Below, piece by piece: positions 1 through 64,000 of a stretch of 64,000 nucleotides of DNA. The number at the start of each line of letters is the position of its first letter. The first letter of the stretch is position 1. The position numbers were made by a program, and so were the translations under genes. The stretch is from Arthrinium phaeospermum (lineage: Eukaryota > Ascomycota > Sordariomycetes > Amphisphaeriales > Apiosporaceae), in assembly GCA_006503535.1 (NCBI GenBank), contig QYRS01000006.1, positions 2,914,001 through 2,978,000 on the forward strand, in the 5' to 3' direction. The notes under the pieces were generated by a model. The model did not search any database, was not told the origin of the DNA, and was given only the letters and a program-made list of their open reading frames with translations.

Positions 1-20
1 AACCCTCTCTTTTGTCTCCT

Positions 21-49
<29 letters not shown>
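21..49. repeat. poly-C homopolymer, 29 nt
   Basis: An uninterrupted run of C lies near the left edge, inside a pyrimidine-rich stretch. Its exact length is likely to be unreliable in any assembly. Confidence 0.95.
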
Positions 50-52
<3 letters not shown>

Positions 53-1054
53 ATCTCCTCCCTCTTGCCTGCCCCTTCCCCTGCTGTCCCACCCGCCGTC
101 CCCTGAAGGTGAGCACGGTCGAAGACTACGGCCCTGGCTTCGGGATATTGGTATCGACAGAAACTTGTAATACGGTAGGCAATCCCTCGCTACGAGACCC
201 CAACTTAGACTAGACCTTGTGGCCGGGTATAAGGAAAGAGGGTTATGTATGAGAAAACCAGACAAAAGACAAGACAAGACATGGCAGGGGCAGATGGTGT
301 AGGTAGTGTAAATCATCTCGATGATCGAAAGGAGATTGGGAGCCCAGCCAACTGGCTCGCTGGGTTCGCCGAGACCAAAAAAGACCCCGACTCTAACCCC
401 CCTAAATCGAATCCGCCTTACGATCGGATTGGGCCAATGTAACGTCGAATCTCTTTGTATCGCTTCTAGGCGGCCAGGTAGGCGAAAGGGCCCAGGACCC
501 AGCATACCTACATACATACACAGATGCCGCCGTACGGTATACCTATCAATAGATGAGACGGTGACGATAGAATGTCTTCCTAGATGTTTAAATTACTGGA
601 CGTGTACGAATACGGCCCTTTAGTGGTCGGTCATATCAAAAAGTGTTCTCCCTGCCTCTTCTCTTTTACCTACATAGGCAACCGTAGGAAGCGAGTGTAC
701 TTCTTCTACCAGGGAGACGATCTACCTGGGTCCAAGAACCAACCACCAAAAGTCCACCTGTCGCTGCCCCCCGGAAGTACCTTCGTGCATCCGAAGTGGA
801 GAGACGCTCTTTGGGGATAACGGATGCATTCATTCGGGGTGAGGTGATGTGGTGGCTCAATCATCACCTGCCATGACTGTCATTAATAACTAGATCTCTC
901 TAGGAGGTTAGGTTCGAGGGCCAGTTGGCACCACATATTTCCATGGTAATCAGCAGCATCATCAGCATCATCGTCATCCCGCTGCCGGATGGGAAGGATT
1001 CCTGCCGTTCATCTATCTGCTCCCACATGGTACTGTATGCATCACTTGATTGCC

Positions 1055-1068
1055 CGCGCGCGCGCGCG
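1055..1068. repeat. (CG)7 dinucleotide run
   Basis: This is a short perfect alternating CG tract in non-coding sequence. Confidence 0.9.
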
Positions 1069-1680
1069 ATTCAGGCATTGCAGATCCCGATCACCATCAT
1101 GTATCAAGGATCAGGGTCCTGAGAGAGAGAAGCAAGAAAGTGTGTGTGTAAGAGAGAGAGGCAGGATACATACGTAGGATGACAGACAGTATGGGTAGTC
1201 AGCTCCGGAGAAAGGAAGAATGTCAGCCCAACTTGCGATTGGAAGGGAAGTAGATCCGAGACGAGAGAGCTCCTTCAGGTCACAATGCCTGCATGACCTG
1301 CCCGTGCTGCTGCTGTGGTGTTGCTCCTGCCGCTGCTGCTGCATGCGACAGCCAGCTCGCTAGCTGTATGTATGTAATATTGATTAATGTGCGTCTATGT
1401 ACACTTGCTGTCGCTTCCATGAAACGAAGCAAGCTGCCGGTTGAGGTCCCCGGGGGGCGGGTAGAGTCACTGATCCTCATAGCCCTCCCCCCCTTCCATC
1501 GTCTCGCATGTTGATATATTAACTGCATATGTGCATATATATACTTACGCATACGCACATACATCATACATGCGTTTCCCTCAGGTGAGCGAGCGTCAAT
1601 CAGTTGACATGTATTGCACGTACACACCCCCCAGCCTCACTAAACATGCCATGCCACCATCATATCAGACGAAATATCTG

Positions 1681-1700
1681 TCTCTCTCTCTCTCTCTCTC
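1681..1700. repeat. (TC)10 microsatellite
   Basis: This is a perfect TC/GA dinucleotide repeat in the non-coding left flank. Confidence 0.95.
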
Positions 1701-2400
1701 CCCTAGTCCTACAGTAGCGTCTGCGGGAGGATCTACACGAATCCGGGGTCTATCCCCCTTCCCCGAAGTTCAGTATCACATATCACTTCTTGCAACGTGC
1801 AGATACTAGTTCACAACCGTAAGGGAGGGAGGGGTGGCGGAGCTGCAGCCATCGTTTGCACTTGTGCAGTAGTAGCAGCAGCAGCAGCAGTGTGCTAAGG
1901 GAGGTGCCGCCGGGATGCAAGGTTGGGGAAACTTCGTAAAAAGCGACGGGATGCGCCCCTGATCTGATCGACCGGTGTCCATTTTCCAGATCTCCAACTC
2001 CGGCCGACGAATGGGTTTCCAGCATAGCATGCCTAGCCAAGCAAGCAGTGAGTGACATGTGCTGAGCTCTACCGGAGGCTAGCTAGCTACTGTAGCGAAT
2101 AGGAGAATTGCAAGAGGAAAAAGTCAGGACAAGATGACTAGCAAATGCAATAATGCTGCTGACTATGGGTTTTCATTGGCCATATCTGTATACAGCTACC
2201 TGACGGTCCTCCGGATTGGTGATGCTTAGGCAACTCCTTTTTGCAAAGCAATATCAGCTTCCATTCAATTACACGTCATCATGGCGAGCAAGACAGACAG
2301 ACAGTGGTGCCAAATCCCAATGACCAAACCACCCTCTTCTTGTCTTGCCCCGAGATGCGATATGTCTTCCTTCAGTGGTGGTCGGCACGCGGGCATGTGA

Positions 2401-3857
2401 TCAATCCTCGCTGATGACTTCCACCCAGTTGTTCTCGAGCTGACGCCTCTCGTAGCGAGACTCGGCCTCCTGTCGTAGCGAGTCCTCCGCGTCGAGCTTG
2501 TCCGCAGCCGCCGTCGCCGTCTCCTTAATCTGGTTCCGCACGGCGCTCATGAGTAACTTATACCATCCATTGTGCGCCTTGCACCGCTTCTTCTCGCACA
2601 TGTTGCGCGTGGCCGCGTCCCCCTCGCCGCCGGCCGCGTCGAGCGGCGTGTCCAGCTTGCCGGCCGTGAATGTAGCCTGTCCCTCGGGCGTCTCGACCCA
2701 GGCCGCGAACGCGTGGCGCACCGAGACAACGTCGAGGCGGTAGTCGTAGCCGCAGCTGTCCTTAGTGAACTTGCTCTGCTCGATGGCGGCCTGCCGGCGC
2801 TGGTTGGCCCAATCTATGAGCTGCATCATCTTCTTGTACTGGACGATCTCGTTGCCCAGCGCAAGACGCTCGGCGGCCGAGGTCTGGAGGAAGGTCAGCT
2901 CCTCCTCGCTGAGGACGTCAGGACGTGTAGGCAGGCCGTTGGCCCAGAACCCCTCGATATTGCCTATCGTACCAAAGTGTCAGTAATGCATACAATGTCG
3001 CGAGGGACATGCCAACGAGGTTGATGTGAAGATCGTGTAAACGTACCGAAAGGTTTTTCTCCTAGCTTCCATCCGCCTTGGTCAGCAGTAGACGCGAGCA
3101 AGCCCATGAAATCCTCCTGTGTGAGCATCTCCGCCGCCTCGATCGACGCCTCCTTCCTGGGCAAGGTGCGGATGATGCTGGCCCACCAAGCATCGCAATG
3201 CTCGTTGGAGCAAAAGACGGAACGGTCCTTGTTGGCGCCGTACAGGCGTGCGGGGTCTGTGCAGCCGTCGAGGGAGCAGGTTTTCTTGTACTTTGTGTAA
3301 TGGAGCTTGCCGTCGGTGCATCTGGGACAAACGAACCGCTCGATGAGCTTCTCGCCCAGCTCCTTGTCGAGGTTGATGCATTCGCCGTGGTACCATTCCT
3401 CACAGGCGTCGCAGCTTATCATCCATCTGTGGTCGTCAGGGCCGCGGCAGATGCAGTACGGACCGTTGTCGATCTCGTCATCCGAGCTCTCCTCGTCTTC
3501 CTCCGGGTCGACGCCGGCCTTAGCAGCAGCGGCCTTCTTTGCGGCTTTGGCTCTTGCCTTTCTCGTCTTCTTGGGCACCTTTTTGGCGGCCGCGGTGCCC
3601 TTCTTCTTGGGTACAGATTTGCCGCCCATCCTGGATTGGGTTGGTGATGAAGAAAGCGGGTTGTTGTTGACGTCGTCTTCTGGATCGGGTTTCACCTCAA
3701 ACCCCGAATTTGAATGGCTGAAATTGGTTGGTTGCTCAACCGATTTCAGGATAGGTGCGTCGCCGTCGTCGTTCCCCAGGCCGCCGCCACCCGCGCCGAC
3801 ATCTGCTTCCCCCATCTGCACATCTCCTTCGCTCTCAAGGCTATCAGGCCCCGCCAT
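2401..3857 (-). CDS. spp1: Set1/COMPASS PHD-finger subunit, Spp1-like
   Basis: This encodes a nuclear PHD-finger protein expected to bind H3K4me3 and act within the Set1 H3K4 methyltransferase complex. Exon 1 runs from 3857 down to 3047 and exon 2 from 2963 down to 2401; the intron has donor GTACGT and acceptor TAG and restores the frame across a Gly codon. The product is about 457 residues. An acidic, Ser-rich N-terminus and a basic Lys/Ala-rich stretch (about 84-114) precede the PHD finger. Its zinc ligands are C135, C137, C149, C152, H157, C160, C177 and C180. A second Cys-rich segment (about 194-221) follows, typical of the Spp1/CFP1 family. The second exon has the conserved helical region around SAAERLALGNEI. 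The assignment rests on domain order and this C-terminal block. The start is the first ATG of the frame. Confidence 0.88.
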
Positions 3858-4924
3858 CTTTGTTCATGCACATGCCCGTCAACCGTACAACGAACGCCTA
3901 GCAGTCCCGTTCTGGCAAGCAAACAAAGAAGGCGCCCTCCTTTGTTTTGGCCAGCAAGCTCCAATCAAATTAATATGCTGCCGTCGTTTCTTCAACTCCC
4001 ATAACAACCAGAGGCGCACTGTTTATGATGACTGCGCATAACACAAATATGATATGCTGGGGGCCGCAAATATTTGATGCAACGAAATAATCAGAATGAT
4101 TCCCAAAACTCGATATTGATACGATCCAGAACCAAGTGGTCTGAAGGTTTCGTCGAATTAGATGAGATATCAACAGTGGTCCTGAAATGAGATGGTACTG
4201 GAGATTGTTTAGCCACTCAGCGCCACAGGATATGGAAGCGCCACTAATCGCTTATCGCGTATGTCGCTGTGTCCAGATAAGCCTAAGTACATGCTTCACA
4301 AGAGGTAACTTTAATGCGAATGCCTTTGCACCGCTTTGCTTACTCTCTTGTTTCAAGAAAAGGCTAGAATCGTGATAATATGATGCTGAAATTCAGATCA
4401 ACCCCTGGCTTCAGTTTTCCGCCTTGGAAGGTAACCTGTCCAGCATGTCATCCGATACTAGATGGATTGCAACACAACCGATCCTAACCGAGCTGGACAA
4501 ACATACTTCAAACACCCTGGACTGCACTGCACTCAGAGCTATGCTTGGAGAAAATAACAACTCTACAGGATCTATTCTCACGCCTTTGTATTCTCAGTCG
4601 TTGATACTTGTGCTGATGCAGTTCATGGAAGGGACGGGAGGTGCCGCACCAGTGCCAAATCAATGACGGACCTTACATGCTCCGATGGTGAAGAACGGGG
4701 CCGGGTGTCCAAACTTGAGTGGGAACTCTCCTGATGAGTGTTGACCCCGTCAATTGATCTTGGGCAAGATAACAACCCAACCTACCACTTACACTCTCCA
4801 CTTGGACATTACTTTGTAGCTGAATAAGCCACCGACGGTGGGCAAAGCATGACAGCTAAAGTGATTGTTCCATGTTGAGATAGTCGCCGGTCGTTCTATT
4901 CGTTCTATTCTTTTTTGTTGCATC
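3858..4924. other. spacer between divergent genes (spp1-like and HAD hydrolase)
   Basis: These two genes point away from each other, so this roughly 1.1 kb should hold both promoters. I see no open frame with protein-like composition and no clear TATA box. An ATG at 4865 is in frame with the downstream hydrolase and could be an alternative start. Confidence 0.5.
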
Positions 4925-6277
4925 ATGAGCGTCTCTCTCTTGCGTTCCTCCTTCGCCGCCGGGCTCCGGCCCCGCTCCCTGATCAGCTCCAGCGTTCCGA
5001 GCTGCAGGCCGGTTGGCACAGCCCAGGCCGCCCGTAGGCTGGTTGGTTCCGGCATCTCGCAGTTTACGCAAACCCGCTCGTCTCTTCTGGGCCAACATGG
5101 TGCTGCGAGCCGGAGCTACAGCGTCGACTACAAAAAGAAGGATGCCGTTCACGCGCCGCCTTTTGCTTTCGCTTTCGAGTAGGTGTCCTCTTTGTAAGAA
5201 TGCAAAAACTTGAGCTGGCAACTAAACCCCATTTACAGCATCGATGGCGTCTTACTCCATGTTGCAAAGCCCATACCGGGTGCAACTGAGACGCTCCGGT
5301 ATTTGCAAGAGCACCATATACCCTTTATCCTGCTGACGAATGGTGGTGGAAAACACGAGAAGGATCGTGTCGCCGACCTTAGTTCTAGGCTGAACGTGGA
5401 GCTGTCGACCGACAACTTTGTCCAGTCCCATACGCCTTTCCAGGAACTCGTCCACGGCCCAGAAGGTCTCAAGGATAAGAACATTCTCATCACGGGATCC
5501 GATGCCGCTAAATCGCGCAAGATTGCCGAGACTTACGGGTTCAAAAACGTCATCACGCCGGCGGATATTCTGATGGCACATCCTGAAATATGGCCATTCG
5601 AGCCCCTGATGAAGGAGCTCTATGCGGCGACGGCGCGCCCTCTGCCCAGCCCGAAGCCCAAGATCGACGCCATGTTCGTCTTCAACGACCCTCGTGACTG
5701 GGCGCTTGACATACAGATCATCTCAGATCTTCTGATGTCGCAGAACGGCGTATTGGGCACGTACTCGCCCAAGAATGGCAAAACTGATCTGCCCAATTCT
5801 GGCTGGCAGGCAGACGGCCAGCCTGCTCTTTATTTCTCGAACGCGGACTTGTTCTGGGCGGCGCAGTATCATCTTCCGCGATTCGGCCAAGGTTCTTTCC
5901 AGGCTGCTATAGCGGGTATATGGAAACAGATCACAGGTGGCATAGACCTGCAGCGGACCGTTATCGGCAAGCCGTACAAGGAGACCTACGAGTATGCAGA
6001 GAGGGTACTGAGCAACCACCGGGCACAGATGCTGGGAACCAAAGTCGAGAAGCTGGAGCCTCTCCGGAGCGTCTACATGATCGGTGACAACCCCGAGAGC
6101 GACATCCGCGGCGCCAACGACTTTAGGAGCCCGCTTGGAACCGCTTGGTCCTCGGTCCTGGTGCGAACAGGCGTGTACACGGATGATCGCGGGGAGCCGG
6201 CGCACCCTCCCACTATGGTGGTAGACGATGTAGCAGCAGCAGTCGAATGGGCACTGAAGCAGGAGGGCTACCAGTAG
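4925..6277 (+). CDS. HAD-superfamily hydrolase, CECR5/YKR070W-like, probably mitochondrial
   Basis: This is a class IIA HAD-type phosphatase-like protein of about 430 residues. Exon 1 is 4925-5178 and exon 2 is 5239-6277. The donor is GTAGGT and the acceptor ACAG. Splicing rebuilds the catalytic motif I as FAFDIDGV, with nucleophile D85 and D87 straddling the junction, which strongly supports this model. Motif II is LLTNGGG (T118), and the late acidic motif is GDNPESDIRGA near the C-terminus. The first 70 residues are rich in Arg, Ser and Ala with almost no acid, fitting a mitochondrial presequence. The family includes human CECR5 (HDHD5) and yeast YKR070W, whose substrates are not firmly known. 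An in-frame ATG at 4865 would add 20 residues; I prefer 4925 because the presequence then begins directly. Confidence 0.88.
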
Positions 6278-7342
6278 TCGAACAAGACGGACCGGACGGA
6301 TGTGGACTCGACGGGCGGATGGTTAGTATCAGGTTCCCTGTAGAATACCACCTAGTTAAATTATAGTTGCAACAGACTATACTACAGCTGTTCTTTTGGC
6401 AAGCCCAATAAGCCAGATTTCGGGGGTATTGGTGGTGCCAGCAAATGATGTTCCTCAGGGGCTGTACAAACAATTGCACTACTGGATGGATAGAAGCGGC
6501 CTAGACCGTCACCGAGGCCGTTTTAGGCTTGGGCGGGTTTGCAGGCCTGATAGCATACCCCTACGTCACTGCATGTGGTATTGGGCAGACCGAACCGAGA
6601 GCCAGGGTTGCGGGCCGCCACCATTGATTTCGTTTCGTTTTGTCAATGTACCTACAGTACCTACCTACTTACAGCCCCTAAGATGATGAACATGCATATA
6701 CTCTGTTTTCACCTGACATTATCGACATTACGTACGCCTTCCATCATCGAGTATAACAGGTTGTTGAATGGCACCGACTGTAGATTTAGAGCCACGAGCG
6801 AAAACCGGTGAACCCAAAGGAATTTTAACGTTGATCACAAGCGCAGCTCTGGGGCAGCGCTGCAGGGGAAGCGATCCACCTTTTTCTTTTACCCCGTCCA
6901 GATCCAGTTCAAGCTTGGGTTCGGGACGGTACAATGCATACAAAGAAAGTACACCTAGCTCTCTCCTTGGAAATAATTGTCTGCCTGGCCTATCGATTCC
7001 ATCCCTAGGCATCCTTATCAAAAGGACAACACCAGCCGCCTGACCTACAACCTAATAAACCGACCGCTCTCTTCCTCTGCTGCACACAGCTCAGATTGAT
7101 TGCCCTCGCTAGTCTGTGGCTTACGGATGAGACATCCTAACACCTCGATCAATACCCCTCACGTATAGATAGCCCACCCAGCTTATCACCCCGCCATTCA
7201 GAGCTTCAAGTTTGTCGCTTTTGTACGCCTTCGCTTCGCCAACGCCAACGTAAACTTACGACACCTTGGTCACATAAAGTCATAAACTGCTCGACACTGG
7301 CCGCTCATATTGTGTGTGAGAGAGAGTACCTAGCGTGCAGTC
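6278..7342. other. spacer before choline kinase gene
   Basis: I see no gene. The last 250 nt are pyrimidine-rich with scattered CT tracts, as often found just upstream of fungal start codons, so this is probably the choline kinase promoter and 5' untranslated region. Confidence 0.45.
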
Positions 7343-10160
7343 ATGTCCTCTTCCACTCCCACCCCGGGTGGTGGACTTCCACTGCGGTCTGCCATGAAAC
7401 CGGACGATGATAGCAGCGATAGACAACAGTCGTCTGCCGCATCACTCAAAGGTTGGTGTCATCCTCTCTGTTTCCGTCCCCCTTATCGTTCTGCATGCAT
7501 GAAACAGCCTATCGACGTGTCAGTGCATAGAGCCGTGTCATGACACTCTTCGTTCTTATCGGTCATAACAGACACCTTAAGATGAGCTTGTCTCGTCTCA
7601 CGCGCCTTCATAATGCATTGGCTCGCCCCCACTTGATACGCCCCGGATCTGTTTGCTCTGTACTACCCAGCGATACAATCGACAGTACGGGCGTGTTGGA
7701 TTTAGATGCCGTCGCCTTGGCAAGGCCTCTAGAGATTACTATTCGCAAAACCAACGATGGGAGAAGCGGCTTGCCATCAAGGAGTCTCGAGTAAGGTTCT
7801 AGAGTTAGAAGGACCGACTGGGCTTGCTTCTGCGCCACTTCTCATGAACACTTGTACTGACAACCCAGCAGCAGTCCAGATTGCCGAGCCAGAGCCGGAG
7901 GCCCCAGAGGAAACACAGCCTAAGAAGCAGTTTTCCGCCGGTGTTGGCAAACGCTTGAGTGGCCGCCCACCTATGGTAGGCGCAAATTCTTCCAGGGGAT
8001 CGCTCCTGAGTCAGAGCAGTCTAGAAATGCTCAGTGGTCACGCAAACAACAAGTCCCCAGCACATGAAGCCCAAGATGCAGACCAGCCACAGGGCAACTC
8101 TCATCATCGCCACCGCCTTGATCATTATGGTGAAAAGCTCATCACTCAGGTAGCTGAATGGCTTGAGCATGAACGATCGAAGAAGGAGAAACGGCGGGGC
8201 AAGAGACACCACATCAGGCACCGGCGACCATCGGAGGAGGCCGTGGACGCAGAAGATGCAAGTACCTCGGCCGAGGGTGCCAGGCTCCAAAGAAAGCACT
8301 CCATCGATTCTCAATCGAGTGACGTCTCTCTAGACCGACTCCAGCGAATCATAGATGACAGCATGAGTGCTTTAGGTCTCAACAACATGCCTCACTACAG
8401 CCCGCGGCTCCTGGCCCGTAAACACAAGAAACGCTCCTTCCCTTTACACAGAACCCAATCTTCGGATACGGAATACCATGACGGGGACCCTCTAGTCCCC
8501 AGCTGTGATGCTGTACTCGACAACACCAAGACTATGAGTTACTCGGGTGGCAAGGCCTTGTCCCCTGAAGATGACAAGTCCCCCGTCTCTCGCAAAGAAG
8601 AAAAGGGGCGCCAAACCTGGGCAACCTTCAAGACCGACGTGCTTCGCATCGCCCACACCCTCCGAATCAAGGGCTGGAGAAGAATACCTTTGGACAGTGG
8701 TGACGAGATCGAAGTGGAACGCTTGAGCGGCGCACTCACAAATGCCGTCTATGTTGTCAGTCCTCCAAAGGACATGGCCGACAAAACGGAGCCTGGAAAG
8801 ACGCCCCCTGCGAAACTACTGCTCCGAGTATACGGGCCGCAAGTGGAGAACATTATCGACCGAGAGAACGAGCTTAGCATGCTGCGTCGCCTGGCCCGGA
8901 AGAAGATCGGCCCTCGTATGCTTGGCACCTTCGAAAATGGCCGTTTTGAGCAGTTCTTCAACGCCATTACACTGACACCGGCTCATCTACGAGAACCCGA
9001 AACCTCCAAGAAGATTGCCAAGAGAATGAGAGAGCTGCACGATGGAATAGACCTGCTTGAAGAGGAGAAAGACGGCGGCCCGAGTGTGCTGAAGAACTGG
9101 GACCAGTGGCTGGACCATGTAGGGAAAGTGGCCAGCTTCCTGGATAAGGAGCTTCTTGGTGGCAATGGCAATTCGACTCCAAGCCCCGCCGATGCGTGGA
9201 AATCACGAGGTTTTGTCTGCGGTGCTGAATGGGCAATGTTCAAGCAAGCGATTGCGAAGTACCGCGATTGGCTTTTCAATCACTATAACAGCCACAACAC
9301 TCTACGGGAGCAGCTCGTATTCGCCCACAACGATGTAAGTCTCTCCCTACCTTCCCCGAAACTCACTAGCGAAAATGCTGACCGGCGCAGACACAATACG
9401 GAAACATCCTTCGCCTCAAGCCCGACGACGAAAAGTCGCCTTTGATGCAGCCCCAGAACGAACACAAACAGCTCATCGTCATCGACTTCGAGTATGCGGG
9501 GCCTAACACCCGAGGTCACGAATTTGCAAACCACTTCACAGAGTGGACCTACAACTACCATGACGCAAACACCCCTCATATATGCAACACGGAGAGATAC
9601 CCGACCCCGAGGAACAGCGCCGTTTCCTCAAGGCCTATGTCGAACACCAGCCCCAGTATCCCAGCGCCGGCACCCCGAGGCTTCTTCCGTTGGACAGCCC
9701 TGCCGACACCGGCATCACTACGACAACAACTCCGGCCTCGTCAAGTTCCATTGTGGAGTTCATGCTCGATGCCCGTGTGCCGCCAGGCGGCTGGAGAGAG
9801 GACGAGAAGCGTAAGGAGGACCAGATCGAGCAGATCATCAGAGCTCTTATGGAGGAAACCAAGATCTGGCGTATCGCGAACAGCACCCAATGGGTCGCTT
9901 GGGGTCTCATGCAAGCCAAGATTCCCGGGCTTGACCTGACAGGCGCAGGTGGTGACCAAACGACTGAAGCTGAGGGAGAGGCACCCGCTTCCGCCGCGGC
10001 GCCCGAGGAAGAGGAAGGCCACGGGGATGAGTTTGACTATCTAGGTTACGCCCAGGACCGGGCTTACTTTTTCTGGGGCGATTGCGTCCAGATGGGCATT
10101 GTCAAGCTGGAAGACCTCCCTGAAAATTTGAGGGGAAGAATCAAGACGGTCAACTACTGA
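7343..10160 (+). CDS. choline/ethanolamine kinase with an apparent 1-nt frameshift
   Basis: This kinase makes phosphocholine or phosphoethanolamine, the first step of the Kennedy pathway. Proposed exons are 7343-7451, 7869-9334 and 9391-10160. The first intron (417 nt, branch CTGAC, acceptor CAG) is long and might hide a small exon. A long Ser-rich, basic N-terminal extension precedes the kinase fold, which starts around 8650 (IEVERLSGALTNAVY). The Brenner motif HNDTQYGN spans the second junction, with the catalytic Asp at residue 525. The metal-binding IDFEYAGPNTRGHEFANHF block follows. Just after, the frame coding CNTERYPTP must change to the frame coding PEEQRRFLKAY at the C-run 9605-9608; one extra C would make it continuous. 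No intron fits. The C-terminus (YAQDRAYFFWGDCVQMG) is normal. It is either an assembly deletion or a damaged allele. Confidence 0.85.
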
Positions 10161-10611
10161 GCCAACCAGCCGGTTACGTCATTGGAAGCCAGGCTTGCTC
10201 TGTGGCCCTGTCGTTAGAGGGTTACTAGGCACCCAAGACAGGAAGGAGGATTAGCAATGTACAGTTCGAATATAGGGTATGCAAAATCGTGTAATTTGAC
10301 GCATCTCTTCTGCCACTCATCTTATTAGCTGTGTAATAGTAGCGGCTCGTAGCATATCTTATCGATAAGCGCGTTCTTCTACGTTATAGTACTATGGATC
10401 AATGCCTTTAGCTTCTCGCAAACAGGTTATTCTCGTGAACCCCTGCTCACTCTCACTTGCTTACTCGTAAGCGCAAGCAGCTCGTATATCTTCTCGGGTG
10501 TCTTCTACCTTTGGTGTACCTGCTCTTCACCCGTGTCTCCTTGTACGCTAGCTATACATACACACCCATATACGGGTAGACTGAGAAACCAATCACAAGC
10601 CACCACCAACC
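10161..10611. other. spacer between choline kinase and DUF202 gene
   Basis: I see no gene. It should contain the 3' end of the kinase transcript and the promoter of the small membrane-protein gene on the same strand. Confidence 0.45.
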
Positions 10612-11175
10612 ATGTCGCCCTGGTCCCGCCTCGCGACGCCCGTCTACAAGAACACGGGCTCGGTGGCCCGAGACCACCTGGCCTCGGAGCGCACGTTCCT
10701 GGCCTGGATGCGGACGGGCCTCGGCTTCGTCGCGCTCGGCATCGCCGTCGAGCGGTTCTCCCAGCTGGACCTGGAGGATCTGGTGGTGGTGTTGCGTCAC
10801 GGGCCGCATCCGCAACATTCCCTCTCCCCTTCTTCCCCTACCCCTGACTCTTCTACTTCTGCACCTACCAAGACTTCGCCCAACACCGCCGCCTCATCAC
10901 AGGAGCAAGGGAACGAGGAAAAGGCGAAGGAGAAGGAGAACGAGAAGAAGAAGCCCCAGCTGCTGGTGGGGACTCTCCTGGGCATGGGCTCCGGCAGCAT
11001 CGTCTACGGCACGGCGCGGTACTTTTCCAACCTCCGGGCCCTCGAGCGCGGGCTGTTCAAGCCGGCGTTCCACGGGGTCGCGGTGCTGGGCGCGGCGGTG
11101 GCGGGGCTCGCGGGCGGCGTCTACGGGGATACGCTGAAGAGGCGGATGCGGCGGGAGGGGAAGGGCGAGGAGTAG
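10612..11175 (+). CDS. DUF202 small membrane protein
   Basis: This is an intronless 187-residue protein. Residues 18-50 contain RDHLASERTFLAWMRTGLGF, the hallmark of the DUF202 (YidH-like) domain, which forms the first membrane segment. A Ser/Thr/Pro-rich and then Lys/Glu-rich linker (about 63-115) separates it from two further hydrophobic segments, near residues 117-135 (LLVGTLLGMGSGSIVYG) and 155-172 (AVLGAAVAGLAGGVYG). The domain is shared by bacterial YidH, fungal vacuolar transporter chaperone proteins and many small fungal proteins. This one lacks the SPX and polyphosphate-polymerase domains of Vtc proteins, so its function is unknown. The GC-rich third-position bias at both ends supports real coding. 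The linker inserted between the first and second segments is longer than I would expect. Confidence 0.78.
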   Translation: MSPWSRLATPVYKNTGSVARDHLASERTFLAWMRTGLGFVALGIAVERFSQLDLEDLVVVLRHGPHPQHSLSPSSPTPDSSTSAPTKTSPNTAASSQEQGNEEKAKEKENEKKKPQLLVGTLLGMGSGSIVYGTARYFSNLRALERGLFKPAFHGVAVLGAAVAGLAGGVYGDTLKRRMRREGKGEE

Positions 11176-11493
11176 GGGGAAAGGAAAACGGCGGCTGGTT
11201 CTTGGAATCTATCTGGTATGCCTGGGTACGCCAGACGTTGCGTTCAGTTGCAGGTTGTTGGGCATTAGAGATTTCTTCGCCATTTCAGACAGATGTAAAC
11301 TTCAGGACACGTGAACTGCGGTCTCTCGCAGTCTTGTATAGTACAAGTCAGCTGTACAAAATATACTACATACCAGAGCAGAGTGCGCCCGCCTTCCTCA
11401 TAATATTTATACATTTTCATCCAGCACGATGCAGCAAGCTAGTTAACTACAAAGCAAAGTAACCTCTTATATACATTTTCTTCTCTTTTTCTT
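11176..11493. other. spacer between convergent genes
   Basis: The DUF202 gene and the sco1 gene converge here. I see only non-coding, fairly AT-rich sequence, probably both 3' untranslated regions. Confidence 0.5.
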
Positions 11494-12514
11494 TTACTGC
11501 TTGATCGGACCTCTCCAATCCTTGACATGGTCCAGAATGACCTTGGCCGCGGCCTCGGGGCTGTGCTGGCGGCCGAGGGCCTCGACGAAGTCGCCCTCGG
11601 GGTCCATGAGGTAGAAGTAGATGCTGTGGTCGACGAGGTAGTCCTGGCCGGGCTTGACGTCGCGCGGGGTGCTGAAGTAGACGCGGTAGGCGCGGCAGAC
11701 GTCCTTGATCTGCTCGTACGTGCCCGTCAGCCCCACGAAGCGCGGGTGGAACTCGGCCAGGTACGTCTTGAGCGTCGCCGGGTCGTCGCGCTGCGGGTCG
11801 CACGTCACGAAGACGGGCACCAGCTGCCCCGGCCGCTCCGCCTCGACCAGGTCGAACATCTGCGCCATCTTGTCGAGCTCCTCGGGGCAGATGTCGGGGC
11901 AGTGCGTGAAGCCGAAGTAGACCTGTGCGGGGAAGAGGAAGTCCTTACGTCAGTACATATACGTTTCACATAGAATTCGAACGCCATCCACAACCCCAAC
12001 AAGAACTCACCAGAGAATACCGGCCCTTCATGTCCGCGCTGCCAAACGGCTTCCCGTTCTGGTCCTGGAGCAGGAAGTCGCCGCCGACCTTGGGCCGGCC
12101 GACGCCCTTGGTGGCCTCGGCGACGCGCTTGCGCTGCATGCGCTGCTTCTCGAACTCAAAGTACCAGACGAGGCCGCCGCCGGTGAGGACGAAGAGGGCG
12201 CCGGCCTTCCACGAGAACGGGCCCGTCCGGTACCGGCTCTTGGCCTCCTCGACCGTCTTGTGCCTGTAGCGGCGCTGGTGGGCGGCATTGTTGCTGTTAG
12301 ATAACGAAGAGGGGGATGCGCGGAGGCAGCGCTGCGAGGCCGTCGTGGCGGTGGTGGTCGGGCGGCATGGTTGCGCTCGAGCTGTGGTGGTGGTTGAGAG
12401 CAAGCGCCGTGGGCATTGTCGGGCGGCTGCTACGGCTGTTGCTTGCTGCTGGCACTTTGGCACAATGGAGCGCAGCATCTTGGAGGTGGTCGCAGGCGCG
12501 AAGGACAGCGGCAT
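11494..12514 (-). CDS. sco1: mitochondrial copper chaperone Sco1
   Basis: Sco1 is an inner-membrane thioredoxin-fold protein that delivers copper to the CuA site of cytochrome c oxidase subunit 2. Exon 1 is 12514-12011 and exon 2 is 11922-11494; donor GTGAGT and acceptor CACAG join to read SLVYFGFTHC. The product is about 310 residues. The N-terminus is rich in Arg, Ser, Thr and Gln with no acid for 80 residues, a good presequence. One membrane segment lies at about 103-119 (WKAGALFVLTGGGLVWYF). The copper ligands are present: C176 and C180 in CPDIC, and H267 in YLVDHSIYF. The conserved FVTCDPQRDDP block is at about 206-216. Alternative ATGs at 12592 and 12478 are in frame; 12514 gives the cleanest presequence. 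Confidence 0.93.
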
Positions 12515-13766
12515 GTTTGCTTCGATATGATATAGTGGCGATGCAAAGTGGCCGTCGACCTCAATTGCAAAACAAAGCCTCTGGTGATGCAACGACTGGT
12601 GTGGGCTGATGGGCGGCGGCTTCTTTGGCGAAAAAGCTCCTCGGCAAGTTCCGTAGATCGATTGATCAATCGTTGATTGGAGCTGGAGCTGGAGCTGGAG
12701 CTGCTAAACTTGAGGAGCTTCCATCTTGTAAGTACCGTCGTACCAAAGCAGACAGCTCCCACAGCAAGCCACACACGACCAATCGGGAGAGCTTCAGCCA
12801 CCCAGTGCTGCTGTCGTTGCGACTGGATGATAGGACCATGATGAGTTCATTCGCTCAATGGGGATCACAGACACAGAAAACCAAATCAGACCATTCTTTT
12901 AGCAGAATGTCTCGCTACTCTCGACTGCCCTCACTATTGTTGCTCGGTCGCATATGTTTCGTAGTTCAAGACAAGACAGCAATGCCACTCTCAGGAATGA
13001 AAAGGGGGCTGGTTTCCCCTTTCTCGCTTCCACATTAGACTTATATCTACAAGTACAACAGCGTCCCGCCATCAGAGCAAGTATCGGCTGGTCGCTGTAT
13101 ACAATCCCCTACAATGTGTCTCCTCTCTCCATGCCAAAACGGAAAGAAAAACCTCCGAAATCCCTAATTATTCGCTCCCATCTGCAAATCGAAACAGCGC
13201 AGCCACTCCACACGCCGTTTCTCCGTTGCCAAGAGACGCACACCTCGCCAAGTCTACCGTCAGAGATCTATCTCCGTCTTCCTGCCTTCTCTTCTCTCTC
13301 CTTTGCCCTCACCGGAAAGAAATATGAACATGGTAAAGGGCAATGTTGAGAGTCCACAACATTATATGTAGGCCGAGAAACACGGCCAGAAAGAGACGTG
13401 GCCGAGGCCGAAAAAAAGAACAAAAAGTACCAAAAAATGCCAAATGCCTCGCAAATGCGACCGATGCTGCCAAAGACCTGAACCGAGCCCATTCTCTTTT
13501 CCCCCTTCTTCTCTCGCAAACCTGCTCGTGCCATGCAACTTCTGCAGACCAAGTACTGGGATCTGGAGACAAAACACCCCTCATAAGTCTGGAGTGCTCC
13601 GCCGCATATTAACCCAAACATCCCGGTCGTTGATCGTGTATGGACGGTGATTCGCCCATGCCGGTGCCCCGGCAGTCCAAAAAAGCGAAATTATTCATAA
13701 GAGACTCAACTCGAACAAAGAGCATGAGCCAAGCCAGCCGGGCTGGAAATCCGATAGGCAAACATA
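12515..13766. other. spacer upstream of sco1 and downstream of coiled-coil gene
   Basis: No gene recognised. Overlapping frames of up to 137 codons have no family resemblance and low-quality composition. The first few hundred bases should include the sco1 promoter; a hexanucleotide repeat lies there. Confidence 0.45.
12679..12702. repeat. (GGAGCT)4 hexanucleotide repeat
   Basis: These are four perfect tandem copies of a 6-bp unit, about 170 bp upstream of the proposed sco1 start codon. Confidence 0.92.
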
Positions 13767-16103
13767 TTAACCACGGCTGACCTGGCTGTGGCTCGCACTG
13801 GTGCGGCTGCGCTCGTCGTCTTCCTCGATTACATCGCTGAGGCGGGTGGGATGGTGATGCCGCGGCATCTGTTCCCAGGTGGAGCCCGAGTAGTCGGGTC
13901 CTGAGAATGGAGGTTGTTGGGCACCCGAGTTAGGCGGGAAGGGAACGCCCGGTTGCGTTGCTGGGGTTTCGTACTCTTCTGCTCGTACGTCAGAATTGGG
14001 TCATCCGATATAGGGATGCTAACAGGAGGAGTTTCGATAAAGTGCGTACCCCGGGTTGGGTTCGTCCTCTTCGTACTTACCTTCACTGAATGTCCCTTCG
14101 GAGCCGTAGCTATCCTGATGGTGGACGGCTGGAGGTTGCTGGAAGGCGGCCTCGCCAGCAGATGTGGCTACAGGCTGCACAGCCGGAGCTTGGGTATACT
14201 CTGGGCGAGATGCTTGGCCGCGCGAGTAATCGTTCGGGTCAGGCTGGCCGTACTGTTGAGGATCACGCTGGCTGTTGTGGCGGCTCACACCCTGGGTCAT
14301 GGGTACAACTTGAACGCCGCCAACAATGGTTGGGTGGCCCAGCTGCAGGGATGCAGTCCGATCGCGTTCTTCCTGTTCCCGTCGACCAAGCTCTTCCCAC
14401 GCGCGGCGTGCCTCTTCTTTCGAGATCTGCAACTCCTTACGCATCTCGTTGAGCTGCCTCTGCACCTTGGAATTGCCTTGAGCATTCTCGGACGCCTCCC
14501 GTACGGCTTCTGCGCGACTTCGTCGCTCTTCTTCCAGCGCGGCTTCGAGCATGGCCGTGACCTCCTGGTTGCGTTCCATTTCGGCCCTCGTCTCGAAGAA
14601 CCAACGCTGAAACTTGCGCTCTGAAGAGGCTCGTAACCGTTGGAGTTCCACAACCGCATGGAACAAATTAGCGCCAGCTGATGAGAGATCGGTGACTTGG
14701 CGAGACAACTGCTGTGAGAGTGGATCTTGGTTGATCTCTTCAGAATTCTGCTGCAGTCGCCGAATCCAGAATGAGGTCAGTCCCTCCCAGTGCGCAGAGA
14801 GGGTCTCCCAACGCTCGAACGCATGCGGGAAGGAGTTTCTACCTCTTCCGATGGCCGTCAAGGAATCGGATCCTGATCCCTGCTGCATTTTGGGCGCACC
14901 TCCCGCTGCTGCACCGCCAGTCGGCGCGCCTGTAGTGGGCGCCGGAGCTGTGCCAGATGTTGTTCGGTGATGGCGCCGCGGAGTTTCCACCTCAGCACCA
15001 CCGGGAAGGTCACCTGTGCGGGGGCCAGTGTTGGTTGGTACGCGACCACTACCGGCAGCGGTCCCTGTCGGCCTCCGTGCCAAATTGGGGTCAGCAGGGC
15101 TGGTACCTAAACCACCGCCAGCAGCAGCTTTGCGCTCTTGGTCTCTGCGCCGTGCCTCCTCAAGCATGCGAGCCTCGTTCTCGGCGTGTTCCCGTTCCTG
15201 GCGCTCTCGCTCCTCTTTGCGAGCAGCTTCGCGGGCCTGTCGCTCTTGCATGATCATCCGGGGACCTCTAATACCAGACGGCGAGCCAACAGGAGCACGA
15301 GCGGGAACAGGCCTCGAAGACGAAGCGCCATTGCCATTTGTGGTGGCAATGCCACCTCCCCCCAGCAAATCACTCATTGAAGCGAGTTCTTCAACCCAGT
15401 CGTTGCTCAAGTGTCTGGGACCGCGCAACGTCTCTTCCAGCGCGTACAGGATAGCGCTGTGGGTACGCTTCGAGATGCGGACGGCCGGGTGAGGATCAGG
15501 CAAGCCAGGACCCTCAGGGTTGGGGTCGCGATGATACTGCGAAGGCGCGCGTGGCGAAGGCTCGTGGTCTTCGTCGTCCTCGCTGCTAAGATCTTGGGAT
15601 AGCTGTCTTCTGGGACGCGGTCGTGTACGCGTTTGCGGTTGGCCCGATTGCGGTTGTTGTTGTTGTTGTTGATCAGCGAGAACAAACTTTCCTTGAGGTC
15701 CAAGCGTTAAGGTGACTCGCGCACTCGACGGTTGCTGAGCCGATGGACCTTGGGGCTTGGGACTTGGGGTTGCGGAAAAGCGAGGAGTGCGGCGTAATGC
15801 GCGATGATGCGAAGAAGGAGTTGGGGTCTGCTCGGGCGCAGTTGGGGCGGAGTTTGAGTTTGCGGAGCGTGAGAAAGCCTCGGCTGCTGCTGGCGCTGGT
15901 AGTTTTGAGTTGGGACTGGTCGAGTCTCGTGAAGGTCGTGACGGTCGTAAAATGAGGATGGGGGAATTGGTTCGGTCAGCTTGGCTGCGATGCTCCCTGG
16001 CGGATGCGAGGGAGACAAGATGACGGCTTCACCACGAAAAGTGGTGATGATATTTTGAGACGACTCGGATACTGCTGCAGTCTCTGTCTCAGAAATATAT
16101 AAC
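13767..16103 (-). CDS. fungal coiled-coil protein of unknown function, 5' end unresolved
   Basis: I do not recognise a named family. The last exon is 13978-13767 and the main exon ends at 14081; donor GTAAGT and acceptor GCAG join to read TFSEEEYETPATQ. The long exon codes for a Pro/Ser/Gln-rich N-terminal half, then LTLGPQGKFVLAD, an acidic patch, and PHPAVRISKRTHSAILYALEETLRG, which looks like a folded helical block. A Glu/Arg-rich coiled coil, a Gly/Ala/Pro-rich linker, a second coiled coil (about 14750-14370) and a low-complexity Gln/Pro tail follow. The first ATG in the main frame is 15377, but coding character continues upstream without an ATG. Near 15930-15985 the coding-like frame switches to another frame that stays open to about 16103 (SESSQNIITTFRGEA). 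This could be an indel or a missed small exon. Sequence beyond 15377 is therefore tentative. Confidence 0.65.
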
Positions 16104-19100
16104 TAAAAATGAGAAGGTCGGTCGATCAAGCTGAGCTGATCTGCTTGCTAAAAAAAGCTTAGTGTATCCCTAAGGGGCGTAGGTGGTGTGCTCCGTTCAT
16201 ATGAACCCAAACATCTGCGATTTTGGTAAGGATGAGCTGCGCAGCCGGCGGAGCACGATCGAGTGAGTATGGAGTGATAGTCTGATCGGATTTGCAATAC
16301 GGCGGCAATGCGGAAAAGACAAGAGAAATGTGTTGTGCAAGGAGGTATCTTCGGGATGCACCGCCGTCAGTCGAGGTACCTTTGCAGGGTCCCTCCCGAC
16401 TTGATTTGGTGTTGATGGAAATCCAGGAGGTTGGTCGCTGCCAAAAGGTTAAGCGGTAAACCCGAAGGCTGGCAGACCGACTGACAAGGACAAGCTTGAG
16501 CCGGGGTGGAGGGCAGAAAAGAGACCAGACGCATCAGACAAAACGGTCAGTCAATTGAAATAGACCGGGGACCAATTGACAGCTGAGACGGTTTCTGATT
16601 GTGAAATGATAGCATCAAAGCAGAGATGCGGCTTTGCACAGGCGGCCAAGGTTGGGATGAATGGGTGAATGGATGACAGAATGATTGAATGCAGCTCCAA
16701 ACTTGTTGTTGTCATCGCACCCCGACCCAAGAACAAGACCCAACTCTGCTGCTGCGCTGTTGCTGCGGCCTGTCCCTGTTGCCCGACAGCAGCGCCGGCA
16801 ACAGCACCGGTACCTGCGCGGGCTGCCTCACGAGCTGCCAGTTGATGTGGCAAACAGTCTTGTCAAGCGACTGGCAAAAATCCGAGGCTATGCGCATACA
16901 CCAATGGCTCTTTGCTTGGGCGCAAACCATGAGTCTTGAGAGATGATGAAATACTTCAATGGGTCGGTCACCATGGGCAGACTCGAAAAGTACGCGACGG
17001 CCTCTCAGCTGGGCCAGCGCAAGTCGCACGGTCCACTACAAATCCTGCATCTTGCCGAATGCCTTAAATGCGTCTTCATATGACACCACATTAATATATT
17101 CGGGACCTCAGTCTTGGCTGACAGCTCAATAGGCGATGAATACAAAATGGTATCGCTTCTACTTCATAATTTGAGCCATGACCCTGATGTGACAGACGAG
17201 ACCTCAACCATGCAATTACATGTATCCCGCAAGTGATGATGCGCTTGCTGCTCTCCCCCGGACGTGAGTCGATCAGCCAATTAGGATTGAGAGGACAATC
17301 AAGCAAGACATTCGATCTTAGGAGCTTACTACAAGATCTAAGACTAAATCAGACAGTTCTGGAGCTGAAGTTGATATTGTTGTGGCCAATCTCCCTTTCG
17401 CCGGGCAAAGACTCGACGAAAGATGCACCTTTTCAACTCCGTCGTCATATTCGCAAACTGGCCAGACTTGGTTGATCCTGCTTCTTTTCCTCTTGGCTTT
17501 GCTGAAATGAACCCTCTAGATCAAGCTTATTAGATCATAGCTGTTGCGTTGGCACTCTGGTGACGAAACATTTCCCGGCTAGCGTCGTATCCCCTGTCCC
17601 TCAACCCTGTTCCACCGACCCAGGAGGATGGTCCAGAGTGTCCACCCAGGTAGTAGGGTGTGGTCAGTTTGGGGTAAGCTTCCTACTACTGCTGCTGGAC
17701 AGAATGACTATTGTGCAACTCCGAGGGCTACCCAATGAAGGATATCTGAGCTGATGGCATCAAGGGCATCCTCCTCTGGCTCTTACCCAGGTCCAAGACG
17801 GCAACATCACGCCGCAGCGGCTGGGATTCGAATGAAAACAACCCCCTTCTTTCATTTCGACCCGCGACGGAGGATCAAATGAAGACTTGCTTTTCTCGGA
17901 AGAATAAGATGACAGGCAGCCCGCCTATTTTTGGAGTGCGGCATGGAAATTTCTGCTCATGATGCAGTCGGGTCTTAAGAGTCAGGTCTTAAGGATACGG
18001 ACAAGAACCGGTCCTGCAGGGCCGCATGCATTTGGAGTAAAGAGCCCAAAATGGCGGTTTTCACGTGTGCCAAGGCTTTGCACCCCCTTTTCACCCACTG
18101 CGTTGGGGGTTCAACAATCGGACAGTCGGTTCTGGTCTTGGCCAATTGCATGGAAGCGGATTGCTGCGGTTCATGTCTGATGGAATAAACTCCCACGAGT
18201 CGGGTGACTGAGAGTGGCATCTGGCATCTGGCATCTTCCGGTCCATACTGACATTCATGGGATCTATCACAGACCGCGACTGCTGAGATGGGACCAAAAG
18301 AGAAAGGAGCAGAAGGAAAAAAAAGGATCGACCCGTCCCTCCACGAAGATGAGCTTGAACTTCCAGCCAATCACGACGCGACGAAGGGCCTGTCACGCGA
18401 ATTAGCTTTCGGGAGCTTATCCAGGATCGACAACGTTCATAGAGCTGAGAAGGAAGAAGAAAGCGTTGGGTCAGAGAGCCTCCGGGCCCATGTCCCGGGC
18501 CTTGACATGTCAAATTGACAGTGAGACCGACCTGCCCACGTACATGTGGTCGGCTAGGTTCGAGACTTGGCTCAATTGACTGCTGGCGAATACATATAGA
18601 AGACGCTGCTGTCTTGCATGCTGGTGGGAGACAGAAAATCTCTTCAGCATAGGATAGCTGCAGATATAGGCGCGGCCGGCATTGCCATCCCGCCAACTCG
18701 CATGCGCTTCCCTTCAGCTGCCTGATCGCATCAAGCAGTCATCAGAAGAAGTCGACCCAAAGCGCCAGATCAGATTCGACTTGCTCTGCAGCCGAAATTA
18801 CTGGGCCGAGGCCCCGAGCGAACCCACCGCCCGCATGTATCGTAGGAAATCAAAATACTCGCTATTTCCAGGGCACAACTAATACAGCCAAGACTGGTGA
18901 GACGACCCTTCCTGAGTGCGCATTGAGTCCGCGTTTGCCCAAGCTTAGCTGTCATATCTGCCAAGCCGCCTTAGAAGTTCTGGGGTTCTATGCTATTCAT
19001 CGGCGTGATCAACTAACGACTCTGTAGTCCTTCCCTTACTATCGTAGACCAAAGCAAGGGCAAGGCATTAGCGGAGATCAGCAGCCTCGTATGCTCGACG

Positions 19101-22100
19101 GCGTGCTACCAACCCCTTCCTAAAGACAAGGACTGCTAGGACCTCCCCTCTTATCATCTAGCCCGTTCTAAAATAATGATAACACCGCATGCCGGCGCCA
19201 TACCTAGGTGAGTGAGTGGATCTCTGGCCTTTTACGGGGAAAGCCTGGCCGTCTCCGGACTCCCACACGCCAACATAGCAAGATGCGGGATAATGCGGGA
19301 TATGAAACATACTTGAAAAGATTCTCTTCAAACCCCCGGAGAACACTGGCATCGAACGGGCGGTTCTTCTTCCCCTTGGGGTTTCTGGGAGGAGCCCCGC
19401 GATGTGATGGTCCTGGCGAGGAGCCAGATCGACGGGGGGTTGTTCGGGTCGAGGAGGAGCTGCTGGGATATCATGGCCCAATGAGCGTGATGGTCAAAAG
19501 CGGCAGGTGGGCAGTACGCCGGCATGGGTAAAACGGCGGATTGACAGTAAGGCCTATCTTGTGGCATGTCGTCTTTTGCGGCACTTTACTACTGCCAAGA
19601 GAAGGAATATTGAATACCTACTGAAAATACTGCATACTGCATTGCATATACGCTAGCAAATCTTGCCCGGGAATGGGTATCCGAGAGATACGGGGGAACA
19701 GTGTTCTCCCGATGCTATGTTGCAACACAGCAGCAGCGCTTATTAGCTCCTTAGTCACCGACGCCTTCCAGACGCACACATGGAACCTGTTCGAAATCAT
19801 TAGAGTTCGTCGCGATATAAGCTCTGGGAGATTCAGATGAGGTGGTGCAATGAGTAGAAGTCTGAGAGATGGACTAGAACACGTGGCTGTCAGTCTAGTT
19901 TGCCCATTCCGGTTTCGAGAATCACAGCCGTGGAGGGTAAGGGCAGGAGGGCGTGTTAAGGTTGATTGCACAACATCTTGGGGATGCCAGTTGTGTTACT
20001 TTCAGCTAGAAGCATAACTAGAACCTTGGAAGTAACACGAGAAAGCCCCCCCTGCCAGGTAGGCATTGGGGTGGAGATTTGCTGTCTACCCCCCTGCCCG
20101 GAGGAGATCTTGATGAATTGACCTTCCCAGGTTGGGTCGTACCTTGCACAAAGCCCTCCACTTCAGACTGTCACCCCGCAAAGTATGGACTCCAAGTGCG
20201 CGGCAGTCATTTATCAGGTTTGAAAGCTGGTTGCTGGGTGCCTTAACTATCTTCTTACCGGTTTACGGCGCAGTGCATCAACTGCTGATGTCGAATGCTG
20301 CCTGAACTAGTTCCAACATACTATGGATCCCAGCAGGTGAAGAGTTATGCATCGAGAGTAGAAGACAGTCGTCTCCAATTCAGGTGAAGTCGCCGATCAT
20401 TCTTCCTTTTTTCCTCCAGCCATCATCCGGTCCGTCGTGGGCCACAAGTTGGGGGGTTTGGGGGGAAACTACCGTACCAGACCACGGAACCAGCAAGCTG
20501 GAAAATCCGGACGTTGCCAAGCATGGTCGTGCGACAGGCCGGCTTGGAGATGGCTGCATTAGTAGAGCAGGTAGGATGCAGGAGAGCGACGCGTAGCGTC
20601 GTACAATTGGGATGGATGATAGGAAAGCGAAAGGGGAAAAAAGAATGGCATGGTTCTAAAAGAGCCTCACTTATCTGCACATGCAGCCTTAGGCCGTTGT
20701 GTTCTCCGCTATAAACTTGGGAGGATGGACGGATGGATACGCCTGCGACGTAACCTTCAGGCCGACCGTGCCGGCCCAATTGCGCTGCCCGGAGGCCCGG
20801 ATCTTGTCTTGAGAATGTGTGTACTTTCATTCTCACCCAGCAGCCCGACTACTACCCACCAACCTAGCCAACCTTATTGAGTGCGTATGCAGGTGGTGGT
20901 TCTTCCCCAAAAAAGAAAGTCGAAGAGATGGTAAAACCTCCAATTGGTCCCCGGGACCCGGAGAGACGGGGAGAGGTGGCAGAGGCTTGGAGGGGCTTTC
21001 TTCTCAGACAAGCCCTCTCGGTGCAAATGTTGCTTCTTCTCTTGCCCTCGCCCTCAGCCAATTCTAAATCACACCGAGATGCGTGATACCTCTTACATCG
21101 AACAGGTACACCCACCTACGCCTCTGCCCACTGTAGCACCACCGCCGCAGGCTAGTCTCAACCGTCCACATCCATACAGATACACAGTATACCACACTAC
21201 CACCCGCTTGCTGCACCGCACACACACCAGAGGTAGGTGACGGCCGTACATACACAATGAAGTACGAGCCTTCGTTTGTGGTGGGCTGCACCCGCCGCCT
21301 CCAACGGCAGCTTCTTCCCTCACCATTGCTAGCTCTCCCACGTCCGTTTCCTGCCCGGGCCAACCAGAGTGGACAGAAACACGATTGTACTAACGGCGTT
21401 GGGCAGCACACTGTCGACTGTAACCGCCAGGCCCTGGCCTGACTGATACCAAGTCCCGGCTGCAAGACCCGGTTGACCAGACAGGCTCAAAAGAGACGTG
21501 TCTGCCGTCGTCCAAAGTCGTACGGCAGCCTCCCGACGCAGGTGGCCCAAGAGGTTCAGGTGGGTCCTCCAAAAGACGGTTCTGATAAAGCATCAAGCAC
21601 CTATCATGATTAATCCACTTGCTCCAGATTATGACAGTTGAATAAACGAACGTTATTACTGCCAATATTCTGGTAGTATAGAACTGCTTAGGTATTTTTA
21701 AAGAGACTTGACCGAGTTTCTCTCGCAGGGGTTGGGCATCTACAATGTTCAGTGTTCACAGTGTTGAGACGAGAAGCTACCATCATCCCATCACATATCT
21801 GAAAGTGACGGCAGAGAGAAACTAGGTTAATGTATCCGCGAGGGGACGGGGGTACCAAAATCGGCGTCCGCCCTGCTGCTGCTGCATCATGTACTGGTAG
21901 TTCGGCATGCACTGCAGTGCCTGCTAGCGGAGCAGGAACCAGCGACGCGTTCCTATTGGGCAATGGCTCGCGCAGATCTCTTGAATACTTTTACACATTT
22001 GGCATTCGTGGCGATCAGCCGCGTTAGAGCCACTGCCCTCTCCAGTACTCAAGGTCAGCTAGCTACGGAGTACGCAGGTACGGGTATGTATGCACAATGA

Positions 22101-23673
22101 TTTGTTGGCTCGACCACGAACGAACCACTTCTTCTCCCAAGCCCCCACGAAAATGGGCCATTATGTTGAAATCCAGGAATGTATGAGATGGTGACGACGA
22201 TTGTCTCGGTGTTCTCGGCCTCTTACATTTGATTTAGGTTAGTAGCCACTTGCTTCCGAGGCTATGCCTTGGACCATGCTGCATACAGAATGTGACCACA
22301 AGTTTTACATATGGGGAACCATGTTGTTGTTGCTTTGCTGTGTGCTGCGTCGTGTCCAGTGCCCAGTTGTTTACACAATCAGATGCAAGAAGCTTGTTCG
22401 GCTCTTGAAGCTTCCCACTTAAATTAGTGTCCAGAACGGGGGGACCAGCTTGGACACCCAGATACAATGCAACTCTACCTACCACTACCCACACAAGCAA
22501 AAGTTTCTGGGCCACTTTCAGGCAGTCTAGACGCTACCCAAGCACTTGGCCCAGCGACTTCAGGCGCAAGCGCGATCCTGCTGTTCCGAGGCGTGCTGCT
22601 GCATGTGTCTGGTCGAGGTGTGCTGCCCATCCCTCACCTTTCACTACAGACAGCCCTTTTCTCAGGGTGGTCAACTAACTAGGGAGGATGGACGTTCGGG
22701 GTTTACTAGTTGATTGTTGCAGAGTGGCTGGAATGGGCCTAGAGGTAGAGAGGGAAACGGTATCCGATACATTCTTCCCGCGCCCTACACCGGATTGGAT
22801 CCGGATGCCTGCCATCACCATCACATCTCTGTTTGTTGTCATTACGAGACGACTTCTCTCACTCGTGATCTCTTGTCTTTTCCCTCGCTCTGTGTGCGTT
22901 TCCCGTTTCCTTCTGAAAGAGGCTCCATCGCATGTCAGATGTCGGCCGTTGGGACTAGCTGGCTGCTACCGGGTCACTGCAGCTCCTTGGACGCATTGTC
23001 TCCCGAATTGCTCCTTTTCTAGGGCGGCCTCCGCCACCAACGCAGAGGGCTCGAGAGCTTGATCGGGTATTCAATGGTCAGCCAGGAAATGGAGTCCGGC
23101 GTTTGTCCCTCGCAGTAGTCGCGCGTTTTTTCGCCTTACCCACTGCTAGTTGCATTCCGCAGGCCGTGGCGTTAGTGCGTCCACTTGCGAAGAAGAGGGG
23201 GGGGGCCCTGGGACCGGGGGCCAGTGCCAGGGCTCCAGGTGCCAGGGCTCCAGGGCTCGCAGGCTCGATCGAGGTGCCTGCAAGCCTCCCTTGCTATATT
23301 ATGCAGTCTTGTACAAACATTTTTGCCTGCCAAGTTCGCTTGGCCCACGCAGCTTGCAGGGGCATTCCATGTCTATCACTTACTTTATCTACCTCACTAC
23401 TTGACTTGTCCCTCGTGTTTTTGTTGATCCAAACACACCCCGCCTGTCTCGCTCCCCGTCTTAAAAGATATATCTCCTGGAACTCCCGCCCTGGCGATCT
23501 TGACTCTCCCCCAAGAGCCTTGCTTTCTTGGTACAGGTTGTCGACTCCCCCCTCTCCTCCATACCATATGCTCTTTAAGTAGTCGACCTCCCTGTCCAAC
23601 GCCCATCACACCTCGTCATAGAGACTCAGATTCAAGGATCGATCTCTCCAAAGGCATCGACTTCATCACGATC
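16104..23673. other. 7.5-kb stretch without a recognisable gene
   Basis: Many frames of 60-200 codons occur on both strands, but none shows a domain, consistent codon bias or exon-to-exon continuity. GC content looks similar to the other spacers and I see no terminal inverted repeats, reverse transcriptase or transposase signature. A 15-bp tandem repeat lies at 23224-23253. The right end should be the promoter and 5' untranslated region of the Ser/Pro-rich gene. Short secreted proteins or non-coding RNAs could be missed here. Confidence 0.4.
23224..23253. repeat. 15-bp tandem repeat, two perfect copies
   Basis: The unit GTGCCAGGGCTCCAG occurs twice in direct succession. Partial copies of its GGGCTC core flank it on the right, suggesting local slippage. 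Confidence 0.9.
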
Positions 23674-24969
23674 ATGGACTCCAGGAACGCCCTCGACAGC
23701 ATCCATCGAGATGACTTCCTCATGGGGTTGGTTCATGGAACACCTACAGTAGACGCCTTGAAGAACCAGCAACAGTCACAGCAAGGCATGACAGCAGTGG
23801 CTGACATGCCCAACCAGAAGGCCAACTTCTCATATCCCCGGCCGGACAGCCGGGTGATACGGCATGAACCAACAGATAGCCGATCGTCGATGACCTCCAA
23901 TGGATCCGTCCCTGGCATGACCGATGCCTCGGACTCGGAGGCTTCCGCTGACGACGACTTCCATTACAACGCCTCTGCCAGCGAGCTCTGGGACAGTTTC
24001 TGGCCGAACGACGCATCCAGGCCGCAAAACCTGCAACAGGCACAGGGCTCAGCCAGTCCCAGCATTGACACCTCGGACTACTTCACAGCCACCACTTCGC
24101 CATTGAAATCCGAAAGGTTGGACGATGGCACCATCACTATTCCTTCAGCAGGCCATCACCCTGAACAGCTTAAGTCTTTCCAATGGCCCCTTCCCAACCC
24201 CAGAAACCCTCGCCCGAGGCCAGTTCAACCCAGGGCCCCGGCAACGGCTTCGATATGCCCCAAGACAGTAGATGCGGAGTCGACCTCGAACCAAACATCC
24301 ATCCCGGCGCGGTCAACGTCCCTCACTCCTGAGGCACCTCGGCCGCAGCATACAATCAAGCGCAAGCCGCTGAGGTCCAGCAAGTCTATTGCCAACTTGG
24401 GTATTAGCAAGCCCCGTCCCCATCTTCACCCTCTTTATGAAGCTCCCACAGCATCCACGTCCAACTCGACCATCAAGCAAGATATACAATCCCTCCCTGT
24501 CTCCCCGGCCTACCCCGACCCCCCCGCGCTGTCGCTACGGCCCTCGGCCTCGGCCTTCGACATGCGCCGGCAGCATGCCGAGGACGCCGCCGCCCTCGAG
24601 AAGAAGACCTACCACAACGCCACGGCGCCGCTGGCGCCTCTCCCCGCCCGGCCATTCCTCGAACAGTCGGCGATGGCTCAGCGGCCCGCCCGGCCACAGC
24701 TGGAGCGCAACGTTTCCGTCTTCGAGTGCGACTCGGACGACGAGAGCGACTATGAGGCTGAGAGCAAGTTCGTCCGCCGCCTCACACGTGGCCTGCAGCA
24801 TAAGAAGAGCACCATCGGCGGCGACCGCAACAGCAAGGCCCAAGGCGCGTCGACGCTGAGTCCCCCCGTGCCACCCGTTGGCCGCGTATCCAGAGATGGA
24901 TCCGAGACCCGGAAGCGAGGCGGGTCTTTGGGCCGCATCCTGGGGCTCAAGGGTCGCTCTTCGTCCTAA
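23674..24969 (+). CDS. Ser/Pro-rich fungal protein of unknown function
   Basis: This is an intronless frame of 431 codons with clear coding bias (strong G/C third positions toward the 3' half). No enzyme domain is visible. Features in order: an N-terminal helical stretch (MDSRNALDSIHRDDFLMG), a Ser/Asp acidic patch around residue 90, a SELWDSFW motif at about 105-112, a long Pro/Ser/Thr-rich disordered middle with basic IKRKPLRSSKS, an acidic VFECDSDDESDYEAES segment near residue 350, and a basic C-terminus (RKRGGSLGRILGLKGRSSS). The acidic-then-basic end and disorder fit a regulatory or scaffold protein. I chose the ATG at 23674 because the upstream in-frame extension is pyrimidine-rich and reads like a 5' untranslated region. 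Function unknown. Confidence 0.7.
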   Translation: MDSRNALDSIHRDDFLMGLVHGTPTVDALKNQQQSQQGMTAVADMPNQKANFSYPRPDSRVIRHEPTDSRSSMTSNGSVPGMTDASDSEASADDDFHYNASASELWDSFWPNDASRPQNLQQAQGSASPSIDTSDYFTATTSPLKSERLDDGTITIPSAGHHPEQLKSFQWPLPNPRNPRPRPVQPRAPATASICPKTVDAESTSNQTSIPARSTSLTPEAPRPQHTIKRKPLRSSKSIANLGISKPRPHLHPLYEAPTASTSNSTIKQDIQSLPVSPAYPDPPALSLRPSASAFDMRRQHAEDAAALEKKTYHNATAPLAPLPARPFLEQSAMAQRPARPQLERNVSVFECDSDDESDYEAESKFVRRLTRGLQHKKSTIGGDRNSKAQGASTLSPPVPPVGRVSRDGSETRKRGGSLGRILGLKGRSSS

Positions 24970-27144
24970 AGTCTTACGTTACTATTGCCTTGGGATATCA
25001 CCACACCATCATTCTTTCCTTTTTCCTTCCCAAGCCTGTTCTGAGATGGACCTGGCTTAATTAATGGAAAATGAAGTTCGGAATACGGCATGGTTCGGCA
25101 ATCATCAGCCCCCCCAGTGCGGCTGGGCACACATCCAATGACACACCACCACGGCTCGGCCCGTCAACCATCCGGCCTCTTCACGCGGCCGGCTGATTAA
25201 GGATCCACTGCTCTCCTTGAGCACCGACGAAGAAAACAAAAAAAAAACAAAAAACACAACAAACATTGAAACGACTACGACCAAGACTTATTATTATGTA
25301 TGACGAGATGCTGTTATGATAAGAGGATCGGGATATAGGTCAGGGGAATGAACCATGAAAAAAACGAAAACCAACAAACCAACAAACCATTTCTTACTAG
25401 GGGTTTCTTGCTCTCTTCCCTTTGGTCTCCAACCATCCTCATGCGGAATATCTGAAAAACGAATTCCTGCTTATTGGCGGTCAAGCTTGCTACCAAAAAC
25501 TACTTTCCTTTTCTGGTTGTCTGCTTCATTTTCTCTTTGTTCCTTTTTTATTTGTCTATCTCTCTATTTTGGTCTTTGGTGGGCGGGCGGCTTTCGCAAG
25601 GGAGAAATCCCTTTTCCAACCAAAATCATTTTTTATATCGCATCAGGGTATGCGGTCGGGCATCATTGTTACATCATCATCATCATCAATCGCATTGTAG
25701 ATAGACATGGCGGGAACAAGGAACGGGGAACTGGGCATTATTGTCTTACTGGACGGACGACAGACAACACGGATCAAATCAGTCAGCAAGCAAGCAGCAT
25801 GTACGTGGAAGGCGGAGAGAGGACAAAAGAGAAAAAAACACGGTTGCGAAACCGACAGAAATGGTTGTTGGGGCTGGCTGGCTGCTGCTGCTGCTGATGA
25901 TGTACGACAACGACGACATATGATAATGACGACGAGGGATCAAAAAGGGACGACTGAGGGACGACGATATTCAAAGTCATCCTCATCATCGTGGTCATAG
26001 TATTTATATTGTGTTATTTTTAGTAGCATGGACATGCATCATATAGAAATGATAATGAATTGTATTCTACTTCAGATTTGCATGCACACTAATCCCTGTG
26101 ATCTCTCTCAATCTGGTTTCGAATGCCTCTCCAACGCCTCTCACATACACATACTGAACTCACCAAGCGAGCCAGCTGCATTCTTTCGTCGATGACTAGT
26201 ACAGGTATACAGATACATCATGCGGCCGCGTGACTACGTTCAATTTCAATCCAAATACGTAAGTGACTCCGAGCATGCCTGGACTGGGTTCTTGCTCGGA
26301 GAGATCAGTAATCATCACACGGAGCACTTTTGGGCGCATTCCTCTCGTCTCCACGGGGTGTAGGAGATATAGTAAGTCTCACGTACCTCGAATCTAGAAC
26401 ATCACGGAGATCGGCTAGCCCGACCGGGCCGACCGGCGGATTTTGTGGTCTTTCGGTTACGTGTTGGACGAAGTGCACGAAAGCAAGCAAACAAGTAATG
26501 ATAAGAAAAGTCAGTCGTCTGAGACGGAATTGGTCTTCTGTATTCGATCTTGGTCTCTGAGTACCACACAGTGTTTGTAAGCGGGCTTGCCCAGTTTCTA
26601 GAAGCTCTCACCCCAACCAACCACTCGTTCACTCACTCCCTTCTAACACATACAAACATCCCCTCTCCCTTGGGGACTCCCCTCGTGAGAAGAGCCCCTT
26701 ATTAACATGGCTGTATGTATGCAGTTTGTGCGTTGTCGTAATGCCCATAAAAATCATCCCACGTGTGTTTTTTCTCTCTAAACGCCATCGCCTTCTCGTA
26801 AACCCCATGAACCCATTACCAAGTAACTCCTTTTTACGTAAAAATCCAAAAATTAGCACTCGTGTGCGAATTGCTCTCCATCTCTCTCGGGCTATTGCAA
26901 CCCTCATCCTTCGCGGGGGCAAAATGTCCAAATTCTATGTGCCGGGCCAGAATCGCGTAACGCATCCGCGCGTGATGAGTATCCCCTGGCAAGTAAAAAC
27001 AATGTACAAGAAGCGTAAATGCGACGGCAAAAAAACTTCTGTTTATACATGGGTGTCGTAAATAGTTTTTGCAAAATCATGTCGTGATAGAAGTCGTGGT
27101 CGAAGTTGTCTACTTCTGTCGTCGTCATCGTAGTCGTTAAAGCG
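24970..27144. other. spacer between convergent genes, AT-richer with simple repeats
   Basis: This lies downstream of the Ser/Pro-rich gene and downstream of the DUF3433 gene, so it should include both 3' untranslated regions. It has A-rich and T-rich runs and a CAT microsatellite. I see no gene. Confidence 0.5.
25672..25686. repeat. (CAT)5 trinucleotide repeat
   Basis: This is a short perfect CAT/ATG tract in non-coding sequence. Confidence 0.9.
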
Positions 27145-29839
27145 CTAATCAAGCATTTGGCTGTTGCCCGTATTTACAGGTCTAGAGATGTTATGTGCCA
27201 CGTGAGAGCCCCTCTTCACCATAATCTTGGCTCTCTCCAAAGTGTCCGGATCATGCAGTTTCGGATGCAGTCGCTGGGATGGCGGACTCGTGAACTTGGG
27301 CAAACGCCTGATACCAAACTTCTCCTCGCCGTACCGACCGTCGCCAATCGACCATCTGCTCTGGTCTAGGAGGTCGGCATAAGCGTCCAATTTCCCCTTG
27401 AATGCCCTGCGGTCACGCGGCCACTGGAAAGCGTCGTCGGCCAGGAGTTCGTCGTTGGCGCAGAAGCTGATGATCTCGGCCACACATGTTACAGCGTGGG
27501 GGAGGCCAAATTGTGCCCTCTTGGGGATCAATGAGATCAGTGCCAGCACGTAGAGGACAAGTAGACTGAGCAGGACAGCGTAAGCCGCCATGTTAGGGTA
27601 CATCCGCACTTCGCCCGCAGGGGGCGTCATGGCCATGAATAGGCCGCCAGCGAGTACTGGTATCAAAATGAACAGGTTCGCCAGGAGAGAGATACAGGCC
27701 ACACGCCAGTGCCGGTTCTTGAGTGCCCTCCATGTGGCTTGCAGTGGCAGGCAAGCAGCGTAATCGGCGAGCAAAGACGTATTGGCCCTCGAACCTTCCT
27801 TGCGTGTCAGTTCGCCCCAGGGTGTCAGGATCCGCAACGTGAGGTCGAGCGACTGAAACAGGAGAAACAGTATAAGGCCAATAAGCGACGGGATGAAAGA
27901 GTAGAGGAAGTCTGCCGCTGAGAACGCGCCTGGAATAGGACCGGCTTTGAGGGCGGGGAGGAAGCCTTGGCGGATGTCGGTGCTTGGAATAAAAGAGACG
28001 ACGAAGAGCGCAATTAGGAGGACGGAGCCGGCTACCGCCCACAGTATTATCTGACTTGATCGCAGACACCAAGGCAGGTAGCTATGGCGCAGATCGGGGC
28101 CATATTGGTTCGCTAGGGGTCTGTGAGACATTCCGCTGCGTGAATCCCTCTCATGAACGGAGGCTCCCAGTTGTTCGATGTCGACTTTTTCGTCGTTGGC
28201 CGAGTGTCCAATACCGTGCCACACCCAGTTCGGGGCGTCTGGGGTAGACCAATAACCGAGTCGGTCCCTGTTCCCGTCGAGTCTATCTCTCATCTCGGCC
28301 CTACTCGCGGCTGTCTCGGTGCCATCATATAGTTGCGCAGAGTTGCTCTGCGCCACCAAGTGAATGACATCAGCAATGTTCCTGATATCCCAGCCCGGTC
28401 GCATTCCAGTGCGTCTGTTGCGCCAGAAAACGATGAGGGTAATGGTGGAAATCAGAAGCAACACATATAGTGCCACCAGAACCCAAGCGACACCCTGAAC
28501 AGTCGCCCAAGACCATTTACCATCGACAATGATGACCGTAAACAGGGTGCTCTGCAGCGGAATCGTAAGGTTCACAATCCAGGTGACGATAACCGGTATC
28601 CAAACTTGCCATGTGCTTACGAGCTGGGGCCACAGGAATGATTTGGGGTATAGGGGCAAGAAGCCAACACCTCGACGATACCGCAAATCATCAGATGCCA
28701 TGGCCGAGAAAGGCAAAACTCGGAACACTGCAGTTATGACACATTGCGCGTAGATCAACAAGGCTGCCGCGATGAGCTGAGGCATGATCCGGAAGACGAA
28801 ATATTGCCCACCGGTCATCGAGCCGCTGTAGCCTACCAAGCCGTTATGGCGGTCGCTATAGATGGCACAAAACATGAGTGCTGCAATCATCAATGTGCAC
28901 AGCACTGCCAAGATCGACAGTGATGGGGTCCGGAGGATCCAAGGTTTGAATGTGAGAGGGGGGTGGCCTCTGATATTCCCGGCGTCGACATCCGAGCGAG
29001 CGTGCCAGTGAGGGAGATTCCGAGGAGAACGATGTACGTGCTTTGGGCGGGATTCCGATTTATCTAGCATCTCCTTGCCGTCATTCTGCCACCATCCCGA
29101 TTGGGAACCCCATTGGTATCCTTCATCGCCTCCAGGGCTCGATACTTGTTCTCTGGGCGGAGCGGTTTGCTGTCCGTCTGCGTCTGTTGTAGCAGGTATA
29201 TCAGCGAGGGCTCGTTGGAGCCGTCGGGTTGCGAGCAATTCCTCCGGGTCAACATCTTCGTAGTAGTTGGCATCCTCCGTCTGGGACAGGGACTCATGTT
29301 GCGGAAGAGGGTCGAAGAGTCCGGGGACGGTGTCGGGCATGTATCGCATCATGGGGTTTTCTTCGCCAGCGCCGGAAGATGGTACTCCTGACAGGCCTCG
29401 ACTGTTCCGTTGCCGAGTCAAAGCTTCGATCGCATGTTGAATGTAGGGCGTGTCATCAATGCCTGGAGTAATAGACGCTTTGGTGGCGCGAAGCATGTCG
29501 TCGGTTACCTCATTGGCGAGGGACTGGTATTGAGGCCCAGACATGGCGTTGGGCTTCTGGTGAAAACGGACCAGTTGGCGGGGGGCTACAGGCTCGGGCA
29601 CTTGGTATGTCACCGCCCGTTGCTGGCTAGGAGGATAGTTGCTTCCATACGCCGTACCGACTGGAGGGGGCGGCGACGGTACGAATGGAGCGATGGGAGA
29701 GATTGGTGAGGACGAAGCAGGAAGCTCGAGTCTCTCGTGCGGTTGTGATCGCAGATGCTGAAGCTCCGGAATGGGAAGGTGCAAAACGGTATCCTGAGAT
29801 GAGCTTGTCTTCGTTGGCGTGGCAGCAGACGAGAATGTT
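27145..29839 (-). CDS. DUF3433-domain multi-pass membrane protein, 5' exon uncertain
   Basis: This is a large fungal membrane protein of about 900 residues ending at 27145. The cytosolic N-terminus is Pro/Ser-rich and disordered. Two similar halves follow, each with a hydrophobic segment after WxLRTPxLSIL or PWCLRSSQIILW and a group of further segments. The second half contains DYAACLPLQATWRALKNRHW followed by a hydrophobic helix, which matches the DUF3433 pattern. I count about 10 membrane segments. The C-terminus is basic and soluble. Function is not known for the family; members are usually predicted plasma-membrane or ER proteins. A likely first exon at 29982-29937 (ATG, MANSQGLPSNYVDQN) has a good donor GTACGT, and an acceptor CACAG ends at 29840. 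However, the 97-nt intron leaves the two exons out of phase by one base. The start codon is therefore unresolved. Confidence 0.78.
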
Positions 29840-29936
29840 CTGTGTTTGATTGGATGCTAGTATTTGAAAGTAAGCAGGAATACTTGACTAATGTTGTTAT
29901 GAGTAAGAAAAGGATTTTCCTGCCAGAGAGACGTAC

Positions 29937-29982
29937 GGTTCTGGTCGACATAGTTAGAAGGGAGACCTTGAGAGTTGGCCAT
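29937..29982 (-). other. candidate first exon of the DUF3433 gene
   Basis: An ATG followed by 15 codons and a consensus donor GTACGT lies 97 nt upstream of a plausible acceptor for the main exon. Joining the two gives a frame mismatch of one nucleotide, so either the acceptor is elsewhere or a base is missing from the sequence. Confidence 0.4.
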
Positions 29983-32372
29983 GGTTCTGGAAACCCGGAC
30001 AACACAGCAGAGGGGTCGCTTTGGCGGCCTAACAAACTCCACTTGAATACCACTTGGATGTGTCGAGCCAATAGCTTGAGTTGGTATACTCTAGGTTGCA
30101 GCTGCAGGTCCACGGTATGCATGATTTGTAACCGCAGGAACGAGTTCTGGTTGGGGGGTTTGCCTTTTTGCTGGATCGCGGCCGGGGGGCTGGCAGCAAG
30201 TTCTGGGTATACGAGGTTGGGAATACTTTCCCAACCTCCCGCCCGAGCAAGCCATTGCAACAGCATGAAACCATGGCACGTTTGCAATAACTGAGATTTG
30301 AGATTTGATAAAGGACAGAAATGATAATTAAAGAGACTTGAACTTACTGTGTATTTTCTTTACTTTTTCCAGCTCTTCCGGCTTTTTTCCTACTCTTCCT
30401 CACGATTGTTTACCTCTATCAGGCGTCTGAGACACAAACAACTTTGCGGTGCTGTAAGCTGCAATCGAAGATGGTCGTTTAGAGCTCGAAAGCTTGGAAG
30501 GGAAAAAAAAGTGGGAAAGCTGGGAGAGCTCTTGTGGGCCGATGGGCGGGCGCTTGGGGAGATGGGGGCTGGCCTGGCAACACGATGTGGGGGATGAGCC
30601 TCCTCTAGCCAAGATAGCTTCCAGGTCTTCCAGGGTTCGTGTCTCTCTTTTCTCTCTTCAACCACGCGACTATCAGCTATTAGTTAATGCCTGTCAAACG
30701 TCAAAAGAAAAAGCTTGTTCATTAGCTGATTTAAGCCTGCATGACGAACGACAAGTCGAACTGTACTATATATCCCAGAGACTTTTGATCGTCTGTTTGC
30801 TGTGTTCGAGCAAGAGACTGGTGCCCATGACATCATGGGCCCTCGACGTGCACCAGACTGCAAGCACATATCCCCAGTCTTGGAGGGCCGTATCCATGCA
30901 ACCAGCCGAACCAATTTGATCGATTAGCGACTCGAATGTTGTCTGAATAGACTCAAGGTTTCCTTCGGCCACGCTGGAATCAAGCTGGCTAATCCGATGC
31001 TGTATCTTGATTGGCAGCGTTCGGCCTGCATAGCTGGCACTCGGGCCAGTAGTTGCCTCTAATGGATCTGCAACTTTTTAGAGTGCGTGTCCACTGATCT
31101 GGACGATCTGAACAAGGATGACTTTTCTATGCACATCTTATGGGTCAGTATAGTATCAAAGTATATCAAACCCAAAGTCTAAACCTGCTGTTCTACAAAC
31201 TGAATTGATCAAGTATCTACTTTGCTTATCGAGGCAAACAGCGCTCAAGTTTTCTTTGTATGTCCATCATATATCGTCCTCATGGCCAAAAATCTCCGAG
31301 AGTAGGTTCTTTTCTCTCCTCCGGGTCAGTAACTTGCTTATACTTTCCATGAATGATTGGCATGTCAATCTGTCCAATGGTACTATGTTTAGCGGGATGA
31401 ACATTGCGTCAATGGTGATAGATGTTCTTCTAATGTGTACAATATGGTATGTGAATACCTAGTGTTTATGCCATCAAGGGGACATCATGGCCATCAACTC
31501 TTCATCGTTGGGACCAAGACATTTTACACATTTCAAATTTTGGGAAGGATATGTATCATATAAGTATGGGCAGTTGCTTGTAATATATACTGCTGGCCCT
31601 GTATCGGTAGCGGGCTAGTCGTAAATGTCGATTTACTGGACGATTGCTGAACTCATTGCACAGCTTCGTAGGGAGAATCAGGATGCTGCTGGTGGCCGCG
31701 CCCCTGAAATCGATGCAGCATGACCATGGCCCCAGATACGTGATCGCTTTTGATTTCGCCCGTATTTTGCGGGGGTTATTTTGGAAGATTTGAAGATATA
31801 CAATAAGTAACTCGGCACTGGATTGTTAGCAGTGTCCCTTCGACCAGCACACGCAGGGAATGGCACCCAGCCCATGCTCATCCAGGGAAAACCCTGTGTA
31901 GGGCCATTAGAACTCAATACTAGCAAGAACATATGTCGCGATTGTCGTTACTGCACCAGTCCATTTGCCCATATTGCTCGTAATCTCTATTAACAGCCAG
32001 GACGGTCGTGAAACGACGCGTTGTCCCGCCGTTCTCAAGCATGTAACCCCCCTTCAAATCACTTGTCGCCCTTACTCTCGGCGAAACTGAGGGCGTGATG
32101 GAATGGATAGGCGGCGAGGAACAGGAAACCAAGCCGCTGATCAAGTGGCTGTCGTCGGGCCGTCTGAGACACTGCTGCTGTCGAACCGTAGTCGGTGTCT
32201 CAAACGGCGATGCTCACTTTCCGTATCTGCAAATGGGTTGGCATGCTGCTGCCCTGCCAGGTAATCTGATCGTCGATTTCCACGATGTCGCGTTTCGCGA
32301 TGTTGGACAAGGGAAGGTTGGTGCAGTGGGGGTTAAATTCCACGAGTCGGATATCCGTTCAGGGGTTGTAAG
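29983..32372. other. spacer between divergent genes, AT-rich in its centre
   Basis: No gene recognised. The part from about 31100 to 31650 is visibly richer in A and T than its surroundings and could be a degraded repeat. The right end is the promoter of the secreted repeat-protein gene. Confidence 0.45.
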
Positions 32373-32380
32373 TATATAAG
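32373..32380 (+). promoter_or_regulatory. TATA box of the secreted repeat-protein gene
   Basis: TATATAAG lies 164 bp upstream of the ATG at 32544, a sensible distance for a fungal gene with a 5' untranslated region of about 130 nt. A strong TATA element often marks inducible genes. Confidence 0.6.
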
Positions 32381-32543
32381 TCGGAAGGAGGCAGCATCCC
32401 AGTCAGGAAGATATAGCACTACTCCAGGCAGGCAGATCAGAGCGTGAGAAAACAGCAGTCATCTCAAAGTCATCCAGGCGATAAGTCCTAGTTACCCCAT
32501 TTTTCAACACAGCGGATCTCGGTGTTCGAGCCAAATCATCACG

Positions 32544-34153
32544 ATGCTGAGCAACATCCTACTTGCTGCGGGTCTCGCGCCCGCCATCTTGGCGAAGCCT
32601 ATCCAGTAAGCCCCCCAACCTGCCTTATAATGTAGTTTGTCTACTAACCCATATGTAGGCACCGCCGGCGGATGGACAACCTGACGGAGACTGCAACCTC
32701 GACCGAGCCCGAGCCTGAGTTCACCGCTGTACTCGACATGCCCCAGAAGCGAGCTCGCGGTCCTAAATCCATGTCAACTTCAGTCCCCACCTCTTCGACC
32801 GACGATTTCATCATCTACGGGTCGGATCTTCCCACCCAGTCGGAGTTTTTGAGCGTACCGACCATCACGATGCGTCGGAGCCGCACCCTGACAGTCCCGC
32901 TCTCCGTGGAAACCGACGATGGCCTCGAGCTGCCGACCAAAAAGCGGGCGGTAGGTATCCCCAGCCTGACCAGTGACCTTGTTCTGCCCACTGTCACGGA
33001 TGTTATCCTTCCGTCGGTCACGGTTACTGATAACTTGCCCCTGGAAACCGACGACCTCGACCCAGACCTCCTTTTTATGCATAAGCGTGCTATGGACCTG
33101 CCTTCGGTGACCACCGACGACTTGGACTTGCCCACGGAGACGGATGGTCTCCTGCCTTCTCTTACGCTGACGGATGACATCCCACTTGAGACCGACGATC
33201 TCGACCTCGGCTTGATGAAGAAGCGCTCCATTGTCGTTCCTTCGGTGACGGATGACTTGGACCTGCCTACGATGACAGCTAGCATCTTGCGTTCACTCAC
33301 GCTGTCGGAGGATCTCCCGCTTGAGACCGAAGATCTTGACCTCGATTTCATGAACAAGCGCGCCGCACTCAGCGTCACCGACGACATGCTCCTGCCCACC
33401 GAAACCGACAGCTTTGTCCTGCCTTCTCTTACTGTTTCTGTCACGGACCTGCCGCTGGAGACCGACGACCTCGACCTCCCTCTCGATACCGAGGAGAAGC
33501 GCGACATGATGAGAAACCGTCCCTCGAGCACGTCCAGCAGCCACTCCAAGAGCCACTCCAGCAGTCACTCCAGCAGTCACTCCAGCAGTCACTCCAGCAG
33601 CCGCTCTTTGCCTTCCCCGACCATCTCTCTTCTGGATCTGCCGCAAGAGACCGACGACCTCGACCTCCCCTTCGACACCGAGGAGAAGCGCGACGTGATG
33701 AACCACCGCCCCACGCACTCGCTCAGCCGGTTCCCCGTCGTCGTCCCCAGCGCGACCCACCTCTTCCCCTCCTCTTCGAACATCCTGCCTCTCCCGGTCG
33801 AGACGGCGATCGACCCGGACCTCGACTTCGCCATGCACAAGAACAAGCGCCAGGAGGAGGAAGAAGAGGAGTTCGCCGCCAAGCTGGCCAAGCCCACCAA
33901 GCCGACCCTGTCCTTGCCCACCGCTTCGAAGGTCCCGACGCCATCGGTGTCCGGTGTCGTCCTCCCCAAGCCGTCCGTGACGGAGCCCCCGCAGGTGCAC
34001 GACCACTGCAGCGACTGCGGCACCAAGTGCGCTGCCGCGAAGGACGTGGCCGGGATCCTCAAGTGCGTCCAGGACTGCGTCGCGCATTGCCTCTCTCACC
34101 TGCCGACCCAGACGGGCAGCGTCGTGGTCAACTCGCTGTCCATGTCCAAGTAG
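32544..34153 (+). CDS. secreted Kex2-processed repeat protein (KEP-like precursor)
   Basis: Exons 32544-32605 and 32659-34153 (donor GTAAGC, branch ACTAAC, acceptor TAG) give 518 residues. Residues 1-17 are a signal peptide (MLSNILLAAGLAPAILA). Dibasic sites of Kex2 type occur at residues 51-52, 116-117, 163-164, 209-210, 254-255, 301-302, 364-365 and 417-418, plus an RR at 93-94. Between 116 and 302 they are spaced 45-47 residues apart. Most repeats carry a Pro-Ser-(Leu/Val)-Thr block, then PLETDDLDL, then the cleavage site. The sixth repeat contains a His/Ser-rich insertion (SHSS units). After the last site come a Glu tract, a Pro/Lys/Ser linker and a six-Cys tail (C471, C474, C478, C490, C494, C498). 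Cleavage in the Golgi would release several acidic peptides of about 45 residues. I know of fungal KEP precursors and repellents with this architecture, but the peptide sequences match none I recognise. Confidence 0.85.
33542..33601 (+). repeat. in-frame 12-bp minisatellite, five units (SHSS)
   Basis: The unit CACTCCAGCAGT and close variants repeat five times within the coding sequence of the secreted precursor, encoding His-Ser-Ser-Ser units. The 12-bp period keeps the frame, so unit gain or loss is tolerated. Only one repeat of the protein carries this insertion. Confidence 0.92.
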
Positions 34154-37100
34154 ACACAATAGCAAGCAGCAGCAGCCGTCACCACTCTTTCGCTTGTCAT
34201 CGCATAGCAGCAGAAGCGGCAGCGGCAGCAAGGAGGGGGAAAGGAGGAGGAGAAGGAGAAGAAAAAGGACGTTTCATTGTTGTTCCGAGACCAGTATCTT
34301 GCGGGGTTTCTGCTGGCCGGGGGTATAGGGGGGTATCGAAAGAGGAGATCCGGGCGGCCTGCCGCTTCATCTCGTCTCCTCAGCGGGAATCGCCCCTGCC
34401 AGGGCGGTTTCAGGGTCGCTCACGGTCGCTGTCGTTCACTGACGAGTGCTAGGTATAGGGAATGGGGGGTTTGGAGGGACGGGTTGGTAATGGGGTCACG
34501 ATTATGGTTTACGCGTCCATGTTATGAGAGACGGGAGTTTGGTTCGTTTCATTGATGGCGAGACGCATGATAGAGGTTGATAGATTAGTTTCTTTCCCTC
34601 GAGCTACACACGCCAACAGCTCGAGTTCGCAATCGACACTCGTTTTAGTTCTTGGGCATTCGTCTCTTGATTCGGCTGCTATGGACCTGCTGTTCTACTG
34701 TTGCGATGCTGTTCCTTTCGTGGCTCGTGGGGAACATGGATGCCGGGGCAAATGCCTGCTAGCATCCATGATGCAGCAGTTCTGTCCATGGAAGACTTGC
34801 CCGCCCCGTGAGTCTCCCATGGAAAGGGTCACTCGGGGTGCATACCCGCGACCCGCTCAGAATCACGTAACAGCAGGGACTTATTGGATGATGAACATAA
34901 GTCTAAAAATGAGATGTCACGTAGAACAAAGGCAGGAACACGCTGTAAGGCAAGGTGCGGTGCCTTGCTTGGTTCAGAGCGCATGCAACAAACACACACT
35001 ATTGCCGTTGGTCCACGTTCAGTGTCCACCGCCCATATCCATTCCCAACGCCAGGACCCGTTTGGAGATGCAGGAACGCGCCCTGAACTGCAGATCATCG
35101 AGAGCCAAGACGTTTTGAGTTTACCGCGGCATCACGACACTCAGCCGCCGGTTGGTTGGCGGAGATATCAAAAAAGAAAGCCGTACCCTCGGTGTTGGTC
35201 GCCTCCTTGCAGCTGCTGTACGGACGGATGCGTTGGCACGATTAGAGATGAGAAATGAGAAAGAATATGGGCCAGAACGCGGAGGCGGCCCAACAAAAAG
35301 GGCGATCGGCCTCAAAACGTACAACGCAAGGCACGTGAACAACGATTTTGGTTCCCAACCCCGTTCGAGGTCGGCCGAGCTGAGGTGTTGACAGCGGCGA
35401 CGGCTACCTCTTTTGGGGCCATTGCTATTTTTGAAGCCATAACATGTTGCAGTCCAGATGCATCTGGAATGCTTGAGCTGACGAGAAAGCATGGGTCTCG
35501 AGCCTCGCGGGCGGCTCCAGGCCCCATACTTATCATACATGTGCCAGGTGCCTGACGGTCAGTGGAGTTGGAGCTGAACTGATAGACTCTAGAGGCTCCA
35601 TCCAAACTCGGGGCGGCCAGGGGGCCCAGATTGCCGTCGGTCTTCTTTTTGCGCAAACCTCGGTTTGAATATAGTATGTAGTAGCATGCGGAACTTCCGG
35701 CTTCCAGGGAGTCCATCAATGTATCCAGCCCAGCACGACTTGATCTAGCCGGGGGATTGGAGAATCCAGACAATTTAGACTTGAGGGTTCCAAGATCTGC
35801 GATACGGAGGAAACAGAAAAAAAGCGCCTAATTGAATTTTTCTTCTTCTTCTTTAGTCGTTGGAGCGCTGGAAAACAGGGCCGGTCCCTGCGAGCCTGCT
35901 TGGGCCGAATGCGACGGGCGCGTAGAAAGGAGAATCAGGTCCTTGTTAAGGTGTTGGTTCGGCGCTGTAGATCCTGGTGGGCGGCTTTTTGGGTCTTGCA
36001 GGGTGCTGGGTTACTGCTAAGGACTTTTTCCTACGGTAGTGTGGTGCCATCCGATAATCATCAATCAATTGTTTGTCGCTTCAGTCGCCTAGACATGCCC
36101 ATCTCACTCTCCTAGGTATTGCACATGGAACGAATACGGCCGTTTAGCCCGGAGAGCAGCATGCCATTGCCAACTCACAATGCACATTCTCCATGTTGCT
36201 TATCCAATTCAATATACTTGAGGTAATACTAGCAAACGCTGCTTTTGGGCCCCATCCAAATTAATCTACTCAATGGGTATTCTAGAAGGAAGGGGGAAAA
36301 GAAGCAGAAAAAAAAGCAACATAATTATGCTATTAGTACACTCCGGAGTTAAGGCCAGCTCAGAGAGCTCCGCAAAGGGTTCGGTTTTGGTTTGTTTCAG
36401 TCCTCAGGTAGCATCACGACACAGCCATGCTGCTCGTTCCATACAGGTGCGTCCACTGGAAGCGGGGTCCAGATTGGTTGAAGGGGAATTACCAGGCTCT
36501 GATCCTCCGATACTCCTGTCTTCTGTCAAGCTCCTGTCCCCTTTTTCGGAGCGAGTGCGGAGATGTGTATATTAATTGGACTCCTATTCTGCAAACATAA
36601 TTGCGATGATTGATTATTTAGTGGCCATTGAAACAAAACTCTTGCTGTACAATTGAGAAAAGATATGGAGGCTAGAAACTGGAGTTATGAGCTCATCGTA
36701 TATTACCCTGGCCATTGCAGCCTGAAGCCGGTTGGCGGCCATTTGGCTCCGCACGTCACACGGTGCTTGACAGGTGTAGGCGCGCCGCAAGCCTATCGTC
36801 ATACAGTCTGAAGTCGGGCCCCCAAGCACTGTAACCCTATCAACTAGGGGCGTCGGCGGGCCTTACTGAATACGACGAAGAAAAAGCTTGGAAGTGTCGG
36901 CTAAGCGAGGAAACGCTGCACAAACACTCGTGTCCATGACGAGTTGCTTCTTTTGCGCGTGTGAATCAGGCGATTCACTCGACTGGCTGACTGTTTTGTT
37001 TTGCGACGTTGAACAAACATGTCAGAATCTGTACATTCTGGCTGTCGCAACATCATACTGAGGACCAAAGACTAGCGTCCCCTCCTCCTCTTTGACTTGT

Positions 37101-38515
37101 GCTCCTCTTATTGTCGGCGGACTTATGCAGGTGCGCCTCATCCAACACCCATACCCACTCGGTTCTGTTCCCACGTTTTTTAACTGGAAGTCCCTCATGT
37201 CTTGAGATAGGCCAGCCCAATTTGGTCACGGCTCAGTCAGCGTGATAGCAACAATTGCCGTTCTGGAATTGGGAAGTGACTGCCAGTTGAGCCGGCCACC
37301 AGTCAACGGCGACTCCAGCCCTCCCAAAACGATGTTTGATTTGCCCAAACGACGAACGTGCTGCTGGGTCAGCACCAGGTCAATCGGCTGATGGGATTTC
37401 CCAACGTGGTAGCGTCATATACCAGATCCTTGGGCAGCTGTACGCGTTGTGCAGCAGCCGGCGCGTAGATCTCCAGGCTAAAGGCAGTACGGCGATACTT
37501 TGGGCAACGGTAGCGTCAGGGTTTGACGGATGTAGCGGGTAACACCCCTGCTGGGTGAGCGTGAAGAGTTGCCAATGACATGCCTGCCTGACATCCTTGT
37601 CATATCCTAGTGCCTTTCCATCCAACTCTTCCCAGATTGCCAAGACTGCTACCCAGCCCGGGCCTATCAAATCAGCCAGAAGCACCATTCTCCGCATGGG
37701 ACATCTGCAGCTTTCCGATAACCAACTTCTCGCACGCTGCACTCATTCTCTCAAGAGTCTCTTCATTCTGCTCGGCCTCCACACTTTTCCCGCGCTTCAG
37801 TTCATCCATTCACACTTGTCGCTTACACCCCCCTCTCTCCTCATATACCTCATTGTAATTCCATTTATTATTCACGGTAGACCTTCGCTGGTTGACGACC
37901 TGCCTGACCAACTAACAAGACCTAACATATACCCCATCCCTTTTGCGGCGCGCCGTGCAGCAAGGGACTGTCTCACCAACCAACATCAACTGAAACCCAA
38001 AATATTAGGTTCAGCTGCACACCCCCAACGAAAGGCGCCTTTTGACGACTCATGCGAGATCGGAGAAACGCACACATGAGCTCGTAACTGCACACTATCC
38101 CAGAGCCCCGACGCTCCGGCAAGCAACAATTCGCTGAATTCGGAGGAAACGCTTCCTCTTGAACGACTCGCGAAATAATTATACGGGAAATTCAACAGGA
38201 GGCTTTACAATACATAGGATCGCCAACCCAACCTTATTGGACCGCGACGATTCGAACCACGCAACATCAGGGGACCTCGTGGTCCGTAAGCCAGTCCAAA
38301 TGGACGGGTACGTGCAATTCTGTGTTACTTTCTCCGATACCTCGAGCCTGCCATGACACATTGACACAAATCTACCATTCCCCTCTCCCACCATGTTCTT
38401 ATATTCAACCTACCAGTTCCCCGTATAAAGATGCCCACCCCCAGAGCTATGTTGATGTCTCACATTTGGCTATGTTCCTAATTCCACTAACATGGGAAAA
38501 TTCAGCTTCATCCAC
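34154..38515. other. 4.4-kb spacer before the sec2-like gene
   Basis: No gene recognised. Frames reach 188 codons but lack any protein-family signal. The last kilobase contains long pyrimidine-rich tracts and an intron-like 3' end just before the sec2-like start, so it is probably the promoter and a spliced 5' untranslated region. Confidence 0.45.
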
Positions 38516-40678
38516 ATGGCGTCTTGGACAGGGCATCAGGGCGGCTCTGGTCCCAACACGCCGCCGCGCGGGTTTGGCCATTTCAGATCTCTCTCTACCT
38601 TCTCAGGCGTATCGCCTCGCTCCAGATCGCCGGCACATGTCAGATCTCCATCTCAATCGCATCTGTCCACCATGCCCCCATCTGGGGAACTATCGCAGCC
38701 GACACTCGAGGTCCATACTCCACCGAGGAGGATGCCGTCAAAACAGTCTTTGGTATCAAAACATTCTTTGATGGAGGACCAAGAATTTAGCACACATCTT
38801 GGCCCGAGAAGCAGAGCCACTAGTCGGGCTGATGGATCAATATCCGAATCACCTGATCATCACCCCGATCTGGACGACGAAGTTGCGACCCTCAGCACCA
38901 AGCTTGTCAATGCCCTCAACCACCAGACCAATCTCGACGACACACTAAGCTCCACTCGCCAGGAGCTGGAATCCTCACAAGACCGGATACGTGAGCTCGA
39001 GGAGACAGTCGCACGCCAAACAGAGATGCTGGCCGGGGACGTTTGGGTCAAGCGGAAAGCTGTCGAGTCTGAAAAGAAAGAATTGCTATCCAAGATTGTC
39101 GAAGAGAAACGAGTGCGTGGCGAAATGGAGAAAGAGAAGAAGAAGATTGAGCAAGAGTTGGAAAATTTGACGCAAGCTTTGTTCGAAGAAGCCAACAAAA
39201 TGGTCATATCGGCCAAGGAAGAGGCCCGCAACGAGCAGGACGCACTTCAACGTAAGAACGATCAACTAAAGGCCCAATTAGCCGACAGCGAAAGTCTGCT
39301 GAAGTCGTCGCAAGAGCAGCTCGTCCAGCTCAAGCTTGTCCTGGAGCAAATGACGGCCGAACGCGATGACCATAGTGGGACCACACCATCGTCTCCGGGA
39401 TTTAGCAAGTTCGCGCCCACAGATGATGACGGAAACACATCCGAGGCCATCTCCCAGAGCGGTATCACGGAGCCCTTGTCACCTACATATCCTACGAATC
39501 TGACTCACCTGCTCCAGCCTGTGGTACGTATGGATCTGTCCTCGTTCGAGGATTTCATGGCTCTCGTCAATGTTTCAAAGGCGCCCAGCCGTGCTTCGTC
39601 AGGCTCGTATAGTGGACTCAGCCTGGGGTTACTCAACGCAACAAGCTCCAACTCTGCGCCCTCTAATGCATCGACAACATCATTATCTGCAGCAGGCACC
39701 TCCATCCATTCGTCTTCGCCCCAGACCCCCAACACCCCGTCGTCTGCCGTCAGCTCTGGTTCTTCTGGGCCATTACCGCCCTTGAAAGATAGCAAGTTCT
39801 ACAAGAGAGTTCTCGCCGAGGATATCGAGCCAACACTGCGACTCGACACGGCGCCTGGGCTTTCATGGCTGGCTAGGCGAGCTGTGCTCAGTGCTATGAC
39901 TGAAGGCACCCTGGTCGTGGAACCGGTCCCATCGAACAGTCCGTTTGCGACTATAAGTAAGCCGCAATACTACCCATGTTCGCTATGTGGCGATACCCGT
40001 CGGGATGAACTTCATCTGCGCAACCATCGATTCCGAACAAGTGAGGCCGAATCTGCTCAGCGCTACCCGCTTTGCAAGTACTGCCTTGGTCGTGTACGGT
40101 CCACGTGCGACTTCTTGGGCTTTTTGCGCATCGTGAAGGATGGTTTCTGGCGAGCCGATGACGCTGATTCGGAACGTGCCGCATGGGAAGAAAGTGTGAG
40201 GCTACGAGAACAGATGTTTTGGAGTCGCATCGGCGGTGGGGTTGTACCTATTTCGCACCCCTTTCCCGGGCACACGGAAAGTGCCGGTGGAAAGAGTCCA
40301 CGCATGAGCATAAGTCAAGAAGGTCAGACCGAGGCTGCCCATCAAACAGCGGAACCCGAGAACGATGGCAACAGCAAAGCCCAGACAATACCCAGAGACG
40401 CCTCGGAGGTTACGTTGACACCTCATCTCAACAACGCGGATTCGACTGAAGTGACCGAAACAACTATCACTGTTCCTACCAAGCCTTCCGCAAAACTCGA
40501 GCCCCCAGTTACTCCCACCCACGTGCCCGCGGAATTCCTGTCAAAAGACGACGAGGAGCTTGCGAGCTCGTTAGCGGATTCCAAGAGTTCATCGCAAACA
40601 CTGGAGGCCCCAACCAATACCGAGGACGATGGAGTGAAGCGACTCTCTTTGACCATTCCCGGCGCGTTCGAGGAATGA
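38516..40678 (+). CDS. sec2: Rab guanine-nucleotide exchange factor, Sec2-like
   Basis: Sec2 activates the Rab Sec4 on secretory vesicles for polarised exocytosis. The frame gives 720 residues. A Ser/Pro-rich N-terminus is followed by a long coiled coil (about residues 120-290). Within it, VRGEMEKEKKKIEQ and then ELENLTQALFEEANKMVI match the Sec2p GEF domain. A Ser/Thr-rich linker leads to a second conserved region with CSLCGD and then LCKYCLGRVRSTCDF, which has the look of a Cys-rich zinc-binding module and is found in Sec2/Rabin-type proteins. The tail is disordered and ends in KRLSLTIPGAFEE. An in-frame ATG at 38492 would add eight residues. However, it sits between a branch-like CACTAAC (38485-38491) and a TTCAG (38501-38505), so it is probably inside a 5' UTR intron; I chose 38516. 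Confidence 0.85.
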   Translation: MASWTGHQGGSGPNTPPRGFGHFRSLSTFSGVSPRSRSPAHVRSPSQSHLSTMPPSGELSQPTLEVHTPPRRMPSKQSLVSKHSLMEDQEFSTHLGPRSRATSRADGSISESPDHHPDLDDEVATLSTKLVNALNHQTNLDDTLSSTRQELESSQDRIRELEETVARQTEMLAGDVWVKRKAVESEKKELLSKIVEEKRVRGEMEKEKKKIEQELENLTQALFEEANKMVISAKEEARNEQDALQRKNDQLKAQLADSESLLKSSQEQLVQLKLVLEQMTAERDDHSGTTPSSPGFSKFAPTDDDGNTSEAISQSGITEPLSPTYPTNLTHLLQPVVRMDLSSFEDFMALVNVSKAPSRASSGSYSGLSLGLLNATSSNSAPSNASTTSLSAAGTSIHSSSPQTPNTPSSAVSSGSSGPLPPLKDSKFYKRVLAEDIEPTLRLDTAPGLSWLARRAVLSAMTEGTLVVEPVPSNSPFATISKPQYYPCSLCGDTRRDELHLRNHRFRTSEAESAQRYPLCKYCLGRVRSTCDFLGFLRIVKDGFWRADDADSERAAWEESVRLREQMFWSRIGGGVVPISHPFPGHTESAGGKSPRMSISQEGQTEAAHQTAEPENDGNSKAQTIPRDASEVTLTPHLNNADSTEVTETTITVPTKPSAKLEPPVTPTHVPAEFLSKDDEELASSLADSKSSSQTLEAPTNTEDDGVKRLSLTIPGAFEE

Positions 40679-42482
40679 GTCAGCGGAGAGCATTCTCGAC
40701 ATAATCTTTTCTTGCCGGTTCCTTTACCAACGAGAAGCCGGCATATCGTTTGTTTATACGATACTATCACTCACTTAGACCATTTTGTGTAATACTAGTC
40801 CATTAAAGTACGGCAGACCTCTTCATGGAGGGAGAGGTTGGGAAGGTGCATGGAACTTCATGGCAACGGCGTTTGGGGGCATTTTATTTTTATCTTTTTG
40901 TAATGGTCTTACCCGAGAGACTTGGGGATAACAGCGGCGATTGGGACACACAGCTGATGGGCAGTGTGACGGAGTTTTGGAGGAACAAGCATTCTTTTCG
41001 GGGGCATGCCGACACTGCAGCAGCCGATGTATTGGTACACTATTTTGGGTTGATGCATTTGAGGATATCCGGCCCACGAAAGGAAGGACAGACATAACGA
41101 GGTTGGCACTCATGTCCATTGTTCATCCAGCCTACCACGCTTTGAAAAGTTCATGGTTTCAATTCCTTATTAGTAACGGCCTCGGGGGCCTTACATACCT
41201 AACCAACAACTATACATATGTTAATAATGGACTTTACAATCCAATAATAAGTTCAACTCGAGTACCCCTGATTATTTCGTTGTTTGCTATAATATATACA
41301 ATATCATGTCTGAACCTGATTAGTAATTGGTTATGTATCAGAATTATACACTTGAGGTGGCACCTCATTGGATGGCATAAAGCACGCTCACAAATGTGGC
41401 CCCTATCTCCTGCTTGTTGCCTGTGGTCTTGCCTGAGCTCTTTTGGACGCCCACCGCCTCATTCCAGAAAGGGCCCACTTCGGCCAGCCAACGGCACCGA
41501 TTTACGACCTCCTGGCACTGCCCCTTTTCGCTCGAGGATTGCGAGAAGACGTCTACATCCACCGCGTTACGCACGACTCTGGGTTAGGCGCAGCGCAGTC
41601 CGTCCTTCGATTTCTTTCAGAACCAATCAGCCAGCAAGCAGGCTCTGTCCCAACACATGACCAGTATCTTGCTGCAAATGAGACCAGCTTCGCCCCAAAG
41701 GTCGACCAGTAGCAGGCAGCACTGGGCTCCACCGTTCCCGCGGCGGCCGGCGGCATAAGAAAGGGCATCCTTGCTCCGGCGGGAAGCCGTTCATTCGGGG
41801 GTGGCTCCATCACCGGCAAGCAAACGTCGGCCGGCCACTTCGGCTTATGCAAAACCTCGCATTACGGCTCAGGACAGATGCAATAAGACTGGCCTGCGCC
41901 ATATGATCGCGCTGAGGCGCAGCATCCTCCCCAACAAGCGTCCGAGTGGGAAAGTACTGGTGGGAACGCTGTCAATCTTCCCTCGTGATAGAGAGGCGAC
42001 TTCTTTCTACACGTGGCTTCTTGGTAATCCATTACAAGATTTTCAGAACCAGAGTCCAGCTAGACTGAATGGGCCACGTGTAACCTGATGTTGTATTGAA
42101 TACCTGACCAAATGATATAATTGCGAGTTACCAACGACGGCGAGTAATTAATTACCTGGTAGGTACGGGCCAGCCATAGCGGAGCGGGTCGGGAAGGGCT
42201 TTGTCAGAAACGTACAGCTCATCATTGCACGATACGGTAATTGGTAATATACTGGTGAGTGGATAGAAAGAGACGCTCCCTATGTCTGTCTGTTGACCCG
42301 GTAAGACGAAAAGCACTGGTCATGGTATGTGGTGTAGGAAGGAAGGTGGAATGAAGGAAATTATATGTGCGGTGTGCCTTCCTTCCATGGATCCGCACCT
42401 GGAGAACCACCGTGCCCAAGACCCAATCAAACGTACATAGCAGCAAACCTTCCATGCTTCCTTCCTTCCTTCCCTCCCTTGC
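40679..42482. other. spacer between convergent genes
   Basis: The sec2-like gene and the P450 gene converge here. The middle (about 41150-41350) is AT-rich. No gene was recognised; frames up to 239 codons are in shifted, non-coding-like sequence. CTTC-type runs occur near 42455-42480, just beside the P450 3' end. Confidence 0.45.
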
Positions 42483-44241
42483 TCAGGCTTCTTCCATCAA
42501 CAACCTTGCCATTTCTTGCGATCTGACCTTGACCACACATTCGAACGGCAAAGGATGCCTGCGGTGGGCCGAAGGGAAATAAAAGTCAGCCAATCAATCG
42601 CTTCATCAGGTAGGCAGGTAGGTGAAGGTGTTTCTCGTCAAAGGCATCGGTTGACTTACCCTCCTAAACCAACGGTGACTCCCGGCTCCGGGATCTTGGG
42701 TTTCCCATCGTCGTCCAGGGCAGGTTCGAGCTCGAAGGCGGCCAGGAAGGTGGCCAGGAACATGTAGACGCTTGCGAGGGCGAGCCAGTTCCCGGGACAC
42801 TTCCGTCGGCCGAATCCGAAATTCCCAAGCGGGTAGGGCTCGCCGCGGTCATAGCGGCCCGGGTCGAAGACGAGAGGGTCCTTGTACGTGCCAGGATCCG
42901 TGGCCATGGCTGTGGTGTTGGTGAGCACCATGGTGCCCGCAGGAATGAACATGCCCCTGTACACGTCGTCGCGCAGACTCTTGTGCGGGATGTTCAGCGG
43001 GTTCAGCGGCAGGCATCTCATCGTCTCCATGATGAAGTCGTCGAGACATTTCAGCTCGCCGCGATCGCCAAAATCTGGTAAGCGTGCTTCGCCCTTTGAA
43101 CAGAGTACTATGTCAAGTTTGCCCTGGATTGCCCGCTGGACCTCGGGATGCCTGGTCAGAAATAACATGCAGGAGAGTATGGTAGCCCACGTGGTGTTTC
43201 CCCCAGCAATGATGACAGCCCCCGTGGCCCCCTTTATGTCTGCCAGGCTCGTTCCATGCGGTCTGCCTGCTTTGGAGTCCGCGACGAAACGGTCCCAATG
43301 TATTTTCATGAAGGACGATGGTGCAGTATCTGTTTTTATGGCCCTCATATTGGCATCCCAGGGCTGGTCGTGGATTGCCTGTATGGCCGTTCGGCTCGTT
43401 CGGGCATGGCGCAAAGCCGACGAAGGATTGAGCCAGTCGGGAACATACCGGATAGGTGGAAATATATCGACAAGACTTGTTCCTGCTATGCCACCAGCGG
43501 TAGTTGCCTCGCTTGCTGCTTTGGTCATCTCGCAGTACGGAGAGCTCTCGCTAGGGACCTCTTGACCAAATGCTATCCGGAAAATGATGCTCGTTGTCAT
43601 CAGAAGGGTAGAATTCCTCCAGCTATCCGGTCCTTTGATGAGAGACCGGGCGGCTTTTCGGCTTTCCTGTAGCTGCATCGGGTGAAACATTCCGACATTG
43701 GAGCGAGAAAAGGTGCTCTGGAACATTTTTCGATGAAGCTTGAACTGATCGCCCCATTTCAGGAACGTCAAAGTACGACCCCAGCCCATGCTTATGATAT
43801 GCGTTAGACCACGCCAAGAGATTCACGTTTGTGCAACAGCAACTTACATTTCGAACAGGGTGAAATCTGGTCTGTCACAATAGTTGGCTCCCCGCTGGTC
43901 AAGCAACTCGGTCGCAGCAACGGCGCTGTTTAATACGATTATAGGTTGGCCGAGCATCTTGACATAAATCACATCCGAATCTTATCAGGAGACGGTCAGC
44001 AGCCGTATCGACTAGGCACGATGGCGTATCTCTACTCACTGAATTCCACACCCCATCGCAAATAATCCCTTTCTGGGTGATCAGCGCTGACCTGACCTAG
44101 GTTCCCTATGAAAAGTCTTCCTGATGGCCCAGGTGGTAACGGGTAAGGGTTTCTCTTTCCGAACCTGCTTTTCCACAGGATGAAGATCGCCAGCGCTGCG
44201 AAGAGTACCGCGCCTATGAGACCGTGTATTTGGGAATCCAT
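42483..44241 (-). CDS. cytochrome P450 monooxygenase
   Basis: Four exons: 44241-44040, 43980-43848, 43790-42660 and 42558-42483, all with GT-AG ends (donors GTGAGT, GTAAGT, GTAAGT). The product is 513 residues. An N-terminal membrane anchor (about 7-23, GLIGAVLFAALAIFILW) is followed by the proline-rich hinge PYPLPPGPSG. The I-helix is IIAGGNTTWAT (A307-T312), with Asn where most P450s have Asp or Glu. The K-helix ExxR is ETMR (367-370). The heme loop is FGFGRRKCPGN with the ligand C443. The fourth exon supplies the usual C-terminus (LPFECVVKVRSQEM), without which the protein would stop early. It is a microsomal class II (E-class group I) fungal P450; substrate unknown. A Zn2Cys6 regulator is divergently placed 1.8 kb away. 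Confidence 0.92.
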
Positions 44242-44334
44242 CTTATCGTAAGGCAAGGGATCAAGTGATTTCGGGGTGCAGTACTGAGAAATACCGGAAT
44301 GGTCCTGAGAACACAGAAGAGGTTCTGTGAAAGA

Positions 44335-44342
44335 TATAAATA
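44335..44342 (-). promoter_or_regulatory. TATA-like element upstream of the P450 gene
   Basis: Read on the minus strand this is TATTTATA, about 95 bp upstream of the P450 start codon. Confidence 0.35.
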
Positions 44343-44370
44343 TGTCCTTTTTGAGAAGCACAGGCTGATT

Positions 44371-44420
44371 ATCGCAAACACAAAGCTTCTCACAAACACA
44401 GGGGCTCTCACAAATACAGG
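44371..44420. repeat. imperfect ~18-bp direct repeats upstream of the P450 gene
   Basis: Three related units follow one another: GCAAACACAAAGCTT, CTCACAAACACAGGGGCT and CTCACAAATACAGG. The shared core is CACAAAYACAGG. They lie 130-180 bp upstream of the P450 start, just beyond the TATA-like element, a position where activator sites would be expected. Confidence 0.55.
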
Positions 44421-46033
44421 ATGGCAGGGCAAGCGACCCGTCGAGGGATCCCGACACGGGAAAGCGATCCAAATATGATCTTTGGTCCAGCCCAGGAGTC
44501 CGTGGCCACAGCGTTTCATCCTCCAGGATAGCCTGACGTCGGTCATGGAATTTCCTGCGAAGCCCCCACATGGGGTATCCTGTGCCGATTATCTTCCATG
44601 ATGGGGGCTCCTGAGTAGGGAGATGAGCCGAATGGACAACTGCCTGGACAATTGCCAACTGTCTCGCAAACACAATTGGAGGGATGAATGCTGTGAAACT
44701 CTGGCTAGATCAAGGTGGGAATATTCGGATCCTATCACGGCATCAGGTTGCGGGGGAAGAGGTGCCGACCCCTATTATCCCAATAGTCTTGGCCTGAGAT
44801 GGGCCGATGAAGGGATGGGAGCGTCGACGTGGATGGCAGACAACCAAAGGCATAATGAAACCGGTGAGGTGGAAATCTTCACCAATTATGCTGACAAGTA
44901 TAGGGAATTGCGAAATCTTGCAGCCAAGGTTACCATGAACTGGAACTCTAAGGCATGTTTGTCTGGCTTGGCTTGGATTTGCGTGTAGTCGGTAGCGGAA
45001 GAGGACCTCAGGCGACTGGAGACAGTCCATTAAGTGGAAGAATGGCATGCAAAGGTCACATTGTCGATTACTATATGCAAGTCTGTGGTTGGAGTCTGCT
45101 ATAATCCAACCAGTGATGGACTGCAGCCACGGGCTGATCCGTGACGAATTGCCCATGGCAAGTCGAGACAGTGGGCATGAAGAAAGCAGTTGCCGGCGCG
45201 GCAATGCAAGATTGGTGAGGTTGCCGGGGGCTTGTAAGCCACACGCAACACCTGATCGATATCGATTCCTGGGCTTTGCACTCACGACGGACGGGAGAAA
45301 TCATTGGACAGAAAACTGGGGTTGATGCTGACGGCCCCCCCTCAACATCGATTCCTCCCAGCCGGCCGTTCCTCCAGAATGCGGCGGCTGCCCAAGCCCA
45401 GCCATGTCACGTTTATGTTTACGGGCAAGGGATCAGTCTATTGCGCATGGGGTAAGCACAGCTATTCAGCAAGCACAGCAGCCTATCAGCCGAGCAATCA
45501 AGCAATCACATCAGGTAGATACGTAGGGCCGCAACCATCTGGCCGGGCCGACACACAACACACCACCTACCCCCCTTGCATGTCAATCAATAACCGTAAG
45601 GATCTTTTGATTGAACTATGCGCACCGAGCTCCAACGCCAAACTGCGAAACGACTGCCGATTTCGAAGAGTTGGGGGCACTCTGCTGCATCCGTCGACTG
45701 CGTGGGTATTGCTATAACTCCACCATTTCCCTTGGAACCCTCTCTTGACCGGGCTCAGCTCTATCTGCATCATCGGGTGCGAATGTGGGGAAATCTGGCC
45801 ATCGTAGCCTGCTGACCGAACGCCTTACATCAAGACTTGGAGGCCGCAGGTGGGCAAACAAGTGAGCTGGCGTGGTACCATCGTCTTGGAAGCAGCACCG
45901 ACTGGTTCCGATCGTTACCTTGGTCACATTGCCGGATCAATCAAGTTTGCCGGCAGGGCACTTTACACTCCATCCGGCAACACCAGGTGCTTGCCCGGCA
46001 GGCTAGAGAACTGCCGCCTACCACTCGTGCGCC

Positions 46034-48966
46034 ATGGACCAGACGTCAGATATCAAACCGTCCATTGCTTCGGCGTCCCCCACGCCTGCTTCTACCGGTA
46101 CCCAGGCATCCATCTCGGGTGCGCCTATCAAGAGGAGAGCGCCCATAGCGTGTCGAAGGTATCGTGCATGTCGACCCGAGGAGAGTTGAATGGCGATTGC
46201 TTACCATCCACCCCAGATGCCGGCGTATGAGGAGTAAATGCATCCATGAAGGAAACAAGGGGCCATGCCAGGGATGTATGGAGGCTGGGAAGCCCGACGA
46301 TTGGTAGCTACAAGTCCCATCATCTGACTAGCCAGTTGTAGGTTCATTCTGACTGAGATATTATTAGCTTCTATCCAGGCCGTGGCGAGTCCACTGAAGA
46401 TCGTCAGTTCCGCCATCCGCGTCAAAGGGCGGACAAGAAATCCAATGGCAAACTACCAAGGGCAAACAAGGAGAATGCAGTATCCCCCAGTCTTACCACT
46501 AGCAGTCACACGTTGGAGTGGGATGGAGATGAGTTCCCAGACGTGCAAACGGTGAAGGAGGGCGTCCGGGCCTTCACTCGGCACTTCTTTCAACTAGGCT
46601 TCATCGCCACTGAGGATTTCCTCCTGCAGGTGGAAAACGAACCTAGCAGGATAGGCTCCTTCCTCCTGGTGAGTATCCTGAGCATATCTGCACGCTTCAA
46701 TAGAAACTACGAGGCTGCACAGAAGGTGGTGCAGACCTATTTGGATTATGCAGAGAAGCTGGCTCTGCGGGAGCTTTACCAACAGCCCGTCACTCTCGAA
46801 AGATGCCAAGCATTTTTTCTCTTGTCCATCGCCCAGCATGGCATGGGTGAGACGAGTCGCAGCAACGTAGGCTACTATTTCTATATATGTATATACATCC
46901 TCGACAATCACACTAACCCCAGTAGATCAACATGGGCATAGCTATATCGATGGCCACCGAGATGCGACTGCATCGAGAAGAGACGTTTAAGGAAATCACC
47001 GAGGATTCAACCCGCGAGGCCAGAATCAGGGCCGAATCTGCTCGACGTACTCTGGTGAGTGCTTTCATGGTAGAATACTCGTGGGCTTTGATCAGCATCT
47101 GTCCATCCTCTCCCTCGTTGTCTGCAGACTAACTCTGAGCTTCTGAAGTGGATGTTGCATAGTAAGTAGTCCCGTACTAGCAAGCGTTTTGCATGCTCAA
47201 GTGATTAGGCCAGGACAACCTTCACTCTGGCCCCTATAAGCGGGTACAACTTGCGGCGAGCGACATCACGACGTTGCTCCCCTGCGACGAAGATGAGTTT
47301 CGCTGTGGCGAGTTCCAAGTCAAGCCTCGAGCGGCTCTTGTGGGAACGCCACCAGCTGATCTGGACCCAACCTTGACAACACTCAGCTCACGTTCGCTCT
47401 TTGCTACTCTCATCCAAACCCACCACATCTGGGGCACGGTTGCGCGCCGGGCTGTAGCTAACGAGAAGAGCTCTCGCCCCGATGACACGGGCAGTGACTA
47501 TGCAAAGATAAGAAATCAGCTCGTTGATTTTGAGAGAAATCTACCACGCAATCATGCTTTCGATGAACTACTTCTAGCAGGCTACCGGAAGAAAAACGAG
47601 GACCTTGTGAGCTACCCCAGACTCCCGATGGAAGGAAGGTGATGTTCTGACTTGATGTGCAGGCATATCTGAGTGCTTGTGCAACCTTGAGGCTAAGTAA
47701 CATCGTTCTTCGGAAGGCATATCTTGGCGAGTATGTACCGCCGCGGACCTTTTCCATGCACAATCCATTAACCTCGCTACAGCATGATCCGCTCGTTGAA
47801 GAGCCCCCATTCTGTCCCGGGAGTGCATATTCTTCGCATAATCGCCGAAGAGCTCTTCGACAATGTCTTTGATCTTTTTCTGCAAATCAAGGCCCAATTT
47901 GATGACCGGGATAGGCCTTTGGAAGAAATGGTTGGATCTCAGATGGCGGTAAGTGATGCTCTTCGCACCGACATCGTTCCAGTCAGTTGCTTAATACGAA
48001 GCAGGCATTCTGTGTCTACAGCTGCGGCTTGCTTGTGTCTTACCTCGTCAAGTTCCCTGGGCGTGAGTATAAGAAGTGCCCCATCACCCATATCAACCCT
48101 ATTAAACAACCTACAGTGTATCAGCCTCCCGAGCCAAGAAAGTATAATGGGGATGTTCTTATACCTAAAGATATGTATGAGTACATCATCGGAATTCTGG
48201 AAGAAGCCCAGGCGATCTGGCCTCTTGCTTCTAGTTGGCTCATTGGCCTGAAGAGCTGGATGCGTGGCCCAGATACGGGCGGAGTGTATGAAGGCGTCTT
48301 CATGGCGGACGGTGTAAGGTTACCCCATACCATGACATTCTAGAATGGAAGCTGATTCTTATCCCTGGACAGAAAGATCCCTTACCACATGCCTTTCTGC
48401 ATCCGCCCGTCACGACGCCAGCAGACAAGATGACAGGTCTTCTTTCACCCTCCTTTGTCCATGGCAAGATCGAACCAAAGCAGCACCCTGTTCCGGCCGC
48501 GCATACTGAGCCAGCGATCCTCCCACCGCTGCAGTCCAACCAGGCCATTTCCGTCGAACCCCCTTCGCTCCCGCCACCGCCACTCACAGGGTATCTCAGC
48601 CCTACGCAGCAGCAACAGCCGACGCCATACCACAACCCTCAGTATGGCAGTTACCCGTCCCAAGTAACCGACTATGGCAAGCCCGATCACCACCATCATC
48701 AGCAACAGCAATACGAAGGGGGACTCTACACCCTCCACCACGGCAGGACACCCACCACGACGCACGTCTCCCCCCAAATCGCCAACACGTACGACCAGAA
48801 CCCGGCCTTCATGCCCGACTTCAACAACTTCCTCTCCACCACCAACGACGGCTTCAACCTCCAGCTCCAACAGCTCATGGGCACGTCCTGGAACGCGTCG
48901 GATGCGACGGCCCCGTTGTATACGCAGCACCACCTGACCGACATGTCGACTCAACCACCGGCATAA
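46034..48966 (+). CDS. Zn2Cys6 transcription factor with fungal TF domain
   Basis: Eleven exons give 777 residues: 46034-46158, 46217-46303, 46368-46866, 46926-47054, 47149-47161, 47209-47606, 47663-47730, 47783-47948, 48005-48062, 48117-48313 and 48373-48966. Every junction keeps the frame. The zinc cluster is C40-x2-C43-x6-C50-x8-C59-x2-C62-x8-C71, split over three exons, with the last Cys completed by splicing. The middle region shows the fungal-specific TF domain pattern: AFTRHFFQLGFIATEDFL, IAQHGMGETSRSNINMGIAISMATEMRLHREE and ESARRTLWMLHSQDNLHSGPY. The C-terminus is Gln/His/Pro-rich and ends in a putative activation region (FMPDFNNFLSTTNDGFNLQLQQLMG). Exon 5 has only 13 nt. It is probably a nuclear DNA-binding activator; the adjacent divergent P450 is a candidate target, but nothing proves that. 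Confidence 0.9.
47149..47161 (+). other. 13-nt microexon of the Zn2Cys6 regulator
   Basis: Exon 5 (coding WMLH plus one base) lies between an acceptor GAAG and a donor GTAAGT. An upstream acceptor ending at 47127 (TCTGCAG) would lengthen it in frame by seven codons (TNSELLK). An ACTAAC branch-like motif inside that extension favours the short form. Confidence 0.7.
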
Positions 48967-50327
48967 GGGGGTGCGTGTGTATATATATATCCATGCATAC
49001 GTACATACCGTGCAATCTCCTTTCTTCCATTTGTCGGGAAATCCTGGGAAACTGTTGGCGCAGGTTGAAATTTCCCAAGCAACAAATGCATCAAGACCCG
49101 AATCTCAATATAATATAATGAAGGATATACCCAGGGCACACAGGAGGAAGTTCGTGTTTATTCTTTCAATCGGGGTCTTTTTATAGCGCTATCTATGGTA
49201 ATTTTTCACTTTACAGGCAGGCATAGGTAATAAAAACGTGTGGTTCCGCTGGCGACTCGAGTTGCTGAAGGTATGCAGACCTGTTTGTGAATGGATTCTG
49301 TGTTTGAGCCCTTCTTGATTTCCGTCATCCATCTTCAAACAAGTCTAATGCTGGATACACCCAACTAGTACGCATCGCATTCATGATACACAGCATCACA
49401 GCCCGCAGTAGAACACTTATTTAGTACAATCATGGGGATTAAACAACTTTATTTATTTTGGTTTCTGCACTGAACTAGGGGGGAGAAGACCAGGCATCGC
49501 CGATGCGCTTCTGACCCATCATGAGCGCGGGAACGGCGCACAAGGGTGGGCAATGGTGTCTCCAGTCAGAGACTTGAGATGATGTGATGAGACAGTTTTG
49601 TTACCATCCATCCGCCATCCCAAGGAGCGCATGTCACTTGGGTCTCTCCCTAGCTCTTCATCGTGCGCATGTTAAGAGTGCAAGCCTCGAACAGTTGGGG
49701 CTCGAAGTTATGGGGCATTTCCCTTGTCCTTCGCTGATTGTGTTCACTTGAACAAACCCGACGAGGCTTGGTCTCCACTTTCCTTATCACGTCTCTCCGT
49801 CGTCTCTTTCTTACATGACTTCGTGGCCGCCACTACCAAGAGGCAGAGGGGCGTACATGACATAATCTTCTCTAGCTGTGACACATGTCCGTATTGGGTT
49901 TTTCAGCCAAAACCGAAAACTCCGCGGCAAAATACAACGGGGGTAAGGGGGAGGGTAAAGGTGTATCGCGGGTTGTGCTTGTGTGTTTTGTTGGTGGATG
50001 GGTGGGTGTGTGCTGTGTCGTGGAATGGGGGTTGGTTGGAGGGGTATAGGATCAATAGGGTAGTGTGGGAAGGGGTCTATATACACACGGGTCTTGCATC
50101 GACGTGTAGGGGAAAGTGTAGCTGCTGAAGTGGGTTTGATTGTGCCTCTCACTCGCTGCACTGAACCATGCAAGGTGCCTGGCTCGGTCTCATGTGGAAG
50201 ACATGGAAAGAGGGGGTTATGGGCCAGGCTTGGTGCTCAACTGTCTCCCCTGGGTGTCCATCACCCGATGAGTAGACGTGGGGAGAGAGGATCAAGCCCG
50301 TGCCGCCCGTGCCACACCGCTTCCTGC
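48967..50327. other. spacer between convergent genes
   Basis: No gene recognised between the regulator and the kap95 gene, whose 3' ends face each other. A short TA run lies just after the regulator stop codon, and a G-rich stretch at about 49935-50050 codes for nothing recognisable. Confidence 0.5.
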
Positions 50328-53300
50328 TCAGGTTTGCTGCATGACAGACTGCGAGCCGCCGAGTTGACGCTTAACCTGCTCACGGGCCCAGCGAGCCGTC
50401 TCGATTGTGCGCGACTGGAATTCACGGTTGGTCTTGGTTTCCCTAATCATAGCAGTAACCCAATCCTGTCGGAATGCATCGACAAGCTCTCCGTTGGGGT
50501 AGGCATCAGCAAGATCACTGTTGATTCATGTTAGTCTTGTCCATCGAACAATGGTGTCGGGGTTCGGATCAATCTTACCCGATGACGCCCATGGAGGAAC
50601 GCATAAGAGACTCGCTTCGGTTCATATCTTGCGAAATGATGTTAAGCATTTGGAAGATAGACTGCACGTACGGCTGAAGGGCCTCGGCTGTTTATGCATG
50701 TTAGCGTGATTGCGCAAAAGCGGGAGGGGGGCACGGGTTCCGTATCGGCTTACTCTTGTTGCTATCCCTCATGGCACTAATGATACCACTCCAGGCATCC
50801 ATAATGCCTTCTCTCAGGGAGATGACGTAGTCGTACATCTCGTAGCTGCCTTCCGGACTGGCGGTAACAGTAGAAGCCTGCTGCAGGACCTGAGCAACGA
50901 CAGACAAGTAGGACTCGAAGTGGCCAGTGATGGCGCTAGCAATGTCGCCGAAGCACTGGAGGATGGCGGGCTTGAACGTGTTGCCCAACGAGTTGCTCTG
51001 TTTGTTCGCGTTAGACTGGGACGCTGGATTCAAAGCAGGATCACTAACCCTAAGATTGTTGAGAAGGTAGTTCATGAAGTTGTCGCAGTAGGGCTGGCTG
51101 CGCTCGCGCATGGATCGTGTGATGTCACTGACAAGGCCAATAGCCATTGAGCACAGACTGGGTTCTTCCTGGTTCGCGAGGGCGTTGTACAAGAACGGCG
51201 TGAAGGCATCCATGTACTTGGCGAAGTCCTCCTCCATGGCGTTGGAGAGGTTGCTGATGGTGGCGAAGACGGCCTCGGGGACAGCCGACTTGGCACCGGC
51301 CGTGGTGAGGATCTGGAGCGAGACCTGCATGATGCGGTCACCCTGAGGAGCAATCTCCTTCTCCAGTCGCTGGATGATGGACTGCAAGACAGCGTTAAGG
51401 CTGGTTTGCATTTCCTCCAGAGCGATCTTGTCCTCAATGCTGACGACCTGGCTCTGCATGGGAACCGTCTCCTCAAGACGCTTCAGGATCACATCGGACA
51501 GCGAAGCGATGGCCGGGAAACTCTCGGTGGCAGCATGCTGAACGAATGCGCTGAGAACCTCGTAGGCAGTGGTGCGGACCGTGGTCTCAGCCTCGGGCTT
51601 GGCCGTCACGTTGAGCAGAGTGGAGACGCTCTCGTTGAAGTGCTGAGTAAGAGGATTGCTGGTGGCATCCAGGTCACCCGAGAAGCGCTCGGCAAGGTTC
51701 ATGAGAGCCCAGCAGCATGAGCTTGCCATCTTGGCATCATGGACACCAGCAAAGAGCGAGCCGATAAGCGGGGTCATGTGCGTCTCGGGGTCGATGGCAT
51801 CGGAGCAAGCCTCGGTGATGCGTCCCAGTGCGTAGGCGGTCGAATCCTTGACATGAGTAGAGCTGTCCTCCATCATGGTGATCAAGACAGGCAGAGCTTG
51901 CTTGACGATGGGCTCCAACACCTTCTCCTCAGGGCCCTCCATGATGGCACCAAAGGCAGCAACGGCAGCTTCTCTGTAGTGCCAGTCCTCCGATCGCAGA
52001 TGCTGCTCGACGAACTGGATAACTGGCGGGATAATGTTAGGCCCGACAGCCTGAGCGTACAGTTGCAGACACTGGTAGGCGGCGCGAGACAGGTTGTACT
52101 CGTCATCGGCGGCATCCTCATCCTGCTTGGTCAACAGGACGAGAAGTGTGGGGACAACCTCATTCGTCGCAACCCGGGCAAAGTTGTAGAAGGGTCGCAT
52201 CTGATCCGAGCTCTCCACCTGGCCGTTATCCTCCTCGATGTTGATTTCCTCCTCGCAAACTGTGCTCCAGAATTCAACAGCAAGCTTGGCCACATCCTCG
52301 TCCTCGTTCTTCATGCCCAGAATAGTAAGACCAAACAGCGCCTTCTCCATGTAGAAGCGCATGTTCTCGTAGTAAAGGGCCATGATGCGGTTAAGACATC
52401 CAAAGGCGCCCTGCTGGATGCGCGAGTCATCGGCTTGTGTGGCCTCGCAGACAACCTGCATGATGTAGTTTCGCTCACCCTCGTGCTTGAAGTTATTACC
52501 GACGAAATCGAGGGAGTCGCCAAGGGCCAGGATGGCAGAAAGACGGACCTCCTGGTTGGTCTCCTCCTTCCGGGCACCTTGGACAACAGCCGTCAGGATC
52601 GCATTAGAGTGGCTGATGAGTGCTGTCCGCAACTCGGTGTCCTGGCTCTCGCAGATATAACCAAGACATGTCAAAGAGGCCTGCTTCTGGTGTGGGGCGC
52701 CGGTGCTAACGTTCTGCACCAGCGTAGCCATGAGGTCGGGCCATTGGTCCCGGGGCAGTTCGATTCCGGCGACGGCCGCGATGACCTGGGCGGCAGCCTG
52801 GCCGGCTTGTGCGTTGCTGGACGAGAGGGTCTGGAAGGCCAGAGTCTTGACCTGGGTCTTGGTCTCTTGCTCCGTCTGCTGCAGCCATTTTTGCTGCAGT
52901 TCTTGCTGTCGTGCGAATTCGCGTGCGGAGAAGGCGTTCTTGAGGGCGAGACCTGCCGCTACTCGAATCTGTGCCTCGGCGTTGTCGTCTGCTAATACTT
53001 GGACGAGCGTGGCTAGGTAGAGGGACTAGAGAGGGGAAGAATTTGCGGTCAGCGCCAAGGCGAATCCGGTCGGGATGCATCGTGAAACTCACAAAGTTGT
53101 TTTCGGCAGCTTGGGTGAGCTGCTGCTCGGCGGCATTTCGTGTAGCCGCATCTGCAAAGAAAAAAAGTGAGGTTAGCCGGTGGTGGCACCGAGAGCGAAA
53201 ACGGACGAAGGTTCAGAGAAAGGCCCGTGACGTATCGGAGTGATCACATGAATGCGGCAGATAGATTGATTGTTCATGGGAGACGGGGCAGGGGCGGGAA

Positions 53301-53373
53301 TGGGATGGACAGTCGACGTACCGGGCGACAGCGAGTTGCTGAGGACAGTGTTGATACCACCGTTGTCAGCCAT
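50328..53373 (-). CDS. kap95: importin subunit beta-1 (karyopherin Kap95)
   Basis: Importin beta carries importin-alpha/cargo complexes through the nuclear pore and releases them on binding Ran-GTP. Exons: 53373-53322, 53151-53093, 53025-51049, 50997-50754, 50687-50579 and 50517-50328. The product is 876 residues, the usual size for fungal Kap95. The protein is a continuous array of HEAT repeats. The N-terminal repeats include RNAAEQQLTQAAENNFSLYL; conserved blocks such as SLTCLGYICES, ILALGDSLDFVGNNF and KDSTAYALGRITE follow, and the acidic loop is in the middle (DEDAADDEYN). The intron 51048-50998 is 51 nt and has no stop codon, so retaining it would add 17 residues. I infer it is removed because it has donor GTTAGT, branch TCTAAC and acceptor CAG, and because the joined NNLRSNSLGNTFKPAILQCFG fits the family better. 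Confidence 0.95.
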
Positions 53374-55378
53374 CTTGTCTGCTTAACAGCCTCTCCTGCG
53401 ATATGCGGTGTCGATCCAGCGCGATGGTGGTGTTGGAGGGGGGTAAATAATGGCCAGCAGTATGGGCAAAGTGGGGATGGGAAAGGGAGAGAAATAAGGT
53501 CTTGGTCAAAATAAAAACCAGCAGTGTGTTTCCCTTCTAGAAAGTAATGACGAAGGAATGTGGCTGCCTTTTTCGTCCCGCGCTCTCGTTCTCTTTGATG
53601 CGGCCGCGATCTGCTCAAGTCGGCACACTGAGCTTTCTTGGGTTTGTTGATTTTTCTTATTTTGTTTGGGGGGATGGAGAGAAATTGGTTGTAGAAAAGA
53701 GATGAATATGGCAGAATGCAATCGTCGTTGGCTGCTGGCTACCAAAGTGGGGAGTGCTTGAGGGGTCCTTCTCTGTGTTTAAGTGGACCCGGGCCTACCT
53801 TAGCACCTGTCGTAGGGTCTGGGTAGGGGAGGATTCAGGTGGTCGTAGGTGGTCGTAGCCAGTAGCCGGAGCAAATAACAACAAAATCTGTTGACTTGAC
53901 ACTTGAATCAAATCCTGCACACTGGCCGATCAGAAGAGAGAGAAAGAGAGAGCGAGACCCAAGACAGAGGCCAGACACAACACACGGCGAGAGAGAGGAG
54001 AGCGACCCGAAGCGGAATTCAGGAACTAATTTTATCTAAGAATCTACAAGTACATCGGGTCTGCTTTTTCTTCTTATCTCATCCATTCAATGGTACTTTG
54101 GCTATCTGCAAACACCCCTCCATCTAGGATACCGTACGCATGTGTACACTCAGTGCACAGAAGCCATGCTCAAGAGACAATGAGTGCATGCAGAGGTAGT
54201 AAGTAGTATTGAGTCATAAAAGAAGCCGGAGCCGTCTTCTAGAGGCGCGGGAACCTCTCTATTCCTACTGGCTGCTGGCTAGGTCAGAACTCAACTTTAA
54301 TAAGTCTCGTCAGCCTGCGGGCCGTTTGGATGTTCTGGTTGCTGCTGGCCTTGCCAGCTAAAAAGGACACTTTCTTTTCGCCTCCTTCTGGGTCCGTCCC
54401 TCTTGGAATAGCCTCGACTGCTGGGGCCAGAAGTGTCTGCCCTGACCGATATAATCTGTCCACATGCACACGCATGTCTCACTGCCAAGTTAGGGGAGGG
54501 GATTAGTGCTTCGTTTTACCATCTACCTACTCTGTGACCGACATTTCAGTGCCTTTATCGTAGATGCGTAAGGGGTGCATCAAAGCAGCAGCAGCGGCAG
54601 CCTGCTACATACCTAATGTACCCTAAAAAGCCCACCACAAAGACACTACATGCCAATTGCTGCTACCATCAGCGCAATCCGGCCACCACTCATTTACCTA
54701 GGGCAAAATTGCCTCCCATCCAGAAGGGCAATAGTCATTTCTTTCCAGGCAATGGATTCCTAACCTAATTAATCTCACCGACAGGCGATCTGAGAGCCAA
54801 TGAGAAGCATCCAATATGACTTACAGCGCATTGAAGCGAGGAGCTGCTAATGAGGCTTCACATGTAATACTGGACGGGCACACCCTCGAATTCTGGCAAT
54901 GTCCCCCACACTTGTCAATTCATTCCCCAAACTGCCCCTCCCAACGCCAAGACTTGCGCCCTGCAAGTAGATATTTGTATTACGCATCCCATCTCGGTCA
55001 ATATATTGATTCGTAGCAATGCTCGTGAGCAATTGAACGTATTTATAGCACCCAGCACAGCCTGGAGATACAAGATTCATCCTGAAAATCACGGGACGTA
55101 TGAGATACCCTGTATCATGTTACTACGATGGCTAGTACCTTCAATGTTGCGAAACAAATCAATGCAAATTAGTTTTGTACTTGGCTAGGGCCTCATCGGC
55201 CAGCCACGAAATGACTTTTTCCCACCGGTCCAGTAAATGCGCTGCGAATCAATTTTCAACGCGACTATAAATCTCAAATTTGGCCTGCAGCAGCAGCAGT
55301 TGTGCTGCCTCGGGCCCCATGATAACCATCTCTGGGTACGCCCCCTGTCGGGGCCATCATAGATCACGTATGATTAGA
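53374..55378. other. spacer between kap95 and the isopropylmalate synthase gene
   Basis: This contains the kap95 promoter on the left and the 3' end of the isopropylmalate synthase gene on the right. There are CT/GA-rich tracts around 53930-54000. No gene recognised. Confidence 0.5.
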
Positions 55379-57355
55379 TCACATATGATTTGCCTTGGCT
55401 TCCAAAGCATCCACCACCGACGAAACCCCGTTATTCGACGTCTCGGTTGTGGTCTTTGCATCCGGTACTGTGAGTCCGTTGAGGTCGACTTCTTGGCTGG
55501 GAGTGCGGCGCGGCGTGGCCTTGGACAGGATGGGGCTTCCGGGGCGGCTCAAAACGAACTAGTTGTATGATAGAGTTAGAAAAACGTTGGCAGTCACTCA
55601 ATGGGTTTGGCCGGCTTCACTTACACTGCTAGCTGCGCTCAAGAGGGCCACGAGCGAGCTCTGTACCACATCCTCGTGGATGCCAACACCCCACACCTTC
55701 TGGGAGGTACCCGAGGCTGTGCACTGGATGTAAGTCGCGGCCTTGACGTCGCGGCCCTTGCCTATCGAGTGTTCCTTGTAATCGGCGACATCGAGATCGA
55801 TACCGACGCCCTTGAGCGCGTTGGCCAACGACGAAATCGGTCCGTTTCCACGTCCTTGGAGCTGATACTCCTTGCCATCGACCGCGACAATACCTTCGAA
55901 AAGACGGCCGAGGTTCTTAGTATCTTGCGACTTTCCTGGTGCCGGTGGGACTGGCGAGTTTGAACGATCGACGGAGATGGAGTAGTCGATAATCTGGAAT
56001 CGCGGGTGTTCCTTCAGGAAGTAAGTCGTCTCGAACAGCTCGCTGATCTCGTCCGACAACAGTTCTCTGCCGAGCTCATCGGCCTTCTTCTGAACCACCT
56101 TACTGAAGGCAATTTGCAGCCCGCGGGGCAGGTCAAGCTCAAGCTTTCGCAGAATGATCCAAGCAGCACCACCCTTGCCACTCTGGGAGTTGACGCGGAT
56201 GATGGCCTCGTAGGTACGACCGATGTCTTGCGGGTCGAGAGGCAGGTAAGGCACTTGCCACTGGTCGTCGTAGGCCTTGCTCTCTTGTTTCCGTAATTGG
56301 AACCCCTTCTTGATGGCATCCTGGTGAGATCCACTAAAGGCGCACACGACAAGGGAGCCACCATATGGGGCACGGGGGTGGACGGGGATCTTGTTGCATA
56401 TCTCAACCGTATTGATGACGCGCTTCAGATCGGAGAAGTCGACATTCGGGTGGATTCCTTGGGTGTACAGGTTGAGGGCAAGGGTGACCAAGTCCACATT
56501 ACCAGTGCGTTCGCCGTTCCCGAACAGGCAGCCCTCAACTCTGTCCGCGCCGGCCATCTGCGCCAGCTCCGCGGCAGCTACTGCGCAACCGCGATCGTTG
56601 TGGGGGTGCAGGGAGACGCAGACCTTCTCCCGCTCGGTGATGTTGGTACAGAAGTACTCGATCTGGTCGGCGTAGACGTTCGGGGTGGCCATCTCCACCG
56701 TGGCGGGGAGGTTGAAGATGATGGGGTTATCCTCGGTCGGTTCCCAGGCAGCCTTGACGGCTTCGCAGATCTTGATGGCGAATTCGGGGCTGGTGTCGGA
56801 GAATGTTTCCGGGCTGAACTCGAAAGCCCACTCGGTGCCGGCTTGCGACGGATCGTCCTTGGTGATGGAGCGCGCGTACTTTGTGCACTTGACAGCCATG
56901 GCAAGACTCTCCTCTTCTGTGAAGCCGAAAACGATGCGCCGGAAGCACTCGCTGGTGGCCAGGTAAATGTGCAAGAGGGCCTTCTTGGCACCCTTGAGAG
57001 AGTCGACGGTGCGGCGGATGAGGTCCTCGCGACAGGGAGAGAGGACCTGGATCCAGACATCATCGGGTACGGTGCCGGGGGTTTCGACTATGCGGCGCGT
57101 GAAGTCGAAGTCGGTTTGTGAGGCAGAGGGGAAGGAAACCTCGATCTCCTTGTAACCGAGCTCGACGAGCATGTTGAAGAACCTCCATTTCTCATCTCCG
57201 TTCATGGGGTCAACCAAGCTCTGGTTGCCGTCTCTCAGATCCGTGGCAAGCCATCTGGGAGGCTTCTCAATGACCTTGGAGGGCCATTGACGGTTGGGAA
57301 GGTCCAAAGGCTTGAAGCTTTTGTACTTCTTGGAGGGATCTTTGAGCATACCCAT
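55379..57355 (-). CDS. leu4: 2-isopropylmalate synthase (alpha-IPM synthase)
   Basis: This enzyme condenses acetyl-CoA with 2-oxoisovalerate in the first committed step of leucine synthesis. Exon 1 is 57355-55625 and exon 2 is 55558-55379; donor GTAAGT and acceptor CTAG. The product is 636 residues. The TIM-barrel catalytic domain starts with TDLRDGNQSL (R41, D42). Metal ligands are the histidines of SLHPHNDRG (H250 and H252), and GNGERTGN lies at 279-286. The C-terminal LeuA allosteric dimer domain, which binds leucine for feedback inhibition, contains LFEGIVAVDGKEYQLQGRGNGPISSLANAL. The second exon adds a Ser/Thr-rich tail (FVLSRPGSPILSKATPRRTPS) that would be lost if the intron were retained. 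The start lacks an obvious mitochondrial presequence, so this form may be cytosolic, or an upstream exon may exist. A Gcn4/CPC1-type site lies upstream. Confidence 0.95.
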
Positions 57356-57707
57356 GATGTCTCAGTACTGCGATTAGTCACTCGATATCCAGAAAAAAGT
57401 AAAGGGTGCTCGTAGAGGCTCAATCTTTTCCCCCGTGGTAGCTTTGCGCAATGTCTAAGTCTGGCGGGGTAATTTTTTCTTGGAGGGGTACAAGTAGTGT
57501 GGTCAGTTGTGTGGATCAGGATATGACGAATGCCCGCTCAATCAGAAGCGAGAATAAAAGTTCTCACGGCCTGTTGTTGATGCAGTGTCAAGGAACACAG
57601 CCGGATGAGGTGTACCGTGTGGAAATATGCCTGGAGATTTATATGGATGGAATCTTGAATATTTTTCTCGACCTCGAGGGGCTCAAAAATCAATATTTGA
57701 ATTGAAT

Positions 57708-57714
57708 TGAGTCA
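57708..57714. promoter_or_regulatory. Gcn4/CPC1-type binding site upstream of leu4
   Basis: TGAGTCA, the reverse complement of TGACTCA, is the consensus for the bZIP activator of general amino-acid control (Gcn4 in yeast, CPC-1/CpcA in filamentous fungi). It lies 353 bp upstream of the leu4 start codon. A single 7-bp match can occur by chance, but the target gene is the expected kind. Confidence 0.5.
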
Positions 57715-58920
57715 TTGAGGCCCTTTGACATAATCCCGGGTAGGGGGATCCAGCACGGTTTGTGGGGATATAGCGGGCAGACCGATCACGGCGCTGAATG
57801 ACTGCAATTGGGTACTATTTCTGGGGGGTAGTATAGTTGATATCCTGAAGCCGACCACCCTTCGCGCCCTTCCCTTTAGATACACGAAGCAACTACGTGC
57901 TCACTACGCAATTAGTGTAACTGGGGAAGGATCCTCATTAATTAATTATATACCACCTTCAACTCATTGGATAGCCCCTCTGCGGAATGAGGTCATGCTT
58001 TAGCGCAGGTGCTTAAGAAAAGGCTCGCTTCGTGCCCCGTCATCTTGAGGGCATGCTCCAGCTCAAGTAGGCTGTCTAATCAATAGTAGGTAGGTGATGG
58101 TCTTGGCAGGGCGCGCTCTCGCTATAGCTGACTAACAACGGATACCATTCATTCGTGTAACGCGCATACTGTTGTCCGTATGACAAGCGACCTCGAGTAT
58201 TCCTGGCGCACCTCAAATATGAGATCGAATTGTACATGTCCCTTGAATAAGCAGTGCTACTAGGAACTGAAGCTGGCCAGCTATAAGTGCGTGCTCGAGT
58301 TATCAGAAGACAAGATTGCAACTATAGCAAGATAGGATGTATGCATTACAACGGCACCTCACTGTCCGCCGATCAGGACGCTGGCCCATTTTACTTAGTG
58401 TTGATGCCGGTAAAGAACGGTTACCCGCGGAAGCGAAGAGCCGCAATCGGTCAACTCGAGACCATCACCACTTATCAATGGCCATCCCAATCACATTCGT
58501 AAGGTTACTTACTGCCTGGAGGTATGTGGAAGGTATGTGGAATTTGAAATACAATACTAGTTTTATGCGTGCAGCCGCATGCTGATGAAGTATGTAGTGC
58601 CAATACCCCTAGATTTACACCTTTGCCTTTTTTGGGTTCCCCAAATGCTCCTTCTCCACCAGGCCATCCCGAAAGGCTGGACGGCCAACGGACCGACGAC
58701 GATACGTCAGACGTGTCCGGGGAAGCATTGGCCTAGAGGAGTCGATGTCGAACATCCATGGCTCTCCAGGGAAGCTTTGACGACCCCGCATACTTTCATC
58801 ACATCGTGGAAGGGCACGCGAGTGCGATCGTTGTTGATCATTGCCTTACCTGACTTGCTGCTATACCACGGGCACATATATCCTCATCGTTATCAGACGT
58901 CACGCAATTCAGAGGCCCTT

Positions 58921-58938
58921 GGACCCGGACCCGGACCC
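58921..58938. repeat. (GGACCC)3 hexanucleotide repeat
   Basis: These are three perfect tandem copies in non-coding sequence. Confidence 0.9.
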
Positions 58939-59086
58939 GTTGTGGAAAAAATATCGAAAAATCTTTCGATGAAGCTCTATGAACAAGAACCTGGCCGAGC
59001 CAAAGCCACGGATCAGATGAAGAATATGTAGTATGTACCAGAAGTCTTGAAGAAAAGCTTCGTAATAGTCTGTTTTTATACAACAG

Positions 59087-59098
59087 GTGTGTGTGTGT
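59087..59098. repeat. (GT)6 dinucleotide run
   Basis: This is a short perfect GT tract in the spacer near the 3' end of the ferric reductase gene. Confidence 0.85.
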
Positions 59099-59321
59099 TA
59101 TAAATTGGTTGCCATCATTACCACTCTGGAAAACGCCCCTTTGCGCGCTTGAAGAATATCCCTTTTTCGCGAATACCAATTACCAAAAAATATCAACTCG
59201 CTCTCATCTTAGAACGCCGGTTACCTTGGCAAAACTCCTGTTATGCCAAAATGTCATGCCCAGGACCTCGGGGGACTGGAAAATACAAAATCATTCGGGT
59301 CCCTCCCTCCACGTGTTTGCT

Positions 59322-61205
59322 TTACCACGTGAAGGACTCCTCCACAAAGTCGACCACTGAGCCGCCATGCTGGACTTCTCTGACAGCTTCGCGGACGTCG
59401 TCTGCCAATGCGCCGGGGCCACAGACTGTGACACACATGGCGCCGACCTGCTGCTCGACCTCTTTCTTGACGATGGTCATGATATTGGGCCGACCGGAGA
59501 AAACCTTGACCGTGCTGGACGGACTCTGGATTTGATTCGGGTTCTTTGGCCTCGTGACGAAGACTTGCATTTGTAGAATGTCTCTCCTATTGTCCATTCT
59601 CAAGATCTCGTTCATCCACGGGCGGATCCACTCGAGCGCTTCGAATTCGCGAATGACCCAGACCAGCGTGATGCGCCGCGTCGCAATCGTGCCATCGTTG
59701 TAGCCTTCAATGAGGGGCTTAAGGTACGAAAGCTGATGCGTTATACCGGTAGAACCACAGAACATCACGGCATGTCCGTACGAGTCGAGCTGGTGATGTC
59801 CGGCATAGGGCCCTTCCATGGCAGCCTTCATTATGACTTCCTGTCCGTTCGCCAGACTGGCTCTGTCAAACAGTGCACGAGTAAAGCCGGTGTGGGCGCC
59901 GATAATAAAGGATACGGCTGTGGTACCTCGTTGAATGTCCTCGCGGGTGATGATATCGTCCTTCTCAAGGCTGTTCGTACTGACTCGAGGATGGTGGGAG
60001 ATGTAGGCGACCGAGAACGGGTGGTTCTCCCAAGGCTTGACATCGCGGAAGCGGAGATAGGCATGTGTTCCTGGTCGGACCTCGACGTGACGCGGCAGGA
60101 ACAACGTCACGCGAGTGGCCTCACACGGCAAGGCAGCAATGCTCGCCTCAGTAAAGCCTTGCCTGGACCAGTTGTAGTAGACAAGTCGGAGCATACGGGC
60201 GAACCGATCCGCAAACCAAAGCAGGAAGATAGCCACCATCCACGGCAGCTGAGGCAGGCCTCCGGGGATTTCTGCAGTAGCGCAATGCACCCAAGTGCAC
60301 ACGAAGATGATCAGTGCTAGGATGATGTGAACGTTGAGGAACGTCTCGTAAAAGGCGTGTCGGAGTGGCGAGAGAGACAAGATAAGCAGGATCGCAAGTG
60401 CAAAGGTGCCAACCATGCCGGAGGCAATGAAGCTGTCGTGGACGATCTTGAAGCCCACGCTTTCCCATCCGCCATCGGCAATCTGAACAATAGCCCAGGC
60501 GATCGTATGAATAATCGTTTCAATGACAACCATTCGGCCCATCCATCGGTGGAGAAGATTGTACGTATCGAAGCTCACGCTGAGCATTCCGATAAGAGGG
60601 TTGTTCCGGCCGGCCATGATGATCAACGGGATCATGTTGACAGCGGCCAAAGTGCCCGAACGGCCACGCACTTCGGCGTAGAAGGACCACTTGTTCGTGT
60701 TGGCCCAGTTCAGCACGAACATGTAGACGAAGTTGCTGCTGAAGTAAAGCCCCAGCAGGATGAAATGGAATCGCGACGGCAGTGTGCCGATGCTGATGGC
60801 AGACGACAGTCGGATCTCTCGGTTGTGTCGCTTGTTCCACAGGGGTGCATATATGAGATGGTTCTTGATACTCGGCATCCAACTCCATTGCGAGAACTTC
60901 CAGTATGTTTGTTTTTCGCCCGGCGATGACATGGCCGAGACTTGTCGTAGCTTGGTCCATGCTATGGCGAGAAGGCGTATCGTCAGCATTGTCAATGCCA
61001 GGATACCCAAACTCCACCACAACATGTCCTTGAAGAGCATGTTCACCGTCTGATTTACACCGGTGAGTCCATTGTGGTAGGGTGAGATGGTGGGATTGGA
61101 TCCCGCGCTATCGGTGGCCGTAGCCACTGCTGTATCACGCATAGTTAATATCGGCCCAGGTGTGTATATGTCCGAGGCAGCGAACCGGCGCCGCATTATC
61201 GACAT
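59322..61205 (-). CDS. ferric-chelate reductase / NOX-like transmembrane oxidoreductase
   Basis: This is an intronless gene of 627 codons for a plasma-membrane flavocytochrome that passes electrons from NADPH through FAD and two hemes to ferric chelates (FRE family). About seven hydrophobic segments include the bis-heme core: H219 and H233 in one helix and H293 and H307 in another, each pair 14 residues apart, as in functional FREs. The FAD-binding motif is HPFSV (395-399). NADPH-binding motifs are EGPYAGH (about 464-470) and CGSTGIT (483-489), with VCGPGAL near the C-terminus. The start is the first ATG of the frame (MSIMRRRFAAS); a later ATG (MRDTAVAT) is possible. Homologous oxidases share this fold, so metal reduction is inferred. 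No siderophore or iron-permease gene is adjacent. Confidence 0.92.
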   Translation of the reverse strand: MSIMRRRFAASDIYTPGPILTMRDTAVATATDSAGSNPTISPYHNGLTGVNQTVNMLFKDMLWWSLGILALTMLTIRLLAIAWTKLRQVSAMSSPGEKQTYWKFSQWSWMPSIKNHLIYAPLWNKRHNREIRLSSAISIGTLPSRFHFILLGLYFSSNFVYMFVLNWANTNKWSFYAEVRGRSGTLAAVNMIPLIIMAGRNNPLIGMLSVSFDTYNLLHRWMGRMVVIETIIHTIAWAIVQIADGGWESVGFKIVHDSFIASGMVGTFALAILLILSLSPLRHAFYETFLNVHIILALIIFVCTWVHCATAEIPGGLPQLPWMVAIFLLWFADRFARMLRLVYYNWSRQGFTEASIAALPCEATRVTLFLPRHVEVRPGTHAYLRFRDVKPWENHPFSVAYISHHPRVSTNSLEKDDIITREDIQRGTTAVSFIIGAHTGFTRALFDRASLANGQEVIMKAAMEGPYAGHHQLDSYGHAVMFCGSTGITHQLSYLKPLIEGYNDGTIATRRITLVWVIREFEALEWIRPWMNEILRMDNRRDILQMQVFVTRPKNPNQIQSPSSTVKVFSGRPNIMTIVKKEVEQQVGAMCVTVCGPGALADDVREAVREVQHGGSVVDFVEESFTW

Positions 61206-64000
61206 GGTTTCTGATTTTTCCGGGGGTGGTCGTAGAGTAAGGTGATCCTCGAGTTCAAAGGGACAAACGTCTCTGAGGAATTCGGGGGACAAGGAGAATC
61301 TATACTCTGGAGGTATGGATTCGGACTAGTCCAGTGCTCTTTCAAGGTAGGAGAGAAGGGCACAGTCGTCTTAGAGGCCTAAGGTCATGAATGCATTGTG
61401 TGTGCTGAGGCAGCGGATAGCAGACAATGACTTGGATGGACTCCCTTTGTGGTCTGACACCACCAAGCTTTGTTCCACGGGTGGCCAGGTGTTGTTTGAT
61501 CGGACAAAGAATGCGGGTTTCTTTGCCCTCGCCCAGCTGTTGATGTTCAGGAGTCGGAATCCGCCAACGAGCTGGAGGTTTCGTACGTGGTAAGGTATGT
61601 AAGCAGCAGCACTGAGGAAAGACCCGATGCCAGGACCCAGGCGTCGATCGATGGTTGCCAATCAAGGTAATGTGGGGTGGCCGATGTATGGATGGATTGG
61701 ATGGAAGTCCGACTCTCTTAATTAATGAAGAAAAATAAAGAGTGAAAGAAGTCTGACGTGCGAATCGGGTCGTATGCTCGGTAAAAAGGTATGTTGCCTG
61801 CGCGTGTATGTGTATGTGCGTGTACGTGGGCGTGTGTAAGTACGGCTTGTTTGTGTCGATGTGATATATGGGGATGCTGCCGGCAGTGTTGCTTGGTAGC
61901 CACTTTTTGGCGGAAAGGCCCAGTAAAAAGAAGATTGGTTGGTAGGTAAAAGTTCAAGCGAACTCAAGCAGGCCGCAGAAATGACTGTCTTCCTCAGGTG
62001 GTATTGCCAAAAAATGCAACCAATGCCTTGGAGGGAGGATGGAAAAGAATGAGTGGCTTGCCAAAGAAGCAATATCGATTGGGAACTGCGCCAGAGGTTA
62101 GGGAGAGAGACAAATGACGATCTGCTCCAGGCCCAGACTTCGCCCGACTTTTGGGTCCTAGCAGGGGGAAGGCAGATGTTTATTTCACTCCGCCAAGGAA
62201 CCGCTCAACTGATGGAGTGCTTGTAATCACAATTGGAAGAGAAGAACAATCGAGCCAGCACATCCAATTTCGTCCCACCAAAAAGAATGGCCAGAGGCAG
62301 GAGAGAAGTAGGGAGAGAAAACGAAGAACACAGAGAGAATCGCGATTACGACGATCTTGAACCGCAGCAACGGGACCAGTAGAGTTTATGAGAAAAAGGC
62401 GCCGGCCGCTACCACCTAACCCCTGGGCATAATACGCAGCATCCATAGCGTGGACCTACAACTTACATGTGCGCCCCTTGACGCGGCCCCCATAAATGGC
62501 TAGAAGACCAACGGCGATGCTTGCCCAGGCCTGTTCATTGTCCGATTTCTATGTAACTAAAGCCTTGGTAACAGGGTAATTCTCTGCTTTTTGGCGGATT
62601 GCTCGTCCAGGTTACCAGCCGGGGGTTGACCAGGAATAACCTGATGGCCAATCAATCCGCATTTCCCGTACGCACTTGCAGTAACCCTCCCCGAAGAGAG
62701 GCAGCCGCAACAGATTTGATTGGCCGTGAGCCCCTGTTCCGGCTCAGCTGCGGTCCACCTGCAGCGACGCAGCGCCCTGAAGGCGATCAGTGGTCGGACG
62801 AAGCGTTGGCGCTATCCATGCAGGGGGGCGGCGGCGGCGGCGGGACCTGCTTTTTACGGCAGACGGTTGGCCGCCGTATTTCGTCTGGTTTTTCGATTGC
62901 CCTGGCCAAGACCTGGGTTCTGACCTGGGGAGGCACCCTTGTCCCTGGGGCCTGCTGTCAACTCAACTCACCCTGCTCACTTTACTGCGCTCTATCGCAA
63001 ACATCACATCTCCAGAAAGATCAATTGTCCCACAGCTAAAAAGGCAGAGTTCCCACCTCGGGCTTCGAGAAACTACACGTGGGTTTGAATGCTTTGATGC
63101 CGAATCATATTTTTTCCATCAACGATGGAAGAGGAGATGGATCCTTGGCGTAGGAAGTCGTATGTGCCTCGACATAAAAAACATGCAACTCCTCTGTCCT
63201 GCCCGACGGTTCTCCCCGGAAGATGCCCATGGCCCAGCCACGGTGTAAAATGAGCAGCTGCGAGACATAACATGCTTGGACAGATTGCCGTCGTCGGTGT
63301 TGTCTTGCACATTTGGGAAGCTCCCATGACGCTTACTTCTTACAACAGCCAGCAGACTGGATGCCATCTCGGTCGTGGACAGCATATTTGATCCGTCATT
63401 GACTTTCGACTACGACTTTGATCATTAACAGTAGGTGAACTATACCTAGCCTATGGCTCGGGCCCCTTCCCGTGTTGTCGGGTCAAATACCAGAGCAAAC
63501 ATTGAAACGCTGTCTACTTTTAAACTTCTTCTTGTCATTCATTTGATTGGGGGACACGACATGGGCTCCGAAATGGGGAGTCGCTCTTTCCAGACAGGCT
63601 AAAAACAGCCACTCCCAAAGCCTAGTCAGCATCCTATTAGTAGGCGTGCATACGATGAAGCGGGTCGTGGCCAGATGACGTCGGCCTGCAATCATTCTAC
63701 CTGCGGCACACCAAATATTCCATCTCGGCCGACGGGCCATGCGCACACATTGGGGGCGAGGAGGAGGCCTCGGACTCATCCGTCAAGTATATCTATCAGT
63801 CCACATCGTACGTTTGAGAAAGCTCGCGGGCATTGCCCTTTGGGCTCTGGTCCTGTCCGATTCACTGGGCGCGAACCACTGGCCCTTCCCACACTACCCT
63901 GTCACGTGGCGCGCCCCCATGTCAGCCTCTCTCTTTTCCTCCCCCTTAATAGGATTGTCATGCGACAAAAGACGGAACTTAGCCACCGCCCCTCCAGGAA
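61206..64000. other. right flank without a recognisable gene
   Basis: The first few hundred bases should be the ferric reductase promoter; I found no clear GATA-type iron-regulator consensus. A GCG-rich run lies near 62828. Frames up to 152 codons occur but lack domain or codon support. Confidence 0.45.

Follow-up and report, generated by a model that had tools for sequence, protein, structure and literature searches.

A putative Kex2-processed repeat precursor of Arthrinium phaeospermum with conserved segments near both ends and a predicted six-cysteine hairpin

The gene described here encodes a protein whose best-conserved parts are a FIIYG...PTITM-RR box near the N-terminus and a six-cysteine module at the C-terminus, not its acidic repeats. 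Neither the box, as best-conserved part, nor the cysteine module appeared in the original prediction, which had proposed a precursor releasing several acidic peptides. Judging from sequence, we rate the gene as a Kex2-processed repeat protein (KEP) in which a predicted hairpin module accompanies unique, conserved segments toward either end. It lies on contig C6 of a 48.4-Mb, 19-contig genome, within a window (the whole stretch of DNA analyzed, 64,000 nucleotides) spanning positions 2914001-2978000.

The coordinates first proposed for the gene, 32544-34153, proved exact, with the ATG at 32544 and the stop codon ending at 34153. Two exons, the first of 62 nt, and one intron give a spliced product of 518 aa (Table 1). 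The Apiospora marii record P0001 has the same N-terminus, with identical residues across the splice junction. The putative signal peptide is the hydrophobic leader MLSNILLAAGLAPAILA, whose extent (residues 1-18) was set by judgement; it is the same in P0001 and altered in P0005. Its best 19-aa Kyte-Doolittle mean is 1.56, at residue 2; after the leader the 19-aa hydropathy tops out at 1.21, and no other stretch equals the leader. Also, the C-terminal SVVVNSLSMSK was judged unlike a GPI-type tail. Direct reading located TATATAAG upstream of the ATG, at 32373-32380. A purine-rich AAGGAGGAGGAG tract (window 34230-34269) was seen just 3' of the stop codon and likely sits in the 3' UTR. Two long open frames on the minus strand, 32815-33564 and 33293-34273 (249 and 326 aa), run antisense to the repeat region, and are probably a by-product of the repeat codons.

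Table 1. Features of the precursor gene and its product (coordinates are those of the window).
Feature	Residues	Coordinates	Strand	Remarks
Exon 1		32544..32605	+	start codon and hydrophobic leader, then KPI and start of Q21
Intron, 53 nt		32606..32658	+	GTAAGC donor, CTAAC branch-like box, TAG acceptor
Exon 2	21 (last base) to 518, plus stop	32659..34153	+	
KR site	51-52	32747..32752	+	P1 Arg in 5/5 rows with letters; 2/7 rows lack the region
Conserved N-terminal box	67-117	32795..32947	+	STDDFIIYG..LP..SE....PTITM-RR-SRTLTVPL...KKR; 32 invariant columns
RR site	93-94	32873..32878	+	kept in 7/7
KR site (KKR here)	116-117	32942..32947	+	KR in 7/7
Acidic repeat R1	118-164	32948..33088	+	ends KR
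Acidic repeat R2	165-210	33089..33226	+	ends KKR
Acidic repeat R3	211-255	33227..33361	+	ends KR
Acidic repeat R4	256-302	33362..33502	+	ends EEKR; KR 7/7
Unit R5	303-365	33503..33691	+	Ser/His-rich stretch and PQETDDLDL box, ends EEKR; KR 7/7
Unit R6	366-418	33692..33850	+	degenerate box, ends KR; KR 7/7
C-terminal fragment past last KR	419-518	33851..34150	+	E-rich and P/K-rich linker, then Cys module
Six-cysteine module	456-503	33962..34105	+	CX2CX3CX11CX3CX3C, predicted helical hairpin; six Cys in 7/7

Where about eight KR sites had been claimed, eight were counted; 10,000 residue shuffles gave 0.92 on average and never more than 6. Cutting at KR would yield pieces of 52, 65, 47, 46, 45, 47, 63, 53, and 100 aa. 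In a seven-row alignment of the window protein with all six relatives, the KR sites at 117, 302, 365, and 418 and the RR at 94 are kept in every row. The P1 Arg is invariant at all 8 KR sites (5 to 7 rows with letters), whereas among 8 isolated Arg at other positions 2 are invariant (Fisher p 0.0035). Arg in HRRR and MRR are excluded from this count, and with related rows the p-value is a guide only. At P2 the sites drift, with K replaced once by R, three times by E, and once by H. Kex2 is described as accepting almost exclusively Arg at P1, with aliphatic P4 preferred and Asp at P3 unfavourable, and as tolerating other residues at P2, Glu included; His is absent from the five P2 alternatives listed in that description (PMC8528282). 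By these preferences, the LDER words found in P0005 and P0006 match the extended LxxR motif, with a poor P3. For the protease itself, one P_proprotein match was found in the genome, on contig C4, in a frame that also holds a full subtilase domain (Peptidase_S8). From the conservation of the sites we infer that the precursor would be cleaved by Kex2.

Successive KR-to-KR units of 47, 46, 45, and 47 aa bear out the four units at 45-47-residue spacing that had been reported. The best off-diagonal 40-aa self-match of the protein contains 27 identities, whereas 200 shuffles averaged 11.8 and never exceeded 16. Pairwise protein identity among R1-R4 is 58-67% (MAFFT), and together these repeats account for 185 of 518 residues. 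An acidic box had been said to precede most cleavage sites; indeed, the strict form P[LQ]ET[DE]DLD precedes 5 of the 8 KR sites, degenerate boxes precede two further ones (residues 105-112 and 401-411, direct reading), and none stands before the KR at 52. The claim of almost no aromatic residues holds for the four repeats (3 F/W/Y in 185 residues, without Tyr), but not for the N-terminal box: F and Y occur there in the present protein, and 5 of the 7 sequences have a W as well.

Between repeat copies, silent divergence (pooled pS 0.62) is far above replacement divergence (pooled pN 0.25), values drawn from six non-independent R1-R4 pairs of 43-45 codons each, one of which has a pS beyond correction. 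This excess indicates that selection maintains the protein, and the pattern therefore points to an old array under protein-level selection, with no recent DNA expansion. The one clear simple tandem that Tandem Repeats Finder reported in the gene has a 12-nt unit in 5.7 copies and corresponds to the Ser/His stretch (33533-33600); two further rows, of about two copies each, scored low.

KEPs occur widely among fungi, with functions described as largely unknown (PMC9769878). Under the Le Marquer definition, KR/RR cutting leaves four or more fragments of at least two aa, and there is no transmembrane segment. The protein agrees with this: after residue 18, cutting would give 12 fragments, 11 of them with two or more aa, the C-terminal one included, and the 19-aa hydropathy past the leader stays at or below 1.21. 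The same survey asks for three or more similar fragments that make up 15% or more of the protein; R1-R4 supply these, with similarity judged here by MAFFT whereas Le Marquer used FIMO (PMC6339444). The lengths of R1-R4 agree with the definition given by Umemura, in which three or more tandem repeats of 8-100 aa lie between Kex2 sites (PMC7329392); the comparison covers unit lengths, where that survey also used a 40-aa seed score. Both surveys define the signal peptide by SignalP; the leader is present in P0001, altered in P0005, and absent in the gene models of the other four relatives. As far as examined, the KEP-like organization originally proposed is thus consistent with the numeric definitions of both surveys, and our rating follows from this agreement together with the precedent of Hum3 for long repeats with a Cys-rich end.

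Like the KEPs of Le Marquer (2019) and Umemura (2020), whose size classes include 25-50 aa, this precursor has a leader and three or more similar units set off by dibasic sites, and its distribution is at genus level. It differs from them in its imperfect repeats, in the conserved unique segments near both ends and in the six-Cys module. Most KEP types are reported to have been found in one genus only, and DUF3328 neighbours to occur in 22% of KEPs (Umemura, PMC7329392); a genus-restricted KEP without UstYa is therefore the common case.

Six related proteins were found, with identity down to 46%, and all four named ones belong to Apiospora. The best is an A. marii hypothetical protein, with 88% identity at 100% query coverage; A. 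saccharicola (two records, P0003 and P0004) and A. arundinis supply the remaining named relatives. Judged by this one protein, the source is most likely an Apiospora species (Sordariomycetes, Amphisphaeriales, Apiosporaceae). The main protein search scored the 7,988 candidates sharing most words, and two further searches of 31 and 62 candidates missed most known relatives. With candidate sets of this size, genus restriction means that nothing else was found, and a distant relative may exist. In the genome itself, repeat-block, C-terminal and N-terminal queries for paralogues returned this gene alone, bar one match on contig C3. That C-terminal match (E 0.069, 76-aa frame) was dropped, as 6 overlapping ORFs of 60 aa or more held no comparable six-Cys frame. 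The models of P0002, P0003, P0004, and P0006 begin inside the exon 2 equivalent; we consider it likely that their first exons were missed, which would conceal such copies from secretome screens, KEP surveys for example.

Across the seven rows, residues 67-117 and 456-503 each reach a mean pair identity of 0.82 without gaps. The corresponding values are 0.69-0.74 for R1-R4, 0.74 for the R5 box, 0.73 for R6, and 0.34-0.60 for the linkers; among the rows having them, the leader reaches 0.75 and residues 19-52 reach 0.81 (gap fractions 0.59 and 0.41). Over residues 118-302, which comprise R1-R4, invariant columns number 84 of 185 when gaps are ignored. The KR count in the six relatives varies from 4 to 10, P0006 having 4, together with a middle block of 168 aa free of internal KR or RR, which stays whole if its LDER sites are uncut. 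Also, P0003 and P0004 are identical save for one clean 47-residue segment, one unit long and carrying one KR, which reflects either a difference in copy number or an intron wrongly called in one of the two models. Several discrete acidic peptides of about 45 aa had been expected as the main product. The Kex2-type repeat layout of that proposal stands, but the variable KR number and the uninterrupted block of P0006 weaken the case for discrete peptides as the main product. Given this variable count and the drifting sites, how many acidic peptides are released, and where exactly they end, would matter less than the two conserved segments, and with a varying repeat number these peptides may be bulk rather than precise signals.

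The six-cysteine module contains a twin CX3C, C474-X3-C478-X11-C490-X3-C494, which is present in 7/7 sequences and fits the alpha-hairpinin twin motif. Of the 497 residues in the AlphaFold2 model, 30 have a pLDDT of 70 or more, and every ten-residue block above 70 lies in this module; when it was modelled alone, 31 of 63 residues attained that level, with a core at pLDDT 84-88. The top PDB sequence match of the window piece is nigellin-1.1 (PDB 2NB2, E 0.015), which is also top for the six-row profile (E 0.0063) and for the most divergent relative (E 0.014), as well as in Foldseek (probability 0.98, rmsd 1.7, E 0.4). Nigellin-1.1 was not matched up to E 10 by three Cys-fixed scrambles, whose best matches were other proteins (E 0.59, 0.17, and 0.7). 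For the P0006 piece, the second sequence match is TIM8, with a twin CX3C (E 0.17); GABA receptor chains rank next, the first of them at E 0.79. A VIA comparison of the C-terminal model placed unrelated helical chains level with or above hairpinins, which counts against the hairpinin reading. The resemblance to nigellin-1.1 is weak.

With the plant alpha-hairpinins, among which nigellin-1.1 is nearest, the module shares a predicted hairpin with twin CX3C and an 11-residue loop. Of its six Cys, five align with nigellin-1.1, which also has a D-x-A-G-x3-C element in common with the window sequence; plant hairpinins also come from larger precursors. It differs in being fungal, in its first spacing (CX2C and not CX3C), in a similarity near E 0.01, and in unrelated precursor repeats. 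The commonest plant 6C motif, CX3CX3CX10CX3CX3C, is absent here, where the first spacing is X2 and the loop X11; loops of 9-13 residues are described as the favoured alpha-hairpinin class (PMC11591084). Lys482, four residues past Cys478, is invariant in 7/7 sequences. In plant hairpinin trypsin inhibitors, the P1 Arg is described four residues after a Cys (C11/R15, C15/R19, C17/R21; PMC7191063). Pfam gave a single match on the protein, DUF7614 at E 0.018, short of its cut-off and judged to be chance, and NCBIfam none up to E 1 for the exon-2 protein, P0006 or the 63-aa piece. In the open-access literature searched, we found no paper pairing hairpinins with fungal effectors or Kex2, nor Arthrinium with Kex2. 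We propose only tentatively, and at a low probability, that the C-terminal part is a fungal mini-protein of alpha-hairpinin type, a scaffold that the literature consulted treats as a family of plant defence peptides. Arisen by convergence or acquisition, it would be cut by Kex2 from the repeat precursor and would serve to inhibit serine proteases of the trypsin type or to affect other microbes.

We give an even chance to the explanation that the gene encodes a secreted, Kex2-processed precursor with the folded hairpin as its active part and the acidic repeats as carrier or coat, and a smaller one to any specific activity. The leader would bring the precursor into the ER for secretion, and the single kexin found in the genome would cut it in the Golgi after the KR/RR sites. 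Three kinds of product may result: a conserved linear N-terminal peptide around STDDFIIYGSDLPTQSEFLSVPTITM, with a peptide of ~20-23 aa behind it; a variable number of ~45-aa acidic, Thr/Pro-rich, disordered peptides; and the C-terminal fragment, whose six Cys would fold it into a small disulfide-braced helical hairpin. In our judgement, these products would act extracellularly, where the fungus touches its host or other microbes. The folded active part would be the hairpin, built on a protease-inhibitor/antimicrobial hairpinin scaffold. The acidic repeats would serve as a soluble carrier or coat that can expand, not as precise signals.

Another reading takes the gene for a surface protein like Repellent or Hum3 of Ustilago maydis, in which repeat peptides of 31-55 aa freed by Kex2 would assemble on the wall of the hypha, with the Cys module as counterpart of the hydrophobin domain of Hum3. 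The layout is indeed that described for Rep1, with Kex2 sites and 12 repeats of 34-55 aa, and for Hum3, in which 17 repeats of 31-36 aa stand before a hydrophobin domain; in both, the repeats are long, imperfect and bounded by Kex2 sites (PMC4617103). Repeat number also differs among the relatives of our protein. However, the Rep1 and Hum3 repeats are described as amphipathic (PMC4617103), whereas the helical (100 degrees) and strand (170 degrees) moments of R1-R4 are not clearly above shuffles, the lowest share of shuffles reaching the observed moment being 0.258 (R4, 170 degrees). The net charge of R1-R4 is -6 to -10, Pfam finds no hydrophobin in the protein at E 0.1, and four class II hydrophobin matches lie elsewhere in the genome. 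Compared by description, the present precursor thus has acidic repeats and a predicted helical hairpin instead of a hydrophobin, and comes from another phylum. We hold this surface role to be unlikely.

Equally improbable, in our estimation, is an uncleaved, secreted O-mannosylated mucin-like or shielding protein resembling Rsp3 of U. maydis, the KR dipeptides being mostly incidental. The P-x-x-T element occurs in three or four copies per R1-R4 unit, 8-10 residues apart where adjacent, and 25 P..T motifs are present in the whole protein, versus 5.3 in shuffles. The low-confidence, disordered-looking AlphaFold2 model also fits such a protein, as do the mere 4 KR retained by P0006. Rsp3 is described as a secreted repeat effector with a Cys-rich region and repeat-length polymorphism, predicted to be unprocessed within its repeats (PMC5923269), although PMC7329392 describes these repeats as Kex2-cleaved; its Cys region stands ahead of the repeats, unlike here. 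Against incidental dipeptides are the P1 Arg conserved at every KR site and the four KR and one RR kept in all seven sequences.

A dikaritin-type RiPP, with the aromatic FIIYG segment as core cyclised by a distant UstYa protein, seems very improbable. The FIIYG box is highly conserved and UstYa proteins exist in the genome (24 exon matches), but none of these matches lies on contig C6, the segment is single and unrepeated, and the four acidic repeats lack Tyr. The UstYa profile (PF11807, DUF3328) was searched over the whole genome at E up to 0.001, with 27 candidates scored, and the outcome agrees with the earlier statement that there is no UstYa-type neighbour. We reject the dikaritin reading for want of a UstYa match on the contig, and the poor fit to dikaritin RiPPs originally noted is upheld, the gene being supported as a Kex2 repeat precursor outside the UstYa class. 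The 24 matches are spread over C1, C2, C4, C5, C7, C8, C9, C10, C12, and C13, and possibly mark dikaritin-type clusters elsewhere in the genome. Fungal-RiPP regions have been called by antiSMASH in Apiospora, in passages that make no mention of Kex2 (PMC12202052).

In the window, which holds 34 ORFs of 200 aa or more, nine other large ORFs were run against Pfam and eight matched: a HAD hydrolase, a choline kinase, a DUF3433 protein, a Sec2-type protein, a P450, an importin beta, an isopropylmalate synthase-type enzyme, and a ferric reductase-type protein. Ten nearby ORFs, of 30 listed, gave no Pfam match at E 0.1, and no biosynthetic cluster around the gene was apparent among the scanned ORFs. 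The cytochrome P450 (window 42656-44709, minus strand) lies about 8.5 kb from the precursor gene. Its Pfam match falls on 42656-43822, and a membrane-anchor-like start followed by a PLPPGP stretch is found in the frame 44032-44709; it seems to be split across at least two exons.

Finally, a chance low-complexity open frame, for which the overlapping long antisense frames might speak, is already refuted by the six protein relatives and opposed by the excess of pS over pN among the repeats and by the leader and splice junction kept in P0001, leaving this reading with practically no probability.

For the Kex2-processed precursor with a folded hairpin, conserved ends and an expandable middle amount to a division of labour that makes the importance of each product testable. 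If the hairpin is real, a scaffold resembling those of plant defence would be housed inside a fungal secreted precursor. Apiospora species are described in bamboo as saprobes, pathogens or endophytes (PMC12586400), and such a hairpin peptide could act at the plant interface.
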